Assembly: GCF_018861005.1 (NCBI RefSeq)
Contig: NZ_JAHKQL010000004.1
Location: 18,183-82,182 of the forward strand
Length of the DNA stretch: 64,000 nt
From: Polaribacter vadi
GTDB taxonomy: Bacteria > Bacteroidota > Bacteroidia > Flavobacteriales > Flavobacteriaceae
Reading direction: 5' to 3'
The position numbers were made by a program, and so were the translations under genes. The notes beneath the pieces were generated by a model that was not told where the DNA came from, did no database searches, and saw only the letters and a program-made list of their open reading frames with translations. Shown here one piece after another: positions 1 through 64,000 of the stretch. How positions within the stretch are numbered: position 1 is the stretch's first letter; every line of letters starts with the position of its first letter.

Positions 1-28
1 AAGGCTTTTATTTTTTAATTCAATATTT

Positions 29-604
29 CTATAAAGCTTTCTCTAGCTTGTCTGGCATTTTATCTCTATCCTCAACTAAAAACATAATTTCTTCTGGCGA
101 TAAATAATATCTTCTCATTCTATTTTTATACACTTCTGAGATTTCTGCGTGGTTTAAAATAAAATTCTTGGTTTTTAAAATATAGTCTTCCATTTTATGT
201 TTTACTGCAAAACTATCTGCTGCTCTTTCTGCTTCTACAATATGATTTTCTGAAAACAAATATTTGAGTCCAAACCAAATTAAATTGAATCTACTTCTGT
301 CTTGATAATCCATAATATGTCCTAATTCATGACCAATCCAACCAATAAAAATATCATCAGGAATATCTAAAGTAGAAAATTCTTTATCAGAAATTTTAAA
401 TTTTTTACTAATTAAAATTAAATATTTTCTATTTTTTTTACTTCTAAAAAAACTATCAAACGTGGGTCTAGCTTGCATTGTAGATTTTTTGATGTTTTTC
501 TTTAATTTAAATTCAATCTTAATATCGGCTAATTGTGGAAAATATTTTAATGCTACTTCTACTCTTTCTTGAATTTTATTAGGAATTATGTGAGTTTTAT
601 TCAT
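29..604 (-). CDS. Putative zinc metallopeptidase (HExxH, cytosolic)
   Basis: A small soluble protein of about 191 residues with a zinc-protease signature near its middle: HELGH, followed by a stretch (EAERAADSFA) that fits the third-ligand region of gluzincin or M48/M78-like peptidases. There is no signal peptide and no membrane segment, so it is probably cytoplasmic. I place the start at the ATG at 604 (MNKTH...); a TTG seven codons upstream in frame is less likely. It stands alone, divergent from the cytochrome c biogenesis gene. The fold and metal motif are visible. The substrate is unknown and I cannot name a family with certainty. Confidence 0.6.
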   Translation of the reverse strand: MNKTHIIPNKIQERVEVALKYFPQLADIKIEFKLKKNIKKSTMQARPTFDSFFRSKKNRKYLILISKKFKISDKEFSTLDIPDDIFIGWIGHELGHIMDYQDRSRFNLIWFGLKYLFSENHIVEAERAADSFAVKHKMEDYILKTKNFILNHAEISEVYKNRMRRYYLSPEEIMFLVEDRDKMPDKLEKAL

Positions 605-668
605 TTTTTTAGTTCTTTTTAACAATTAAATATACTTATATCAAAAAGGTTATTTGTGCTTTTATGCT

Positions 669-676
669 TAAATTTG
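669..676 (+). promoter_or_regulatory. Possible -7 element for ccsBA
   Basis: TAAATTTG fits the Bacteroidota -7 consensus TAnnTTTG and lies 28 bp before the ccsBA start in an 100-bp divergent gap. No TTG sits at the right upstream distance, so support is partial. Confidence 0.3.
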
Positions 677-704
677 TTGCTCTTTTAAAAGCACATATTT
701 TAAG

Positions 705-3700
705 ATGAAAAACTTTTTTAATTTTCTATACTCAACTCGTTTAATGGCTGTTCTATTTTTCTTATTTGCAACAGCAATGGGTATTGCCACTTTTATAGAA
801 AATGATTTTGGCACTCAAACTTCTAAAGCGCTAGTGTATAATACTTGGTGGTTTGAAGTAATTATGATTTTCTTTGTCATCAACTTTTTTGGTAACATTT
901 TTAGATACAAATTGTTAAGAAAAGAAAAATGGCCAGTTTTAATGTTTCACGTAGCATTTTTATTTATTTTAATTGGCGCAGGTGTTACTAGATATGTTGG
1001 TTTTGAAGGAATTATGTTAATTGACGAAGGTGAAACTACTAATAAATTTTTATCAGAAACTACCTATGTAAATCTTATTGTTGATAATAATGAGGTGCAA
1101 AAAACTAAACACGAACCTATTTTATTAAGTGCTTGGGGTTCTAATTCTTGGTCTTTTTCTGATAATTTTAAAGGCAAAGATTATGAGGTTAATTTAGTAG
1201 ATTACATACCTTGGGCAGAAAGAAAATTAGTTGAAGATAAAAATGGGGTTGAACATTTATTTATAGTAGAATCTTCGAGCGGAAATAGACACGAACATTA
1301 TATAAAATCGGGTACAGTTGCTAATATTCATAATGTTTTAGTGGGTTTTAATGCTAAAGATAACAATGCGAATATCAACATATTTAAAAGAAATGATAGT
1401 TTAAAAATTCTTTCTAAAGCTGATGGTAATTATCAAGTAATGGCTACACAACAACAAGGTGGTTTATTAAAAGATAGTATTCAAGATTTTAAATTACGTT
1501 CTTTATATAATGTTGCTGGCTTGCCTTTTGTTGTACCTCAATACCCAAGTAAAGGTACAATGACAACAATTAGTGGTCCAAAAGATGATAAAGTTTTAGA
1601 CGTAATTGTTTTAGATGTAAAAACAGGTACAGAAACACAAAGAGTAGAACTTACTGGTGGTAAATTTAACAACGATAATGCACAAGATTTTACTTTAAAT
1701 GGTTTAAATTTTAGATTATGGTATGGTGCTAAAATTTTAGAAACACCTTTTAGTGTAAAACTAAACGATTTTCAATTAGAAAAATATCCAGGTTCAGAAA
1801 GTGCAGCTTCTTATGCAAGTGAAGTTACTGTAATTGATACTGATGAAACTTTTGATTTTAGAATTTTTATGAATCATATTTTAGATCACAAAGGCTACAA
1901 ATTTTTTCAATCTAGTTACGATTTATCTGGCGAAAGAGAACAAACACACTTATCTGTAAACCATGATTGGTGGGGAACTTTTATCACTTACTTAGGATAT
2001 TCACTTTTATATACAGGTTTAATTTGCATCTTTTTTGCAAAAAACACACGTTTTGATTCGCTTAAAAACTCATTAAAGAAAATCAGAAATAAAAAAACTT
2101 TAGTGTCTTTAACTACAGCTTTATTTATTTCTTCTTTTAGTTTTGGGCAAGAAGCAGATCACGATCATTCAGATCCAAATCATGTACATACAACAACTAC
2201 TCAAACGAAGCAACAACATACTACTCCTCATAAAGTAAATAGAATTACAGACCAACAAGTAGATTCTATTTTAAAAGCAAATTTAGTATCCTTAGAGCAT
2301 GCAGAAGATTTTAATAAATTAATTATTCAAGATGCAGGAGGTAGAATGAAACCTGCGCATACTTTTGCTTCTGAATTGGTTAGAAAAGTAAGTCAAACCG
2401 AAACTTTACATAATATGGAACCTAGTCAGGTTTTATTATCAATATTAGAAAACTCTAGGCTTTGGTATGAAGTACCAGCTATATATCTAGAAAAAAATAA
2501 TTTTAAAATTAGAGAACAATTAGGCCTAGAAAAAACTGCTAAATATGCTCGTTTGTCAGACTTTTTCTCTAACAGAGGTGAGTATATTATTAAAGGTCAA
2601 ATAGAAGAAGCTCAAAAAACAAAATTTCAAAATAAATTTGATAAAGATTTAATTAAAATCGATAGAAGAGTTGGTTTATTATACAGCGCTATTGGTGGTG
2701 GAATTTTAAGAATTTATCCAATTCCTAATGATGAAAATAACAAATGGGTTTCGCATCCAGAAATAGCAAATAGCAAAATTTTAAAGACCAAAGATTCACT
2801 TTACGTTCCTAAATTGTTGCCTTTATACATGCAACTTTTACAAACTGCTAAAAGAAATGGAGATTATAGTAAAGCTAATAAAATTTTAGACGGAATTAAA
2901 ACTTATCAAAAGAAATATGGTGCTGAAGTTTATCCTAAAGAAAGAAAAATTGACTTAGAAATTGCTTATAACAAATTAGGTATTTTTATAAAAAGTTCTA
3001 TTTTTTACATGATACTTGGTTTACTTTTAATATTTATAGAAATTCTTAAAATCTTTTACTATAAATCTAAAGTTTTAAATTACATTGTTAAAGGCTTAAT
3101 TACATTAATTATTTTAAGTTTCTTATTCCACACTTTTGGATTAATTTCTAGATGGTACATTAGTGGTAATGCTCCTTGGAGTAATGCTTACGAATCTATT
3201 ATTTATGTAGCTTGGGCTACAATGGCATTTGGTTTATATCTGGGTAAAAAATCTGCACTAACCATTGGAGCAACAACATTTTTAGCTGCTATTATTTTAG
3301 CATTTGCACATCAAAACTGGTTAGATCCAGAAATTGCCAACTTACAACCTGTTTTAAATTCTTGGTGGTTATTAGTGCATGTATCTATAATTGTAGCTAG
3401 TTATGGCCCTTTTTCTCTAGGGATGATTCTTGGAGTTGTATCATTAATTTTGATTGCTTTTACCAATGATAAGAATAAAAAAAGAATGGATGTTAACATT
3501 AAAGAATTGACCATTATTAATGAAATGGCTATTACTGTTGGTTTAGTTATGCTTACCATTGGTAACTTTTTAGGTGGTATGTGGGCCAATGAAAGTTGGG
3601 GTCGTTACTGGGGTTGGGATCCTAAAGAGACTTGGGCTTTAATTTCTATTATGGTCTATGCTTTTGTTTTACATATGCGTTTAATACCTGGTTTAAGAGG

Positions 3701-3908
3701 TCGTTTATCTTTTAACTTTGCATCTGCTTTTGCATATTTATCTATAATGATGACCTATTTTGGAGTTAACTTCTACTTATCTGGTTTGCATTCTTATGCA
3801 AGTGGAGACCAAGCTGTAACTCCTAAAGAAGCTTATATATATATTATAGCTTTAGTTGGCTTAACAGTATTAGCATCATTTAAATACAAGAAATACTTTA
3901 AGAAGTAA
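705..3908 (+). CDS. ccsA: Fused cytochrome c biogenesis protein CcsB-CcsA (ResB/ResC type)
   Basis: A 1067-residue fusion for System II cytochrome c maturation, which carries heme across the inner membrane and attaches it to apocytochromes. The N-terminal half is ResB/CcsB-like, with membrane segments near residues 10-30, 45-65 and 75-95, a large periplasmic domain and another segment near 430. The C-terminal half (from about residue 765) is CcsA/CcmC-like, with many membrane helices and the heme-handling tryptophan-rich motif WGRYWGWDPKETW near residue 970. Histidines expected of heme ligands are visible (FAHQNW, LLVHVS, GLHSY). The halves are joined by a linker that starts with a signal-like hydrophobic stretch and a His-rich segment (about residues 482-510). 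Such fusions are usual in Bacteroidota. It is followed closely by a small membrane protein gene that may be co-transcribed. Confidence 0.92.
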   Translation: MKNFFNFLYSTRLMAVLFFLFATAMGIATFIENDFGTQTSKALVYNTWWFEVIMIFFVINFFGNIFRYKLLRKEKWPVLMFHVAFLFILIGAGVTRYVGFEGIMLIDEGETTNKFLSETTYVNLIVDNNEVQKTKHEPILLSAWGSNSWSFSDNFKGKDYEVNLVDYIPWAERKLVEDKNGVEHLFIVESSSGNRHEHYIKSGTVANIHNVLVGFNAKDNNANINIFKRNDSLKILSKADGNYQVMATQQQGGLLKDSIQDFKLRSLYNVAGLPFVVPQYPSKGTMTTISGPKDDKVLDVIVLDVKTGTETQRVELTGGKFNNDNAQDFTLNGLNFRLWYGAKILETPFSVKLNDFQLEKYPGSESAASYASEVTVIDTDETFDFRIFMNHILDHKGYKFFQSSYDLSGEREQTHLSVNHDWWGTFITYLGYSLLYTGLICIFFAKNTRFDSLKNSLKKIRNKKTLVSLTTALFISSFSFGQEADHDHSDPNHVHTTTTQTKQQHTTPHKVNRITDQQVDSILKANLVSLEHAEDFNKLIIQDAGGRMKPAHTFASELVRKVSQTETLHNMEPSQVLLSILENSRLWYEVPAIYLEKNNFKIREQLGLEKTAKYARLSDFFSNRGEYIIKGQIEEAQKTKFQNKFDKDLIKIDRRVGLLYSAIGGGILRIYPIPNDENNKWVSHPEIANSKILKTKDSLYVPKLLPLYMQLLQTAKRNGDYSKANKILDGIKTYQKKYGAEVYPKERKIDLEIAYNKLGIFIKSSIFYMILGLLLIFIEILKIFYYKSKVLNYIVKGLITLIILSFLFHTFGLISRWYISGNAPWSNAYESIIYVAWATMAFGLYLGKKSALTIGATTFLAAIILAFAHQNWLDPEIANLQPVLNSWWLLVHVSIIVASYGPFSLGMILGVVSLILIAFTNDKNKKRMDVNIKELTIINEMAITVGLVMLTIGNFLGGMWANESWGRYWGWDPKETWALISIMVYAFVLHMRLIPGLRGRLSFNFASAFAYLSIMMTYFGVNFYLSGLHSYASGDQAVTPKEAYIYIIALVGLTVLASFKYKKYFKK

Positions 3909-3960
3909 TTCTGAAAATGTATTTTTGCTTTTCGAAATTTTTAATCATCAAAAACAAACA

Positions 3961-4476
3961 ATGTTTAATAAAAATATAAAATTAGTTTTAGCAGGTTTAA
4001 TTACAGTTTGGTCTGTGTATGAATTTACGCAAGGAAATATTATGAACGGAATTTCTATCTTATTATTAGCTGGAATTTTTGTCTTATTCTATTTTAAAAA
4101 CGAGTTTATTCTTTTGGCTTTTTTACAATTGCGTAAGCAAAATTTTCCTGCTGCACAAAAATGGTTAGGTTATATAAAAAACCCAGAAACTGCTTTAATA
4201 ACTAAACAACAAGGTTATTATAACTATTTACATGGTATTATGTTAAGCCAAACCAACATGACACAAGCTGAAAAGTTTTTAAGAAAAGCAGTAAAATTAG
4301 GTTTGTCTATGGATCATGATTTGGCAATGGCAAAACTACAATTAGCAGGAATTGCAATGACCAAAAGACGTAAACGTGAAGCGACTAATTTAATGGCTGA
4401 GGCTAAGAAATTAGACAAACACGGAATGCTAAAAGAACAAATGCAAATGATGAAACAACAGATGAAGAAAATCTAA
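3961..4476 (+). CDS. Small membrane protein with TPR-like C-terminus
   Basis: About 171 residues starting at the ATG at 3961 (MFNKNIKLV); a TTG 12 codons upstream gives a non-hydrophobic extension and is less likely. Two hydrophobic helices (roughly residues 7-22 and 27-48) are followed by a basic helical region with TPR-like spacing (LRKQNFPAAQKWLGYI, then LSQTNMTQAEKFLRKAVKLG) and a Met/Gln/Lys-rich end. This suggests a membrane-anchored helical-repeat scaffold. I do not recognise a named family. It lies 52 bp after ccsBA on the same strand and ends at a strong shared terminator. Confidence 0.65.
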   Translation: MFNKNIKLVLAGLITVWSVYEFTQGNIMNGISILLLAGIFVLFYFKNEFILLAFLQLRKQNFPAAQKWLGYIKNPETALITKQQGYYNYLHGIMLSQTNMTQAEKFLRKAVKLGLSMDHDLAMAKLQLAGIAMTKRRKREATNLMAEAKKLDKHGMLKEQMQMMKQQMKKI

Positions 4477-4499
4477 GTTGTTATTTCCATTCAAAAACA

Positions 4500-4526
4500 A
4501 AAAAATCCGCTTATAGCGGATTTTTT
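4500..4526. terminator. Bidirectional rho-independent terminator
   Basis: An 11-bp perfect stem (AAAAAATCCGC / GCGGATTTTTT) around a TTATA loop, flanked by A and T tracts, lies between two convergent genes and can serve both strands. Confidence 0.9.
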
Positions 4527-4548
4527 GTTTTATATATTACACAAATTT

Positions 4549-4887
4549 CTACTTTCTTCTTACCATATAAGAATTAAAACCTTTTGTTGAGCTCATTTGT
4601 TGTTGCAAAAATATTAAAGGAATAATAATACTTACTGTACCTATTGCTCCATAAATTGTCCACAAAAATAGTGTTGCAAAAATTCCTAACAGAAGCCCAA
4701 TTAGAAGAACTAATTTATTAGGTTCAGCTTTAATATCATTTACATGCTTCTTTTCCTTTTTACCACAATTAAAACAATTCACGTTAAATTCATCTCCTTT
4801 TTCCATTTGTAAATCTGGTCTAGTTGAAGCGTTAGATTTTATTGTAATTTCTTTTTTGCAAGATTTACAATTCGTGTATAATTTCAT
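4549..4887 (-). CDS. Zinc-ribbon membrane protein of unknown function
   Basis: A 112-residue protein. The first 50 residues carry two CxxC pairs (CKSC near 8-11, CFNC near 38-41), as in a zinc ribbon. Two hydrophobic helices follow (about 60-78 and 82-98), with a short basic tail. It starts one base after the stop of the LysM lipoprotein gene, so it is the last gene of the guaA-LysM unit. No enzyme motif is visible, and I do not recognise the family. Confidence 0.7.
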   Translation of the reverse strand: MKLYTNCKSCKKEITIKSNASTRPDLQMEKGDEFNVNCFNCGKKEKKHVNDIKAEPNKLVLLIGLLLGIFATLFLWTIYGAIGTVSIIIPLIFLQQQMSSTKGFNSYMVRRK

Positions 4888-4888
4888 T

Positions 4889-6565
4889 TTACTTCAATCT
4901 AGTTAAAGACAAATCTTTATTGTATTGTACAATAAATAAACCTTGATTTTCTGCAAGATAAGTACTATTTCTATAATCGAACTTACTCTCTATTCTTACA
5001 GACATTCCTTCGTTTAATGTAGATTTTAAATCATAACCAGAAGCCAAACGAATTAATATATCATAAGTAATATCAAAACCTTTTGTAGCGTAAAAAGATG
5101 GCAATGCTTTGTTCTTTTTTTGATATTGTTGATTGAATATTCTTGTGTTTAAAGAGTTTTCATCAACAAACTCATCACTTACATAGGTAAAACCAATTTT
5201 AGCTAATTTTCTATTGTCAATTTTATCATATACTCTCCCTTTATCAAAAGTAAAAACTTTTACAGTAGTTTCTTCTGGCAAACTGATTAAACTATTAATT
5301 GCGTCAGAAACTGCAACATTTTTATCAGTAGCAATAATTACCCAATTTTTAGCATTTGGTTTTAACAATTCTAAGAAACGTTCTTTTGCGATATAACCCT
5401 TTTGTGGAGACAATATATTTACAACTGCATCTAAACCAAAATTTAAGTTATTCTGAATGGTTCTACTACTTTGTTTAGAGGCAGAACTTTCATCAGTTAC
5501 AATAATAATATTTCCTTTTTCAATAATTGGAGTTTCTATTATAGTTTGTTCATCTACCAAAGTATTGTTGTCTTCTATGGTTTCTACTTTGTTAAAATTC
5601 TCGATGATATATTTTTCCAATTCTTCTCTAAACACCTTTTTTTCTGGTGATGTTTTTACAATATTACTAGAACTAAATCCTGATTGATCATCAGAATAAA
5701 CAGGGTAAATTACAGGAATATTTACATTAGAAGCCACTGTACGAACCTCTTCTGAATACAAAGGGCCAATAACAACATCATTACTATTTAAGTTATTTCT
5801 AGAAATAATATTCGTTATTTGATTAGATCTACGATCTCCTGTATCATATACATTAAATTCGATATTTACACCTTTTCTACGTAAAGAATCAATCGCAATT
5901 TCTGCTCCTAAATAAAAGTCTGTGGTAATGTTTAATAAAGTTGAATTTCTATCAAAAATTTCTTTTAAAGTAAGCGAATCGTTTCTATATTTATGCGTTC
6001 TAAAAGGCAATAATAAAGCAACTTTTAAGTCTTTATTTCTATCAATATAATCGCTATAAAAAATTTCTTCGGATACAATTTCTAAAGGAATTTCTTTTAT
6101 TTTTAACAACATTCCTACTTTTAAACCTTCTTTTAATTCTGGATTTAATTGCAATAATTCTCCTCTAGAAACATCAAAAGTTTTATTTAAGCTATAAAAA
6201 GTATCACCTTTTTTAACTTCATAAACCACGAATTTTTCCTTGATTTCTTCTAAAAGCTTTTCTTCTTCATTTAAATCAGAAGTATTTACAATTGAATCTG
6301 AAACAACCTCAGCACTTTCTTTTACTTGATTTTTAAAATTATTTAGTTTTTTTTCTGGTACTACTAAAAAAGTGTTTGCTCTGGGCTCACCTTCCACATC
6401 AGGGTTTAATCGCTTTAAATCTGGCGTTTTCATAGCCAGTTTTTCAGCAATTTTACTCATGGTTTCTCCTTGCTGTACTTTATACTGAATGTATCTTTTC
6501 TGCTGGCCACAAGAAACTGTGAATGTCAAAATACACAGAAAAATAAAAAATTTTAAATGCTTCAT
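4889..6565 (-). CDS. LysM-domain lipoprotein with periplasmic-binding-protein-like domain
   Basis: The start at 6565 (MKHLKFF...) gives a lipoprotein signal with lipobox Cys19 (TVSC), so the protein is probably anchored in the envelope. Two LysM domains follow, near residues 28-73 (YKVQQGETMSKIA) and 113-158 (YEVKKGDTFYSLN), which bind peptidoglycan. From about residue 180 to the end there is a type-1 periplasmic-binding-like fold (VALLLPFR, YLGAEIAIDSLRRKG, VIGPLYSEEV, IPVIYPVYSD), related to ABC amino-acid receptors and the LpoA-type C-domain. There is no transporter nearby. A cell-wall sensor or regulator role is inference. It sits 5 bp after guaA. Confidence 0.85.
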   Translation of the reverse strand: MKHLKFFIFLCILTFTVSCGQQKRYIQYKVQQGETMSKIAEKLAMKTPDLKRLNPDVEGEPRANTFLVVPEKKLNNFKNQVKESAEVVSDSIVNTSDLNEEEKLLEEIKEKFVVYEVKKGDTFYSLNKTFDVSRGELLQLNPELKEGLKVGMLLKIKEIPLEIVSEEIFYSDYIDRNKDLKVALLLPFRTHKYRNDSLTLKEIFDRNSTLLNITTDFYLGAEIAIDSLRRKGVNIEFNVYDTGDRRSNQITNIISRNNLNSNDVVIGPLYSEEVRTVASNVNIPVIYPVYSDDQSGFSSSNIVKTSPEKKVFREELEKYIIENFNKVETIEDNNTLVDEQTIIETPIIEKGNIIIVTDESSASKQSSRTIQNNLNFGLDAVVNILSPQKGYIAKERFLELLKPNAKNWVIIATDKNVAVSDAINSLISLPEETTVKVFTFDKGRVYDKIDNRKLAKIGFTYVSDEFVDENSLNTRIFNQQYQKKNKALPSFYATKGFDITYDILIRLASGYDLKSTLNEGMSVRIESKFDYRNSTYLAENQGLFIVQYNKDLSLTRLK

Positions 6566-6570
6566 ATACT

Positions 6571-8106
6571 TTATTCCCATTCTATAGTTGCAGGTGGTTT
6601 AGAGCTAATATCATACACAACTCTATTTACACCTTTTACTTGATTTATTATTTTGTTTGATGTTTTCTGTAAAAATTTATAAGGTAAATCTACCCAATCA
6701 GCAGTCATACCATCTGTACTTTCTACAGCTCTTAAGGCTACTACTTTTTCGTAGGTTCTTTCATCACCCATAACTCCAACAGAATTTACGGGTAACAACA
6801 TAGCACCTGCTTGCCAAACACTATCATACAAACCATCTTCTTTTAAACCGTTGATAAAAATTGCATCTACTTCTTGTAAAATTCTAACCTTTTCAGCAGT
6901 AATATCACCTAAAATTCGGATTCCTAAACCAGGACCAGGAAAAGGATGACGACCTAATAATTCTTTATCTATACCTAAAGAAGCACCTACTCTTCTAACT
7001 TCATCTTTAAAAATCATACGCAAAGGCTCTACAATTTTTAGTTTCATAAAATCTGGCAAACCACCTACATTATGATGACTTTTAATGGTTGCAGAAGGCC
7101 CTCCATTTACAGAAACAGACTCAATAACATCAGGATAAATTGTACCTTGTGCCAACCATTTTACATCTTTAATTTGATGTGCTTCATCATCAAAAACATC
7201 AATAAATGTATTACCAATGGCTTTTCTTTTTCCTTCAGGATCTGTGATACCTTCTAACTTTTTCAAAAAACGTTCAGAAGCATCTACTCCTTTAACGTTT
7301 AAACCCATTCCTTCGTATTGAATTAATACGCTTTCGAATTCATTTTTACGTAAAAGTCCGTTATTTACAAAAATACAGTACAAGTTTTCACCTATTGCTT
7401 TGTGTAATAAAACTGCAGCAACTGTAGAATCTACACCACCAGAAAGCCCTAAAACAACTTTGTCTTCACCAACTTTTTCTTTAATTGCATCTACTGTACT
7501 TTCTACAAAAGAATTGGGTGTCCAAGTTTGTGCTACACCTGCAATATCTACCAAAAAGTTTGCCAATAATTGTTTACCATCTTTAGAATGATATACCTCT
7601 GGATGAAACTGAATGGCAAAAGTAGTTTCGCCTTCAATTTTATAAGCGGCATTTTGTACATCTTTAGTACTTGCTAATAAAACAGCATTTGTTGGTAATT
7701 CTTTTATGGTATCTGAATGACTCATCCAAACTTGACTGCCTTCTGTGATATTTCTAAAGAACGTTTCATCATTTTTTATAAATGATAAATTTGCTCTACC
7801 ATATTCTCTTGTATTTGATTCTGCTACTTTTCCGCCAGAAAAATGTGCTAAATATTGTGCACCATAACAAACTGCTAGTAAAGGTTTTTTGCCTCTAATT
7901 TCTGCTAAATCTGGATGAAGTACATTTTCTCCTCTTACAGAATTAGGGCTCCCTGATAAGATTACAGCTTTAAAACTATCTAAACTTTCTGGTAATTTGT
8001 TATACGGATGAATTTCGCAGTAAATGTTTAATTCTCTTACTCTTCTTGCAATTAATTGCGTGTATTGAGAACCAAAATCTAAAATAAGTACGTTGTGTTG
8101 TTGCAT
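6571..8106 (-). CDS. guaA: GMP synthase (glutamine-hydrolysing)
   Basis: Converts XMP, glutamine and ATP to GMP in the cytosol. The length (511 residues from ATG 8106) is normal for bacterial GuaA. The class I amidotransferase domain has nucleophile Cys80 (AVCYGAQ) and partners His168 and Glu170 (FHPEV). The ATP pyrophosphatase P-loop SGGVDS is at 222-227, and the C-terminal XMP-binding dimerisation domain ends with [12 protein letters not shown] two codons upstream is in frame, but the ATG is preferred. It is first in a unit with the LysM lipoprotein and the zinc-ribbon gene. Confidence 0.97.
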
Positions 8107-8166
8107 ACGCAAAAATACTATTTCAGTTTAAATTTTTACCCTGAAATATATATTTTTTTACGCGAA

Positions 8167-8197
8167 TTAGAATTCGTGAAAATGAGTTAGAATTCGT
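8167..8197. repeat. Direct repeat TTAGAATTCGT upstream of guaA
   Basis: Two copies of TTAGAATTCGT (8167-8177 and 8187-8197), 20 bp apart start to start, lie in the 111-bp gap between the ketosynthase gene end and the guaA start. Two turns of spacing would put a bound protein on the same helix face. No regulator is known. Confidence 0.4.
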
Positions 8198-8217
8198 TAA
8201 ATTTATTAATATTAAAT

Positions 8218-9282
8218 TTAAAACTTATATACAATTGCATTAATATTCATACCTGCACCAACAGAAGCAAACATAATAACATCTCCTTTATTTACTTCTT
8301 GGTTGTCTATTTTACCTTTTAAAACTAAATCTAATAAAGTAGGTACTGTTGCAACAGAAGTATTACCTAATTCATGAATACTCATAGGCATTATATCTTT
8401 TGGTACTCGTTTTTTATATAACCTATAAAAGCGTTTTATAATTGCTTCGTCCATTTTTTCGTTAGCTTGATGTATAAATATCTTTTTAACATCATCTATT
8501 TCTTCACCACTTTTATCTAGTGCAGATTTCATTGCTGCTGGTACATTTGTTATGGCAAATTCATAAATTTTGCGTCCTAACATTTTAATATATCTTACGT
8601 TTTGGTCTTCTTCTTTTTTATAAGAGCCTTCAAAATTTAAAAAATAAGCCTCGTCATTCGCAAAAGTTTGTGAAGCATGACTTAAAATACCTAAATCTTG
8701 TTCTTCTGTTTTTTCTACAATACAAGCTCCTGCTCCATCACTAAAAATCATAGAATCTCTATCATATTTATCTATTACTCTAGATAGTGTTTCTGCACCT
8801 ATAACCAAGCATTTCTTAGCAATACCTGCTTTTATAAAAGCTTGTGCTTGTATTACACCTTCAATCCAACCTGGGCAACCAAACAAAACATCGTAAGCAA
8901 CACAGTTAGGGTTTTTAATACCAAGTTTATTTTTTACTCTAGATGCCAAACTTGGTAACGTATCACCCTGAATAGCTCCTTTTTTTAAATCTCCAAAATT
9001 ATGAGCAACAATAATATAATCTAATTCTTCTGAATTAATATTAGCATCTTCTATTGCTTTTTGAGAAGCAAAAAAAGCAATGTCAGAAGTTTTATATTCT
9101 TCTGGTGCATAACGTCTTTCTGCAATACCTGTTATTGCTTTAAATTTTTCGACAATAACATCATTACTCGCTGCAAAAGTAGAACCATCTGCATTTAAAA
9201 ATTCTTCGTTTAAAAAATCTGAATTTTTTATTATTAAAGATGGTATATAGGTTCCTGTTCCTGTAATCTTTGATGAAATCAT
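8218..9282 (-). CDS. FabH-like 3-oxoacyl-ACP synthase III
   Basis: A thiolase-fold KAS III of 354 residues with the full catalytic triad: Cys136 (LFGCPGW), His in FIHQANEKM, and Asn/His in HELGNTSVAT. It condenses an acyl-CoA starter with malonyl-ACP. An insertion near residues 28-45 (LNADGSTFAAS) and the moderate divergence suggest a Bacteroidota paralogue rather than the housekeeping fabH, which is usually beside plsX and rpmF (absent here). The product may feed a special lipid or pigment. It is a single-gene unit with a perfect palindrome in its promoter. Confidence 0.88.
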   Translation of the reverse strand: MISSKITGTGTYIPSLIIKNSDFLNEEFLNADGSTFAASNDVIVEKFKAITGIAERRYAPEEYKTSDIAFFASQKAIEDANINSEELDYIIVAHNFGDLKKGAIQGDTLPSLASRVKNKLGIKNPNCVAYDVLFGCPGWIEGVIQAQAFIKAGIAKKCLVIGAETLSRVIDKYDRDSMIFSDGAGACIVEKTEEQDLGILSHASQTFANDEAYFLNFEGSYKKEEDQNVRYIKMLGRKIYEFAITNVPAAMKSALDKSGEEIDDVKKIFIHQANEKMDEAIIKRFYRLYKKRVPKDIMPMSIHELGNTSVATVPTLLDLVLKGKIDNQEVNKGDVIMFASVGAGMNINAIVYKF

Positions 9283-9330
9283 ATTGTACTTATTTTCGAG
9301 TATAAATTTATGAAATTCAGATTTGCAAAA

Positions 9331-9350
9331 TTACTATGCATGCATAGTAA
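9331..9350. promoter_or_regulatory. 20-bp perfect palindrome, likely operator of the KAS III gene
   Basis: TTACTATGCATGCATAGTAA is a perfect inverted repeat 49 bp upstream of the ketosynthase start. A -7-like TAATTTTG (minus strand, 9333-9326) overlaps its edge, so a dimeric repressor bound here would cover the promoter. TetR-family sites have this length and symmetry. No such regulator gene is adjacent. Confidence 0.55.
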
Positions 9351-9401
9351 TGGAAGACTCAAATTGAAATTTTACAACTTATTTTGAATAAGAAAATTAT
9401 A

Positions 9402-9785
9402 TTATTTCTTATAAACATTCATCTTAAGCTTCATTACTGTTGCAATTGAGCTTGCTCTGTTTTTCATTATATGTGCTTTTTCTCCTTCAAAATTAGCATC
9501 AATAGTATCAAAAAAATACGATACCCAAATGCCAAAATGTACTTCTTTAAACTGTAGAAATGCATTTATTTTTACATGTTTTTGCATTACATTATTCTGA
9601 TAAGTTAGGGTATCAAACAAAATATCGTTCCAAAAATCTGTAATGGTTTCTAGATGATGTTCAAGTTGATTTTTGGCAACAATTTCTTCAAAAAAAGGGA
9701 TCATCTTTTTATCTACCAATAATTTATCATAAAAATGGGTAATGATAAATTTGATGTCTTTTCTTGAGCTAATATCTGGTTTCAC
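9402..9785 (-). CDS. Group III truncated hemoglobin
   Basis: A 127-residue all-helical globin. The proximal histidine is His83 (EVHFGIW), and the Phe-Trp pair at 51-52 (TDFWNDIL) is typical of group III (Ctb-like) proteins. These bind heme and O2 or NO in the cytosol and are usually linked to NO or oxygen stress; that role here is inferred from family. The start appears to be GTG at 9785, because an in-frame TAG lies directly before it and no ATG is available near the N-terminus. Confidence 0.85.
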   Translation of the reverse strand: MKPDISSRKDIKFIITHFYDKLLVDKKMIPFFEEIVAKNQLEHHLETITDFWNDILFDTLTYQNNVMQKHVKINAFLQFKEVHFGIWVSYFFDTIDANFEGEKAHIMKNRASSIATVMKLKMNVYKK

Positions 9786-9841
9786 CTATTATCATTTTAA
9801 AATATCTAGAAGGTTTTAAAAACCTTGCAGAAAAAAGAATT

Positions 9842-10324
9842 TTATAAATACGAACTATCAAAAGAAAAAGGCAATAGAGAAAGTAGGGATTCTGTTTTTA
9901 CAATTTCGCCTACTTCACCCATAAATAAAATTGGAAAGGATTGTTTTTGCTTTATTTCATATTCTGATAAAGATTGTCTACAAGCTCCACAAGGTCCAAC
10001 AGGTTTATCAACCTTAGTAATAGATGAACTAGCTGTAATTGCCAATTTTAAAATCTTTACTCCAGGAAACTCAGAACCTGCTTTCCAAATAGCAACTCTT
10101 TCTGCACACATACCAGAAGGATAGGCTGCATTTTCTTGATTGTTACCTAATACAATTTTGTTATTTTCTAATAATAAAGCTGCACCAACATTAAATTTAG
10201 AATAAGGTGCATACGCTTTATGCCTTGCTTCAATAGCTTTATCCATCAACATTTTGTCTTCTGAAGAGAGTTCTGACACATCATTATAAAGTGTGGCAGT
10301 TGTAGCTATTTCAATTTTTTTCAT
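9842..10324 (-). CDS. cdd: Cytidine deaminase
   Basis: A zinc-dependent pyrimidine salvage enzyme that deaminates (deoxy)cytidine to (deoxy)uridine. It has 160 residues from ATG 10324. Zinc ligands and the catalytic Glu are clear: Cys73-Ala-Glu75 and Cys112-x-x-Cys115 (PCGAC). The substrate-binding FNVGAAL and NNQENAAYPS motifs are present. A TTG five codons upstream is less likely as start. It is 56 bp upstream of the globin gene on the same strand, so the two may share a transcript. Confidence 0.95.
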   Translation of the reverse strand: MKKIEIATTATLYNDVSELSSEDKMLMDKAIEARHKAYAPYSKFNVGAALLLENNKIVLGNNQENAAYPSGMCAERVAIWKAGSEFPGVKILKLAITASSSITKVDKPVGPCGACRQSLSEYEIKQKQSFPILFMGEVGEIVKTESLLSLLPFSFDSSYL

Positions 10325-10337
10325 AAATAAATTGGTC

Positions 10338-10367
10338 AAAAAAAGCAGCCTTATTTGACTGCTTTTT
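10338..10367 (-). terminator. Terminator after porV
   Basis: A 9-bp stem (AAAAAGCAG / CTGCTTTTT) with a 10-base loop. Read on the minus strand it ends in a T run just downstream of porV and before cdd. Confidence 0.8.
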
Positions 10368-10401
10368 ATATTGTTATAAATTTACTAAAAAAAAATCAAT
10401 T

Positions 10402-11529
10402 TTAGTAATTATCGTAAATTTCTCCTAAATCAAAAGATAAAGAAAAACGTAATGAGTTTTCTAATGGATTATTTACATCTGATGAATTAATTAAATATGA
10501 TAAGTCTACATTTAGTGCATTTGTTTTAAAACCACCACCTAAAGTAAAATATTGTCTGTTCCCTTTATCTGGGCTTTCATGAAAATATCCTGCTCTTAAA
10601 GCAAAAGCATTATTGTATAAGTATTCTGCACCTAAAGCATACGTAAATTCGCTTAATTCTTCGCTAAAACCACCTGGAGCATCACCAAAAGAACCAAATA
10701 TACCTTGTATCCATCCTTTTTCTTCATCAGAACCATCTTCTTGTGGTGTTGGTACTAGTAATTTTGTGAATTCAATATTTGTAGATATAATATTGTAATC
10801 ATCTAAAATAAAGTCAAAACCACCACCAAATTTTAAATTTGTTGGTATAAAATCTTCTTCACCTGGTGTATACGAAACTTTAGGTCCAATGTTTGCAATA
10901 TTAAAACCTATTCTATAACGACCATTAAAGTTACCATAGTTTTCTTCATAAGATTGGTAGTAACCAGAAACATCTACAGCAAAAGAATTAATAGGTTGTA
11001 AAGAATTACCAGAAGTACCATTAAACGCTAAGTTAGAACGAATGTATTTTAACGAAACTCCCATAGAAAAAGTTTCACTTAATTTTAAAGCATAAGAACC
11101 TGTTGCTACAAATTCATTTGGGTTTATAGAACCATTATCACTACCATCATCATTAGTTAAATCGATTTGCCCTAAAGAAAAATATTTAAAATCTGCACCC
11201 CAAGCTGCATTTTCACTAAATCTGTTAATGTAAGCACCACTACCAACAAAAATATCGTCGGTTAAATTTCGTAACCAAGGTGAGTATGTAATACCTGTTT
11301 TTATTTGTCGATCACTAAATGTAATTTTTGCTGGGTTGTGAAATAAAGACCAAGCATCTGCAGTAGTTGCAACTCCCATATCTCCCATACCTCCTGCTCT
11401 AGCATCTGGTACAATTAATAAAAAAGGTGTTGCAGTTGTTATACCACCTGTTTGTTGAGTATCTGTTTGTGCATTAATTTTTAAACTTACTAAAGCACAA
11501 AGTGCCATACAAAATACTATTTTTTTCAT
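10402..11529 (-). CDS. porV: Type IX secretion outer membrane protein PorV
   Basis: A 375-residue outer-membrane beta-barrel of the PorV/LptO family (FadL-like fold). It has a signal peptide ending at INAQ (about residue 21), and then the typical start of the mature protein with PFLLIVPDARAGGMGDMGVATTADAWS. In the type IX system PorV brings secreted proteins from the translocon to the sortase PorU. It sits 38 bp after porU in the order seen across Flavobacteria and ends at a terminator, which supports a porU-porV operon. Confidence 0.95.
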   Translation of the reverse strand: MKKIVFCMALCALVSLKINAQTDTQQTGGITTATPFLLIVPDARAGGMGDMGVATTADAWSLFHNPAKITFSDRQIKTGITYSPWLRNLTDDIFVGSGAYINRFSENAAWGADFKYFSLGQIDLTNDDGSDNGSINPNEFVATGSYALKLSETFSMGVSLKYIRSNLAFNGTSGNSLQPINSFAVDVSGYYQSYEENYGNFNGRYRIGFNIANIGPKVSYTPGEEDFIPTNLKFGGGFDFILDDYNIISTNIEFTKLLVPTPQEDGSDEEKGWIQGIFGSFGDAPGGFSEELSEFTYALGAEYLYNNAFALRAGYFHESPDKGNRQYFTLGGGFKTNALNVDLSYLINSSDVNNPLENSLRFSLSFDLGEIYDNY

Positions 11530-11567
11530 TCTTAATTTTCTTGTTATTTATTACAAATATCTTCTTT

Positions 11568-14500
11568 TTATTGAAGTATTACTAATTTTTCGTATTTCTC
11601 TGAAACTAAATTACTTGTTGTAGATGTTACTTTTAATTTATAAACATAAACACCTTTACCTATTTTATTACCAAAATCGTCTAAACCATTCCAAGTAATA
11701 TTTCTAGATAAATTACCTGTTGTTTGCACATTTTGATTAATCGTTTTTATCAATTTACCAGAAACTGTAAAAACTTGAACTTGCACTTCTAATGGCTCAT
11801 TAGGCTTATTATGATTAAACCAAAACTCTGTATAATTTACAAAAGGATTTGGATAATTCAATACATTTTCTAGATTTAGAATAGCATCACTTACAACCAC
11901 AAAGTTTAACGTAGTTTCTGATGAGTTATTGTAAGTATCCCAAGCTTTAATTTTTAAAGTATGTGAGCCAACTTCTAAATCTCTTAGTGTATAATTTACT
12001 TTTCCATTCGTATAATCGTCTAATTCTGTTTGATAAAAATCATTTAAAATAATTGGGTTAGATGTATCTCCATCTAAAATCCCAACAATATCATGATCTA
12101 CTGCAGTTATGGAAGTATTAATACCATTTGTGTCTGATAAAACTGCAATTAAATTAGGTGATGAATTTGTATTACCACCATCAATAAAAGATTCGTCGTT
12201 CATAAACAAACTTATTTCTGGCCCTATATTATCTTCGGGTGCGTTTTCGTTAATTCCACCTACAACAACATCAAAATTTGCACCTGCTTTATCTGTTTCG
12301 CCATTTTCTGCATAAAAACTTAGTTTCCCTTTTCCGTAGGCAATTTTAATATCTTTTGGCACAATAAAATCGAAAGTAAAAGTACCATTTGTAACTGTAG
12401 ATTTACCTCTAAACAACTTACTATCTTGTGTATCAAAGATTAATTCTATTCCAAAACCATCATTATCTAAAGTAGTTTTATCTATAGATTTATCGAAAAT
12501 TGTTGTAGATAAGGTACCATTAAAATTGTTTAAAACTGCATTAACATCATCTGTAATAACGCCTTCAAATTTTACTTTTGATAAAGCTTTTATCGTATCT
12601 AGAGATTGAGTTACATCAACATCATTCATTTTTGTAATACGTATATTAGGCTCTGGAATTGCTAATTTCATTGCAGGATCTCCAAAGTGAAAAATAAAGA
12701 ATTTTTGTGTACTTGTAAAATTGTTTTTTGTTGCTGCTAGGGCTTCTGCAATGGTATAATCTTGATCATTAAAAGCTAATAATTCTCTTACTAATTGCTC
12801 ATTAAAACGTTGGCCTGTAGATATAAAAACTTCTCTTGTTGTGGTAATCATACTTGCAGCTCCACCAGTATCACTTTTAAAAGTTAACTCACCTGCTGTA
12901 ATTCTATTGGGGTTATCGAATCTAGAAAAATCACAGGTTACTGTTATTAAAAGCGGCAATGTATTTGGGTTATTAAAAGATTGAATTTGTGGTACATCTA
13001 AAATTCTTTCTGAGGCAAAACCATCTTCTCCTCCATGACCAAAATAATCGAAAATTAAAGTCCCTTTTTCTATAGCATTTGTAATGGCTTCATTTACTTC
13101 TGGGTAACGTTCACCTCCTGAAGAGTTTTCTTGCACAAAAGCATCAACATAAATTTTATTTACATTAAAAATGGGTTTATTATTTTTAATTTCATCTGCA
13201 ATAGATTCTACACCTTGTTCAATTACTTCTTCTCCAGAAGCATCAATATCATCTGCTAAAAGTGTAATTGTATTTCGCCAATCTCCAATTGCTTCTTTAC
13301 TATAATAATTTAAAATCTTATCTATAACAATAGTAGCTTCGCTAATTGTAGAAACTGGAATTCTACTAGACACAACATCAACTGTGTGATTGCTAGACAT
13401 TGTACCTTCATCATCTTCTAGCATCACAAAAAAATCATCTGTAACCCAAGAATTTGCCAAATTAAAACTGATATCAGATAATTTTACAGGAATTATATTA
13501 TTATTACTCGCAATTCTATCTTTATAATCGTAAGAAGAATCACCAAAAAAACAAACATATTTAAGCTTTGTATCTTCGGATGAATTTGTGGTATACACAT
13601 GTTTTATAAAATCTCGAATTCCTGTAATGTCTTTAGAGCCTGAAGAAAATTCATTATAAATTTCATCTAAAAGCACCACTTTTGTAGTTAAATCTGAATT
13701 AGTTTGATGATAATCTGCCAATCTTTGTGCTTGACCCGAAAGTTCGGAATTTGTGATTACCATATAGTTTACATCTTTTATAGCGTGTAAATTTTGGTTG
13801 GTTATTCTAGAATTATCAACAGTTTCTGGCGTATAAAAATCATTTTCATTTAAAATGATGTATTCTCTTAACTCACCTCCATTATCTTTAAAAGAAAAAT
13901 TTGTAGCTGTACTTTCATTTAAAATGGTTTGTGGTTCTATATAGTTGGTAACATCCCAAACTTGAAAAGCCGAACTTCCGTTTTCTATTTGATACTCAAC
14001 AACACCAGCTGCATTTGCTTGTTCAAAACTTCTGAATGAAAATTGAAAATCACTAAATCTTAATTGCTTTTCACCAACAACTTCTATATAATCTAAAAAA
14101 GCATTAGCAGACGGATTTCCATTATTATTATAAGTAATAGAAATAGCTATATTTTCTGATGAATTTACAATTTTTGCACTTCTTTGTATGGCATAAGCTT
14201 TAGTTAAAGAACCCGAATTTACTGCTGGGTAACTAATTGAATAAATCGCTTCTCCATTTACATTAACATCCATAGTAGAAGAAACCACAGAATTAGAAAC
14301 GCCACCTATTTCTACAGAAATCTCTCCATTTGCAACTGCATCAGGAAAAGGAATATTAAAAGTTTGGGTCTTTTCTATATTAAAATCAGTATTAAAAAAC
14401 CATTGAGTACCTACAGCCAAAATACTATTCTCTTCTTTTTCGTAAAAAGTATAGTCATTAAATTTATTTAATTGTGTTGTTGCATTAGTTGTTACCCCAG

Positions 14501-14963
14501 GTTTATGTTGGACTCTTTTTCCATCTTCATCATTAATCATAATAAAGTAATACGACTTATCTGTATATATATTCTGGTTATGAGTTGCTGTACTTAATGT
14601 GGTATTTACTGTCCAATTATGAGGGCCTTTTGCGTAAAATAAAATATAATCGTTAGCATCAAAAGAACCATCATTTTCACCTTGAACAAAAATGGAGTTT
14701 TCTTGTAAATCATCATATCTAAATTCGCTATTTAAATCTGGCAAAAGCTGACCACCATTACCATAAATGTGAATTTTCTTCGGATTTAACCCATTTGTAG
14801 AAACACCAATTTGTTGTAGTAAATTTCTATCAATTTTAAAGACTCCTGTTGTATCTACAGAAAATTTAAACCAATCTCCAGAAGCAAGTACAGAGTTGCT
14901 AACTTGAGCATAGTTTTGTTGCATTAAGAAGACGCAAAAAAGAAGTAAAAGCTGTTTTTTCAT
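11568..14963 (-). CDS. porU: Type IX secretion sortase PorU
   Basis: A 1131-residue C25-family cysteine peptidase that removes the C-terminal sorting domain of type IX substrates at the cell surface and transfers them to an anchor. A signal peptide ends at QNYAQ (about residue 20). The gingipain-like domain holds the catalytic His643 (DYFGHGGED) and Cys677 (TVTCDFSRF). The end of the protein carries a FlgD-like/CTD-type beta domain (NYPNPFVNYTEF ... GNKIGKGVYVYKLKV), as in other PorU proteins. It is divergent from gldJ with a promoter in the shared gap and is followed by porV. Confidence 0.95.
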   Translation of the reverse strand: MKKQLLLLFCVFLMQQNYAQVSNSVLASGDWFKFSVDTTGVFKIDRNLLQQIGVSTNGLNPKKIHIYGNGGQLLPDLNSEFRYDDLQENSIFVQGENDGSFDANDYILFYAKGPHNWTVNTTLSTATHNQNIYTDKSYYFIMINDEDGKRVQHKPGVTTNATTQLNKFNDYTFYEKEENSILAVGTQWFFNTDFNIEKTQTFNIPFPDAVANGEISVEIGGVSNSVVSSTMDVNVNGEAIYSISYPAVNSGSLTKAYAIQRSAKIVNSSENIAISITYNNNGNPSANAFLDYIEVVGEKQLRFSDFQFSFRSFEQANAAGVVEYQIENGSSAFQVWDVTNYIEPQTILNESTATNFSFKDNGGELREYIILNENDFYTPETVDNSRITNQNLHAIKDVNYMVITNSELSGQAQRLADYHQTNSDLTTKVVLLDEIYNEFSSGSKDITGIRDFIKHVYTTNSSEDTKLKYVCFFGDSSYDYKDRIASNNNIIPVKLSDISFNLANSWVTDDFFVMLEDDEGTMSSNHTVDVVSSRIPVSTISEATIVIDKILNYYSKEAIGDWRNTITLLADDIDASGEEVIEQGVESIADEIKNNKPIFNVNKIYVDAFVQENSSGGERYPEVNEAITNAIEKGTLIFDYFGHGGEDGFASERILDVPQIQSFNNPNTLPLLITVTCDFSRFDNPNRITAGELTFKSDTGGAASMITTTREVFISTGQRFNEQLVRELLAFNDQDYTIAEALAATKNNFTSTQKFFIFHFGDPAMKLAIPEPNIRITKMNDVDVTQSLDTIKALSKVKFEGVITDDVNAVLNNFNGTLSTTIFDKSIDKTTLDNDGFGIELIFDTQDSKLFRGKSTVTNGTFTFDFIVPKDIKIAYGKGKLSFYAENGETDKAGANFDVVVGGINENAPEDNIGPEISLFMNDESFIDGGNTNSSPNLIAVLSDTNGINTSITAVDHDIVGILDGDTSNPIILNDFYQTELDDYTNGKVNYTLRDLEVGSHTLKIKAWDTYNNSSETTLNFVVVSDAILNLENVLNYPNPFVNYTEFWFNHNKPNEPLEVQVQVFTVSGKLIKTINQNVQTTGNLSRNITWNGLDDFGNKIGKGVYVYKLKVTSTTSNLVSEKYEKLVILQ

Positions 14964-15010
14964 TTAATTATTCAAATAACGTAAATAAAATTTAGATATT
15001 TTATGGCAAA

Positions 15011-15042
15011 CAAAGATAAATTATACTAAAGTAAAAAAGCAA
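15011..15042 (-). promoter_or_regulatory. Promoter of porU-porV
   Basis: On the minus strand TTG (15042-15040), a 21-bp spacer and TATCTTTG (15018-15011) fit the Bacteroidota sigma consensus. The predicted transcript would start near 15004, about 40 bases before the porU ATG. Confidence 0.5.
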
Positions 15043-15093
15043 TCGTTTATTAAAATATGTACAAAAATGATGCGTTAAAACTTGGTGATTTGC

Positions 15094-15123
15094 TTGTAAG
15101 AAAGTATATTTATCGTAAATTCG
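15094..15123 (+). promoter_or_regulatory. Promoter of gldJ
   Basis: TTG (15094-15096), a 19-bp spacer and TAAATTCG (15116-15123; one mismatch to TAnnTTTG) precede gldJ by 33 bases. The porU promoter faces the other way in the same 193-bp gap. Confidence 0.5.
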
Positions 15124-15156
15124 CTATGTAAAACCCTATCAATTTTAAATTAGGAA

Positions 15157-16833
15157 ATGAAAAACATATTTAAAATCTCTTTAGTTCTCGTAACAATTTT
15201 ATTGTTATCAAACTGTAAAAGTTCAAATTCAAATAAATCTAGACTTACAGGTTTAAATTTTAATGATGAAAAAAACGGTGGCTTTATTAGAAATAATTCT
15301 TTTAGTGGTCAAGAAACACCTCCAGGAATGATAGGTGTAGAAGGTGGTTCTTTTACAATGGGTCAAGTACAAGATGATGTAATGTTCGATTGGAATACAA
15401 CTCCTAAAAAGATACACGTTCGTTCTTTTTTTATGGATGAAGCCGAAGTTACTAACTCAGAATATTTTTTATATGTACAATATATAAAAGATGTTTTTCC
15501 TCCATCAGATGAAAATTACAAACACATTTATAATTCTGTTTTACCAGATACTTTAGTTTGGCGAAAAAGTTTAGGAAACACAGATATTTTATCAGAAAAC
15601 TATTTTCGTCATCCTGCATACGCAGATTACCCTGTTGTGGGTGTAAGTTGGTTACAAGCAAATGAGTATTGTAAATGGCGTACTAATGCTGTAAACCTTA
15701 AAACATTAATTGACAAAGGACACATCAAAAATATTTTTGAAATAGATTCTATTAAAATACCTTTTGATACTGATGCTTTTTTAACAAGTCCAGATCAAGT
15801 ATTAGACAGTACATTAAACGTTAGAGGTATTGGAAGAACACCTAGAAAAAAAGGAGAACCAAAACCAAGTAGAGATGCTTACCAAGGAAGACCAATTACC
15901 AAAGCTGATGGTATTTTTGTACAACCTTTTAGATTACCTACAGAAGCTGAATGGGAATTTGCTGCAAAAGCAAATATCGAAAACAGAGAATACAATAATA
16001 TTAGAGGTAGAAAAAAATATGCTTGGGATGGTAAATATACCAGATCTAAAAATAAAAGAACAAGGGGAGATCAATTAGCCAACTTTAAACAAGGTAAAGG
16101 AGATTATAGTGGTTTACCTGGTTGGAGTTCTGATGGAGCAGATATACCTAACAAAATTAAATCTTACCCACCAAATGGCTTTGGTTTGTATGATATGTCT
16201 GGTAATGTTGCTGAGTGGGTTTCTGATGTTTACAGACCAATAATTGACAATGAAGCTAATGATTTCAACTATTTTAGAGGTAATATTTTTACTAAAAAAA
16301 TGATTGATGAAGAAGGTAATGTGGTTATTGCTGCAAATGATCAAGCTCCAGAAGTAGCATATGACACTTTACCAAATGGTAAAATCTTTACAAGACAATT
16401 ACCAGGTTCTATTAAATACATTCCTATTACTAAAGATGATGCAACAATGAGAAGAAACTTTATGGTTGCTGATAATACAGACATTAATGATGGTGATGCA
16501 AATTCTAGTAGATTTTTTGATGAAGAAGAAGATCAAATAGCATCTAAACCTAGCATGTATAATTCACCTAAATCACCTACAAGAGAAATTGACCCAGAAA
16601 CAGGTGAAGAGATTCTAGTAAACGACAAAGAAAGAAGAACAACTTTAATTAGTAATAAAACAAGAGTTTATAAAGGGGGTTCTTGGTCTGATAGAGAATA
16701 TTGGTTAGATCCTGCTCAAAGAAGATATTTACCAGAGTACATGGCTACAAACTATATTGGTTTTAGATGTGTTTCTGATAGAGTTGGCCCAATGTCAACT
16801 GGTAAAAGATCTGCTAGAAACCCTAGTAGATAA
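15157..16833 (+). CDS. gldJ: Gliding motility lipoprotein GldJ
   Basis: A 558-residue lipoprotein with lipobox Cys20 (LLLSNC). It has a formylglycine-generating-enzyme/sulfatase-modifying (SUMF1-like) fold, shown by EGGSFTMGQ, VTNSEYF, VGVSWLQANEYCKWR, RLPTEAEWEFAA, NGFGLYDMSGNVAEWVSDVY and the final GFRCVSD. In Flavobacteria GldJ is an essential envelope part of the gliding motor and of type IX secretion; it stabilises GldK and has no known enzyme activity. It is divergent from porU-porV, the conserved arrangement. Confidence 0.95.
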   Translation: MKNIFKISLVLVTILLLSNCKSSNSNKSRLTGLNFNDEKNGGFIRNNSFSGQETPPGMIGVEGGSFTMGQVQDDVMFDWNTTPKKIHVRSFFMDEAEVTNSEYFLYVQYIKDVFPPSDENYKHIYNSVLPDTLVWRKSLGNTDILSENYFRHPAYADYPVVGVSWLQANEYCKWRTNAVNLKTLIDKGHIKNIFEIDSIKIPFDTDAFLTSPDQVLDSTLNVRGIGRTPRKKGEPKPSRDAYQGRPITKADGIFVQPFRLPTEAEWEFAAKANIENREYNNIRGRKKYAWDGKYTRSKNKRTRGDQLANFKQGKGDYSGLPGWSSDGADIPNKIKSYPPNGFGLYDMSGNVAEWVSDVYRPIIDNEANDFNYFRGNIFTKKMIDEEGNVVIAANDQAPEVAYDTLPNGKIFTRQLPGSIKYIPITKDDATMRRNFMVADNTDINDGDANSSRFFDEEEDQIASKPSMYNSPKSPTREIDPETGEEILVNDKERRTTLISNKTRVYKGGSWSDREYWLDPAQRRYLPEYMATNYIGFRCVSDRVGPMSTGKRSARNPSR

Positions 16834-16854
16834 TATAAAACATATAACAAACTT

Positions 16855-16888
16855 AAACCTCATTGTTTTATAATAATGAGGTTTTTTT
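16855..16888 (+). terminator. Terminator after gldJ
   Basis: A 10-bp perfect stem (AAACCTCATT / AATGAGGTTT) with a 10-base loop and a T run separates gldJ from murF. It ends only 12 bases before the murF ATG, so murF expression may depend on readthrough or a promoter inside this stretch. Confidence 0.85.
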
Positions 16889-16900
16889 TATATTTATAAA

Positions 16901-18157
16901 ATGCAGATTTCAACATTATATCAAATTTATTCCGAACATTTTCTTGTTGATACAGACACTCGAAATATTAGAGAAAACACCCTCTTTTTTGCCTTAAAAG
17001 GGGATAATTTTAATGGAAACCAATTTGCTGAAAAAGCTTTAACACTTGGGGCAAACTATGCAATTGTTGATGAAATAGAATATAAAACTCAAGAAAATAT
17101 AATTTTAGTTGATGATGTTTTAAAAACACTTCAAAAATTAGCAAATTATCACAGAGTTCAGTTAAATATCCCAGTTATTGGTTTAACAGGTAGTAATGGA
17201 AAAACTACAACAAAAGAACTAATAAATACGGTTTTAAACAGAAAGTATAATACGCTTGCTACCAAAGGAAACCTCAACAATCATATTGGTGTTCCTTTAA
17301 CTTTATTGTCTATAACACCAGAACACGAATTAGCCATTGTAGAAATGGGTGCAAATCATCAAAAAGAAATAGAATTTTTATGTACTATTTGTGAACCAGA
17401 CTTGGGCTATATCACCAATTTTGGAAAAGCACATTTAGAAGGTTTTGGAAGTATAGAAGGTGTTATTAAAGGTAAAAGTGAATTGTATACCTATTTACAA
17501 GAAAATAATAAAATGGCTCTTGTAAATCCTGAGGATGAAATTCAAGTTCAAAAAACGAAAAATATAGCATCTCTATTTTTTCCTAAAAATGATTTAAAAT
17601 TTATTGATGCTAATCCTTTTGTAAAATTATCATACAACAATACAATTATAGAGAGTAATTTAATCGGAAAATATAATTATACAAATATTGCAGCTGCAAT
17701 AACTATAGCTGAATATTTTAAAGTTTATAAAAGTGAAGTTAAAGAAGCTATAGAAAGCTATACACCTACTAATAATCGCTCTCAAATTATTAAAACTAAA
17801 ACCAATAAAATAATTCTTGATGCTTATAATGCAAACCCTTCTAGCATGAAGGTAGCATTAGAAAATTTCGCTTCTTTAAAAGACGAAAATAAAGTAATTA
17901 TTTTAGGTGATATGTTTGAATTAGGAAGTGACAGTTTAAAAGAACACCAAAATATTGTTGATCTATCTAGTGCTCTAGATATTAATAATCAGTTTTTTAT
18001 TGGTGAAAATTTCCTACAAACGTCTGCTACACATCAACAATTTAAAACTTTTGAAGATTTTAAATTTTACCTCAAAAATAATCCCCTAGAAAACCAATCT
18101 ATTTTAATAAAAGGTTCTAGAGGAATGCGTTTAGAAAGAGTTTTAGATTTAATGTAA
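16901..18157 (+). CDS. murF: UDP-N-acetylmuramoyl-tripeptide:D-Ala-D-Ala ligase
   Basis: The Mur ligase that adds D-Ala-D-Ala to UDP-MurNAc-tripeptide, the last cytosolic step of the peptidoglycan precursor. It has 418 residues. The ATP P-loop GLTGSNGKTTTKE spans 94-106. Other Mur signatures are GNLNNHIGVPLTLL, VEMGANHQKEIE, GKYNYTNIAAAI and LDAYNANPSSM, the last of which is typical of MurF. murF beside gldJ is a common flavobacterial order. Confidence 0.95.
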   Translation: MQISTLYQIYSEHFLVDTDTRNIRENTLFFALKGDNFNGNQFAEKALTLGANYAIVDEIEYKTQENIILVDDVLKTLQKLANYHRVQLNIPVIGLTGSNGKTTTKELINTVLNRKYNTLATKGNLNNHIGVPLTLLSITPEHELAIVEMGANHQKEIEFLCTICEPDLGYITNFGKAHLEGFGSIEGVIKGKSELYTYLQENNKMALVNPEDEIQVQKTKNIASLFFPKNDLKFIDANPFVKLSYNNTIIESNLIGKYNYTNIAAAITIAEYFKVYKSEVKEAIESYTPTNNRSQIIKTKTNKIILDAYNANPSSMKVALENFASLKDENKVIILGDMFELGSDSLKEHQNIVDLSSALDINNQFFIGENFLQTSATHQQFKTFEDFKFYLKNNPLENQSILIKGSRGMRLERVLDLM

Positions 18158-18185
18158 TGGGTTCGTTACTGCCTACTACCAACAC

Positions 18186-18213
18186 CATAAAGCATAAAGC
18201 ATAAAGCATAAAG
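18186..18213. repeat. Tandem CATAAAG heptamer, four copies
   Basis: Four perfect copies of CATAAAG lie between the convergent murF and sugar-kinase genes. The repeat is non-coding and may vary in copy number between strains. Confidence 0.85.
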
Positions 18214-18217
18214 CCAA

Positions 18218-19069
18218 CTAAACCATCTTATTTCTATGATGTTCTAGTAAATTATCAATTGGTCTCTGAATAACATCTGTAACTTTAAGCTTGTAATTTT
18301 CTGCGACTTCTTCTAAAATATCTCTAAAATAAAATGCTATTGAACCTATAAAATACAAAGGGGTTTCTGATGTTTTATTAAAAGGCAACACTCTGTATTC
18401 AAAAAACTCTTTAAAACCATTTCTAATGATTTTATGAATGTAAGCTTCTTCTTTAAAATCGAACATAAATTTAGCAAATGAAGCCAAATACATATTAGGG
18501 TTAGGTTTTCTATATAAGTTTTGTTTGATGTAATCTGCATCCAAATTAAATTCTTCCTCAAATTTAAGCATCATTTTAGCCGGCATTTTTTTATAGTAAT
18601 ATTCTCTTAACAAAACCTTACCAAAGTAATTCCCACTGGCTTCATCCATTAAAATATAACCTAATGAAGGTGTATTCATTAACACATTTTCTCCATCAAA
18701 ATAGCAACTATTAGAACCTGTACCTAATATACAAACCAAAGCTGGTGCTGCACCTGTAGCAGCGTAAACAGCAGCTAACATATCTTCAGCCACATTAATT
18801 TTAGCATTTATAAAAATAGCTTGTAAAATATCTTCTAAGATTTTAGCAGGTTTAAGTGTTCCACATCCAGCTCCATAAAAATGAATTTCAGTTACATCTT
18901 CTTTAACGTTAATTAACTGAAACATATTTATAATTCTATTGTTCAACTCTTCCTCTGAAACAACAGCAGGATTTAAACCCAATGTTCTTACTCTAAATGC
19001 TTCACTTTTATCACTATTTATAGCAATCCAATCTGCTTTTGTAGAACCTCCGTCTGCGATTAAAATCAT
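18218..19069 (-). CDS. BadF/BadG/BcrA-type ATPase, N-acetylglucosamine kinase-like
   Basis: A 283-residue protein of the ASKHA (actin/hexokinase) superfamily. The phosphate-1 motif DGGSTKADW is at the N-terminus, and GTGSNSCYF and the GYILMDEASGNYFGK region fit the BadF/BadG family that includes eukaryotic-type GlcNAc kinase. It is probably a cytosolic amino-sugar kinase for cell-wall or chitin sugar recycling; the substrate is inferred. It is a single gene convergent with murF. Confidence 0.8.
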   Translation of the reverse strand: MILIADGGSTKADWIAINSDKSEAFRVRTLGLNPAVVSEEELNNRIINMFQLINVKEDVTEIHFYGAGCGTLKPAKILEDILQAIFINAKINVAEDMLAAVYAATGAAPALVCILGTGSNSCYFDGENVLMNTPSLGYILMDEASGNYFGKVLLREYYYKKMPAKMMLKFEEEFNLDADYIKQNLYRKPNPNMYLASFAKFMFDFKEEAYIHKIIRNGFKEFFEYRVLPFNKTSETPLYFIGSIAFYFRDILEEVAENYKLKVTDVIQRPIDNLLEHHRNKMV

Positions 19070-19181
19070 AATATATCTATTTTATTCCAAAGATATTATA
19101 ACAAAAAATGCTGTACAAGTATCTGAGAAACTTCAATCGTTTTCGTTTCAAAATATAATTATAAATTTTTAAAATTGTAAA

Positions 19182-19198
19182 TTTGTATCAAATACAAA
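19182..19198. promoter_or_regulatory. Inverted repeat TTTGTAT-CAA-ATACAAA overlapping a -7 element
   Basis: A 7-bp perfect inverted repeat with a 3-bp spacer ends four bases before the phosphatase ATG. A TAAATTTG (19178-19185) that fits the -7 consensus overlaps its left arm. No TTG is found at the expected upstream spacing. Confidence 0.35.
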
Positions 19199-19201
19199 AC
19201 A

Positions 19202-19954
19202 ATGTTTTTTTTTAAAAGTAAAGAAATCCCTTTAAACGAATTTTTTCCTGAAGGGTTTATAGATATACATTCACATTTATTACCTGGTATAGACGATGGT
19301 GCCAGAGATATAAATAATTCTATGGAATTGATTCAAAAAATGGCTTCCTATGGAATTAAAAAATTTATTACAACTCCACATATTTTAGGTGATGTCTATC
19401 CAAACACACCAGAAATTATTCGAGGTCAATTAAAATTAGTGAAAGAAGAGCTAAAAAAAAGAAACCTAGATGAAATACAAATTGAAGCTGCTGCAGAATA
19501 CATGATGGACGAGCATTTTTTAACCCTGCTGCAAGAAGATAAAGAAATATTAACCTTAAAAGACAATTTGGTATTGGTAGAAATGTCCTATTTCAGTCCA
19601 CCAAACAACTTGTTCGACATTTTATTTCAACTGGGTTTAAAAGGTTATAAACCAGTTTTGGCACATCCTGAACGTTATGTAAGTTACCACAATAATTTTC
19701 GTATTTTTCAAAAACTTAAAAACGCGGGCTGCTTGTTTCAATTGAATTTATTATCTCTTACCGAAAACTATGGCAAAGGCGTTCAAAAAACAGCAGAAAA
19801 ATTATTAAAAGAAAACCTCTATGATTTTGTAGGCACAGATACCCATCACTTTGAGCATTTAAAATTGTTGCAAAAAATTAGTACTAAAAAGAATTTAAAA
19901 ACTTTACAATCTCTTTTGCTTAATAATGCACAGTTTTTAAGCAATACCAATTAA
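19202..19954 (+). CDS. CpsB/YwqE-type PHP-domain tyrosine-protein phosphatase
   Basis: A metal-dependent phosphatase of the PHP family, 250 residues. Metal-binding motifs are DIHSHLLPGIDDGA (His23, His25, Asp31-32), TPHI, HPERY and the terminal GTDTHHF. In Gram-positive CpsB and YwqE these enzymes dephosphorylate the tyrosine tail of capsule autokinases. A Wzc-type kinase with a Tyr-rich tail is encoded at 23,017-25,422, the obvious candidate partner, although on the other strand. Confidence 0.88.
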   Translation: MFFFKSKEIPLNEFFPEGFIDIHSHLLPGIDDGARDINNSMELIQKMASYGIKKFITTPHILGDVYPNTPEIIRGQLKLVKEELKKRNLDEIQIEAAAEYMMDEHFLTLLQEDKEILTLKDNLVLVEMSYFSPPNNLFDILFQLGLKGYKPVLAHPERYVSYHNNFRIFQKLKNAGCLFQLNLLSLTENYGKGVQKTAEKLLKENLYDFVGTDTHHFEHLKLLQKISTKKNLKTLQSLLLNNAQFLSNTN

Positions 19955-19995
19955 AATATATAAAAATTTTAAATATATTCGCATAAAAAAATTAT

Positions 19996-21417
19996 ATGAT
20001 TTTTAATTCTATAGAGTTTTTAATATTTTTCTTGATTATTTTTATAACATATTGGTGTTTAAATAAAAAACCATTAGTATTTCAAAATATTTTACTATTA
20101 GTTGCTAGTTACTTTTTTTATGGTTGGTGGGACTGGAGATTTCTCGGACTAATAGCTTTTAGTACAATAATTGACTTTTATATAGGAAAAATATTATCTA
20201 AAACAAAACAATCAAAAAAAAGAAAGATTTTATTATTTTCAAGCCTAGCAATTAATTTGGGATTTTTAGGTTTTTTTAAATATTTTAACTTTTTCATAAA
20301 CTCTTTTGAAGAATTATTACAAAATTTAGGAATAAATTTTGACACTTGGACTCTGAAAATCATTCTTCCTGTTGGAATTTCTTTCTATACATTTCAAACT
20401 ATGTCATATACCATTGACGTTTACAAAGAAAAAATAAAACATACTGATAACTTTATTAGCTTTGCAGTTTTTGTTTCTTTTTTCCCTCAATTAGTAGCAG
20501 GTCCTATAGAAAGAGCTTCAAATCTATTACCCCAGTTTCAAAAAAAAAGAAAGTTTAACTTAAAACAATCTATTAACGGGTGCAGTCTAATTGTATACGG
20601 TTTCTTTAAAAAAATAGTAATCGCAGATCGTTTAGCAATTTATGTGAATTCAGTTTTTAATAATGTTGAGACAGCAAATACAATTTCATTAATAATAGCA
20701 GCAGTATTCTTTGCGTTTCAAATTTATGCTGATTTTTCTGGTTACTCCTTAATAGCTAGAGGAATTTCTAAATTAATAGGTTTCGAATTAATGATTAACT
20801 TTAATAAGCCATATCTTGCTACAAATATTTCAGATTTTTGGAGAAGATGGCATATATCATTATCAACATGGTTTAAAGACTACCTATATATTCCTCTTGG
20901 AGGTAATAGAGTGTCTAAGAAAAGAAATTATTATAATTTAATGATTGTATTTGTAACAAGTGGTTTATGGCATGGAGCAAATTGGACATTTGTAATTTGG
21001 GGATTTTTACATGGATTATTTCAAATTATTTATCTCAATTTTATTAGAAAAAGTAGAACTAAATCTTCAGAAAACAAATTTCGTAATTTTATAAAAGTTG
21101 TATTTGTATTTACAATAGTAACGTTAGCTTGGATATTTTTTAGAGCAGAAAACCTTAATCATGCTATAGTATATTTTGAAAAATTAATTCAATTTGATTT
21201 ATCATTTAATCTTAATCAAATTACAGCACAAAAAGGTCCTTTAAATTTATTATTAAGTTTTTTAGCCATTATATTACTTTATTTAACATATTTATTTCCT
21301 AAAGATTTAAAATTTAAAAAGGAAGGTCAGAATATTACTTTTATTATTATTTTTATATTATTAATTTTTATTATTGGTGTTAATGGAAAAGAAGAATTCA
21401 TATATTTTCAGTTTTAG
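19996..21417 (+). CDS. MBOAT-family O-acyltransferase (AlgI-like)
   Basis: A polytopic inner-membrane protein of 473 residues with about ten hydrophobic helices. It carries the MBOAT signatures FFPQLVAGPIERA, FAFQIYADFSGYSLIARG, FWRRWHISLSTWFKDYLYIPLGG and the catalytic-histidine motif GLWHGANWTF near residue 326. AlgI-type proteins move acetyl groups across the membrane for O-acetylation of surface polysaccharide. It overlaps the next gene, an SGNH-like protein, as in AlgI/AlgJ or DltB/DltD pairs. The DNA is more AT-rich than that of its neighbours. Confidence 0.92.
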   Translation: MIFNSIEFLIFFLIIFITYWCLNKKPLVFQNILLLVASYFFYGWWDWRFLGLIAFSTIIDFYIGKILSKTKQSKKRKILLFSSLAINLGFLGFFKYFNFFINSFEELLQNLGINFDTWTLKIILPVGISFYTFQTMSYTIDVYKEKIKHTDNFISFAVFVSFFPQLVAGPIERASNLLPQFQKKRKFNLKQSINGCSLIVYGFFKKIVIADRLAIYVNSVFNNVETANTISLIIAAVFFAFQIYADFSGYSLIARGISKLIGFELMINFNKPYLATNISDFWRRWHISLSTWFKDYLYIPLGGNRVSKKRNYYNLMIVFVTSGLWHGANWTFVIWGFLHGLFQIIYLNFIRKSRTKSSENKFRNFIKVVFVFTIVTLAWIFFRAENLNHAIVYFEKLIQFDLSFNLNQITAQKGPLNLLLSFLAIILLYLTYLFPKDLKFKKEGQNITFIIIFILLIFIIGVNGKEEFIYFQF

Positions 21418-22294
21418 TATTTTTATTTTTAAAATATTTTTGTTTTTAATTATTTTTGGTTATTCTTTTAATTATTTTTTTGAGAATCAAATAATATTTA
21501 AAAGTGAAATAAGTGGTGCTAGTAAGGTTAATAAAATATTAAAAGTTAATAATAGTTCTGAAATACCCATATTTGGTTCTTCACGAGCACAAGGAAATAT
21601 TGTACCTTCAATACTAGGTAATAACTATTTTAATTATGGTATTGATGGTACTCAAAGTAATATTTGGTTGTATTTTTTAGAGCATGAATTAAAAAAAGAG
21701 AAAAACACACCTATTATTATAAACTTTGATTTAAAAGGTTTAATATATTCTGATGGTGATTTAGGTAATTTTATACCTAATTGGAGAGAATCAAAGCAAT
21801 ATCTTAATGATAAAGGTGAATTTTACTATACTATACCGTTTATAAAATATTTTGGACGTTTTGAAAAATATTTTAAATATTTCATAAACAATAAGGTGAA
21901 TTTAACAAAAATTACTGATAAAGGAGGGAGTTTTGAAAAATTTCAGGTTACAAAAGAGATTTTTAATAAAGATATTGAAAAAAGAATGAACACTGAAACT
22001 AAATTCAAAATAGAACCTGAATTAAATAGACAATTCAATAATTTAATAAAATCAACTAACAGAAAAATAATCTTAATAGTTACACCTTACCACGAGTCTT
22101 GCTTTAATAAATTCGATAATATTAATATGGCAACAAACTATTTAAATAAGATTGATTCATTATATAATAATGTAGAGGTAATTGATTTTAAAAACGGAAT
22201 TAAAGAAGATAATTTATTTAAAAATACAACACACTTAAATTATAATGGAGCAGTTAAGATAACTCAAAAATTAAAAAATCACTTCAAAAATTAA
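21383..22294 (+). CDS. SGNH-like membrane-anchored partner of the MBOAT acyltransferase
   Basis: About 303 residues from ATG 21383, overlapping the MBOAT gene by 35 bp. An N-terminal membrane helix (residues 9-33) precedes a periplasmic domain. The block-I-like FGSSRAQG (Ser67 as candidate nucleophile) and the C-terminal NTTHLNYNGA fit the SGNH/AlgJ/DltD class that completes acetyl transfer. The usual Asp three residues before the His is Asn here. No closer family is recognised. Function is inferred from fold motifs and gene pairing. Confidence 0.65.
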   Translation: MEKKNSYIFSFSIFIFKIFLFLIIFGYSFNYFFENQIIFKSEISGASKVNKILKVNNSSEIPIFGSSRAQGNIVPSILGNNYFNYGIDGTQSNIWLYFLEHELKKEKNTPIIINFDLKGLIYSDGDLGNFIPNWRESKQYLNDKGEFYYTIPFIKYFGRFEKYFKYFINNKVNLTKITDKGGSFEKFQVTKEIFNKDIEKRMNTETKFKIEPELNRQFNNLIKSTNRKIILIVTPYHESCFNKFDNINMATNYLNKIDSLYNNVEVIDFKNGIKEDNLFKNTTHLNYNGAVKITQKLKNHFKN

Positions 22295-22970
22295 CAAATA
22301 ACAAAACATAGAAGATTAAGTCTTCTTTCTAAATATTTAATAAAAAGTTAAATAAACTTCAAAAAAATCAACTTAATATAAAAGTAAAGAAAACAATTAG
22401 CCAAAATATTTTAATTTACATCAAAAACCTTCTAATAAATATAAATAACACCAAAATATATAGTTATTTTTTATTTGATTTCAGATCTTATTATTGATAA
22501 AATTCGCATACTTAATAATTAAAATTTTAACTATACAATCGTTATTTTAAAAAAATAGTTCAGATTTAATTAAAAACAATGAAAAACATTATAAATTAAA
22601 AAAATAAATTGTTATTTATTTATAAAGTAAAAATGATTAAATAATAATATTATAACACAAATACGATATCATTAAATTATTTTTTAATTTATGTAAAAGA
22701 ATTACTTCTCTCTATTTTTTTTAGTCCAAAGAATAATGGAATTTAGATTTGAAATAAATAGATAATTAATAAATTCAACTTTTAATTTGAACTTAAAAAA
22801 GTTATCAATTCTAAATCAAAGAGAACTGAATCCTAAATTCAACTTTCTTTAAGGTTCAAGTTACATCAAACATAATAGATTTATTTTCAAAAAAGTTAAA
22901 ATTCAATAGAGTTAGATATTTACTAATAAAAGATTTACTTAAATTGAAACTCTTTTAAAGAAAAGTTACA
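22295..22970. other. AT-rich gap without a recognisable gene
   Basis: About 680 bp of extremely AT-rich sequence between the SGNH-like gene and the terminator of the polysaccharide array. No reading frame with coding character, RNA gene or clear repeat is seen. It may be decayed DNA at the edge of an exchanged segment. Confidence 0.6.
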
Positions 22971-22971
22971 A

Positions 22972-23008
22972 AAAAAAAGTGGAGTTTTGCACTCACTCCA
23001 CTTTTTTT
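22972..23008 (-). terminator. Terminator of the polysaccharide array
   Basis: A 14-bp perfect stem (AAAAAAAGTGGAGT / ACTCCACTTTTTTT) with a 9-base loop lies 9 bp after the wzc stop. It closes the long minus-strand gene array. Confidence 0.9.
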
Positions 23009-23016
23009 AACACCAT

Positions 23017-25422
23017 TTATGATTTAAACATTCGTTTATACCATGGTACTTTTTGTGCTTCTTCTAAATAACCCACTCCATAACCATAACCATAACTATA
23101 ACCATAACCATAACCATAACCTCTAGTCATGTCTGTATCGTTTAATACAATGGCCATATTATTTAATTTTTGTTCGGTATATAAGTTTTGTGCTACTTTT
23201 AGCATGCGTTTATCTAAATAATTTGCTCTAGATACATATAAAGTAATGTCTGCATATTTCGAAATTAAAAAAGTATCCGTTACCAAATTAACAGGTGCTG
23301 TATCCACAATGATAAAATCATAATCTTGTTTCACCTCTGCAAATAATTGTTTAATTCGATCTCCTAACAATAACTCAGCTGGGTTAGGTGGAATAACACC
23401 AGAAGCAATAATATCTAAGTCTTTAATTTCTGAGATGGTAAACTTAATGTCCTCTAAAGTCAAGGATTCATTCGTTATAAAGTTTGTAATCCCTTTACGT
23501 TCTGGAATTCCTAAATATTCCGTCACTTTAGGCGCTCTTAAGTCTACCCCTAATAATAATACCTTTTTATTCGATAAAGATAAGGCTGCTGCCAAATTGA
23601 TAGAGATAAACGATTTCCCTTCTCCACTGGTGGTTGAGGTTACAAAGATCGTTTTCCCTTTTTCATTGGCTTTGGAAGCCAACATAAAATCTAAGTTAGT
23701 ACGGATCAATCGAAAAGCTTCTGCAGTACTAGTTCTCGAATCACTTTTAATCACTACCTTTTCATCAGTTTCCGAGTGAGGAACATCGCCTAAAAATGGA
23801 ATGGTGGTAAGGTCTTCAATATCTTTACGAGAATGAATTTTAGTATCCAATACATTTTTAATGTAAATGACAACTAATGGTAATAGAAAACCAATGAATA
23901 AAGCGACTAGATAATTAATTTTCTTTTTTGGAGCAACAGCTAAACCATTAGAATAGGCATAATCAATAATTTTAGCATTAGGCACAGTGACCGCCAAAGA
24001 AATATCCGTTTCTTCTTTTTTCTTTAGCAGATAGGAATACAATTCTGAATAAATTTCTTTTTGACGTTCTATATCAATCATCCCTCGTTCAATCAAAGGA
24101 ATATTAGAGATTTTAGCAGATACCTTTTGAGCTTCTTGCTTCAATTGTTCCAATTGTATTTCTAAAGATTTTTGCAAATTCGATATACTCGCCAATAGAC
24201 TTTTTTTCAAGACCTCAATTTGTCTGTTCAATTCAATCAATTGCGGATTCAACTTCCCAGCAATCACGACTAATTTATTTTTTTGTAAAACCAATTCATT
24301 GTATTGCGCTATAGAAGATGTTATTGCTGCGTCTGTAAAGCCCAAGTTGGTAGGTATAATTTCATTAGTTTCCGATTCTTTCCCCAATTTTTTTAAAATC
24401 CAATTTGCCAAACTCAATTGACTTTGAATATCTACAATTTTAGTATTATTTAAAGAAACTTGTTCCAAAGCCAATTCTCCTTCTAATGAAAGTCCAGTAA
24501 TTCCGTATTTGGTTTTATAATCTTTTACATCATCTTGAGCCAAGGCCAAATAGCCGCCCACCGTTTTTAAGCGTTCATTAATAAAATTCTTGGTTTTTTT
24601 AGAAACCAAATTTTTATCATTGATGGCATCCATATTGTATTGTTTCACCAATTCGTCTAAGATAGCGGTAGCCTTAGTTTTTACGGCATCAATTAAATTT
24701 AACTTTAGCACACTTGAATTTTTATCGATAGTGCTGATATTAATTCTTCCTCTATAATTGTCAATCACTTTGTCTCTTGATGATATTGCAACAACAATTG
24801 GTTTATTAAAATGAATTGATTTTAAATCTTCAGTTTTAATAATTTGAAAGGAATGCTTTGTATTCCCCAAATTTATATTAAACCCTGTTGTAAGAGATTG
24901 CTCTTTTTCAATATCATTGATTAATAATGTTTCAGCATCTTGAATCGTTACGACAAAAGTAGTATCAATTTTATTCTTTGAATATGATTTGCCTAAAAAT
25001 TGGATTTTGAATGGAAGGGAACCAAACATTTCTATTGTTTTGACTCTTCCCTGATAAAAGTACTGTATTTGTAAATCTAAAGAATCTACCACATGTCCGA
25101 TAATCTTGCGAGACTTTAAAATTTCAATTTCATTTTCCGGATTGTTGGCAGAACCTCCCCCGATGATGCCCAAATCCTCAAAGGCAGCCAATTCCGTAGA
25201 AATCCCCGATTTTTGATTGTCCTTAATCATAATTGAACCAGTTGCACTATAAGTAGGAGTAGTATAACGCAAATACACAAAAGCCAACCCTAAAGCTAAT
25301 ATGAGAGATAATACAAACCATTTCCAATAAATTAAATATTTGTCAATTTCCTCCCTAAGATTCATCGAATCATTTTCTTCCAATTGATTAGTCATCATAA
25401 AATTACTATTGTTTTCTTGCAT
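23017..25422 (-). CDS. wzc: Polysaccharide co-polymerase / tyrosine autokinase (Wzc-like)
   Basis: An 801-residue BY-kinase that controls chain length and export. The Wzz domain lies between two membrane helices (about residues 34-53 and 508-527), with a coiled-coil-rich periplasmic part. The cytosolic kinase has Walker A TSGEGKS near residue 600, Walker A' LLLGVDLRAPK and Walker B DFIIVDTAP. The C-terminal tail is a run of Gly-Tyr pairs (GYGYGYGYSYGYGYGVGY), the expected autophosphorylation cluster. It starts 3 bp after wza. The tail is encoded by a hexamer tandem repeat. Confidence 0.95.
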   Translation of the reverse strand: MQENNSNFMMTNQLEENDSMNLREEIDKYLIYWKWFVLSLILALGLAFVYLRYTTPTYSATGSIMIKDNQKSGISTELAAFEDLGIIGGGSANNPENEIEILKSRKIIGHVVDSLDLQIQYFYQGRVKTIEMFGSLPFKIQFLGKSYSKNKIDTTFVVTIQDAETLLINDIEKEQSLTTGFNINLGNTKHSFQIIKTEDLKSIHFNKPIVVAISSRDKVIDNYRGRINISTIDKNSSVLKLNLIDAVKTKATAILDELVKQYNMDAINDKNLVSKKTKNFINERLKTVGGYLALAQDDVKDYKTKYGITGLSLEGELALEQVSLNNTKIVDIQSQLSLANWILKKLGKESETNEIIPTNLGFTDAAITSSIAQYNELVLQKNKLVVIAGKLNPQLIELNRQIEVLKKSLLASISNLQKSLEIQLEQLKQEAQKVSAKISNIPLIERGMIDIERQKEIYSELYSYLLKKKEETDISLAVTVPNAKIIDYAYSNGLAVAPKKKINYLVALFIGFLLPLVVIYIKNVLDTKIHSRKDIEDLTTIPFLGDVPHSETDEKVVIKSDSRTSTAEAFRLIRTNLDFMLASKANEKGKTIFVTSTTSGEGKSFISINLAAALSLSNKKVLLLGVDLRAPKVTEYLGIPERKGITNFITNESLTLEDIKFTISEIKDLDIIASGVIPPNPAELLLGDRIKQLFAEVKQDYDFIIVDTAPVNLVTDTFLISKYADITLYVSRANYLDKRMLKVAQNLYTEQKLNNMAIVLNDTDMTRGYGYGYGYSYGYGYGVGYLEEAQKVPWYKRMFKS
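23078..23119. repeat. Hexanucleotide tandem repeat coding the Wzc tyrosine tail
   Basis: Seven tandem units of CCATAA on the plus strand (one is CTATAA) encode Tyr-Gly pairs on the minus strand. Gain or loss of units keeps the frame and changes the number of tail tyrosines. Confidence 0.9.
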
Positions 25423-25425
25423 AAT

Positions 25426-26199
25426 TTATCGAATTAGCAAAGTGATTAAAGAAACCAATAAACCGGTTACAGAAATAAAAAGTGAGGTATTAGAATTGGC
25501 GGAAGCAGACTGAATTTTAGCATAATTGGGTGCCACATACACCACATCATTCTGTTGCAAATAGTACACGGGTGAAGTAAAAATTTCTTTAGACAATAGA
25601 TCCACTTGATACTGTATCTTCTTACCATTCTCTTCACGATTGACCACCACATTGTGTCTTTGACCGGAAATGTTTAAATCTCCTGCCAAACCTATGGCTT
25701 CCAAAATCGTAATTCGCTCATTAGGCACTGTATAACTTCCAGGTATACGCACATCACCCAATACGGTTACTTTATAATTAGTGATACGTATATTTATGTT
25801 CGGGTTTAAAATATAATCCGGTTCAAGTTTTCCTTTTAAAAAGTCTATTAACTCATCTCTAGTCAATCCCCCTATTTTTAATTTACCTAAAACCGGAAAA
25901 TCAATTTCCCCATTGGTATCTACCAAATAACTTTGCTGTTGTGCCACCCCAATGGCAGAATTGGAAGAAGTAGAATAGGTTACGGCTGACAAGTTAAAAG
26001 GACGTACCGCTTCTGTATCTAAAGCAGTAATGGTGATTTGTAATACATCGTCGGGTTTGATGATGGTTTTGTAACTGTTGGACACTTTAGACTGATCTAT
26101 TTCGTCATTTTGAAAATAAATAATGTCTTTTTTGGAGACACAGGAAGACATCAACACAAAAACAAAGATTCCTAGAAAATACGTACTCTTTTTAATCAT
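25426..26199 (-). CDS. wza: Polysaccharide export outer membrane lipoprotein (Wza-like)
   Basis: A 257-residue lipoprotein with lipobox Cys20 (LMSSC). The Poly_export domain (IIKPDDVLQITITALDTEAVRPFN ... DFPVLGKLKIGGLTRDELIDFL) is followed by an SLBB domain (VTVLGDVRIPGSYTVPNERITILEAIGLAGD) and a hydrophobic C-terminal helix (LFISVTGLLVSLITLLI). This is the outer-membrane channel for the polymer. It is shorter than E. coli Wza, as usual in Bacteroidota. It precedes wzc by 3 bp. Confidence 0.93.
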   Translation of the reverse strand: MIKKSTYFLGIFVFVLMSSCVSKKDIIYFQNDEIDQSKVSNSYKTIIKPDDVLQITITALDTEAVRPFNLSAVTYSTSSNSAIGVAQQQSYLVDTNGEIDFPVLGKLKIGGLTRDELIDFLKGKLEPDYILNPNINIRITNYKVTVLGDVRIPGSYTVPNERITILEAIGLAGDLNISGQRHNVVVNREENGKKIQYQVDLLSKEIFTSPVYYLQQNDVVYVAPNYAKIQSASANSNTSLFISVTGLLVSLITLLIR

Positions 26200-26325
26200 A
26201 AATTAATTTTTTGCTAAAATAACATAAATTTTAAAATACTATCTAATTTTATCTTTTTAAACATTAAAATAAGGTTTGTACAGGTGCTTTCAATTTTTAA
26301 AGCGTTGGTCTCTGCATCTAGATAG

Positions 26326-26417
26326 GTCAGTTCGAGTGATTTTATTATTTTATCAACATTCTTTCGGCATCTCGATACAAATTGCTTCCTTTCGTCATCA
26401 ATTCACTCGATGTGACA
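26326..26417. repeat. Interspersed inverted-repeat element, copy 1
   Basis: A 92-bp element starting GTCAGTTCGAGTGATTTT and ending TTCACTCGATGTGACA. The ends are imperfect inverted repeats of each other. It has the same length and ends as copy 2, and the middle is diverged. Confidence 0.8.
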
Positions 26418-26451
26418 CTCCCTTTACTTTTATCCAATAACAACCAAAGCT

Positions 26452-26543
26452 GTCAGTTCGAGTGATTTTGATTTTTCATCAAAATTGTATCGAGAACTCA
26501 GTACAAATTGACTCCTTTGATCATCAATTCACTCGATTTGACA
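26452..26543. repeat. Interspersed inverted-repeat element, copy 2
   Basis: A 92-bp element in the same orientation as copy 1, with ends GTCAGTTCGAGTGATTTT and TTCACTCGATTTGACA, and an inner segment AATTGTATCGAGAACT that is also found in the half-copy at 53,752-53,806. Confidence 0.8.
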
Positions 26544-26569
26544 ACCATCCTATTTTTATCTAATCACCA

Positions 26570-27961
26570 TTAAAAGGCATTTTCATCCTTCTTAAAAAAC
26601 ATGGACCAGGCCGTAATTACTACAATTTTTACATCTAAAAAAAAGCTCCAGTTTTCTACATACCAAATATCGGCATTGGCTCTATTTTCCATGTCTTTAA
26701 CTTGTTTGGTTTCTCCACGGTAGCCATTGATCTGTGCCCAACCGGTTACTCCAGGTTTAGCAAAGTGTCGCACCATAAACTTGTCTACCAAAACCCGGTA
26801 TTCTTCGGTATGCTTGAGCATGTGGGGTCTAGGCCCCACCAAAGACATGTTGTTGAGTAATACATTAAAGATTTGTGGTAATTCGTCAATACTGGTTTTA
26901 CGCATAAAAGCCCCAAACTTAGTAACTCTCGAATCATTCTTGGTAGCTTGTACTGAATCGGATTCTTTGTTTACGGTCATGCTTCGAAATTTAAAGCAAT
27001 CAAAGGCGTTGCCATCTTGTCCTGTTCTTTTTTGTACAAAAAAAACAGGACCTTTACTTGTCAACTTGATAATAATTGCAATGACTGGGAATAACCACGA
27101 AAATACGAGCAATACCACTATAGAAGAAAAAGTAACATCAAAAGCCCTTTTAATAAAACGATTGGTAAAACTCTTTAAAGGCTCACTTCTCAATTTCATA
27201 ATCGGAATTTGCTGAATGTAATTGATGGAAAAGCGTTGGGACAAATACTCCGAAAATTCTGGAATCACCCGTACCCGAATCATATGATTATCCGCATAAC
27301 GAAACAAATCATTGATCAATTTGCTTTGATGGTAAGGCAAAGAAATGATAATTTCATGCACATGGTTTTTTTCTAAAAAATCAAATATCTGGGATAATTT
27401 CCCCTTAAAATGGGCTTGTAAATCATCGGTGATGTTTGCATCCGTAAACAAACCCGAGATTTTAAACCCGTAATTGGCATTGAAATAGACGTTATCAATC
27501 AATTTCAGGATGTTTTCATTCATTCCTACCAACACAATCTTGCTATAATTATAACCTTTTCTTCGATACACCTTCACCAAAGTATAGGAAACAAGGCGCC
27601 AGCATAAAACCAAAACAGAAAAAATCAATAACAAATACAAAAAGAAGACCCGAGAAAATTTATAATCGGTAATAAAAAAAATAAGCCCCCCACATAAAAA
27701 ACCGAAAGTGACTAGTGTATATAAATTCTTCCCCAATAATTTGTGCATGTATATAATTCTGGGTGCTTCGTAGATATCAAACTTTAAATTAAGCCCCACC
27801 CATAAGAAACAACCAACTACAATAAAGCTATTGTAAAAAATTAAACTTGGAATTCGCCCTTGAAACACCCAATAATTCGCCACAAAAAAGGCAATCACGA
27901 ATAGCAATACATCTACAATCGAGAAGATTAAGGGAATAAATTTGGATTTATTTTTTTTCAT
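26570..27961 (-). CDS. Undecaprenyl-phosphate glycosyl-1-phosphate transferase (WcaJ/WbaP-like)
   Basis: A polyprenyl phosphoglycosyltransferase of 463 residues that starts polymer assembly by loading a sugar-1-phosphate, likely glucose, on undecaprenyl phosphate. Four N-terminal membrane helices and a CoA-binding-like domain (KIVLVGMNENILKLID) precede a fifth hydrophobic segment near 285-305. The C-terminal bacterial sugar transferase domain shows KRAFDVTFS, KGPVFFVQKRTGQDG, CFKFRSM, TSIDELPQ, SLVGPRPH and KPGVTGWAQING. This matches the WcaJ group in length and order. Confidence 0.93.
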   Translation of the reverse strand: MKKNKSKFIPLIFSIVDVLLFVIAFFVANYWVFQGRIPSLIFYNSFIVVGCFLWVGLNLKFDIYEAPRIIYMHKLLGKNLYTLVTFGFLCGGLIFFITDYKFSRVFFLYLLLIFSVLVLCWRLVSYTLVKVYRRKGYNYSKIVLVGMNENILKLIDNVYFNANYGFKISGLFTDANITDDLQAHFKGKLSQIFDFLEKNHVHEIIISLPYHQSKLINDLFRYADNHMIRVRVIPEFSEYLSQRFSINYIQQIPIMKLRSEPLKSFTNRFIKRAFDVTFSSIVVLLVFSWLFPVIAIIIKLTSKGPVFFVQKRTGQDGNAFDCFKFRSMTVNKESDSVQATKNDSRVTKFGAFMRKTSIDELPQIFNVLLNNMSLVGPRPHMLKHTEEYRVLVDKFMVRHFAKPGVTGWAQINGYRGETKQVKDMENRANADIWYVENWSFFLDVKIVVITAWSMFFKKDENAF

Positions 27962-28011
27962 ACTTTTTTTTATTAGTCATAAAGATACATTTTAACATAA
28001 CTCGTTGCATG

Positions 28012-28776
28012 CTAAGAGGCATAACCCTTTATTTTTGGTAAGGCATATTGCTTTACTTTACGTGAAATTTTAAAAATTAAAGTCAAAACGCCACATAATT
28101 GATATTTTTGAATGATCTGCAAATCTTCTGTAGACTTTTTCTTTTGCAATTTTAAGGTGGTGCTCTTACCTCCCAAACGCATTTTTACAATAAAGTCATC
28201 TAAAAAATATTTTTTGATCTTATCATTAAAGAACCATCGTAAAGAAATTTCGTAATCACTGGCGATGCGATACGATTCATCATAAAGTCCATAGCTTTCA
28301 AATACGTCTCTTTTTACATAAATGGTGGTATGCAAAGGGATCCATCCATACTTCAAATACTTTTTTTGATAGGGTTTCCCTGGATAGACCCGTTTAATAT
28401 GATCAATCGCATCCCGTTCTACATACAATCCATGGGCATACAACAAATCGGCATTTGATTGTTGAAAACCTTGAACTACCTTTTCTATGGTGGTGGATTC
28501 ATAAAACAAATCATCCGAATGTAAAATACCAATCACATCCCCTGTGGCTACTTGAATCCCTTTGTTTAACGCATTGTACAAGCCTTTGTCTTTTTCAGAT
28601 TTATAATAGCCCAATTGAGGAATAAATGGTTCTATTACCTTTTGTGTACCATCCGTTGACCCCCCATCGATGATGATGTGTTCTATGTTGGGATAGCTTT
28701 GCGCTAACACCGATTGTATACAGCTTTCGATACAAGCGGCATTGTTATAGACAATAGTAATGATGGATACTTTCAT
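28012..28776 (-). CDS. Glycosyltransferase family 2
   Basis: A 254-residue GT-A enzyme. N-terminal VSIITIVYNNAACIESCIQSV and IIIDGGSTDGT bind the nucleotide, and the metal motif is HSDDLFY. It is similar to WcaA/WcaE-type colanic acid transferases. It is soluble and probably acts at the inner face of the membrane on the lipid-linked repeat unit. Its start is 2 bp after the stop of the next GT2 gene. Confidence 0.9.
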   Translation of the reverse strand: MKVSIITIVYNNAACIESCIQSVLAQSYPNIEHIIIDGGSTDGTQKVIEPFIPQLGYYKSEKDKGLYNALNKGIQVATGDVIGILHSDDLFYESTTIEKVVQGFQQSNADLLYAHGLYVERDAIDHIKRVYPGKPYQKKYLKYGWIPLHTTIYVKRDVFESYGLYDESYRIASDYEISLRWFFNDKIKKYFLDDFIVKMRLGGKSTTLKLQKKKSTEDLQIIQKYQLCGVLTLIFKISRKVKQYALPKIKGYAS

Positions 28777-28778
28777 AA

Positions 28779-29684
28779 TTATTTTATTTGATATTTTTCT
28801 TTGATATATGCAATCAATTTTGTCTCATCATTCTTAAAATTAAGTTTTAACTCATAAATCTTGGCATCTACTAAAAAACGATACCAAAAACCTTGTAAAA
28901 TATGCCATACAAAACCCGATTTACCATCTAAAAAACCTAATTTCAAAAAATAACGGTATGAAAAATAGATAAAAGGACGTACAAATAATGGAAATTTTAA
29001 ATAAGCCAATTTTAAAAACCGCTTACGTTGTTCTCCAGTGCCAAAAAATTTAGGTTCTACACTGCTTTTAGAAAATATCTGATATTGGGTATCTAATAAA
29101 TCAACAACTTCTCTTGTAGCGTAATGGTTGTGTTTCTCTGTCCACCAGGTGAGATCATTCAAATTTTCATCAACTTGAACTATGTTAATTTCGGCAGTTA
29201 TACCTTCAGTTAATTTTATGTGCTCATCCATCCATCGATTTTCGCAAAAACCTTTACCAAATTTCCATATTTTTAAGTGCCATACTGGAAACCAACCTCC
29301 ATGTAACAGAGGCTTATCCATAAAAATAATTTTTCGTTTGATGTAGACACCTGAAATCTCACTACTTAAGTTTGCTAATTCTTGTTTTAAATCTATATTC
29401 GAATTGGATTCATAATATTCATCAGCATCAATACGCCAAACCCATTCCGATTGAATGTTGCAATTTTGTAATGCCCAATTGAATTGGGTTGCATAGTTAA
29501 CCCAAGGGTTTTGATAAACTTTAGCCCCTAAACGTTCTGCAATAGCAACTGTATAGTCTTTGCTAAAAGAGTCTATAATGAAAATTTCATCTACCGAATT
29601 TTTTATCGAATTGATACAGCGCTCTATATGTTGTTCTTCATTATACGTTAGTATGATTGCGGCTATGGTCTTTGTTTGATTCAT
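28779..29684 (-). CDS. Glycosyltransferase family 2 (WaaE/KdtX-like)
   Basis: A 301-residue GT-A enzyme with TIAAIILTYNEEQHIERCI, IDSFSKDYTVAIAERLGA and the metal motif RIDADEYYE. The pattern, with KIWKFGKGFCENRWMDEHI in the middle, resembles the WaaE/KdtX and related LPS-core or capsule beta-glucosyltransferase group. It overlaps the upstream acetyltransferase gene by 4 bp, so translation is probably coupled. Confidence 0.88.
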   Translation of the reverse strand: MNQTKTIAAIILTYNEEQHIERCINSIKNSVDEIFIIDSFSKDYTVAIAERLGAKVYQNPWVNYATQFNWALQNCNIQSEWVWRIDADEYYESNSNIDLKQELANLSSEISGVYIKRKIIFMDKPLLHGGWFPVWHLKIWKFGKGFCENRWMDEHIKLTEGITAEINIVQVDENLNDLTWWTEKHNHYATREVVDLLDTQYQIFSKSSVEPKFFGTGEQRKRFLKLAYLKFPLFVRPFIYFSYRYFLKLGFLDGKSGFVWHILQGFWYRFLVDAKIYELKLNFKNDETKLIAYIKEKYQIK

Positions 29685-30235
29685 TCTTTTAAAACTCTTT
29701 TTTTGATGTATTTTGCAGGGTTACCTCCTACTATAGAGAGCGGCTCAATACTTTTAACAACTAAGGATTTTGCTCCAATTACAGAATATTTTCCTAAAGT
29801 AACTCCTGGCAATATATAAACTCCTGTGGTTACCCAACATCCGTCATTGATAACTATAGGACTTGTCACCATTTCAAAACCGACACTATTAACATTGTGA
29901 CTACCCGTTATTAAAAAAGAATATTCTCCAATACAACACTTTTCTCCAATTGTTATTTTATCTAAACAATAAGCCCAAGATTTGTGACCTAAACTTGATA
30001 GATGCCCCATTTCTAAATTCCATGGATGGTCAATTTTTGCCGTTCTATTAATATTTACTGTACTACTTAATTTAGCCCCAAACAATCGCAATAAGTAGAT
30101 TCTAGGTTTTTTAATTTGATTAGGAAAAAGCTTAAAAATAGTCATATTTACTATTTTCCATATATGACTTTTTACCTTTTCTTTAAAACTAAAAGGTGTT
30201 GTCTGTACTGGGTTGTATTCAAAATCACTATCCAT
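29681..30235 (-). CDS. WcaF-like hexapeptide acetyltransferase
   Basis: A left-handed beta-helix acetyltransferase of 184 residues. The N-terminal FSFKEKVKSHIWKIVN and KPRIYLLRLFGAKL segments and the PWNLEMGHLSSLGHKSWAYC, ITIGEKCCIGEYSFLITGSH, VTTGVYILPGVTLGKYSVIGA and VVGGNPAKYI-type end fit the colanic acid WcaF class. It transfers acetyl from acetyl-CoA to a sugar of the repeat unit in the cytosol. It overlaps the genes on both sides and is a paralogue of the next acetyltransferase. Confidence 0.88.
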   Translation of the reverse strand: MDSDFEYNPVQTTPFSFKEKVKSHIWKIVNMTIFKLFPNQIKKPRIYLLRLFGAKLSSTVNINRTAKIDHPWNLEMGHLSSLGHKSWAYCLDKITIGEKCCIGEYSFLITGSHNVNSVGFEMVTSPIVINDGCWVTTGVYILPGVTLGKYSVIGAKSLVVKSIEPLSIVGGNPAKYIKKRVLKE

Positions 30236-30803
30236 TTCGTAACTTTCTATTTTTTAAAAATTTAGCAGGATTACCGCCTACTACTGTCCATGTTTCCACA
30301 TTTTTAAATACGGATGATGTAGCACCTACCACAGCTCCTGTTTCAATAGTTACCCCTGGACCTATAAATGCATCTGCTGCTACCCAAACTTGATCTTTTA
30401 TGGCAATTGGTTTTAAAATTAAATTATTTTGAGGGTCTGTAATATCATGTGTAGACGCACACAAATAACTTTTTTGAGAAATTGTAGTATTAGAACCTAT
30501 GCTAATTTTTCCTTGATTATAACAATCTACATTTTGCCCTAGACAGGTAAATGTACCCACTTCCAAATTCCAAGGTGCCCAAATTTTTACATTGGCATGA
30601 ATAATAGTCCCTTTACCAATTTTTGCTCCGAAACATTTTAAAACAAAATTTCTCCATGAATTAAATATATTCCCTTTAAAAGGTTGAAACAAAAAAAATC
30701 TAGTAATATACCATATCACCCTACTTACTTTATTTTTTAAACTAAAGCTATGATTATATTGAGATAAGTCAACTTTTTTTAATAATTTATCATACTCTTC
30801 CAC
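30228..30803 (-). CDS. Second WcaF-like hexapeptide acetyltransferase
   Basis: A paralogue of its downstream neighbour with the same layout (FSLKNKVSRVIWYITRF, WRNFVLKCFGAKIGKGT, PWNLEVGTFTCLGQNVDCYNQGKI, VGGNPAKFLKNR). I choose GTG at 30803, which gives 191 residues, the family length, and a 14-bp overlap with the acyltransferase gene. An ATG 24 codons further upstream would add a long hydrophobic extension buried in that gene. It acts in the cytosol on a repeat-unit sugar. Two such enzymes suggest two acetylation sites. Confidence 0.8.
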   Translation of the reverse strand: MEEYDKLLKKVDLSQYNHSFSLKNKVSRVIWYITRFFLFQPFKGNIFNSWRNFVLKCFGAKIGKGTIIHANVKIWAPWNLEVGTFTCLGQNVDCYNQGKISIGSNTTISQKSYLCASTHDITDPQNNLILKPIAIKDQVWVAADAFIGPGVTIETGAVVGATSSVFKNVETWTVVGGNPAKFLKNRKLRNG

Positions 30804-31848
30804 CAACAATAATTTTATAAAAGTTAAAAAAATATTTTTTAAAAAATAGCGAAATAATAGTAACACAGCCAACAAATAACCAAGGGGAAAGGATGTAAGA
30901 TATCAAAAATCCAATACTATTTTTACCTAAAAAATAAACAATTAATTTCCTTACTATATTCAATGTAGGCATATGAAATAAATAGATAAAAAATGTACAA
31001 GAAGTGATATAAAAAAGATAACGATAATTTTTTATTCTAAAATGTTTAGAAAAAACAAAATCATATGCAAACCAAATTGCTAATAAACCTAAAAAAATTA
31101 TCGGTACTTTCAAAAAATACCAACCATGCCATTTAAATGTAAATAATTCTAATAAGCATAATAAGATAAATAAAAATATAGTTACTTTTTTGTTTAAAGA
31201 AGTTGTTGTTTCTTCAATATTAAATTTTATTAAATGTATAGCACCTCCTAAAGAAAACCAAAATAATGAATAGGCAAAAGAACCTTCCGATAAATATATT
31301 GCTAAAAGACCAATTAAACCAACCCAAAACCAATTGAACCATTTATACAAAAAAAACCATAATGGGGCTAAAAACACTAACAATATTAAATCTCTTAAAA
31401 ACCATAGATGAAAAGCTATTGGAGTACCACTACCAGAATTTACAAATGTATTATAAAGTAGAGTAAGCATATCTTTTTTAAATATTAAAGAAATATTACC
31501 GTTTATAAAGTGTGAAATTCCTTGAATTTGAAGCAAAATATATAGAAATAAAACAACAAAAACACAACCTATTATATAAGGAATAACCAAACTTTTAAAT
31601 CTCTTTTGCATTTTTATAAAAATTGACTCAATATTTATAGTGGTAGATAAAAAGAACAGAAATCCTGAAATTACATAAAACATAGGGACAGCACATCTTC
31701 CAATCATGTCTCCTAAAATCATTTGAACATAAAAATTCACCTTCATACCTTGTATTTCTTCTGTATGAAAACCAGAATGTATATATAGAACTAAAAGTAT
31801 TAAAAAAAAAGAAATCATTCTAATTTTATCACTTACATATTTTTCCAT
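30790..31848 (-). CDS. Acyltransferase family 3 membrane protein
   Basis: A polytopic membrane protein of 352 residues with about ten helices. The N-terminal MISFFLILLVLYIHSGF region, RCAVPMFYVISGFLFF and the AFHLWFLRDL motif are typical of Acyl_transf_3 (OafA/WecH-like). These O-acylate surface sugars at the membrane. It is the third acyl-transfer gene in a row. The 3-prime end overlaps the acetyltransferase gene. Confidence 0.88.
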   Translation of the reverse strand: MEKYVSDKIRMISFFLILLVLYIHSGFHTEEIQGMKVNFYVQMILGDMIGRCAVPMFYVISGFLFFLSTTINIESIFIKMQKRFKSLVIPYIIGCVFVVLFLYILLQIQGISHFINGNISLIFKKDMLTLLYNTFVNSGSGTPIAFHLWFLRDLILLVFLAPLWFFLYKWFNWFWVGLIGLLAIYLSEGSFAYSLFWFSLGGAIHLIKFNIEETTTSLNKKVTIFLFILLCLLELFTFKWHGWYFLKVPIIFLGLLAIWFAYDFVFSKHFRIKNYRYLFYITSCTFFIYLFHMPTLNIVRKLIVYFLGKNSIGFLISYILSPWLFVGCVTIISLFFKKYFFNFYKIIVGGRV

Positions 31849-31859
31849 TATATTTAGAA

Positions 31860-33014
31860 TTAAATTAACTCTTTTACAAACCTTTTACCTACTTGATGAA
31901 TTTCAAAATATTTTAGAAAAACACCTTTGGCATTCTGTTCATAATATTTTTTTAATTCATTTGAATAATTAAACCAAGTTTTTAATGATTTAAAAATTGA
32001 TCCAGTATCATCATTTTGTACAATACCTGCTTTATTTTTTTCAATTTCTCTCCAAATGTTTACTTTGTTAGAAATCAAAACAGGAGTTCCACAAGCTAAG
32101 GCTTCCACTACTGCAATTCCAAAATTTTCCTGATGACTTGGTAAAATAAAACATTCTGCTGCATAAAAAGCTCCCCATCGAGCATCGCCTGTTAACATAC
32201 CTGGAAAATAAATATTTTTAGAACTTTTAGATTTTTCTAATACCTTTTTACCGTATTCTGTAATTAATCCAGGTCCTGCAATAATCAATTGTGGTAAATC
32301 AATATTTTCTTGCTCTAACTTTGTGTAAGCTTCAATCAATAAATCTACTCCTTTTTTTGGGTGTATTCTACTTAAAAATAACCAAAAAGGTTTTCCATTC
32401 CATTCAGGTACTATTAATTGTAATTCTTCCCTCATTTTATTTGTTTCAATAGGAGGTAATTCAACCCCTAGACCAACAACTTTTTCAGATTTTGGATTAT
32501 ACATAGGAAAAGTCGTATTTGCCAATTTCTTTTCTTCTTCGCAAGTAAACAACAAACCCTTTGCATTGTTTATTAATTTTTTTTCTATAAACTGCCAAAA
32601 AATTCTATTTCTAATCGCCTTTAGCTTTCTTTCTTTAGCTATTTGAAAATATGGATCTAACATTCCATGAGGCATTACATAATAAGGTATATCTTTAGAT
32701 TTTGCTATTTGTGCAACTACAAAACTTTGATATTGCCATAAACCGTGTACAATTAATAAATCATAATTTTTTATATGTTTTTTCATCCAAGGTAACAATT
32801 CTTTACTATAACTCCATCCTGTTTTATTACTTCCTAAAGAAATTGTTAAAAAAGTATCTGCAACCAAATAATCTGCAGTTTGAGGATCTAAACATAAAAC
32901 TTCATTTATAATTTCTGGTTTTATAATACGCATACCTTCAATAATATCTCGTACTGCTTTACAAACCCCTCCTGTTTTTGGATCCATCGTACTAATTACA
33001 TGTAATATTTTCAT
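31860..33014 (-). CDS. Glycosyltransferase family 4
   Basis: A GT-B enzyme of 384 residues. The N-terminal domain has MKILHVISTMDPKTGGVCKAV. The C-terminal domain has FLSRIHPKKGVDLLIEAY, LIIAGPG, and the donor-site motif ECFILPSHQENFGIAVVEALACGTPVL with the two Glu residues of the EX7E pattern. It probably transfers a hexose from a nucleotide sugar to the lipid-linked repeat in the cytosol. The neighbour gene starts 3 bp upstream. Confidence 0.92.
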   Translation of the reverse strand: MKILHVISTMDPKTGGVCKAVRDIIEGMRIIKPEIINEVLCLDPQTADYLVADTFLTISLGSNKTGWSYSKELLPWMKKHIKNYDLLIVHGLWQYQSFVVAQIAKSKDIPYYVMPHGMLDPYFQIAKERKLKAIRNRIFWQFIEKKLINNAKGLLFTCEEEKKLANTTFPMYNPKSEKVVGLGVELPPIETNKMREELQLIVPEWNGKPFWLFLSRIHPKKGVDLLIEAYTKLEQENIDLPQLIIAGPGLITEYGKKVLEKSKSSKNIYFPGMLTGDARWGAFYAAECFILPSHQENFGIAVVEALACGTPVLISNKVNIWREIEKNKAGIVQNDDTGSIFKSLKTWFNYSNELKKYYEQNAKGVFLKYFEIHQVGKRFVKELI

Positions 33015-33017
33015 TAC

Positions 33018-33812
33018 TTAGATTCTTTTTTTAACAGATTCTTCTAACTTATTTCTAGTAAACATATCCAATAATCCTCCTTCTGTTAAGTTTATTATTT
33101 CGATACCTTTTTGCTTTGATGCTTCTGCTAGTTTTTGTAATTCTCTTAAATGCCTGCTATGCATATATAAATCTATTACATAATTTTTACTAGTTTTGAT
33201 ATTATTTTCTTCATTTACACCATAAAAATGACTTTGATGATTTATCAACTCATAAGCCAGACCGTTAGCATCAAACCCTGTAAAACAGATCTTCTTATAT
33301 CCACAAAACATGGATGCTTCAAAACAATACCCAGAAACTCCTATACATTTAAAAGGTGTATCTAAAGACATCCATAGAAATTTCACTCCTTTTTCTTTAT
33401 AAGGTTTTAACATTTCTAAATGATACCAATCTACCGGCATTATAAAAGTAATATCGGGTACCATTGTTAATATTTCATCCAACCAAGTAATCGGCCATTC
33501 TCCTGTCTTTAGCTTAGCATCTACAAATACATGAAACTTTGGTTGCAACAGATGGTACAATTCATGTTTAAACCCTCTATTTACAAACATTATATCTTGC
33601 CCTTGTAATACAGACAAATCTTGTTTTTTAAGTGAAGGTCCATTTAAAATAATGTAAACTTGATTTACATTGGTGCTGTTTTTATACTGCTTTTTCATTC
33701 TCAATAATACTTTTTGCTTCCCAAATGACAAACGATTTTTTAAAGTGACTATGCTGTTCATAGTTTTAATGATAAAATCGTCTTTTCTGATCATTAATTG
33801 CCAAAACCCCAT
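33018..33812 (-). CDS. GT42 (sialyltransferase)/DUF115-like protein
   Basis: A soluble protein of 264 residues. Motifs in order match those I know from the Campylobacter CstII sialyltransferase fold: NGPSLKKQDL at 57-66, SGYCFEASMFCGYKKICFTGFDANG at about 160-184 (compare SGVYMCAVAIALGYKEIYLSGIDF), SHFYG at 194-198 with candidate catalytic His195, and a final KGIEIINLTEGGLLDMF. GT42 enzymes use CMP-activated 2-keto acid sugars, and a CMP-sugar synthetase-like gene lies in this array. Remote DUF115 relatives include proteins of other roles, so the donor is inference. Confidence 0.6.
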   Translation of the reverse strand: MGFWQLMIRKDDFIIKTMNSIVTLKNRLSFGKQKVLLRMKKQYKNSTNVNQVYIILNGPSLKKQDLSVLQGQDIMFVNRGFKHELYHLLQPKFHVFVDAKLKTGEWPITWLDEILTMVPDITFIMPVDWYHLEMLKPYKEKGVKFLWMSLDTPFKCIGVSGYCFEASMFCGYKKICFTGFDANGLAYELINHQSHFYGVNEENNIKTSKNYVIDLYMHSRHLRELQKLAEASKQKGIEIINLTEGGLLDMFTRNKLEESVKKRI

Positions 33813-33813
33813 A

Positions 33814-34806
33814 TTATAATTTTTCTAATTCTTTATTTAATTTTTTGTATAAACTTACGTATTTTTCTGTAACTGTTTTTACTGAAAATCGTTCTAAATT
33901 ATAACTCCCATTCTTTATTAATTCATTTCTAAACACTGTTTCAGTTTTCAACTTCTGTAAAGCTTTCTTAATTTCATTAACATTAGTAGGGTCTACCAAT
34001 AGAGCTCCATCACCAGCGACATCGTTCATTGGTGCAATATTGCTAGTTATAATTGGCTTTCCTATTTGTTGTGCTTCTAAAATTGGAACACCAAATCCTT
34101 CATGAAGAGAAGCAAAAAAGACTATATCACAGTCGCAATAGCATTTATATACCTCTTCTCTTGTTAAATTATATCTAAACTCATATACAATATTTGCTTC
34201 ATCTAAATCTTTCCTTAAATCTGCAGTAGGCTTTCTTAATAGTAACAACTTAAAACTAGTCCCTTTTACGGCCTCTATCAATCTAAGTAAGTTTTTAACA
34301 GAGCTACCTCCAATTTGTAAAACAAGAGGCTGTTTATTATTAAACTCCTTATAAAAAGGCTTAAAATCAGAACTTGCAGGATTCGGTATTACTAAAACCT
34401 TCTTAGCATCTATTTTACAAGTAGTAATTAATTTTTGTTTAGTAAATTCTGAAATTGTGGTAATATAAGCCACTTTTTTAAGAGGCCATTGCAGCCATAA
34501 ATATTTTATAATTATTTTACGTATTCCTGATAAATTTCTTTCATAACGACCAATATCATGTACTGTTAATATTGTACGTTTCCCTTTTAAAAATAATGCA
34601 ATGGTATGAATGTCTCCAGTAATGTGATTGATTTCTCCCTGAAATTTACGTGCTTTTACAAAACTATCATAACGTTTCCATTTATGTGAACACAAGTACT
34701 CTTTCTTTTCAATTTCTTTGGGTAAAAATTGAAATAATTGTTGAAAAACAGTTTCAATACTAAATACACCATCCATTTTTGGGCGAAAAAAATAAGTTAT
34801 TTTCAT
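33814..34806 (-). CDS. Glycosyltransferase family 4
   Basis: A GT-B enzyme of 330 residues, short in its N-terminal domain. It has ILTVHDIGRYERN, AYITTISEFTKQKLI, VIPNPASSDFKP, VLQIGGSSVKNLLRLIEAV and the donor motif IVFFASLHEGFGVPILEAQQIGKPIITSN. This resembles mannosyltransferase-type family 4 enzymes; the specificity cannot be read from the sequence. It lies 1 bp upstream of the GT42-like gene, so the two are probably translated together. Confidence 0.9.
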   Translation of the reverse strand: MKITYFFRPKMDGVFSIETVFQQLFQFLPKEIEKKEYLCSHKWKRYDSFVKARKFQGEINHITGDIHTIALFLKGKRTILTVHDIGRYERNLSGIRKIIIKYLWLQWPLKKVAYITTISEFTKQKLITTCKIDAKKVLVIPNPASSDFKPFYKEFNNKQPLVLQIGGSSVKNLLRLIEAVKGTSFKLLLLRKPTADLRKDLDEANIVYEFRYNLTREEVYKCYCDCDIVFFASLHEGFGVPILEAQQIGKPIITSNIAPMNDVAGDGALLVDPTNVNEIKKALQKLKTETVFRNELIKNGSYNLERFSVKTVTEKYVSLYKKLNKELEKL

Positions 34807-34874
34807 TAGCTTAAAATTGTTTTTTTTAATTTTAATTGATTAAATAAGGTTAGTTATTTACCTATAATTTATCC

Positions 34875-36398
34875 TCAAATAATTTTTTTTATTAATTTAA
34901 CTATTCTATAAATTATTATGTAAGTTATTACACTTTGCCAATAATAGCGAACACAATACCCAAAATCTATTAATATACCATTTGCATTTCTAAACATTCC
35001 TAAAAAAACAAATGCATTCATTAAACCAAATAAAGAATAATGTACTTTATAAGCTTTAATATAAACAAAGGTATTGAGTAAATAAAAAACAAGTATATTT
35101 AGAATGAATTGTATTGGAAAATAAAAATAACTAAAAGTTGCTAAACCATCACCAACATGACTAGTTACTACAAAATTACCAAGAGTGCCACCAGATAGTA
35201 AATCACCTCTGCTGTATTTATTACTTTCTTTATTAAATTTTACACCAAAAAAATTTAAAAAAGGACTAGGAAAAACTAATATTAATTGATTCCAAAAATC
35301 GGTCTGTAACTTTTCACTACCATAGCCTAATCTATTTGCATGATATAATGTTTCATCAGATATCCTCATATTAGCATATCGATTTAACATAAAATTATCA
35401 ATGTATTTTTCTGTCCAGCCTAAACTATAAGAACTAACTTCATTAGACCTTTCTTTTCTATCAAATTTAATTTGCTCTAATAATTTTTTATTGTTATATG
35501 TTTTTAAAGTTTTCTGTAGTAATTCTGTTTTAGAAACGTCAGACCTTATTGATCTATTATATAACATAGCATAGGACATATCAGACAACATATCCAAACC
35601 AAAAACAACTAAAAAAACTAAAACTAACAAAAGGCGAGGTGAAATAATTTCTTTAATTTTTAAATTATTTTTTACTAAAAATAAAAAAAACAAAAGAAAA
35701 CATACGCCTATAGGTGCAATCATTGCTGCTCTGCTATTTGAGGCTAAATTAACTATAAAAATAATTACAAAATAAATCCAAACTAATTTCTTATATCCAT
35801 ATCCCTCTTGACCTATTAACTTTGGAAAAAATAATATTAATGGTGCATAATATAAATAAAGAATACCATCTAAAAATTTACCTCCCACATTACCATACTC
35901 TGATTGTCCAGCACTAAATATATAAAGCCTTACTAAAAAACCTATACTCCCTAACAACCAAATAATTTTTGGATTGGTATCAAAAAAATTATTTTTATTT
36001 AAGATTTTTTGAAGTGCATTATTTTTATATTTCAAATTTGCAGATAAATAAAAGGCAAATGAACTGATAGAAAAGAGCAATAACTCGAAAATAAAAGTTT
36101 CAATAGGTCTTTCAAAACCGAGAGATATTGGGTTACCTTCTATTAATGTTGCAATTAAAGGAAGGTATCTGTACATAAACATTGAAAGATAAAAAAAGAA
36201 AGCAAAAGGTGTGTAAACTACATATTTAACTCTTAAAAAATTACGAAATATTAAAAAACTAAAGAATGTCATTAAGCAACCTAATAAGTTTGCTAAAGAC
36301 GGGAAAAGTAATAACTCTAAAGTAATGGATATAATTAAAATTATACCAAGCCATTTCCGTAATTGTTTAAGAATAAATATTTTATTTTTATTTTTCAT
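34875..36398 (-). CDS. wzy: O-antigen/capsule polymerase (Wzy-like)
   Basis: A highly hydrophobic protein of 507 residues with about twelve membrane helices and a large loop near residues 275-360 (LYNRSIRSDVSKTELLQ ... MRISDETLYHANRLGYGSEKL). Low similarity between such proteins means that topology and context carry the call. A flippase gene and many glycosyltransferases surround it and no other polymerase candidate is present. It would link repeat units at the periplasmic face of the inner membrane. It overlaps the neighbour gene by 11 bp. Confidence 0.75.
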   Translation of the reverse strand: MKNKNKIFILKQLRKWLGIILIISITLELLLFPSLANLLGCLMTFFSFLIFRNFLRVKYVVYTPFAFFFYLSMFMYRYLPLIATLIEGNPISLGFERPIETFIFELLLFSISSFAFYLSANLKYKNNALQKILNKNNFFDTNPKIIWLLGSIGFLVRLYIFSAGQSEYGNVGGKFLDGILYLYYAPLILFFPKLIGQEGYGYKKLVWIYFVIIFIVNLASNSRAAMIAPIGVCFLLFFLFLVKNNLKIKEIISPRLLLVLVFLVVFGLDMLSDMSYAMLYNRSIRSDVSKTELLQKTLKTYNNKKLLEQIKFDRKERSNEVSSYSLGWTEKYIDNFMLNRYANMRISDETLYHANRLGYGSEKLQTDFWNQLILVFPSPFLNFFGVKFNKESNKYSRGDLLSGGTLGNFVVTSHVGDGLATFSYFYFPIQFILNILVFYLLNTFVYIKAYKVHYSLFGLMNAFVFLGMFRNANGILIDFGYCVRYYWQSVITYIIIYRIVKLIKKII

Positions 36399-37467
36399 TC
36401 TTTCCTAATACTATTTTCATCATTTTAGCAATAGTTTTCTCGTTAGAATAGCCAGATTTTTCACATCTCTTAATACCTGAATTAATAATAGCTAACCTGA
36501 TTTCTTTATTTTCTTTCTTTAAATAATAATTACATTTATTCAGCAATTCCTCATTTGTACTAAAATACTCAGCTTCTTTACCTTCTTTAAATAAAATCTG
36601 ATGTTCCTTTGTTCTTTCTGCCATCATAAAACCACCACAAGCAGGTATCTCCATTGTTCTTGCCGTTTGCTGATCATTATTCATCTTTCTTAAAAAACAT
36701 AAAGAAATTTTAAAAGCTCTTAAGGCTTTTGGGTAATTGTCTGAAAACAAACCCTCTCTAATTTCTAAATTTGGATGATAGTCGATGTATTCTTTCCATT
36801 TTTTATTTCCAAAAACTTTTACCTTAATACCGTTATCAACCAAATATAAAATACTATGACAACGCTCTTCTTCCCAAGCACCTATAAAACCAACATCTCC
36901 TCCTAATTCCTTTTCTTCAATTAAAGTAAGTTCTCTAGGATAATGAAATTCTTCATGATAAGTTTTATTGATAAAAAAAACATTCTTAAAACCTAGATCT
37001 TTCAAATCCTGGACTATAAATGATTTTGTTGTAAATGTATAATCATATAGAAATCTGCAATTTAAAAAATTTTGGCTTTGATTAAATCGCATCATCATAT
37101 TGTCTGGAGAAAAACTAACAATTTTACAATTTGGTTGCAATTGTTTAATAAGCTTTAATGTTTTTTTTTTAATAGTTAAACCTTTATCAATCCATACAAT
37201 ATCATATTTATTTTCTTGAATTAATCGAGATATTTTCTTATTAGATTTTTTAGAGTCCGGTAAATTGATAGGAAAACCTAAATTAAATAGCTTATTTGTT
37301 ATTTTATAAAGTAATGACACTTTTGTATTTGCAGTATCTACTTCATGCACAGTATTTGCATTCTTTTTTATTGCATTATGCCTATGCAAACAGGTGTTAC
37401 TTTTTCCATATGCACTTAAACCACCAATAGATAAAACTCTCAAATTACTATTTTTTATTAATCCCAT
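36388..37467 (-). CDS. CgeB-like glycosyltransferase (family 1 type)
   Basis: A 359-residue protein with GT-B features. The N-terminal part has RVLSIGGLSAYGKSNTCLHRH and YDIVWIDKGLTI, and the middle has CKIVSFSPDNMMMR. The C-terminal part shows VGFIGAWEEERCHSILYLVDNGIKVKVFG, ARTMEIPACGGFMMAERT and EHQILFKEGKEAEYF, a pattern I know from CgeB and related spore or capsule glycosyltransferases. The substrate is unknown. The gene is AT-rich, like the rest of the variable core of the array. Confidence 0.78.
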   Translation of the reverse strand: MGLIKNSNLRVLSIGGLSAYGKSNTCLHRHNAIKKNANTVHEVDTANTKVSLLYKITNKLFNLGFPINLPDSKKSNKKISRLIQENKYDIVWIDKGLTIKKKTLKLIKQLQPNCKIVSFSPDNMMMRFNQSQNFLNCRFLYDYTFTTKSFIVQDLKDLGFKNVFFINKTYHEEFHYPRELTLIEEKELGGDVGFIGAWEEERCHSILYLVDNGIKVKVFGNKKWKEYIDYHPNLEIREGLFSDNYPKALRAFKISLCFLRKMNNDQQTARTMEIPACGGFMMAERTKEHQILFKEGKEAEYFSTNEELLNKCNYYLKKENKEIRLAIINSGIKRCEKSGYSNEKTIAKMMKIVLGKNEK

Positions 37468-37475
37468 TTAGTAAC

Positions 37476-38639
37476 CTAGTTGAGTTTATTATAATTGTCT
37501 ATTACTAGTTTCCAACGATCACCATAAGAATCCCATCCTCCTATTCCTTTAGCTTTTTTTTCAGCATTACTACTCATACGTTTTTGTATTTCTGGATTAT
37601 CAGCTAAAAGTTGCATTTTTTCTAGTATGTCGTCAGAAGAACGTATAGGTACAATAAAACCTTCTTTACTATCATCAAACAAATCTACACCTCCACTATT
37701 TGTTGTGGTAATAATTGGACAGCCACACGCTAAGGATTCTCCTAACACCATTCCAAAACCATCTTCTATACTTGGCATAACAAATACATGCGAAACACTA
37801 TAATAGTCTTTTAGTACTGCATTACTAACATTTCCTTTAAAAATTATCTTATCTAAATTTTCATTAGTTAATAAAAATTTTATTTCTTTGGAGACACTTC
37901 CAATAATTAAAAATTCTTTATTTGGATGTTCTAATCTTTGAAATGCTTTTAACGCATACATAAACCCCTTTCTTAAAGATACGCCACCAACCCAAATTAC
38001 TCTAAACACATCTATTGGTGTTATTTTAGTCTTTTGGAATCTTGATAAATTTATACCATAAGGAATTTTAGTTATTTTATTTTCATTAATACCTTTATCT
38101 ATATAAGAGTTCTTTGCAAATGTAGAGGGTATAGTTATCTTGTCTGCAAAATTATATTCTTCCAACTCTTTGTCAATTATACGAGGATCGATCCCTTTAT
38201 AAACAAAACCCCATTTCTCATATTCTTCTCTCAGAATTTCATCTTGAAATTGAATATGTGTTGATCCTCTATCACAAATATATATACCACCTTTCTTTTT
38301 TGCAACTTTACCTGCTTTTAATCCTGTTCCGGAAAGTGCAATTAATATAGTAGGCTTATCTATTTTAGAAGCGGCATAACTATCTACTAGAAGCTTATCA
38401 TACCAAACCCAAGCTTTATTCAACCAATCGTACTTATCCAAGCCTATCACGTTTCTTTTCATATACGGTGCATGTAGATAAGGAAAAGTTTTAATTTTAT
38501 TTATATCTATTCCTTTCTCATCTTTTAATTTAAATTTAGGATACCCTGTAAAAACTTTATCTAATAGTCCAAATCTTTCCATTTGCCTTGCTAGATGAAA
38601 ATGATGAAATCTACCAATTGATATTTGAGTTACTTTCAT
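37476..38639 (-). CDS. Glycosyltransferase family 4
   Basis: A GT-B enzyme of 387 residues. Motifs are TQISIGRFHHFHLARQMERFG at the start, KITIPSTFAKNSYIDKGI, KITKIPYGINLSRFQK, VIWVGGVSLRKGFMYALKAF and the donor motif HVFVMPSIEDGFGMVLGESLACGCPII. The enzyme is probably cytosolic and works on the lipid-linked repeat unit. It lies 8 bp upstream of the CgeB-like gene. Confidence 0.92.
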   Translation of the reverse strand: MKVTQISIGRFHHFHLARQMERFGLLDKVFTGYPKFKLKDEKGIDINKIKTFPYLHAPYMKRNVIGLDKYDWLNKAWVWYDKLLVDSYAASKIDKPTILIALSGTGLKAGKVAKKKGGIYICDRGSTHIQFQDEILREEYEKWGFVYKGIDPRIIDKELEEYNFADKITIPSTFAKNSYIDKGINENKITKIPYGINLSRFQKTKITPIDVFRVIWVGGVSLRKGFMYALKAFQRLEHPNKEFLIIGSVSKEIKFLLTNENLDKIIFKGNVSNAVLKDYYSVSHVFVMPSIEDGFGMVLGESLACGCPIITTTNSGGVDLFDDSKEGFIVPIRSSDDILEKMQLLADNPEIQKRMSSNAEKKAKGIGGWDSYGDRWKLVIDNYNKLN

Positions 38640-38677
38640 GACAATTACGTTATTGATATTTTAAAATGAGAAATATT

Positions 38678-40033
38678 TTATTTTTTACTTACAATTTTTT
38701 TTATGGCCATATTTAAATTTAATCCTTGAAAAATCTCTATAAATTTCATCTCCATCATACTTATACTTTTAGGAATAATTATAAATGCCATAATTATATC
38801 TAAAATAATAGCTCCTATTGCTGCACCTAATAAACCAAAACCTGAAGATAATAGATAAGTAAATATTACAGATACAATTGCGCTAATTACACCTGCAATA
38901 GCAAAAACATATGGTTCATTTTTTGCTCTGAATATAGGTTCTGAAGACCACCAAAGAGAATTAAACAATATACCTATTAAAAAAACATACCATACAGACG
39001 GTTCTACATACAATTGTTTTTGTGTCCATATTCCATAAAACCACAGACCAAACACTGCTAAAAATATTACTCCTAAAACAGAAAGTATAAAAGAAGAAAG
39101 TACACCTATTTTAAAAATTTTATTCGCTTTAGATGTATTTCCAGCACCAATTTCGTATTGCAATTCAGGAAAAATACTAGAACTGATTATATTTAAAACT
39201 TGATTTACAGACCTACTTAATGTGCGTACTGTATTAAATACAGCTACTGACTCAGGTCCCAAGACAATTCTAACCACAAAAGTAGTACCTTGAAAATAAA
39301 TAGCTTGCCAACCTGGAAACAACATGTATCCAATACCTTTGGATGTTATATTTTTTATTTCTAATTTATCTTTAATTCCTTTGTATTTATGAAATCCTTC
39401 CAACATTTTACTCCCTCTATACCAATAAAAAAAATTAAAGAATACGATTACAATTAACTGAGAAATAGCAAAAGCAACTATACCATATCCAAATAAAAGT
39501 ACTAACATCCCTGCACCCAAATTTAACAAAGATTTTAAAGTTTGTAAGTTAATACTTAAAGATGCTTTTCTTGCTGATCTATAATAGGATTCTATAAGCT
39601 GCGTGTAAAAATTTAAAAATCTAGCTAATATCAAAACAGAAACAGCAATTATAGCATCGTATTTTTCAATAATCGATTTTTCGAAAACATCAAAATGATT
39701 AAGTATCAATAATACTACTACGCTTACAAACATTGCTATAACTAACATAGTAGAAATTATCCTAATAGCTGCTTTGTTTATATTAGCGGCCTTTTGTTTT
39801 TGACCCGATGCATATGCTAAAACAAAACTATTGGCAGCTGCAGAACCAAAACCTAAATCAGAAAATGCAAATACACTAGGTATTATTGTAAGTGTTAACC
39901 ATTCACCATAGTAAGCAGCACCCCAGCTAGTGATAAAAAAAGGCACTAAAAATAGCTGTTCTAACATTCTTACACCTCTTGTAAGTATAGAAGCAAAACC
40001 ATTTTTTAAAATATTTTTTTTTACTGTAGACAT
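38678..40033 (-). CDS. wzx: Polysaccharide flippase (Wzx-like, MOP family)
   Basis: A 451-residue membrane protein with about twelve to fourteen helices and the MOP/PST pattern at the N-terminus (NGFASILTRGVRMLEQLFLVPFF, ITSWGAAYYGEWLTL, FSDLGFGSAAANSF). It moves the undecaprenyl-linked repeat unit to the periplasmic face for Wzy. It is the only flippase candidate in the array. Its 5-prime neighbour is the HAD phosphatase gene. Confidence 0.9.
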   Translation of the reverse strand: MSTVKKNILKNGFASILTRGVRMLEQLFLVPFFITSWGAAYYGEWLTLTIIPSVFAFSDLGFGSAAANSFVLAYASGQKQKAANINKAAIRIISTMLVIAMFVSVVVLLILNHFDVFEKSIIEKYDAIIAVSVLILARFLNFYTQLIESYYRSARKASLSINLQTLKSLLNLGAGMLVLLFGYGIVAFAISQLIVIVFFNFFYWYRGSKMLEGFHKYKGIKDKLEIKNITSKGIGYMLFPGWQAIYFQGTTFVVRIVLGPESVAVFNTVRTLSRSVNQVLNIISSSIFPELQYEIGAGNTSKANKIFKIGVLSSFILSVLGVIFLAVFGLWFYGIWTQKQLYVEPSVWYVFLIGILFNSLWWSSEPIFRAKNEPYVFAIAGVISAIVSVIFTYLLSSGFGLLGAAIGAIILDIIMAFIIIPKSISMMEMKFIEIFQGLNLNMAIKKIVSKK

Positions 40034-40040
40034 AAAATTA

Positions 40041-40673
40041 TTAAAAATTAGTGTTTAAAACATTTAAACTAGGAATATATCCTCCATCTAATTTATTTAA
40101 TTCTTTATTATTATACCCATAGAAATGAATATTATTGGCCTTAGCAGCTTCATAATCATTGATTGAATCTCCAATTAAACATGTTTCTCTTAAAATATAA
40201 TTATGATTTTTTAATAAATTTTTAACCAATACTTTTTTGGGAGTAGGTGAACCTTCAATAGATAAAAAATAGGGTGTCAAACCTAATTCTTTACATAAAA
40301 ACCGTAATTCTTCTCCGTCAGAACCTGAAACAATATGAAAATGATACTTTTGATAATTTGATTTGATAAATGATACAGCATCTAATATTAGATTTTTAGG
40401 GTTTGTTAATTCCTTTTTCATTAACACAGAAAAATTTTCTGCATAAAGCATTACTTTTTCTTCTGTAATACTTTCACCCAAAATATTTTCATAAAAATAT
40501 CTGATTTTCACATATCTAGACAGTCCTCCATTAGCACGATGATATTTTAATAGTTCTGAAACTTGTTGAGCATCAAAATTTTTAAAAATCTCTTCGAAAC
40601 CCCAATCTCTAACAACCATCGAATCTAAAATGACACCATCAAAATCCCACAATATGTTTTTTTTATTGAACAT
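40041..40673 (-). CDS. HAD-family phosphatase
   Basis: About 210 residues from ATG 40673; a GTG two codons upstream is also possible. HAD motifs are clear: ILWDFDGVILDS (nucleophile Asp and acid Asp), VSGSDGEEL (motif II), and CLIGDSINDYEAAKANN (motif IV). It has a helical cap like beta-phosphoglucomutase/Gph. It overlaps the cytidylyltransferase gene by about 11 bp, so a linked role such as removing the phosphate from a keto-acid sugar before CMP activation is likely but inferred. KdsC-type enzymes do this in Kdo synthesis, although they have no such cap. Confidence 0.82.
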   Translation of the reverse strand: MFNKKNILWDFDGVILDSMVVRDWGFEEIFKNFDAQQVSELLKYHRANGGLSRYVKIRYFYENILGESITEEKVMLYAENFSVLMKKELTNPKNLILDAVSFIKSNYQKYHFHIVSGSDGEELRFLCKELGLTPYFLSIEGSPTPKKVLVKNLLKNHNYILRETCLIGDSINDYEAAKANNIHFYGYNNKELNKLDGGYIPSLNVLNTNF

Positions 40674-41352
40674 CAACACTGTATTTTAATTTGTACACCA
40701 TTTCTGCTAATAAAAAATCATCGGGCCAATCTACATCTATTTTTTCATAGCCTTCTGATTGTAACAAATAAGGTTTATGACCAATTCTATCTTTTAAATT
40801 TATGTAATTATCTCTTTTATTAATAAAATAACCACTATTAATTTCATATAAAGGAGCTAAAGTTTGTGTTCTAGGCCACTTTTCTTTATCTCTGTCATAA
40901 TTGTTGGGTTTACCATCTTCATTCCATAAAAAAGTTTGAATTTTATTCACCGTCATTAAGCTATCGTAACCTTCATCTAAATTTTCATAATATTTTTTAA
41001 TTCCTCTGTTCAATGAATCGGAAGTAATAAAAGGAGAAGTTACGTGAGTCCATAAAATGTGCTCATCTTCAATTATAGTCGGTACATAATCTACCAAATC
41101 ATCTGTACTGGTAGATGATAATGCTAAATGTTCTGGTCGAATATCAATTGAAATTTTCTTGTGAGGAATAGCTTCTGCAATATCGATAACTTTTTGGTCA
41201 TTGGTAGAAAGAACGATTTTATCAACCAAAGTAGCATTAATTAAACTACGTAACTTTACTTCTAATAACCCCCCTTCGATACCAGCAAATTCTTTGGTAT
41301 TCTTGTTGGGTATCCTTTGGCTACCTGCTCTACATGGTAAAAATACGGTCAT
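40663..41352 (-). CDS. CMP-sugar synthetase-like cytidylyltransferase (NeuA/KdsB-like)
   Basis: A 229-residue nucleotidyltransferase. The N-terminal signature FLPCRAGSQRIPNKNTKEF is the CTP-binding motif of CMP-Neu5Ac and related synthetases, and IVLSTNDQKVIDIA and LWTHVTSPFI follow in the expected order. These enzymes couple CTP to a 2-keto-3-deoxy acid sugar such as a nonulosonate or Kdo. No neuB-, neuC- or kdsA-like gene is in the array. Its neighbours are a phosphatase and two aldolase-like genes. The exact sugar is unknown. Confidence 0.85.
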   Translation of the reverse strand: MTVFLPCRAGSQRIPNKNTKEFAGIEGGLLEVKLRSLINATLVDKIVLSTNDQKVIDIAEAIPHKKISIDIRPEHLALSSTSTDDLVDYVPTIIEDEHILWTHVTSPFITSDSLNRGIKKYYENLDEGYDSLMTVNKIQTFLWNEDGKPNNYDRDKEKWPRTQTLAPLYEINSGYFINKRDNYINLKDRIGHKPYLLQSEGYEKIDVDWPDDFLLAEMVYKLKYSVDVQ

Positions 41353-41423
41353 AGTAATGTGATATTTGTTTACTTATAACAAAAAAAAATGGCCTTAGAT
41401 TTTCTTATTATTGATTATATATT

Positions 41424-42191
41424 CTATTTCTTATTTAACTGAGTTACCACCTTTTTAAATGCATCTAAAACAATACCCACATCTACTGCATAAGAAATAT
41501 ATTGCACCCCTATTTCTTTCCACATTTTAGCATCTTCAAATGATTCTGTAAAAGTACCCATCATTTTTCCATTTTCCTGTGCAATATTTATTGCTTTTTT
41601 CATTGTTTCTATAACTTTGTTGTGTTTTATTTCACCGGGAACACCACATGATTGCGACAAATCATAACATCCTATAAAAATAATATCGATTCCTTCTACT
41701 TGAACAATCTCCTTTAAGTTTTCTATACCTTTTAAACCTTCAATATGAATAATGGTAGCTATAGAATTGTTTGAGTTTTTAAAATAATCTGCACTACTTA
41801 CATTCGTATATTCAGCAGCACGAACATATCTACACATACCTCTATTACCTATCGGATAAAATTTGGTACACTCAACTACTTTTTGAGCATCTTTTACCGT
41901 TGATACTTGTGGCACTTGAATGCATTTTACACCTATATCTAACAGTCGTAAAATAAGTGTTTCGTTATTTTCCGTTACACGAACTACCGGTACAATTCCT
42001 TTAGCTTCAGCTGCTCTTATCATATTTTGTACGGAAGTAACATCATGCGGCCCATGTTCCATATCAATAATAATAAAATCAAAACCGCTTAAAGCCGCAA
42101 GTTCTATAATTGTAGGATCTTGCATTTTACAAAAAGGTCCATAAAGAAATTTTTGATTAGTTATTTTATCGATAAGTATGTTCTTTTTCAT
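41424..42191 (-). CDS. HpcH/HpaI-family aldolase
   Basis: A class II pyruvate-type aldolase with a TIM barrel, 255 residues. Residues expected from E. coli HpaI/GarL are present: His46 (DMEHGPHD), Arg71 (VVRVTEN), the metal ligands Glu151 (HIEGLKG) and Asp177 (IGCYDLSQ). It should therefore be active. The family joins pyruvate or a like donor reversibly to an aldehyde to give a 4-hydroxy-2-keto acid. No aromatic degradation genes are nearby, so a biosynthetic role for a keto-acid sugar is my inference. Confidence 0.87.
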   Translation of the reverse strand: MKKNILIDKITNQKFLYGPFCKMQDPTIIELAALSGFDFIIIDMEHGPHDVTSVQNMIRAAEAKGIVPVVRVTENNETLILRLLDIGVKCIQVPQVSTVKDAQKVVECTKFYPIGNRGMCRYVRAAEYTNVSSADYFKNSNNSIATIIHIEGLKGIENLKEIVQVEGIDIIFIGCYDLSQSCGVPGEIKHNKVIETMKKAINIAQENGKMMGTFTESFEDAKMWKEIGVQYISYAVDVGIVLDAFKKVVTQLNKK

Positions 42192-42247
42192 ATATATTTA
42201 AAAAGTAGTCAATAGGCAAGGTCTTCTTTATTTTTCTATCTCCCTTT

Positions 42248-43789
42248 CTATATCAAACTATAAATAGAAGATACGTTTACATTTTTATACTTCGTTGGTG
42301 TCAAAAATTCTATTTGCACACCTCCTGTATTCATAACATCTTCCAAGATAATTTGATTTTCTCTTGCCATTACAAACTGATTTTGATTTAAACTTAAATC
42401 GTATCCATCAAAACCAATATAGTACAAGTGATTCACCCCTAAATCAATGGCTATTTGAGTTGCTATAGCCATAGGTGATTCTGTATCTAAATCAGTAAAA
42501 GTAATTCTTTCCAACTCTTTTGATACTTTTATTATGCTATCAGGGATAGTTGTTCCCATTTTACGAGGGAAAGGAGGATACACACATACTTGTGTTACTT
42601 TAGAAAAATCACCAATTTGTTTTAATAACTTTTCACTTTCAAAACCTACCAAACCATAGTACTGGTCACAGTCAATGTCTAAATATTCTGTTACTTGGCG
42701 TGTACCCGCATGAATTAAACACGCATCTTGTCCTGCACCTTCAAAAAATTTCTTTACAGCTGTTTTGTGTTCTTTGGCAGTTTTACCTCCTCCTAAAATT
42801 ATAGCTTTACTATATTTAGACTCTTTTTTTAATGTAGCTAACTTTAAATTATCTGCGACTTCTTGTTTTTTATTATTTAATGCATTGATAATACTACCCA
42901 AAGGATAACGATTCATCCCCACCCATTCCATCACTTGTTTTTGTGGCAAAGATTTGGCTCCAGAAAACATATAAGGCAAACTTGTACCCCATTGATAATG
43001 CTTACGCATCTCTTCAAACTCACTAACTACACTACTTAACTCATTATACGCAATCGGTAAGTTTTCTGCACTTTCTAAATAGGTAAGTAATAATTCTGTT
43101 TTTAAATTTCCTGCTCCACGTCCCATACCCGTAATTGTGGCATCTAAAATCTCACAACCAGCCTCTTTTGCTGTAATAGTATTGATAAGTGCCATTTCTA
43201 GATTATCATGTCCATGAAAACCAATGGGTACACTTGTTTTACTACGGACCATAGTAATGGTATCTTTTACATCTTGTGGCATTACTCCACCATAAGAATC
43301 TACCATATAAAAATAATCAATCACATCATCTACCCCAACTAAAGCATCTAAAAAAGAAGGATCATTTTTCCAATTAGACATGTACATTACATTAAATGCC
43401 ACCTCAAAACCGGCCGCCTTTACTGTTTTTGCCAATTCAATTGCACGCACCATATTTTTAGGATCAATCGCCATACGAACCATAGCTACATATGGTTTAC
43501 AAGGATCTAACAATCCCTCATCTATATGCGAAGACCTTATATCTTTTTCATTTAAGATAATGACCAACTTTTTATTAGGCATTAAACTTTTTAGTCGTTT
43601 CAAAACATATTCTGGACAGTAAAAGTACTCGCCTAAATATCCTTTCATCGCCATACTTCGATATCCTACTTCCACATAATCAATGGGTAAAGCCTCCATT
43701 GCTGCAGCATACTCTGCCACCAAAGCTTCATCAAAATCCCAGTTCGTATAATAACCTCCATCTCTTAGTGTGCAATCTAATAATTTCAT
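42248..43789 (-). CDS. DRE-TIM aldolase fused to a GT42/DUF115-like C-terminal domain
   Basis: A 513-residue two-part protein. Residues 1 to about 300 are a HMGL-like metallo-aldolase: LLDCTLRDGG (Arg9-Asp10), the metal pair His192-x-His194 (GFHGHDN) and GMGRGAGN near 221-228, closest in pattern to 4-hydroxy-2-oxovalerate aldolase. Residues about 328-513 are different: AIILGGGKTAKEH, ESPMAIATQIAIDLGVNHLYYIGFDGYD and a closing VQIEFLTPTKYKNV resemble, in order, the motifs of GT42/DUF115 proteins. The function of this fusion is not known to me. It lies upstream of the HpaI-like aldolase gene in the same array. Confidence 0.75.
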   Translation of the reverse strand: MKLLDCTLRDGGYYTNWDFDEALVAEYAAAMEALPIDYVEVGYRSMAMKGYLGEYFYCPEYVLKRLKSLMPNKKLVIILNEKDIRSSHIDEGLLDPCKPYVAMVRMAIDPKNMVRAIELAKTVKAAGFEVAFNVMYMSNWKNDPSFLDALVGVDDVIDYFYMVDSYGGVMPQDVKDTITMVRSKTSVPIGFHGHDNLEMALINTITAKEAGCEILDATITGMGRGAGNLKTELLLTYLESAENLPIAYNELSSVVSEFEEMRKHYQWGTSLPYMFSGAKSLPQKQVMEWVGMNRYPLGSIINALNNKKQEVADNLKLATLKKESKYSKAIILGGGKTAKEHKTAVKKFFEGAGQDACLIHAGTRQVTEYLDIDCDQYYGLVGFESEKLLKQIGDFSKVTQVCVYPPFPRKMGTTIPDSIIKVSKELERITFTDLDTESPMAIATQIAIDLGVNHLYYIGFDGYDLSLNQNQFVMARENQIILEDVMNTGGVQIEFLTPTKYKNVNVSSIYSLI

Positions 43790-43840
43790 GTTTTTTTATT
43801 TGTAGTTTAATACTAACTTATATTTTGATTAAACAAAATT

Positions 43841-44968
43841 CTACTCAACCTGTTTTAAAATTTCATGCCCAGCTTTTAACAGATCTACATCCTTTTTCAT
43901 AAGTGCTACATCACCTTCCATCATATCTTTTACCAAACCTGCTAAATCATATTCTGGCACCCAACCTAATTGTTCTTTAGCTTTTGTTGGGTCTCCTAGT
44001 AATAAATCTACTTCTGTTGGACGGAAATAAGATGGATCTACAGACAATACTTCTTTACCTATTGCTACTTGAAATTCTTCTTTATTACAAGTAACTACAT
44101 AGGCTTTTTCATCTACACCTTCTCCTTTAAACTCTACTTCGATACCCACTTCACTAAAAGCCATACGAACAAAATCCCTTACTGTAGTCGTTACTCCTGT
44201 GGCAATTACCCAATCTTCTGCTTTGTCGGCTTGTAAAATCATCCACATCATGCGTACATAATCTTTGGCATGTCCCCAATCTCGTTTGGCTTCTAAATTC
44301 CCTAAAAAGACTTTATCTTGTAAGCCTAAGGCTATTTTTGCTACGGCTCTAGTAATCTTTCTAGTTACAAAAGTTTCTCCCCTTCTTGGCGATTCGTGGT
44401 TAAATAACAACCCATTACAAGCAAACATGTCATAGGCTTCTCGATAGTTCTTAGTGATCCAAAAACCGTAAATTTTTGCTACTCCATAAGGAGAACGTGG
44501 ATATAAAGGTGAGTTTTCATCATAAAAACCTCTTTCGTTTTTATTTTCTGGCAAACCACCAAATAATTCTGACGTAGACGCCTGATATATTCTGGTTTTT
44601 TTGCTTAAACCTAACAAACGAACAGCTTCTAAAACTCGTAAAGTACCTAGTGCATCTACATTACCTACGTACTCTGGCATATCAAAAGAAACCTTTACAT
44701 GAGACATCGCCCCTAAGTTGTAAATTTCATCCGGCTGGCATTCTTGAATAATACGGGTTAGATTCATAGAATCTGTTAAATCTCCATAATGTAACTTTAA
44801 TCTTTGGTTTGGATCATGAGGGTCTTGGTATAAATGGTCAATACGATCGGTATTGAACAGAGAAGATCTTCTTTTTATACCATGTACTTCATAGCCTTTT
44901 TCTAATAACAACTCTGCTAAGTACGATCCATCTTGACCTGTAATTCCTGTGATTAATGCAACTTTCAT
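43841..44968 (-). CDS. gmd: GDP-mannose 4,6-dehydratase
   Basis: A short-chain dehydrogenase of 375 residues from ATG 44968 (MKVALITG); an in-frame TTG or similar start further upstream would add a basic tail and is rejected. It has the cofactor motif [10 protein letters not shown], the catalytic YGVAK and STSELFG, and the [16 protein letters not shown] signature. It converts GDP-mannose to GDP-4-keto-6-deoxymannose, the first step to GDP-L-fucose. fcl lies just upstream. The mannose-activating genes manB and manC are not in the window. Confidence 0.97.
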
Positions 44969-45035
44969 ATTTTTTTTATTTCGTTGTTCGTGTTTCGTTT
45001 TTCGATGGACGAGAAACAATAGAGGATTATCGACT

Positions 45036-45986
45036 CTACATTTTTACTTGTTTAATACTTTCTATATTTTCTAAAAACCAATCATAGGTTTTTTCTATAC
45101 CTTCTTGCAATTCTGTGGTATACTGCCAACCTATGGCTTTCATTTTAGAAACATCCATTAATTTTCTTGGTGTTCCATCAGGTTTTTCAGAATCCCAAAC
45201 AATTGTTCCTTGATGACCCACTGCTTTCTGTATAGTCTCTGCCAATTCTTTAATGGTAATGTCTGTACCTGAACCTACATTGTACAAATGTTCTGGCAAT
45301 TGGTTTTCTAATGCATACACCACGGCTTCTGCCATATCATCTACAAACAAAAACTCACGCATTGGCGTTCCACTTCCCCATAATACAACATCAGCGTTAT
45401 TATTAGCTTTTGCCTCGTGAAACTTACGGATCATCGCTGGTAATACATGGGAAGTCTTTAAATCGAAATTATCAAAATACCCGTATAAATTGGTTGGCAT
45501 CAAACTTACATAATCCTTACCAAATTGTTTTCTGATCGCTTCACAAGCTTTTACCCCAGTAATTTTGGCAATGGCATACCACTCATTGGTCGGCTCTAAA
45601 GAATCTGTTAATAAGTACTCCTCTTTTAATGGCTGTAGCGCGAATTTTGGATAGATACAAGAACTCCCTAAGAAAATAAATTTTTCAACACCTGATTTTA
45701 AAGCGCCATCTATCAAGCTGTTCTGTATTTGCATGTTCTCCATGATAAACTGATATGGAAAATCATTATTAGCTAAAATACCACCTACTCTTGCAGCAGC
45801 ATCGATAATCGCATCAGGTTTCTCTTCTTGAAGAAACTGAAAAACGGCTTCTTGATTTTTTAAATCTAGCTCCTTACTAGTTCTCCCAATTAAATTAGAA
45901 TATCCTTTTTGCTCTAAGATCCTCCAAACTGCAGATCCCACCATCCCACGATGACCTGCAATGTATATTTTTGAATTCTTTTCCAT
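45036..45986 (-). CDS. fcl: GDP-L-fucose synthase
   Basis: A 316-residue extended SDR epimerase/reductase. Motifs are [14 protein letters not shown] for NADP, the catalytic [10 protein letters not shown] Ser and [17 protein letters not shown] Tyr/Lys, and [13 protein letters not shown]. With gmd it makes GDP-L-fucose in the cytosol, so fucose is probably a component of the polymer. It lies 67 bp upstream of gmd and 15 bp downstream of the ugd gene. Confidence 0.96.
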
Positions 45987-46001
45987 ATATTAAATATGCT
46001 T

Positions 46002-47327
46002 CTACTTTTTACCTATTTGATAATATTCAAAACCTTCTTTGTCTAAATTAAAGGCATTGTATTGATTTCTACCATCAAAAATGATAGGTGATTTTAGTTG
46101 TTGTTTGATTTCGTGGAAGTCTGGAGAACGAAATTCTTTCCATTCTGTTAAGAGAATCAAAGCATCTGCCCCCAATAAAACTTCATATTTGGAATTACAA
46201 TATTCTAAATTAGCAACTCCTTTTAAATAAAAATGTTCTGCTTCTTCTCTAGCTTTAGGGTCATAAGCTTTAACTTTTGCTCCTCTTTTCACCAATTCTT
46301 TAATGGTATAAATAGAAGGAGCTTCTCGCATATCATCGGTACCGGGTTTAAAAGCTAAACCCCACAAACCAAAGGTAAATCCAGACAAATCTTCTCCAAA
46401 CCTCGCTACAATTTTCTTGGCGATGGATAACTTTTGAGCGTCGTTTACATTTTCTACTGACTCGATTAAATTCGCTTTATAACCGTTTTCTTCAGCAATC
46501 TTTTTTAGAGCTTTAACATCTTTAGGAAAACAAGAACCTCCATAACCTGCACCAGGATAAATAAAACTATACCCAATTCTTTTATCAGAACCAATTCCTA
46601 TTCTTACTTTATTTGCATCTGCACCCACGCGCTCACAAATATTTGCAATCTCGTTCATAAATGAAATTTTGGTCGCCAACATGGTATTAGCAGCATATTT
46701 TGTCATTTCAGCAGAACGAATATCCATGGTTATAAAACGATCATGAGTTCTAAAAAACGGCGAATACAATTGCTTCATTTTATCAAAAGCATACTCAGAA
46801 TCCGCACCAATTACCACACGATCGGGCTTCATAAAATCATCAATCGCTGCGCCTTCTTTTAAAAATTCTGGATTTGAAACCACATCAAATTCCAAGGCCA
46901 CCTCTCTTTTATCCAATTCAGCTTGTATAGTAGCTTTTACTTTATCTGCTGTTCCAATTGGCACTGTAGATTTATCAACCACGATCAAACGTTTTTGCAT
47001 GGTTTCTCCTATCGATTTGGCAACTGCTAATACATATTGCAAATCCGCAGAACCATCATCTCCCATAGGCGTACCCACAGCAATAAAAACAATAACAGCA
47101 GTATCAATGGCTTCAGCTAAATTGGTAGTAAAAAACAAATTTTTATTTTTAACGTTTTTCAATACCATGCTTTCTAAACCTGGTTCAAAAATTGGAATAA
47201 TGCCTTCTTCAAGTTTATCAATTTTTTTTTGATCAATATCTACACAAGTAACTTTGTTTCCCATTTCTGCAAAACAAGTCCCTGACACTAAACCTACATA
47301 TCCAGAACCAATAACAGCTATATTCAT
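46002..47327 (-). CDS. ugd: UDP-glucose 6-dehydrogenase
   Basis: A 441-residue NAD-dependent four-electron dehydrogenase that gives UDP-glucuronate. Motifs are NIAVIGSGYVGLVSGTCFAE, VDKSTVPIGTADKV, NPEFLKEGAAIDDF with KPDRVVIG, and the catalytic-cysteine motif GYGGSCFPKDVKAL. The final domain has LWGLAFKPGTDDMREAPS. The sequence around the active site and the KDVKAL end fit UDP-glucose dehydrogenase better than the UDP-HexNAc group. It supplies an acidic sugar. A second, different dehydrogenase gene is at 49,436-50,713. Confidence 0.95.
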   Translation of the reverse strand: MNIAVIGSGYVGLVSGTCFAEMGNKVTCVDIDQKKIDKLEEGIIPIFEPGLESMVLKNVKNKNLFFTTNLAEAIDTAVIVFIAVGTPMGDDGSADLQYVLAVAKSIGETMQKRLIVVDKSTVPIGTADKVKATIQAELDKREVALEFDVVSNPEFLKEGAAIDDFMKPDRVVIGADSEYAFDKMKQLYSPFFRTHDRFITMDIRSAEMTKYAANTMLATKISFMNEIANICERVGADANKVRIGIGSDKRIGYSFIYPGAGYGGSCFPKDVKALKKIAEENGYKANLIESVENVNDAQKLSIAKKIVARFGEDLSGFTFGLWGLAFKPGTDDMREAPSIYTIKELVKRGAKVKAYDPKAREEAEHFYLKGVANLEYCNSKYEVLLGADALILLTEWKEFRSPDFHEIKQQLKSPIIFDGRNQYNAFNLDKEGFEYYQIGKK

Positions 47328-47330
47328 GCT

Positions 47331-47774
47331 TTATGCTTTTTTAGACTTTACTTCCTCTTTTAAATTTTCTTTTTCTTGTACTTCTCTTCGTAAACCACTG
47401 CTCGAAAAACGGTGCTCTCTTTTATTGTAAAATAGTTCTATTCCAGATTCTTCGCAATATTTACGTCCTGTATATTGTTTGTTCATATATTCATCCCCAA
47501 CAATACGCACATCTATTTTAAAAGAACGTAACACATCTTCTAAATCTTGCTCTGTAGCATAAGGTACAATCTCATCCACAAACTTGCATCCTTTTAATTG
47601 GATGTAGCGTTCTACTACAGATTGAATCGGTCTATTTTTTTCTGGACGATCTAAGGTTGGGTCGGTTTGCAAACCACAGATTAAATAATCACATTCTTGT
47701 TTTGCGTCTTCTAACATTTTTACGTGCCCTGCATGAAACAAATCGAAAGCACTGAAAGTAATACCAATTTTCAT
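47331..47774 (-). CDS. Cytidylyltransferase-family protein (TagD-like)
   Basis: A 147-residue HxGH nucleotidyltransferase. The N-terminal GITFSAFDLFHAGHVKMLEDA, DPTLDRPEKNRPIQSVVERY, and the C-terminal RFSSSGLR (like ISSTxLR) match glycerol-3-phosphate cytidylyltransferase (TagD) in order, and the length fits. It would make a CDP-linked product such as CDP-glycerol, but the substrate is inferred. No glycerophosphotransferase gene is recognisable in the array. It lies 3 bp upstream of ugd. Confidence 0.82.
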   Translation of the reverse strand: MKIGITFSAFDLFHAGHVKMLEDAKQECDYLICGLQTDPTLDRPEKNRPIQSVVERYIQLKGCKFVDEIVPYATEQDLEDVLRSFKIDVRIVGDEYMNKQYTGRKYCEESGIELFYNKREHRFSSSGLRREVQEKENLKEEVKSKKA

Positions 47775-47823
47775 ATTAATTTATTTTTATTCTTTTTGGT
47801 TGATAATTTTTGATTTCTACTTG

Positions 47824-48252
47824 TTACTCCTTGCCTTTAAGCAACCAGGAAGAAGATTGTATTTTGTCACCTAAACCATCGATTAAGGCTACACCCAATT
47901 CTTTACATGTAGGCACTTCTGGAATAGAGTTGTTATTTTGATCTCCACCATTAGCAAAAGCAAAATCATAGGCATCCCCATATTCTTTGACCAAATGCGC
48001 AATACTTGCACAAACAGTACGATCTTGATCTACAGAAATAATCGCATTGTCTACGGCTTTGATATTACTAACTATAATCAAACGTTCGTCTTCTTTTTGA
48101 AATGCTTTAGAACCTTTTAACTCCCTTTGTAAATCACTGTTTACAATTACAAATAGCTCATCAGCTAAGGATTTGGCATTATTGAAGTACTCTAAATGCC
48201 CTTTATGAATAGGATTAAAATAACCAGAAACGATAATTGCTTTCTTTTTCAT
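47824..48252 (-). CDS. Second HxGH nucleotidyltransferase (RfaE/TagD-like)
   Basis: A 142-residue protein with IIVSGYFNPIHKGHLEYFNNAKSLADELFVIVNSD, the HxGH nucleotide-binding motif, and LKGSKAFQKEDERLIIVSNIK, DQDRTVCASI and FANGGDQNN. The pattern resembles the C-terminal nucleotidyltransferase of HldE/RfaE and its relatives. It is distant from its neighbour and so is not a recent duplicate. It would activate a sugar- or polyol-phosphate; the substrate is unknown. Confidence 0.78.
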   Translation of the reverse strand: MKKKAIIVSGYFNPIHKGHLEYFNNAKSLADELFVIVNSDLQRELKGSKAFQKEDERLIIVSNIKAVDNAIISVDQDRTVCASIAHLVKEYGDAYDFAFANGGDQNNNSIPEVPTCKELGVALIDGLGDKIQSSSWLLKGKE

Positions 48253-48297
48253 TGTTACATTTTTAATTAATACTGAGACAAATATATGTTTATTTAT

Positions 48298-49257
<960 letters not shown>

Positions 49258-49435
49258 TTATTCGTGATTCGTTTATCTATTGTTCGTTATTGAGTTCTAA
49301 TTCCAAACCACTTACTTCCAACACTTAACCTTTTTTTTTATTTCAAGACTATCTTCTCTTCCTCCTATTTGTCATAATTCGTAATTTATAATTCCCCTTA
49401 TTTTTAACCAAAAACTAAGACTGAGAACTGTGAAC

Positions 49436-50713
49436 CTACAAACTCTTATCCTTAACCTTTAAAAAATTCTTAATATCATAAATTACAGATTTACTTCTTT
49501 GTAATTCACTTATATCAATTTCTTTGAAATCATTGTGTGCTACTGCCAAAACAATAGCTCCGTATTTATGTTCAGTTAAACCCTCTAATAAACTGATTTG
49601 ATACTCCTCAAAAACCTCTTCTTTTTGTGCCCAAGGATCGTATAAATCAACATCTACTCCGTAACTTTTTAAAGCATGATATAAATCGACCACCTTTGTA
49701 TTTCGAATATCTGGACAGTTCTCTTTAAAAGTAATCCCTAAAATTAAAACCTTAGCACCTTTAATTTTTACCTCTTTATTAATCATCAACTTGATGACCT
49801 CAGAAGCAATATGACTACCCATACTATCATTTAATCGTCTACCTGAGAGTATAATTTCTGGATAATAACCAAATTGCTGTGCTTTTTGCGCCAAATAAAA
49901 TGGATCTACACCTATACAATGACCACCTACTAAGCCTGGCTTAAAAGGAAGAAAATTCCATTTTGTTGTGGCTGCCTCTAAAACATCACTGGTATTAATG
50001 TTCATTAAACTAAAAATCTTAGCCAATTCATTTACAAAGGCAATATTAATATCTCTTTGGCAATTTTCTATAATTTTAGCAGCCTCTGCCACCTTTATTG
50101 AAGGTGCTAAATGTGTTCCGTTTTTTAATACAGACTTATATAAATCATTCACTTTTTTTGCAGTTGCAGGAGTAGAACCAGAAGTTACTTTTAGTATACT
50201 TTCTACCGTTCTTACTTTATCTCCAGGACTAATTCTTTCTGGTGAATACCCAACAAAAAAATCTTCGTTAAAACTTAAATTAGAATGTTTTTCTAAAACA
50301 GGAATACAATCTTCTTCAGTTGCACCTGGATAGACTGTAGATTCATAGATAACAATATCTTCTTTTTTTAAATATTTTGCGATGGTTTTACTAGCTGATA
50401 ACAATGGCTTTAAAACAGGCTGATTGTTTTTATCTACAGAGGTAGGTACTGTTACAATAAAGTAATTGCAAGTTTGCAAACTATTCGAATCTGTAGTAAT
50501 ATACAAACCCTTTGCAGCACGTTCTTCATTTACAATAACTTGCTTTAAAAGCGCATCATCTACCTCCTGGGTTTCATCGATTCCTTCTTGCAGTTTTGCA
50601 ACTCTTTGCGTATTAATATCAAAACCAACCACAGGATATTTTGTAGCAAATAATCGCGCTAGTGGTAAACCTACATACCCTAAACCAATGATTGCTATTT
50701 TTATTTTTTGCAT
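49436..50713 (-). CDS. UDP-N-acetyl-hexosamine 6-dehydrogenase (WbpA/TviB-like)
   Basis: A 425-residue nucleotide-sugar dehydrogenase. Motifs are KIAIIGLGYVGLPLARLFA, ESTVYPGATEEDC, VGYSPERISPGD and the catalytic GGHCIGVDPFYL, which mark the UDP-GlcNAc/GalNAc (WbpA, TviB, WbpO) group and not the glucose enzyme. It oxidises C6 to give a UDP-HexNAc uronate. It is the first gene of the minus-strand polysaccharide array. A weak -7-like element is upstream, but no confident promoter is seen. Confidence 0.92.
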   Translation of the reverse strand: MQKIKIAIIGLGYVGLPLARLFATKYPVVGFDINTQRVAKLQEGIDETQEVDDALLKQVIVNEERAAKGLYITTDSNSLQTCNYFIVTVPTSVDKNNQPVLKPLLSASKTIAKYLKKEDIVIYESTVYPGATEEDCIPVLEKHSNLSFNEDFFVGYSPERISPGDKVRTVESILKVTSGSTPATAKKVNDLYKSVLKNGTHLAPSIKVAEAAKIIENCQRDINIAFVNELAKIFSLMNINTSDVLEAATTKWNFLPFKPGLVGGHCIGVDPFYLAQKAQQFGYYPEIILSGRRLNDSMGSHIASEVIKLMINKEVKIKGAKVLILGITFKENCPDIRNTKVVDLYHALKSYGVDVDLYDPWAQKEEVFEEYQISLLEGLTEHKYGAIVLAVAHNDFKEIDISELQRSKSVIYDIKNFLKVKDKSL

Positions 50714-51405
50714 TAACTGACGAAATAATTATAAGTCTACGAATGTACAAAAAAGGTTTTTTATGTATGAATGAAAAGCAAAAAATTCGAAATAAAAAGA
50801 CACAGTTATTTTAAACAACTCTTAAAAAAAAAGAATAAAGTTCATGTTTTTTTTTACTAACTATGCTATATATGAAATTTACACATCGCTATCTAAAAAA
50901 CAAGACAATTTTAATTCCCCTCATTACATTATTCAATAAAACAAATAACATTCACTTCTCAATACCTAAAAAAAATGATTAAAAAAAAAGAACAAATTTA
51001 AAACTTAAATTTACAAATTGCTATACACAAAAAATCACTATAATTATATTTAGCGAACAATAAATGTAGCAATAAACTTTTACCTTATTGAAGAAATTGA
51101 GAGATCCTTAAGTTTTTAAAGTTGCTATAAATTTTTGAATGGCTTTTTTACTTTTCCAATTATCACTTGTCGTTCTCAGTGCAATGCTTTTAATCATTCC
51201 TCAAACTTTTCACGACACACAATAATTAAAACCTCAATGCTCAAAAGAACACCTTTTATGACTAGAATTGTGCTTTCAAACTATACATCTAACATCTTAA
51301 GTTCCTCTATACAAATCTATCGAGATTTTTAAGTATTAAATACATCAGAAGCAATTCATAGCTAAATAAAAAATCCTTTACTATAATAGTAAAGGATTTT
51401 TGAAG
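50714..51405. other. Gap between the polysaccharide array and tRNA-Val
   Basis: About 690 bp of AT-rich DNA that should hold the promoter and leader of the polysaccharide array. Apart from the tRNA terminator at its end I see no gene, RNA or repeat. A frame of 65 codons on the plus strand (51,135-51,332) has no coding character. No JUMPstart/ops element is seen. Confidence 0.6.
51369..51401 (-). terminator. Terminator after tRNA-Val
   Basis: A 15-bp perfect stem (AAAAATCCTTTACTA / TAGTAAAGGATTTTT) with a 3-base loop lies 5 bp past the tRNA 3-prime end and gives a T tract on the minus strand. Confidence 0.88.
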
Positions 51406-51480
51406 TGGGCAATAAGGGATTCGAACCCCTGACCCCTTGGGTGTAAACCAAGTGCTCTGAACCAACTGAGCTAATTGCCC
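51406..51480 (-). tRNA. tRNA-Val (anticodon UAC)
   Basis: On the minus strand the 7-bp acceptor stem GGGCAAT/ATTGCCC, D-arm TAGCTCAGTTGG, anticodon stem CTTGG/CCAAG with loop TTTACAC (anticodon TAC), and T-arm CAGGGGTTCGAATCCCTT form a complete cloverleaf of 75 nt including discriminator A. The CCA end is not encoded. It has its own promoter and terminator. Confidence 0.97.
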
Positions 51481-51591
51481 TTTTATATTTTGATTCCTAA
51501 GGTAGGAATTTAATCACTTTTATAATTTTAATTTTTCAAAACCAAAATTGATAACCTCTAAAACAACTAAGACAATTACCTTAAGCGGTTG

Positions 51592-51621
51592 CAAATATAA
51601 CACTGTTTTTGAATCTGACAA
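51592..51621 (-). promoter_or_regulatory. Promoter of tRNA-Val
   Basis: On the minus strand TTG (51621-51619), a 19-bp spacer and TATATTTG (51599-51592) exactly fit the Bacteroidota consensus. The transcript would begin about 105 bases before the tRNA and include a small hairpin (ATTCCTA/TAGGAAT, 51493-51509). Confidence 0.6.
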
Positions 51622-51640
51622 ACAAAAAATGAAATTTATT

Positions 51641-52849
51641 TTAAATTATTTCTGCAACCACAAAAGTACTCCCACCAACATAAACTATACCTTGCTGATT
51701 TGCATTTATTAAGGCATCTGCATACGCATTTTTTACAGATGAATATTTTTTTCCTTTTAAATCTAAGTTCATTGCTTTTAATTGTAATTCATCTTCAGGA
51801 AGTCCTCTTGGGATATTAGGTTTACAAAAATAATAGGTAGCCGTTTTTGGGAAAAGAGGTAAAACATCATCTAATTTCTTATCAGAAACAACACCTAACA
51901 CAATATGCAACTTTGTAAACTTTTCTTTTTTTAATTGATTCAGCACTATTTTTAAACCTTCTTTGTTGTGGGCAGTATCACAAATAACTTTTGGGTTATC
52001 TTGTAAAATCTGCCACCTTCCTTTTAAATTGGTATTTCTTACCACATTTAATAACCCTTTTTTAATATTTTCTTCTGAAACTATAAATCCATGTAGTTTT
52101 TGTATTGTTAACACTGCTGTTTTCGTGTTTTTGTGCTGATAATCACCCAATAAATCACTTGTATAATTTTGTATAATATCCGAAGCAAAAAAGAGTGCTG
52201 AATTTGTTTCTTTTACTTTTTCTAAAAAAACTTCTCTAACCTCTTTTTGCTCTTCACCAATAATTACAGGAATCTTATCTTTAATAACCCCTGCTTTTTC
52301 AAAAGCAATTTCTGGCAAGGTTTCTCCTAAAAACTGTGTATGATCTAGACCTATATTTGTAATTACTGAAATTTCTGGCATTATAATATTAGTAGAATCT
52401 AACCTACCTCCTAAACCGACTTCAACAATAGCTATATCTACTTTTTCTTTTGCAAAATAATCGAAAGCTAAACCTACTGTCATTTCAAAAAAAGATAGTT
52501 TTTGGGTTTCTAAAAATTCTTTATGGCTATTGACAAATGACATAACTTTACTTTTCGGAATTTCATTACCATTAATACGAATTCGCTCTGTAAAGTTTTT
52601 TAGATGTGGTGATGTATATAAACCCACCTTATAACCTGCTTCTTGTAAAATTGAAGCCAACATATGAGACGTTGATCCTTTACCATTTGTACCCCCAACA
52701 TGAATAGATTTAAACTTTTTTTCTGGGTGCTCTAATTCTTTAGAAAATGCTAAAATATTAGTTAAGTCTTTTTTGAATGCAGTTTTACCTTCTTTTTGAT
52801 ACATGGGTAATTGAGCAAACATCCATTGTAAAGTTTCTTGATAGTTCAT
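51641..52849 (-). CDS. folC: Folylpolyglutamate synthase / dihydrofolate synthase
   Basis: A Mur-ligase-like enzyme of 402 residues from ATG 52849 (MNYQETLQWMF); in-frame codons further upstream run through a hairpin repeat and are rejected. It has the P-loop HVGGTNGKGSTSHMLA, YTSPHLKNFTERIRING, EVGLGGRLDSTN, ITNIGLDHTQFLG and CDTAHNKEG. It adds glutamate to folates in the cytosol. It ends before the tRNA promoter. Confidence 0.95.
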   Translation of the reverse strand: MNYQETLQWMFAQLPMYQKEGKTAFKKDLTNILAFSKELEHPEKKFKSIHVGGTNGKGSTSHMLASILQEAGYKVGLYTSPHLKNFTERIRINGNEIPKSKVMSFVNSHKEFLETQKLSFFEMTVGLAFDYFAKEKVDIAIVEVGLGGRLDSTNIIMPEISVITNIGLDHTQFLGETLPEIAFEKAGVIKDKIPVIIGEEQKEVREVFLEKVKETNSALFFASDIIQNYTSDLLGDYQHKNTKTAVLTIQKLHGFIVSEENIKKGLLNVVRNTNLKGRWQILQDNPKVICDTAHNKEGLKIVLNQLKKEKFTKLHIVLGVVSDKKLDDVLPLFPKTATYYFCKPNIPRGLPEDELQLKAMNLDLKGKKYSSVKNAYADALINANQQGIVYVGGSTFVVAEII

Positions 52850-52863
52850 AATTCTGATTTTAG

Positions 52864-52882
52864 ATTCCTGCTTTACAGGAAT
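52864..52882. repeat. Small hairpin repeat in the tonB-folC gap
   Basis: ATTCCTG-CTTTA-CAGGAAT, a 7-bp perfect hairpin followed by GACAGA, fills most of the 56-bp gap. It resembles short dispersed hairpins I know from flavobacterial intergenic DNA. No second copy is seen here. Confidence 0.5.
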
Positions 52883-52905
52883 GACAGAATCAACAAAAAT
52901 AAGCA

Positions 52906-53742
52906 TTATTTAGAGAGAGAAAACTTATAAATAATAGTTCCTGTTTGATTTGAAGGTGCTTTATCATCTGCATTCCAAGTGGTTTTTAACGCAGCTTCTT
53001 TTGCTGGCTTTAGTAAACAAGCAGCCGTATTTGTAGAACCTTTTACTCCTGGAACAGCGCTAATTACTTTTCCATTTTTATTTACTGTAATTCTTACCAC
53101 TACAATACCTTCTTCTTGGCAATTTGGTTGCTCTTTGGGTTTAGACAATGCTTTTCTACCAGCTAAATTATAATTACCACCAGAACCACTACCCGTATTT
53201 CCATAATATTTATTGGATTCTGGATCGCCATTTAATTTTCCTTTTACACCTTCTTTATTATCATCTCCTTCACCTTTAGGAGCACCATCAGAAACATTAC
53301 CATTTAACAAACTATTTAATGCATCTGTTGTTTCTTTTGATGGTTTTGGTTTCGGTTTTGGTTTTGGCTTCTCTTCTTTTTTTACAACCTCTTTAATAGG
53401 CTCTTTTTTTACTTCTTTTACTTTTTCTACTACAGGTACATCCTCTACAGTTTCTTCAGTAATAATTTCTTCTTCTATAATTTCATCAGGAGTTTCTTCT
53501 ACAACCTCTTCTTCTATAATTTCTTCTTGTTCTTCAACCTTTGGAGTTGGTGCTTTTTTGGTATTTAAAACTGGCTCTCCACTACCATAATCTGTATCTC
53601 CAAAATTAATGGCAACTCCATATTCTTCTGGCGGATCTAAATATTGCATACCATAATTAAGTATACCAAATAGCAATAACATTAAAATTATTAATGTTAT
53701 TATTGCTGATTTTCGTTTATGTTTTGTGTCTAATATTGGCAT
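52906..53742 (-). CDS. tonB: Energy transducer TonB-family protein
   Basis: A 278-residue TonB-like protein. One N-terminal membrane helix (about 14-33) is followed by a long acidic and then Lys-Pro-rich linker (EEIIEEEVVEE ..., KPKPKPKPSKE) that spans the periplasm, a Gly-rich section, and a C-terminal domain (QEEGIVVVRITVNKNGKVISAVPG ... GTIIYKFSLSK) that would meet TonB boxes or OmpA-like partners. It lies downstream of exbB and exbD. Confidence 0.85.
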   Translation of the reverse strand: MPILDTKHKRKSAIITLIILMLLLFGILNYGMQYLDPPEEYGVAINFGDTDYGSGEPVLNTKKAPTPKVEEQEEIIEEEVVEETPDEIIEEEIITEETVEDVPVVEKVKEVKKEPIKEVVKKEEKPKPKPKPKPSKETTDALNSLLNGNVSDGAPKGEGDDNKEGVKGKLNGDPESNKYYGNTGSGSGGNYNLAGRKALSKPKEQPNCQEEGIVVVRITVNKNGKVISAVPGVKGSTNTAACLLKPAKEAALKTTWNADDKAPSNQTGTIIYKFSLSK

Positions 53743-53751
53743 TATTTATAA

Positions 53752-53806
53752 AGTTCTCGATACAATTTTCTTTATTTCAATCAGAAAATCACTCGAACTG
53801 ACAATT
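53752..53806. repeat. Half copy of the interspersed inverted-repeat element
   Basis: Between exbD and tonB. Its reverse complement runs from TGTCAGTTCGAGTGATTTT to AATTGTATCGAGAACT and matches the first half of copy 2 at 26,452. The second half is missing. Confidence 0.75.
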
Positions 53807-53810
53807 GTAT

Positions 53811-54203
53811 TTACTTTCCTTTTACAGCTAAAATCATTTTTAACTTATTCTTATTTGCAATATCTATTACCTTCATTACATTTTTATAAGGTACATCTTT
53901 ATCACCTCTAATTACAATGGTTTTCTGTTTATCTGTACCAACACTTCTTAAAATTTCACTTTCTAGACTCGATGAACTTACCTCAGTTTTATCAATATAA
54001 AAAATAGATTTACTGGTAATCGTTACAGCAACTGACTTACTGTTTTCTGTTTTTCCACCAGCCTTGGGCAATAAAACATCTATAGCACTTACAGTAACCA
54101 AAGTAGAGGTTAGCATAAAAAATATCAGCAATAAAAAAACAATATCTGTCATTGAAGACATATTGAATGATGGATCTACTTTATTTCTTCCTCTTAAATT
54201 CAT
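53811..54203 (-). CDS. exbD: ExbD/TolR-family transport protein
   Basis: A 130-residue protein with one N-terminal membrane helix that carries the proton-path Asp (FNMSSMTDIVFLLLIFFML) and a small periplasmic domain (TIVIRGDKDVPYKNVMKVIDIANKNKL). With ExbB it forms the proton-driven stator that energises TonB. It lies 96 bp downstream of exbB; the gap contains an imperfect inverted repeat (about 54,214-54,299). Confidence 0.92.
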   Translation of the reverse strand: MNLRGRNKVDPSFNMSSMTDIVFLLLIFFMLTSTLVTVSAIDVLLPKAGGKTENSKSVAVTITSKSIFYIDKTEVSSSSLESEILRSVGTDKQKTIVIRGDKDVPYKNVMKVIDIANKNKLKMILAVKGK

Positions 54204-54299
54204 ATTTGGATATTCAAGGTTTAACGTTTAAAATTCAAAATTGAGCCTCAAAAATTAGTTTGTAACTTTAAACTCTATACTTTAAATTTTGAACTTGTA

Positions 54300-54989
54300 T
54301 TAGACTGGCTCATTAAGTAAATCTAAAAACTCAACTGATTTTGCTTCCATTTGATAGACAACTTTATTGGTTCTGACTACTAAATGATTGTAGGTTATAT
54401 AAGCGATAATACCCACAATTAAACCTGCAACTGTTGTTGTCATAGCTGTATATAATCCGTCAGAAAGCATTTTTATATCTATTTGCCCACCAGCATTTGC
54501 AATTTCATGAATGGCAATGATCATACCAATAACAGTTCCTAAAAAACCAATCATTGGTGCTGCACCTGCAATTGTAGCTAAAACAGAAACATTTTTTTCT
54601 AGTTGATACACTTCTAATTTACCTGCAGTTTCAATAGCTGTATTGATATCATCTAAAGGTTTACCAATTCTAGAAATACCTTTACCTATTAATCTTGCTG
54701 TAGGCGTATTTTTACTTTTACATAATGCATTTGCAGATTCTAAATTACCATTAGAAATAAAATCTTTAATTTGATTCATAAAGTTCTTATCTACTTTAGA
54801 GGCCGATTTTATTGCAAAAAAGCGTTCAAAATAAATATATAGAGCAACAGCTAACAACACAAATAGCAAAGCAATAATTATTTGCCCTCCTATACCACCA
54901 TCCATAATTAACTTATAGATAGAGAGTGTTTTTTCTTCTTGTACAGCTTCTTCTAGTAAGTCTTTATTTTCTTGAAAAAATGAAATCAT
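54300..54989 (-). CDS. exbB: MotA/TolQ/ExbB proton channel family protein
   Basis: A 229-residue membrane protein. One helix is near residues 36-52, and two more near 135-165 and 175-200 hold the family core (VSVLATIAGAAPMIGFLGTVIGMI, GLYTAMTTTVAGLIVGIIAYITYN) that lines the proton channel. It is the first gene of exbB-exbD-tonB. The set drives TonB-dependent outer-membrane uptake, abundant in this group. Confidence 0.92.
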   Translation of the reverse strand: MISFFQENKDLLEEAVQEEKTLSIYKLIMDGGIGGQIIIALLFVLLAVALYIYFERFFAIKSASKVDKNFMNQIKDFISNGNLESANALCKSKNTPTARLIGKGISRIGKPLDDINTAIETAGKLEVYQLEKNVSVLATIAGAAPMIGFLGTVIGMIIAIHEIANAGGQIDIKMLSDGLYTAMTTTVAGLIVGIIAYITYNHLVVRTNKVVYQMEAKSVEFLDLLNEPV

Positions 54990-55080
54990 TCAACTAAGTT
55001 TTTTGGTTTTATATATTAACGACTGTTCTTTTTTAAAATTGTTTCAAGGTAACAATTCAGTTTTAATTATAGCAAAAAAA

Positions 55081-55116
55081 AAAATGCCATTTTGTAAATT
55101 AACAAAATGGCATTTT
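55081..55116 (-). terminator. Terminator after nhaD
   Basis: A 15-bp perfect stem (AAAATGCCATTTTGT / ACAAAATGGCATTTT) with a 6-base loop lies 20 bp after the nhaD stop and is followed by a long T run on the minus strand. Confidence 0.9.
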
Positions 55117-55136
55117 AAATTTTATTAAAATTATGT

Positions 55137-56540
55137 TTAAATAAATGCTCTTAGTAAAACAAATGATAAAGACCCTACTAAAAACCCTATTAAAGCTAAC
55201 CAAGATATTTTTTTCAAATACCAAAAGAAATCTATTTTTTCCATACCCATTGCTACAACTCCAGCAGCAGAACCTATAATTAACATAGAACCTCCTGTAC
55301 CTGCAGAAAATGCAATAAAGTGCCATAAAGGATTATCTAAACCTTCAGAAAACATTCCTAAACTTGCAGCTACTAATGGTACATTATCGATTACTGCAGA
55401 ACCAATCCCTAATAATATTACCACTAAATCAGAAACTACTGTACCTTCTAACTCAGAACCAATTAAAGGAATACCTTGTTTTAAACTATCAGCAAAATTA
55501 AATAGAATACCTAAAGATTCTAAAGCTGCAACTGCCATTAAAATACCTAAGAAAAATAAGATACTTGGCATTTCTATTTTAGATAAAGATGCATGTACAG
55601 GACTGTGATGTGCTTCTGCTTCATGTTCTTGAGCTTGCTCTCCTTCTACTTTTGACAAAGCAAATTTAGAATTACTATAAATTTCAGCAAAGGTTGCTAC
55701 AATACCTAAAGACAACATCATACCAACATAAGGTGGTAAATGTGTAACTGTTTTAAAAACTGGCACAAATAAAATTGCTCCTAACCCTAAATATAACATA
55801 GTTGCACTGTGCTGACTTTTAGGCTTTTCTACTTCGTTTTCATCAAAATCAATTTCTCCTTTAAAAGCAGGTAAAAAAGTTGCAATAAAAGTAGGCACAA
55901 CCATACATAATAATGATGGTAAAAATAAATAGGTAAATAACATACCTGTACTTACTTTATCTCCAATCCAAAGCATTGTTGTTGTTACGTCTCCAATAGG
56001 TGAAAAAGCACCACCTGCATTTGCTGCTATAATAATTAAACCAGCAAACCAAATTCTATCATCTCTAGTTTTTACAATTTTCTGTAAAATAGAAATCAAA
56101 ACAATTGTAGCTGTTAAATTATCTATAATTGCTGATAAAATAAAAGCTAGAATTGCAAACATCCATAAAAGCTTTTTCTTTCCTTTAAAATTCACGTAAC
56201 TTTTAATAGTAGAAAAACCATCAAAATAATCGATAATTTCTACAATTGTCATTGCCCCTAAAAGGAAAACTAGAATTTCTGCTGTTTTACCTAAATGATG
56301 TAATAACGTTTCTTCTACTAAATGTAATTTATCATCATGCCCCATTGTTGCAAAACCGTCTACTAAACCATGATTTGCAGAATCGAACCAATTTGTAAAG
56401 TTGTCTACACCAAGTGCAACTAGAGCCCAACAAACTGCCATCATAACCAAGGCAGGTATTAACTTATCTAGTTTTAAATTATGCTCTAAAGTAATGGCTA
56501 AATACCCCATTACAAATACAATAATAATTACTGATTCCAT
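55137..56540 (-). CDS. nhaD: Sodium/proton antiporter NhaD
   Basis: A 467-residue inner-membrane antiporter with about twelve helices. The family features ILSAIIDNLTATIVLISIL, NAGGAFSPIGDVTTTMLWIG, LGIGSAVIDNVPLVAASLGMF and SAGTGGSMLIIGSAAGVVAMG are present, with Asp and Ser residues in the helices as in Vibrio NhaD. A His/Glu-rich loop (EHEAEAHHSPVH) lies in the middle. It exports Na+ and fits a marine life style. It starts 13 bp after the stop of the dehydrogenase gene, which suggests one transcript. Confidence 0.93.
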   Translation of the reverse strand: MESVIIIVFVMGYLAITLEHNLKLDKLIPALVMMAVCWALVALGVDNFTNWFDSANHGLVDGFATMGHDDKLHLVEETLLHHLGKTAEILVFLLGAMTIVEIIDYFDGFSTIKSYVNFKGKKKLLWMFAILAFILSAIIDNLTATIVLISILQKIVKTRDDRIWFAGLIIIAANAGGAFSPIGDVTTTMLWIGDKVSTGMLFTYLFLPSLLCMVVPTFIATFLPAFKGEIDFDENEVEKPKSQHSATMLYLGLGAILFVPVFKTVTHLPPYVGMMLSLGIVATFAEIYSNSKFALSKVEGEQAQEHEAEAHHSPVHASLSKIEMPSILFFLGILMAVAALESLGILFNFADSLKQGIPLIGSELEGTVVSDLVVILLGIGSAVIDNVPLVAASLGMFSEGLDNPLWHFIAFSAGTGGSMLIIGSAAGVVAMGMEKIDFFWYLKKISWLALIGFLVGSLSFVLLRAFI

Positions 56541-56553
56541 TTTTATTTATTAT

Positions 56554-57786
56554 TTAAATTAATTGTTTTAACGCTATTTCGAATGCAGTTGAACAGATTT
56601 TTGTTTTAGACGCACTCTTTTTAAATGTTTTTTGTAATGCTTTTTTTATGATGTTAGATGTGTCATTAAATATAGCTTTATCTTGCATTGGTAAATCTAC
56701 TTTTGCCTCCATTAAATATGCAAAAACTCTTGCTATACCACAATTGGAAATAAAATCTGGCAACAAACTTAAATGATTATCTGTGTACTCCATAATTGGG
56801 CCAAAGAAAATTTCTTTATCCGCAAAAGGAACATTAGCTCCTGGAGATATTACTTCTAAACCTGCATCTATCATTTGTTGTACTTGATCTTGAGAAACCA
56901 ATCTAGAAGCTGCTGCAGGAACAAATATTTCTGCAGGTAAGCTCCAAATTTTCTCATTTATTTCATCAAAAGAAATCATATTTTTTGATGTCAATTTATT
57001 TCCATCTTTAGACAAAAATAAATCAGTCATTTCTTGTTGCGAAAATCCTTTTTCGTTTATTAAACCACCATCTCTATCAATAATACCAACAACTTTTGCT
57101 CCTAATTTTGTTAAATAATAAGCTGCAGCTGCACCTACATTTCCAAAACCTTGAACTATGGCTCTTTTGTCTTTAACTTCTCCTCCGTAAATATTGTAAT
57201 AATGTTTTACAGCTTCTGCAACTCCATACCCCGTTAACATGTCTGCAATTGTATATTTTCTAGACAAATCTGGTGAAAACGTTTCATCTTCAATCACCTT
57301 AATTACGCCCATACGTAATTGGCCAATTCTATTTATCTTATCTGCTTCAGTAGGTTTAAAATGCCCATTAAAAATACCTTCTTGAGGATGCCAAACACCA
57401 CAACTTTCGGTAATCGGAATAACATCTTTATCTGCATCTACATTCAAATCGCCTCCTGTACCATAATAATGTTTTAAAAGCGGAGTAACTGCTTTATACC
57501 AACGTTCTAAAACACCTCTTTTTCTAATATCATTTGGATCGAAATTTATACCTGATTTTGCTCCACCAATTGCTGGACCAGAAACTGTAAACTTAACTTC
57601 CATAGTTTTTGCCAAAGACAAAACCTCATTCATATTTAAGCCTTTACGCATTCTTGTTCCACCACCTGCTGCACCTCCCCTTAAAGAGTTTATAACTGTC
57701 CAACCTTCTGCTTCAGTTTCTTGATCTTTCCAATGAAAAACAATTTCTGGTTGTTTGTTTTCGTATATTTTTAATAATTCTTTCAT
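56554..57786 (-). CDS. Glu/Leu/Phe/Val dehydrogenase
   Basis: A 410-residue NAD(P)-dependent amino-acid dehydrogenase. The dimerisation/substrate domain has GGAAGGGTRMRKGLN, KFTVSGPAIGGAKSGINFDP (the catalytic-lysine segment) and GTGGDLNVDADKDVIP, followed by the nucleotide fold VQGFGNVGAAAAYYLTKLGAKVVGIIDRDG. The glutamate type is most likely, but a leucine- or phenylalanine-type enzyme cannot be excluded by eye. It has a good promoter and is followed by nhaD. Confidence 0.88.
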   Translation of the reverse strand: MKELLKIYENKQPEIVFHWKDQETEAEGWTVINSLRGGAAGGGTRMRKGLNMNEVLSLAKTMEVKFTVSGPAIGGAKSGINFDPNDIRKRGVLERWYKAVTPLLKHYYGTGGDLNVDADKDVIPITESCGVWHPQEGIFNGHFKPTEADKINRIGQLRMGVIKVIEDETFSPDLSRKYTIADMLTGYGVAEAVKHYYNIYGGEVKDKRAIVQGFGNVGAAAAYYLTKLGAKVVGIIDRDGGLINEKGFSQQEMTDLFLSKDGNKLTSKNMISFDEINEKIWSLPAEIFVPAAASRLVSQDQVQQMIDAGLEVISPGANVPFADKEIFFGPIMEYTDNHLSLLPDFISNCGIARVFAYLMEAKVDLPMQDKAIFNDTSNIIKKALQKTFKKSASKTKICSTAFEIALKQLI

Positions 57787-57925
57787 TTTAAAATTTTAAT
57801 GACTACTCAACTTCGATTTGCTATTTTCTTTTCCCTTTTTTAATTAAAAACTATATGGAAAAAGTTAAAGTTGATTCATTTTTAAAATTGATTTTAAATT
57901 ATTATAAAATATTGTGATATCCCTA

Positions 57926-57955
57926 CAAACTTACAGTAAAAAAATGATTGTTCAA
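57926..57955 (-). promoter_or_regulatory. Promoter of the dehydrogenase-nhaD unit
   Basis: On the minus strand TTG (57955-57953), a 19-bp spacer and TAAGTTTG (57933-57926) exactly fit the Bacteroidota consensus. The leader would be about 130 bases. Confidence 0.6.
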
Positions 57956-57979
57956 ATTAATTTTATAACGAACTAACCG

Positions 57980-59032
57980 TTAAAAAATAACGCCAGAAGA
58001 GTGGTCTTTTTGTGCACCAGTTACACTTGCTAAGCAATTTACCTGATTATCAATCTTTAACAAACCTAACAATGCAAATATCAATGCCTCTTTAAAATGG
58101 ATTAATTTACAATCTGGTAAACCAATTTTAACATTTGAGTAACAAGCAACCTGCTCCATTAAAAAAGTATTAAAAACTCCACCTCCTGTAAACAAAAGTG
58201 ATGTATTATCTTTTATAGCTACACTAATTTGTATGGCAACATGCTCTACAACAGTTCTTAAAATATCTGGCACATTCGCCTCTAACTGATCTATCATTGG
58301 AAAAACATTCTGCTGCACCCACTCTAATCCTAAAGATTTTGGTGGATTTTTCTGATAAAATTCTAAAGCGTTTAACTTGGCTAGTAGTTGATGATTAATT
58401 TTACCTGATTTTGCAATTTCTCCTGATGCATCATACTCAAATCCCAATTTATTGGCATAAAAATTTAAAACAATATTTACAGGACAAATATCATATGCAA
58501 TTCTTTGACCATCCTTTTTAAAGGAAATATTTGAAAACCCACCTAAATTGATACAATAATCATAATTTGAAAACAATAATTCATCTCCAATAGGCACCAA
58601 AGGTGCTCCTTGCCCACCCAATTTTACATCTTGAGTTCTAAAATCACAAACAACTTTTTGCTTGGTAATTTCGGCAATTTCTTTTCCATTCCCTATCTGA
58701 AGTGTAATTCCTTTTTCTGGTTGATGTAAAACTGTATGTCCATGAGAAGCTACAAAATCAATATTTATCAGTTTAAATTTTTGAATAAAACCATTTATTA
58801 TACCTCCTAAAAGTTTACCATAATTATTATCTAATTCTTGTATTTCTTTACCAGATAAATCTATTGCAAACTGTAATCTTTGCTTCCATTCTTTAGGGTA
58901 ACTTACTGTTTCTGAGTTTAGAATTACAAAATTTTTATAATCATTTTTATCAAACTTAACATATACTAAATCTACACCATCTAAAGATGTTCCAGACATT
59001 ACACCAATAACAAAAACTTCATTTTTAATCAT
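57980..59032 (-). CDS. anmK: Anhydro-N-acetylmuramic acid kinase
   Basis: A 350-residue ASKHA kinase that opens and phosphorylates 1,6-anhydroMurNAc in cell-wall recycling. The family N-terminus VIGVMSGTSLDGVDLVYV, then ASHGHTVLHQPE, CDFRTQDVKLGGQGAPLVPIGD, NLGGFSNIS and LLFTGGGVFNTFLM are all present, and the length is normal. It is divergent from the acyl-CoA dehydrogenase gene. Confidence 0.95.
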   Translation of the reverse strand: MIKNEVFVIGVMSGTSLDGVDLVYVKFDKNDYKNFVILNSETVSYPKEWKQRLQFAIDLSGKEIQELDNNYGKLLGGIINGFIQKFKLINIDFVASHGHTVLHQPEKGITLQIGNGKEIAEITKQKVVCDFRTQDVKLGGQGAPLVPIGDELLFSNYDYCINLGGFSNISFKKDGQRIAYDICPVNIVLNFYANKLGFEYDASGEIAKSGKINHQLLAKLNALEFYQKNPPKSLGLEWVQQNVFPMIDQLEANVPDILRTVVEHVAIQISVAIKDNTSLLFTGGGVFNTFLMEQVACYSNVKIGLPDCKLIHFKEALIFALLGLLKIDNQVNCLASVTGAQKDHSSGVIF

Positions 59033-59079
59033 ATATGTAAAAATAATAAAAGTATATTCAAAATATATTACGAAATCGA

Positions 59080-59087
59080 TATATTTG
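59080..59087 (+). promoter_or_regulatory. Possible -7 element of the acyl-CoA dehydrogenase gene
   Basis: TATATTTG fits TAnnTTTG 35 bases before the ATG. No TTG is found at the usual upstream distance. Confidence 0.35.
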
Positions 59088-59121
59088 TAGTCTTAAATTA
59101 CGAATATAATAAAAATACAAT

Positions 59122-60264
59122 ATGGATTTTAGCTTAACAGAAGAACACATAATGATACGTGATGCAGCAAGAGACTTTGCTAAAACTGAATTATTACCTG
59201 GTGTTATAGAAAGAGACAACAAACAAGAATTCCCAGATGAATTAGTAAAAAAAATGGGAGCACTTGGTTTTATGGGTGTTATGGTTGATCCAAAATATGG
59301 TGGTAGTGGAATGGATGCCATTTCTTACGTATTAATTATGGAAGAATTATCTAAAATAGACGCTTCTGCTTCTGTTATGGTTTCTGTAAATAATTCTTTA
59401 GTTTGTTATGGTTTAGAAGCATATGGAACTGAAGAACAGAAGAAAAAATACCTAACAAAATTAGCATCTGGAGAGCAAATAGGTGCCTTTTGTTTATCTG
59501 AACCAGAAGCAGGATCTGATGCAACCTCTCAAGCAACAACTGCTATTGATAAAGGCGACCATTACTTAATAAACGGAACAAAAAACTGGATTACAAATGG
59601 AGGACGCTCTGACGTATATTTAGTAATTGCACAAACAGATAGAGAAAAAGGCCATAGAGGAATTAACGCTTTTATCGTTGAAAAAAACACAGAAGGTTTC
59701 CATATTGGCCCTAAAGAAGATAAATTAGGAATTCGTGGTTCAGACACACATACTTTACAATTTAACGACCTTAAAGTGCCTAAAGAAAATAGAATTGGCG
59801 AAGATGGCTTTGGTTTTAAGTTTGCAATGAAAACACTTTCTGGAGGTAGAATTGGTATTGCTGCACAGGCTTTGGGTATTGCTTCTGGCGCTTATGAATT
59901 GGCTTTAAAATACTCAAAAGAACGTAAGGCATTTGGTACAGAAATCTGTAATCATCAAGCCATTGCTTTTAAATTAGCAGACATGTACACCGAAATTGAA
60001 GCTGCAAGAATGTTGGTTATGAAAGCTGCTTGGGACAAAGATCAAGGAAATAATTACGACATGTCTTCTGCAATGGCAAAATTATACGCATCTAAAGTTG
60101 CTATGGAACAAACTGTAGAAGCCGTACAAATTCATGGAGGAAATGGTTTTGTAAAAGAATATCATGTAGAACGTTTAATGCGAGATGCAAAAATTACTCA
60201 GATTTACGAAGGTACTTCAGAAATTCAAAAAATTGTTATTTCTAGAGGAGTTATCAAGGGTTAA
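59122..60264 (+). CDS. Acyl-CoA dehydrogenase
   Basis: A 380-residue FAD-dependent enzyme for the first step of fatty- or branched-acyl-CoA oxidation. Motifs are FCLSEPEAGSDATS, NGTKNWITNG, GIRGSDTHTLQFNDLKVP, RIGIAAQALGIASGAYELAL, QIHGGNGFVKEYHVERLMRD and the catalytic Glu segment IYEGTSEIQKIVISR near the C-terminus. It is close to the short-chain (butyryl-CoA type) group by eye. It is a single-gene unit ending at a hairpin. Confidence 0.95.
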   Translation: MDFSLTEEHIMIRDAARDFAKTELLPGVIERDNKQEFPDELVKKMGALGFMGVMVDPKYGGSGMDAISYVLIMEELSKIDASASVMVSVNNSLVCYGLEAYGTEEQKKKYLTKLASGEQIGAFCLSEPEAGSDATSQATTAIDKGDHYLINGTKNWITNGGRSDVYLVIAQTDREKGHRGINAFIVEKNTEGFHIGPKEDKLGIRGSDTHTLQFNDLKVPKENRIGEDGFGFKFAMKTLSGGRIGIAAQALGIASGAYELALKYSKERKAFGTEICNHQAIAFKLADMYTEIEAARMLVMKAAWDKDQGNNYDMSSAMAKLYASKVAMEQTVEAVQIHGGNGFVKEYHVERLMRDAKITQIYEGTSEIQKIVISRGVIKG

Positions 60265-60289
60265 AAGTGGCCTATATATAATGTATAAG

Positions 60290-60318
60290 AAATCCATCTT
60301 TTTAAGGTGGATTTTTAT
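60290..60318 (+). terminator. Terminator after the acyl-CoA dehydrogenase gene
   Basis: An 11-bp stem with one G-T pair (AAATCCATCTT / AAGGTGGATTT), a 3-base loop and a T-rich tail. Confidence 0.75.
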
Positions 60319-60496
60319 TTTGGCATGTTTTTGTGAAAAACAAAAATCGCGCTATCCATTATATCTTTTTTTCATACCTCAAAAAAGGATGCCATTTCTA
60401 TCGCTCATGCAAATACTTGCAAACAAAATCAAAACCCCTTAAATCAACTTTTTTTAAGATCAATAGAATTCAATTATAATAAATAGGTTATCATAT

Positions 60497-61279
60497 TTAC
60501 AATTGCAAATCTATAGTATACAGTTGCAAACCAGAAGCAGGCGCAATATTTCTTAAAGACTTTCTATCATTATCCTCTTTTAAAGAAGCTTCAATAAATT
60601 CTAAGCTTAAATTACCTTTACCTAACTCAAACAAAGTAGCCATCATTAATCTTATTTGATATCTTAAAAACCCTTTTCCCTTTACTTTTAATATATAAGA
60701 CTTTTCAGGAAAAAAGTTAGCTAATAAAACATCATTCTCTACAATTTCACAAGAATGTATTACCCTCTTAAAAACTGTATTCTCTGATGGCTTAGTACAA
60801 TATTTATGAAAATAATGCTCGCCTTCAAACAGTTTATCCCCTTTTTTCATTAAATCAATATTTAAATCAGTATCAACATTTACAATAAAAGGAGCAGCAA
60901 AAGGATGGTTTTCTTCTCCAAAAGAAAAATAGTAATGATACTCTTTTATCTTATCAGCATTAATAATATTAAACTTTCTATCTACGTTTTGAATAGAAAT
61001 AGCCCTAAAATCCGCAGGAAAATTAGAATTTAAAGACTTCAAAAACAATTCTGGTTCCAAAATCGAATTTGTAAAAAGCTGAAAATAATAACCATTAGCA
61101 GAAACTTTTGCATCTGTTCTACCAACACCAATCGTTTTATAATCACCTTCTAAAAGTATAAAAGACAAAGTTTTATCAATAATTTCATGCAATGTTTTTG
61201 CATTTTTCTGTTTTTGCCAACCAGAAAACCGAAAACCAAGGAATTGTAAGTAAATTAAGTAAGAAACTGAATATTTCAT
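60497..61279 (-). CDS. truA: tRNA pseudouridine(38-40) synthase TruA
   Basis: A 260-residue pseudouridine synthase that modifies the anticodon arm of tRNAs. The active-site segment GVGRTDAKVSANG holds catalytic Asp56. FLGFRFSGWQKQ near the start and FLRYQIRLMMATLFELGKG near the end are family marks. The match is weaker than for housekeeping TruA in the usual FDG(T/S) region, so a diverged paralogue is possible. A promoter-like pair ends almost at the ATG (61,285-61,316). Confidence 0.85.
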   Translation of the reverse strand: MKYSVSYLIYLQFLGFRFSGWQKQKNAKTLHEIIDKTLSFILLEGDYKTIGVGRTDAKVSANGYYFQLFTNSILEPELFLKSLNSNFPADFRAISIQNVDRKFNIINADKIKEYHYYFSFGEENHPFAAPFIVNVDTDLNIDLMKKGDKLFEGEHYFHKYCTKPSENTVFKRVIHSCEIVENDVLLANFFPEKSYILKVKGKGFLRYQIRLMMATLFELGKGNLSLEFIEASLKEDNDRKSLRNIAPASGLQLYTIDLQL

Positions 61280-61284
61280 AAGTG

Positions 61285-61316
61285 CAAATGTACAATAATT
61301 GCATTTTTTTTTACAA
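61285..61316 (-). promoter_or_regulatory. Possible promoter of truA
   Basis: On the minus strand TTG (61316-61314), a 21-bp spacer and TACATTTG (61292-61285). The predicted start site falls at or next to the ATG (61279), so the mRNA might have little or no leader. Confidence 0.4.
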
Positions 61317-61427
61317 AAAGTGCATTTTTATGAATATCTCAAAATTATAGGCAACTTTTTTATGAACCTAACATTTTTTACCTTAAATAAACGTTAAAAT
61401 AAAGTTATCTCAAATTAACCCCTATTT

Positions 61428-61450
61428 TTTTAAGGGGTAAACCCTTAAAA
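61428..61450. promoter_or_regulatory. Inverted repeat upstream of the porin-amt promoter
   Basis: TTTTAAGGG-GTAAA-CCCTTAAAA, a 9-bp perfect inverted repeat 26 bp upstream of the -33 element. It is a candidate site for a nitrogen-responsive activator. Confidence 0.45.
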
Positions 61451-61475
61451 AGTATGTTTTGAAAATTTACCCCCC

Positions 61476-61505
61476 TTGTTAGATTAAATTAAATATTTAC
61501 ATTTG
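61476..61505 (+). promoter_or_regulatory. Promoter of the outer membrane protein-amt unit
   Basis: TTG (61476-61478), a 19-bp spacer and TACATTTG (61498-61505) match the Bacteroidota consensus exactly. The expected transcript start is near 61512, about 40 bases before the ATG. Confidence 0.7.
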
Positions 61506-61552
61506 GAGCGTTCAAATAATAAAAATCAATAAAAACTAAAAAGAACATCATT

Positions 61553-62533
61553 ATGAAAAAAATTATTTTTACTTTGTTATTAGCAAGCGGATTGTTAGTA
61601 AATGCACAAGAAGAAGAAAAAACATTTACATTAAGTGGTAGTATAGACACTTACTTTAGAGGTAACATCAGTGGTGGTGAATTTGACACTGCTCCTGGTA
61701 GTTCTTTTGCAAACTTACCTGGTTTCTCTTTAGGTATGATTAACTTAGTCGCTGCTTACGAAGGAGAAAAAGTAGGATTTGTTGCAGATATGGTATATGG
61801 TCCAAGAGGAGCTGATGCTGTTTTTAACTCTGTTGGAAACTCTTCATCAATCGTAAATCAGTTATATGCTTATTGGAATGTAAGCGAAAAAGTAACACTT
61901 ACAATTGGTAACTTTAATACTTTCTTAGGATATGAGGTAATCTCTCCAACTGCAAACTTTAACTACAGTACTTCTTATTTATTTTCTTATGGTCCATTTA
62001 GCCATACAGGTATTAAAGCAGATTTCGATTTAGGTGGTGACACTTCTTTAATGTTAGCTGTTATGAATCCAACTGATGCAACTGAGTATAACCCAAATGG
62101 TAGTTATGCTTTTGGAGCTCAATTAGGTTTTTCAGGTCAATACATTAACTTCTTATATGATCAAGGAGCTTATGAATTAGACTTTACAGGTGGTTTTGAT
62201 ATCTCAGAAACTTTCTTTTTAGGAGTTAATGCTGCTTATTTCTCAGGTGATGATGCTCCAGGATTTTATGGTGCAGCAATCTACCCACAATGGACAACTT
62301 CTGAATCTTTTAAAATTGGTTTAAGAAGTGAATTTTTCCAAGAAGATGGCGCTTTTGGTGCAATTGGAGGAGGAACTGATGCAAGTGTAATTGCTACTAC
62401 ATTAACAGGTAACTATTCAATTGGTTCTTTAACAATTATTCCTGAATTAAGATTAGACACTGCTTCTGACCCTGTATTTGTTGGAGATAAAGCACTTAGT
62501 TCTTTCGCTTTAGCTGCTGTATACTCTTTCTAA
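61553..62533 (+). CDS. Outer membrane beta-barrel protein linked to amt
   Basis: A 326-residue protein with a signal peptide ending at LLVNAQ (about residue 19) and alternating hydrophobic strands that end in aromatic Phe (LAAVYSF), as in a porin-like barrel. It begins with FTLSGSIDTYFRGN and holds many Gly-rich strands (GFSLGMINLVAAYEGEKVGFVADMVYG). It is 42 bp before amt behind a shared promoter, so it may pass ammonium or related solutes over the outer membrane; that role is inference. Confidence 0.85.
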   Translation: MKKIIFTLLLASGLLVNAQEEEKTFTLSGSIDTYFRGNISGGEFDTAPGSSFANLPGFSLGMINLVAAYEGEKVGFVADMVYGPRGADAVFNSVGNSSSIVNQLYAYWNVSEKVTLTIGNFNTFLGYEVISPTANFNYSTSYLFSYGPFSHTGIKADFDLGGDTSLMLAVMNPTDATEYNPNGSYAFGAQLGFSGQYINFLYDQGAYELDFTGGFDISETFFLGVNAAYFSGDDAPGFYGAAIYPQWTTSESFKIGLRSEFFQEDGAFGAIGGGTDASVIATTLTGNYSIGSLTIIPELRLDTASDPVFVGDKALSSFALAAVYSF

Positions 62534-62575
62534 GAAGAAATTCAACTATTAATTACTAACTAATAAATATATAAT

Positions 62576-63880
62576 ATGAGTTTATTTTTAACATTATTTC
62601 AAGATACTCCATCTGAAGCTGCTCAAGTTTTAGAACAAGTTAATGGAGACATGGGAATGCTTTGGATGCTAATTGCAGGTATCTTAGTTTTCTTAATGCA
62701 AGCAGGATTTACATTAGTAGAATCTGGTATGACAAGATCTAAAAATGCAGTAAACATAGCAATGAAAAACTTGCTAGACATCTGTGTTGGTTCTATAACT
62801 TTTTGGTTAGTAGGTTATTCTTTAATGTATGGAGACACTTCTAACGGATGGTTCTTTTGGAGTGGTTTATTCCAAGGAGAAGGAGCTGATTTATTCTTCC
62901 AAACAATGTTTGCTGCAACAACTGCAACAATCGTATCTGGAGCAATAGCTGGTAGAACAAAATATACAACTTATATTATATTTTCTTTAATCATGACTGC
63001 GATCATCTATCCAATTTCTGGTGGATGGGAATGGAATGGTGGATGGTTAAACGATACAGATGGTATTATGCCAGCTGAGTTTATCGATTTTGCTGGTTCA
63101 TCTATTGTACACTCTGTAGGTGGTTGGGCTGCTTTAGTAGCTGCATTTATGGTAGGTCCTAGAATAGGTAAATACGTAGATGGTAAAGTTTTACCAATTC
63201 CTGGTCATAACCAAATATTAGCAACTTTAGGTGTTTTTATCCTTTGGTTTGGTTGGTTTGGTTTTAATGGTGGATCTCAATTAGCTTGGGGTGGTGCTGA
63301 TGCAACTGGTGCTTCTAACGTAGTATTAATTACAAACTTAGCTGCTGCAGCTGGTGGTTTAGGTGCATTAGTTACAACATGGATCTGGTATGGTAAACCT
63401 AACTTAGGACAAACATTAAATGGTTGTTTAGCTGGTTTAGTAAGTATTACTGCTGGTTGTGGTAACATGACTGCTGGTGGTGCTGTATTAGCAGGTTTAA
63501 TTGGTGGTATAATTGTTGTATTCTCAATTGAATTTATTGAAAAGAAATTAAAAATTGACGATGCAATTGGTGCTGCTTCTGTACATGGTGTAGCTGGTGC
63601 ATGGGGTACTTTAGTTATAGGTCTTTGGGGTGTAGATGGTGATACTGCAATTGGTTTATTCAATGGTGGTGGTGCAGCTCAATTAGGTGCTCAAGCAATT
63701 GGAGTTTTAGCTTATGCTGTTTGGGCAGTAGCTTTATCTTTTATTATTTTAGGAATCTTAAAAGCAACAATGGGATTACGTGTAACTAAAGAAGTTGAAA
63801 TCGAAGGATTAGATATTTCAGAACACGGATCAATCGCTTATCCTGGAAAAAGAGTAAGAGAATTTGATACTGATAAATAG
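62576..63880 (+). CDS. amt: Ammonium transporter
   Basis: A 434-residue Amt/Rh channel of the inner membrane with eleven expected helices. Marks are MLIAGILVFLMQAGFTLVESGMTRSKNAVNI, the first pore His in SSIVHSVGGWAAL, FILWFGWFGFNGGS, ITAGCGNM and the second pore His in AASVHGVAGAWGTL. The C-terminal tail (GLDISEHGSIAYPGK) is the region that binds PII proteins. No glnK/glnB gene follows within the remaining 120 bp. Confidence 0.97.
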   Translation: MSLFLTLFQDTPSEAAQVLEQVNGDMGMLWMLIAGILVFLMQAGFTLVESGMTRSKNAVNIAMKNLLDICVGSITFWLVGYSLMYGDTSNGWFFWSGLFQGEGADLFFQTMFAATTATIVSGAIAGRTKYTTYIIFSLIMTAIIYPISGGWEWNGGWLNDTDGIMPAEFIDFAGSSIVHSVGGWAALVAAFMVGPRIGKYVDGKVLPIPGHNQILATLGVFILWFGWFGFNGGSQLAWGGADATGASNVVLITNLAAAAGGLGALVTTWIWYGKPNLGQTLNGCLAGLVSITAGCGNMTAGGAVLAGLIGGIIVVFSIEFIEKKLKIDDAIGAASVHGVAGAWGTLVIGLWGVDGDTAIGLFNGGGAAQLGAQAIGVLAYAVWAVALSFIILGILKATMGLRVTKEVEIEGLDISEHGSIAYPGKRVREFDTDK

Positions 63881-63913
63881 AGTATTGCTCTAATAATTAA
63901 GATTATAATTTAT

Positions 63914-63948
63914 AAATCACGCAACTTTAAAAGTTGCGTGATTTTTTT
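63914..63948 (+). terminator. Terminator after amt
   Basis: A 14-bp perfect stem (AAATCACGCAACTT / AAGTTGCGTGATTT) with a 3-base loop and a T run 34 bp after the amt stop. Confidence 0.92.
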
Positions 63949-64000
63949 GTTATAATATTTTTTTACTATTTTTCACAAAATTATAAAATTAATCAATCAT

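Follow-up and report, generated by a model that had tools for sequence, protein, structure and literature searches.

A conserved cassette with a two-domain HMGL-type aldolase as a probable NeuB/KdsA-independent route to a CMP-activated ulosonic acid

Results

Gene content of the locus

We analysed a 64,000-nucleotide stretch of contig NZ_JAHKQL010000004.1 of Polaribacter vadi, hereafter called the window. Four intact genes, encoding an HMGL-like aldolase, an HpaI-type aldolase, a CMP-sugar synthetase and a HAD phosphatase, were located within a Wzx/Wzy-type polysaccharide cluster (Table 1). Their minus-strand ORFs agreed with the coordinates 40041–43789 reported in an earlier note on this DNA, and all four products passed their Pfam cut-offs. 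The synthetase and HAD genes overlap by 17 bp. As the same note had stated for the cluster, neither NeuB nor KdsA was found in the window; the genome encodes a single NeuB on a separate contig (C12) and a single KdsA on contig C2.

Table 1 Features of the polysaccharide cluster in the window
Feature	Position	Strand	Basis or remark
HMGL-like aldolase gene	42248–43789	minus	ORF, 513-aa protein; Pfam HMGL-like 86.0 bits
HMGL-type (DmpG-like) metal aldolase domain, residues 1–316 of 513	42842–43789	minus	Proposed carbon-chain builder
Maf/GT42 (MptE-like) fold domain, residues 318–513 of the aldolase protein	42251–42838	minus	AlphaFold2 and fold search
HpaI-type class II aldolase	41424–42191	minus	Pfam HpcH_HpaI 119.7 bits; catalytic residues intact
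NeuA/PseF-like CMP-sugar synthetase (cytidylyltransferase)	40663–41352	minus	CTP_transf_3 (PF02348) 51.6 bits, cut-off 22.6
HAD phosphatase, HAD_2 type; proposed ulosonate-phosphate phosphatase	40041–40679	minus	Pfam HAD_2 53.1 bits
Wzx-like flippase (context)	38678–40033	minus	Matches below Pfam cut-offs
Wzy-like polymerase/ligase (context)	34875–36398	minus	Match below Pfam cut-off
GT42/MptE-like protein, candidate CMP-ulosonate transferase of the cluster	33018–33812	minus	Profile comparison with CstII

A three-gene core

In 68 related loci, found mainly in Bacteroidota and also in other phyla, three genes formed the conserved core: one for a CMP-sugar synthetase, one for a HAD phosphatase and one for the HMGL-type aldolase with its two domains. 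The synthetase was near the aldolase in 65 of the 68 loci and a HAD relative in 55, whereas none was present within 4.5 kb in the other 13. HpaI occurred in just five of these loci in addition to the window, which rules out the four-gene set of the earlier note as a conserved unit. HpaI is thus an accessory outside the core, and the HMGL-type enzyme is therefore the conserved chain-building candidate. The residues previously named in HpaI (His46, Arg71, Glu151, and Asp177) were correct: they are the catalytic His, Arg, Glu, and Asp of the HpcH/HpaI class II aldolases (PF03328) and did not vary among the six HpaI proteins from cassettes. The score of the window HpaI for 4-hydroxy-2-oxoheptanedioate aldolase (TIGR02311) was 176.7 bits, below the cut-off of 368.8. 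Recurrent neighbours of the cassettes were limited to nucleotide-sugar, transferase, export, and flanking genes, and no gene for one particular sugar aldehyde recurred among them. A distant blastn search against E. coli genomes gave no match.

The HMGL-type barrel

The closest solved structure to the barrel was 3dxi (Z 45.4), followed by 4-hydroxy-2-oxovalerate aldolases (Z about 31). 3dxi is the N-terminal domain of a putative aldolase, BVU_2661 of Bacteroides vulgatus, and belongs to the same family (53–54% identity); it covers the barrel alone, and its description goes no further than putative aldolase. The barrel has the Asp and His-x-His metal ligands characteristic of PF00682, and these residues (Asp10, His192, and His194) were invariant in 58 relatives, including those from HpaI loci. 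The barrel fold, the Arg-Asp-Gly motif, and the His-x-His metal site are common to the 4-hydroxy-2-oxovalerate aldolases DmpG/BphI; the score for that family (TIGR03217) was 83 bits, compared with a cut-off of 286. The catalytic His that follows the motif in DmpG-type enzymes is absent, as RDGSH of 4lrs aligned with RDGGY. Since the replacing residue, Tyr13, was invariant in the 58 relatives, the chemistry of the cassette aldolase may differ. Moreover, unlike DmpG/BphI, which have a dehydrogenase partner, the cassette enzyme has no adjoining aldehyde dehydrogenase, is fused to a Maf/GT42-like domain and lies in an anabolic gene context.

The C-terminal domain and the GT42-like protein

The HMGL protein contains a second domain of 196 residues that was missed in the earlier note. 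Because a fold search with the whole model was filled by barrel matches, this domain was folded separately (AlphaFold2, pLDDT 94.5). Its best match was the Maf structure 5mu5 (Foldseek E 7.1e-5; Z 15.4 and rmsd 3.1 over 183 residues). Z values for CstII and CstI were 11.6 and 11.4, respectively, and SteA and HPPK, which are distantly related, likewise scored about 12 in this comparison. As modelled, the domain has the fold of the CMP-ulosonate transferases Maf and CstII, which it shares with the Maf flagellin glycosyltransferases and CstI/CstII (GT42). It differs from them in that the nucleotide-binding motif GNGPS is replaced by GGG in the 58 relatives, and a transfer activity is putative. 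The domain probably binds a CMP-ulosonate and would then serve either to sense it for feedback or to transfer it. A Maf is able to use CMP-Neu5Ac and CMP-Kdo (PMC11339370).

The cluster also contains a GT42-like gene that had been overlooked. Its product, with the motifs LNGPSLK and, further on, GFDANG, had no PDB relative as a single protein and scored 13.6 bits for PF01973, below the cut-off of 34.6; a profile of this protein and 11 relatives matched CstII with an E value of 1.9e-9, suggesting a family resemblance to Maf and CstI/CstII. An iterated profile search starting from it drew in the aldolase C-termini. Since such iteration can drift, we rely instead on comparison of profiles and on fold matching. 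Sialyltransferase-type genes (GT42-, GT29-, or polyST-like) were found near 29 of the 68 cassettes. Five of 10 cassette genomes had one within about 10 kb of the cassette, compared with a single copy anywhere, beside NeuB, among 20 non-cassette genomes (1/20; p 0.009).

The synthetase slot and the occurrence of NeuB and KdsA

The window synthetase belongs to the NeuA/KdsB superfamily of CMP-ulosonate synthetases (PF02348) and carries the motifs RAGSQRIPNKN (P-loop-like) and DVDWPDD. His103 in WTHVTSP stands at the place of Gln104 in CMP-Neu5Ac synthetase, and the score for PseF (TIGR03584) was 68.9 bits, far from the cut-off of 205.7. A KdsB-like synthetase was present in 28 loci, and the three KdsB-type enzymes tested exceeded the CMP-Kdo synthetase cut-off of 255 bits (267, 258, and 270). 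On the aldolase tree, KdsB-type and NeuA/PseF-type synthetases were exchanged at least 10 times while the aldolase was retained. The common trait of the two families is that they charge 3-deoxy-2-ulosonic acids with CMP. In all 13 KdsB-type genomes the cassette KdsB was a second copy, and the 28 cassette copies were split from 17 housekeeping copies by one branch (87/87).

Among 36 cassette genomes, a strong NeuB was identified in 26 and a true NeuB was missing from 10. KdsA was present in 34, as expected from LPS, and Kdo is therefore available there. Paenibacillus paeoniae, which carries the cassette, had neither NeuB nor KdsA. Hence, the outcome that the earlier note had named as refuting its proposal, a neuB or kdsA always co-inherited with the cassette, was not observed. 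The NeuB of P. vadi itself was ruled out as a hidden partner because it lies in a separate polysaccharide locus with its own HAD enzyme and CMP-sugar synthetase.

Discussion

To our knowledge, a PEP-dependent synthase of the NeuB/KdsA type stands at the start of every established pathway by which ulosonic acids, namely Kdo and sialic, pseudaminic, and legionaminic acids, are made in CMP-activated form. The cassette shares with the CMP-Kdo pathway (KdsA, KdsC, and KdsB) the three-step logic of chain building, HAD dephosphorylation, and CMP activation, and in part of the loci a KdsB-like synthetase. In contrast to that pathway, an HMGL-type aldolase is found where KdsA is expected, the cassette KdsB forms its own branch, and the phosphatase, which is of the HAD_2 type, is only a putative counterpart of KdsC. 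A NeuA/PseF-like synthetase and nearby sialyltransferase-type transferases are likewise common to the nonulosonate pathways, in which NeuB acts with NeuA, PseF, or LegF, whereas the window contains no NeuB and 10 of the 36 cassette genomes lack a true one.

We consider it likely that the cassette leads to a CMP-ulosonic acid independently of NeuB and KdsA. A sialic-acid-like sugar would probably be its product, formed in a manner not previously recorded, with the aldolase replacing the PEP-dependent synthase. In the proposed scheme, the HMGL-type metal aldolase would join the enolate of pyruvate and a sugar aldehyde, the latter probably an aldose phosphate, and the HAD enzyme would remove the phosphate. 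The NeuA/PseF- or KdsB-type enzyme would then charge the free keto acid with CTP to give a CMP-activated 3-deoxy-2-ulosonic acid. A sialyltransferase-superfamily enzyme, here probably the GT42/MptE-like protein, would attach it to the repeat unit ahead of export by Wzx/Wzy. The reversible aldol reaction would be drawn forward by these final steps.

The earlier idea that an aldolase, in place of NeuB or KdsA, gives rise to a CMP-activated 2-keto acid sugar thus has strong comparative support, with the HMGL-type enzyme as the candidate chain builder and without the four-gene unit. Calling the sugar new went further than the data, as a new route could also lead to an ulosonic acid that is already known. 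We found no description of an aldolase-based ulosonate or CMP-sugar pathway in the open-access literature. A 3-deoxy-pentulosonic acid, as in a Klebsiella polymer, was dropped as a candidate product after a literature search gave nothing usable. More tentatively, the two-domain protein may represent a new enzyme class that joins an HMGL-type pyruvate aldolase to a Maf/GT42-type CMP-ulosonate domain. Such a protein would open a PEP-independent pathway to an undescribed ulosonic acid in the surface polysaccharides of several phyla, and would also act at the end of this pathway or as its sensor.

Alternatively, the synthetase could be a capsule-specific CMP-Kdo or CMP-sialate enzyme whose substrate comes from the housekeeping KdsA or from a NeuB elsewhere in the genome, with the HMGL and HAD enzymes making an unrelated polymer decoration. 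The wide occurrence of KdsA and strong NeuB in cassette genomes agrees with this, as does the second, capsule CMP-Kdo synthetase of E. coli (K-CKS beside L-CKS; PMC2901514). We nevertheless regard it as unlikely: P. paeoniae has the cassette and neither synthase, the aldolase and synthetase stay adjacent although the synthetase type changes, the cassette KdsB copies branch separately, and the aldolase itself carries a Maf/GT42-like domain.

A CoA-dependent synthase of the isopropylmalate/homocitrate type is a still less probable identity for the HMGL protein; its product would be a branched dicarboxylic acid, and the synthetase would activate this acid or a derivative of it. Homocitrate, isopropylmalate, and citramalate synthases of the same superfamily did match the protein, and a domain C-terminal to the barrel is reminiscent of end-product-regulated synthases. 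However, 4-hydroxy-2-oxovalerate aldolase was closer both in sequence (99.8 vs 54–58 bits) and in fold (Z 31 vs 25–26), and its match extended to residue 316, whereas those of the synthases ended near residue 267. In addition, KdsB-type synthetases activate a 2-ulosonate, not malate.

The least probable alternative, permitted by the wording of the earlier note, is that the chain is built by HpaI where this enzyme occurs, in the window and in five loci like it, and that the C-terminal domain is the main working part of the HMGL protein; the complete set of HpaI catalytic residues and the divergent synthetase subgroup in the five other HpaI loci are in line with it, but the HMGL metal ligands are kept in 58/58 aligned relatives, HpaI loci among them, most cassettes lack HpaI, and the window combines HpaI with the common synthetase type.

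We therefore favour the HMGL-type aldolase as the chain builder. NeuB is the genomic marker for CMP-activated ulosonic acid sugars. If the aldolase does the job of NeuB or KdsA, NeuB-based surveys overlook a set of producers, which would comprise 10 of the 299 family genomes and 9 of the 395 phylum genomes, together with members of the Proteobacteria, Campylobacterota, and Firmicutes. Acidic sugars could then be made with a new aldolase, and the orphan structure 3dxi, already solved, would gain a function. In structural terms, the fused Maf/GT42-like domain raises a question that is open to direct test.

Cassette and its surroundings

All four genes described in the earlier note were confirmed on the minus strand with exactly the same coordinates and family assignments. 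They lie within a cluster carrying Wzc-like, Wza-like, Wzy-like, and Wzx-like genes, initial sugar transferase genes, and several glycosyltransferases. The window also holds a pair of small CTP_transf_like genes (PF01467; glycerol-3-phosphate cytidylyltransferase type), which perhaps supply a CDP-alcohol to the same polymer. The reported lack of NeuB and KdsA near the cassette was also verified, as both are encoded outside the window, once each in this genome (contigs C12 and C2, respectively). NeuB adjoins genes for its own HAD phosphatase and CTP_transf_3 protein, so the C12 locus seems self-contained, and through it Polaribacter vadi probably produces a second ulosonic acid in the conventional way.

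Features of the cassette, its cluster, and related loci
Feature	Location	Remarks
HMGL-type aldolase	window 42248-43789	513 aa
HpaI-type aldolase	window 41424-42191	
CMP-sugar synthetase	window 40663-41352	
HAD phosphatase	window 40041-40679	
Candidate transferase of the cluster	window 33018-33812	GT42/MptE-like
CTP_transf_like genes	window 47331-47774, 47824-48252	adjoining
Separate polysaccharide locus, P. vadi	L073:7353-9638 (contig C12)	NeuB, HAD phosphatase, CTP_transf_3
GT29-like genes	L018, L021, L022 (two genes), L032, L043, L057	bacterial; pass the Pfam cut-off for GT29 sialyltransferase; mostly immediately behind HAD
Barrel-only match, Streptomyces iakyrus	L067:7842-9008	query residues 1-277, 34% identity
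Two aldolase copies, genome G441	contig C1, 3156604-3158142, 3177214-3178749	about 20 kb apart
BNR-repeat (sialidase-like), lipoprotein-like gene, Chitinophaga ginsengisegetis	L020:10351-11514	between cassette synthetase and HAD gene

Conservation of the cassette

Searching 84,980 species genomes for relatives of the HMGL protein identified 68 loci, the majority in Bacteroidota and others in Alphaproteobacteria, Campylobacterota, and Paenibacillus. Only fairly close relatives were recovered, and the conservation of YYTNWDFD is partly a selection effect because this stretch was among the retrieval patterns. Of the 68 loci, 65 had a synthetase gene near the aldolase and 55 had a HAD gene there. 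HpaI stood between aldolase and synthetase in only five, and was absent from the loci of the window's nearest aldolase relatives, L005 (73% identity, KdsB-type) and L007 (70%, PseF-type). Therefore, HpaI is an accessory confined to a minority of cassettes, and the conserved unit is not the set of four genes. No synthetase was found near the barrel match of S. iakyrus, and one genome of the phylum carried two aldolase copies.

Strong NeuB matches were present in 26 of 36 cassette genomes, eight had none, and two showed nothing beyond weak, partial hits (19 and 34 bits); completeness of these genomes, reached through their loci, is not stated, and in any single one a missing gene might sit in a gap. 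The 19-bit match falls inside KdsA of that genome; the 34-bit match, which comes from Paenibacillus, probably represents a DAHP synthase. Within the window's own family, cassette genomes G220 and G262 lacked NeuB. Two of the 36 gave no KdsA match: Paenibacillus paeoniae and Rhodohalobacter (L041). Constant co-inheritance of neuB or kdsA had been named as one argument against the pathway; it does not hold, since Paenibacillus possesses aldolase, synthetase, and HAD genes without either.

Synthetase types and predicted product

KdsB-like synthetases occurred in 28 loci, and those tested (L005, L009, and L010) exceeded the curated CMP-Kdo synthetase cut-off; NeuA/PseF-like synthetases occurred in 38, including one locus that carries both kinds. 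The two types are intermingled on the aldolase tree, where well-supported branches require at least 10 switches between them. Because both families transfer CMP to a 3-deoxy-2-ulosonic acid, the cassette product should be a CMP-ulosonate. All 13 KdsB-type genomes encode a housekeeping KdsB in addition to the cassette copy; a single KdsB was counted in P. vadi and three other PseF-type Gram-negative genomes tested, and none in Paenibacillus. One branch (support 87/87) separated 28 cassette KdsBs from 17 housekeeping KdsBs, and the cassette copy of the alphaproteobacterial Methylobacterium grouped among those of Bacteroidota.

The window synthetase has His103, within a WTHVTSP motif, at the position of Gln104 in CMP-Neu5Ac synthetase, where the Q104A substitution increased Km for Neu5Ac roughly 40-fold (PMC2901514). 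This difference points to a sugar other than Neu5Ac. Among proteins whose site was read by the motif scan, the WTHVTSP-type site was common to the usual cassette PseF-type enzymes (WVHTTSPF in L025) and absent from the synthetases of the other HpaI loci and from L015.

Sialyltransferase-type genes

GT42/MptE-like genes were located near the cassette in 15 loci, GT29-like genes in six (PF00777 cut-off passed in 6/6), and a polyST-like family in eight (PF07388 cut-off passed in the one member tested), together covering 29 of the 68 loci. GT29 has been described as eukaryotic (PMC5811610). Among 30 genomes of the window's family, no more than about 10 kb separated such a gene from the cassette in 5/10 cassette genomes, whereas only 1/20 non-cassette genomes had one anywhere, there beside NeuB (Fisher p 0.009); the GT42 part of this comparison leans towards cassette genomes because its profile was built from cassette loci.

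Structure of the HMGL-type aldolase

The barrel was closest to 3dxi, followed by 4-hydroxy-2-oxovalerate aldolases, with CoA-dependent synthases more distant than either. Its metal ligands are invariant among relatives, and an invariant Tyr replaces the catalytic His of 4-hydroxy-2-oxovalerate aldolases. The C-terminal 196 residues had no Pfam match. Their AlphaFold2 model (pLDDT 94.5) best matched a Maf glycosyltransferase (Z 15.4 over 183 residues), followed in order by SteA, HPPK, CstII, and CstI. In the profile search against PDB, CstI ranked top without reaching significance (E 0.19), the alignment taking in G-x-D-x-Y, and profile-profile comparison with stand-alone GT42-like proteins gave 95% over 32 columns; the sequence thus agrees weakly with a Maf/GT42-type fold. 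A Maf enzyme takes CMP-Neu5Ac and CMP-Kdo (PMC11339370). The domain may act as a transferase, as a sensor, or only as a scaffold.

Proposed pathway

No such pathway was present in the curated family libraries used or in the open-access literature library searched, and the claim of novelty rests on both. The best reading, which we regard as fairly likely, is that the cassette encodes a PEP-independent, aldolase-based CMP-ulosonate pathway.
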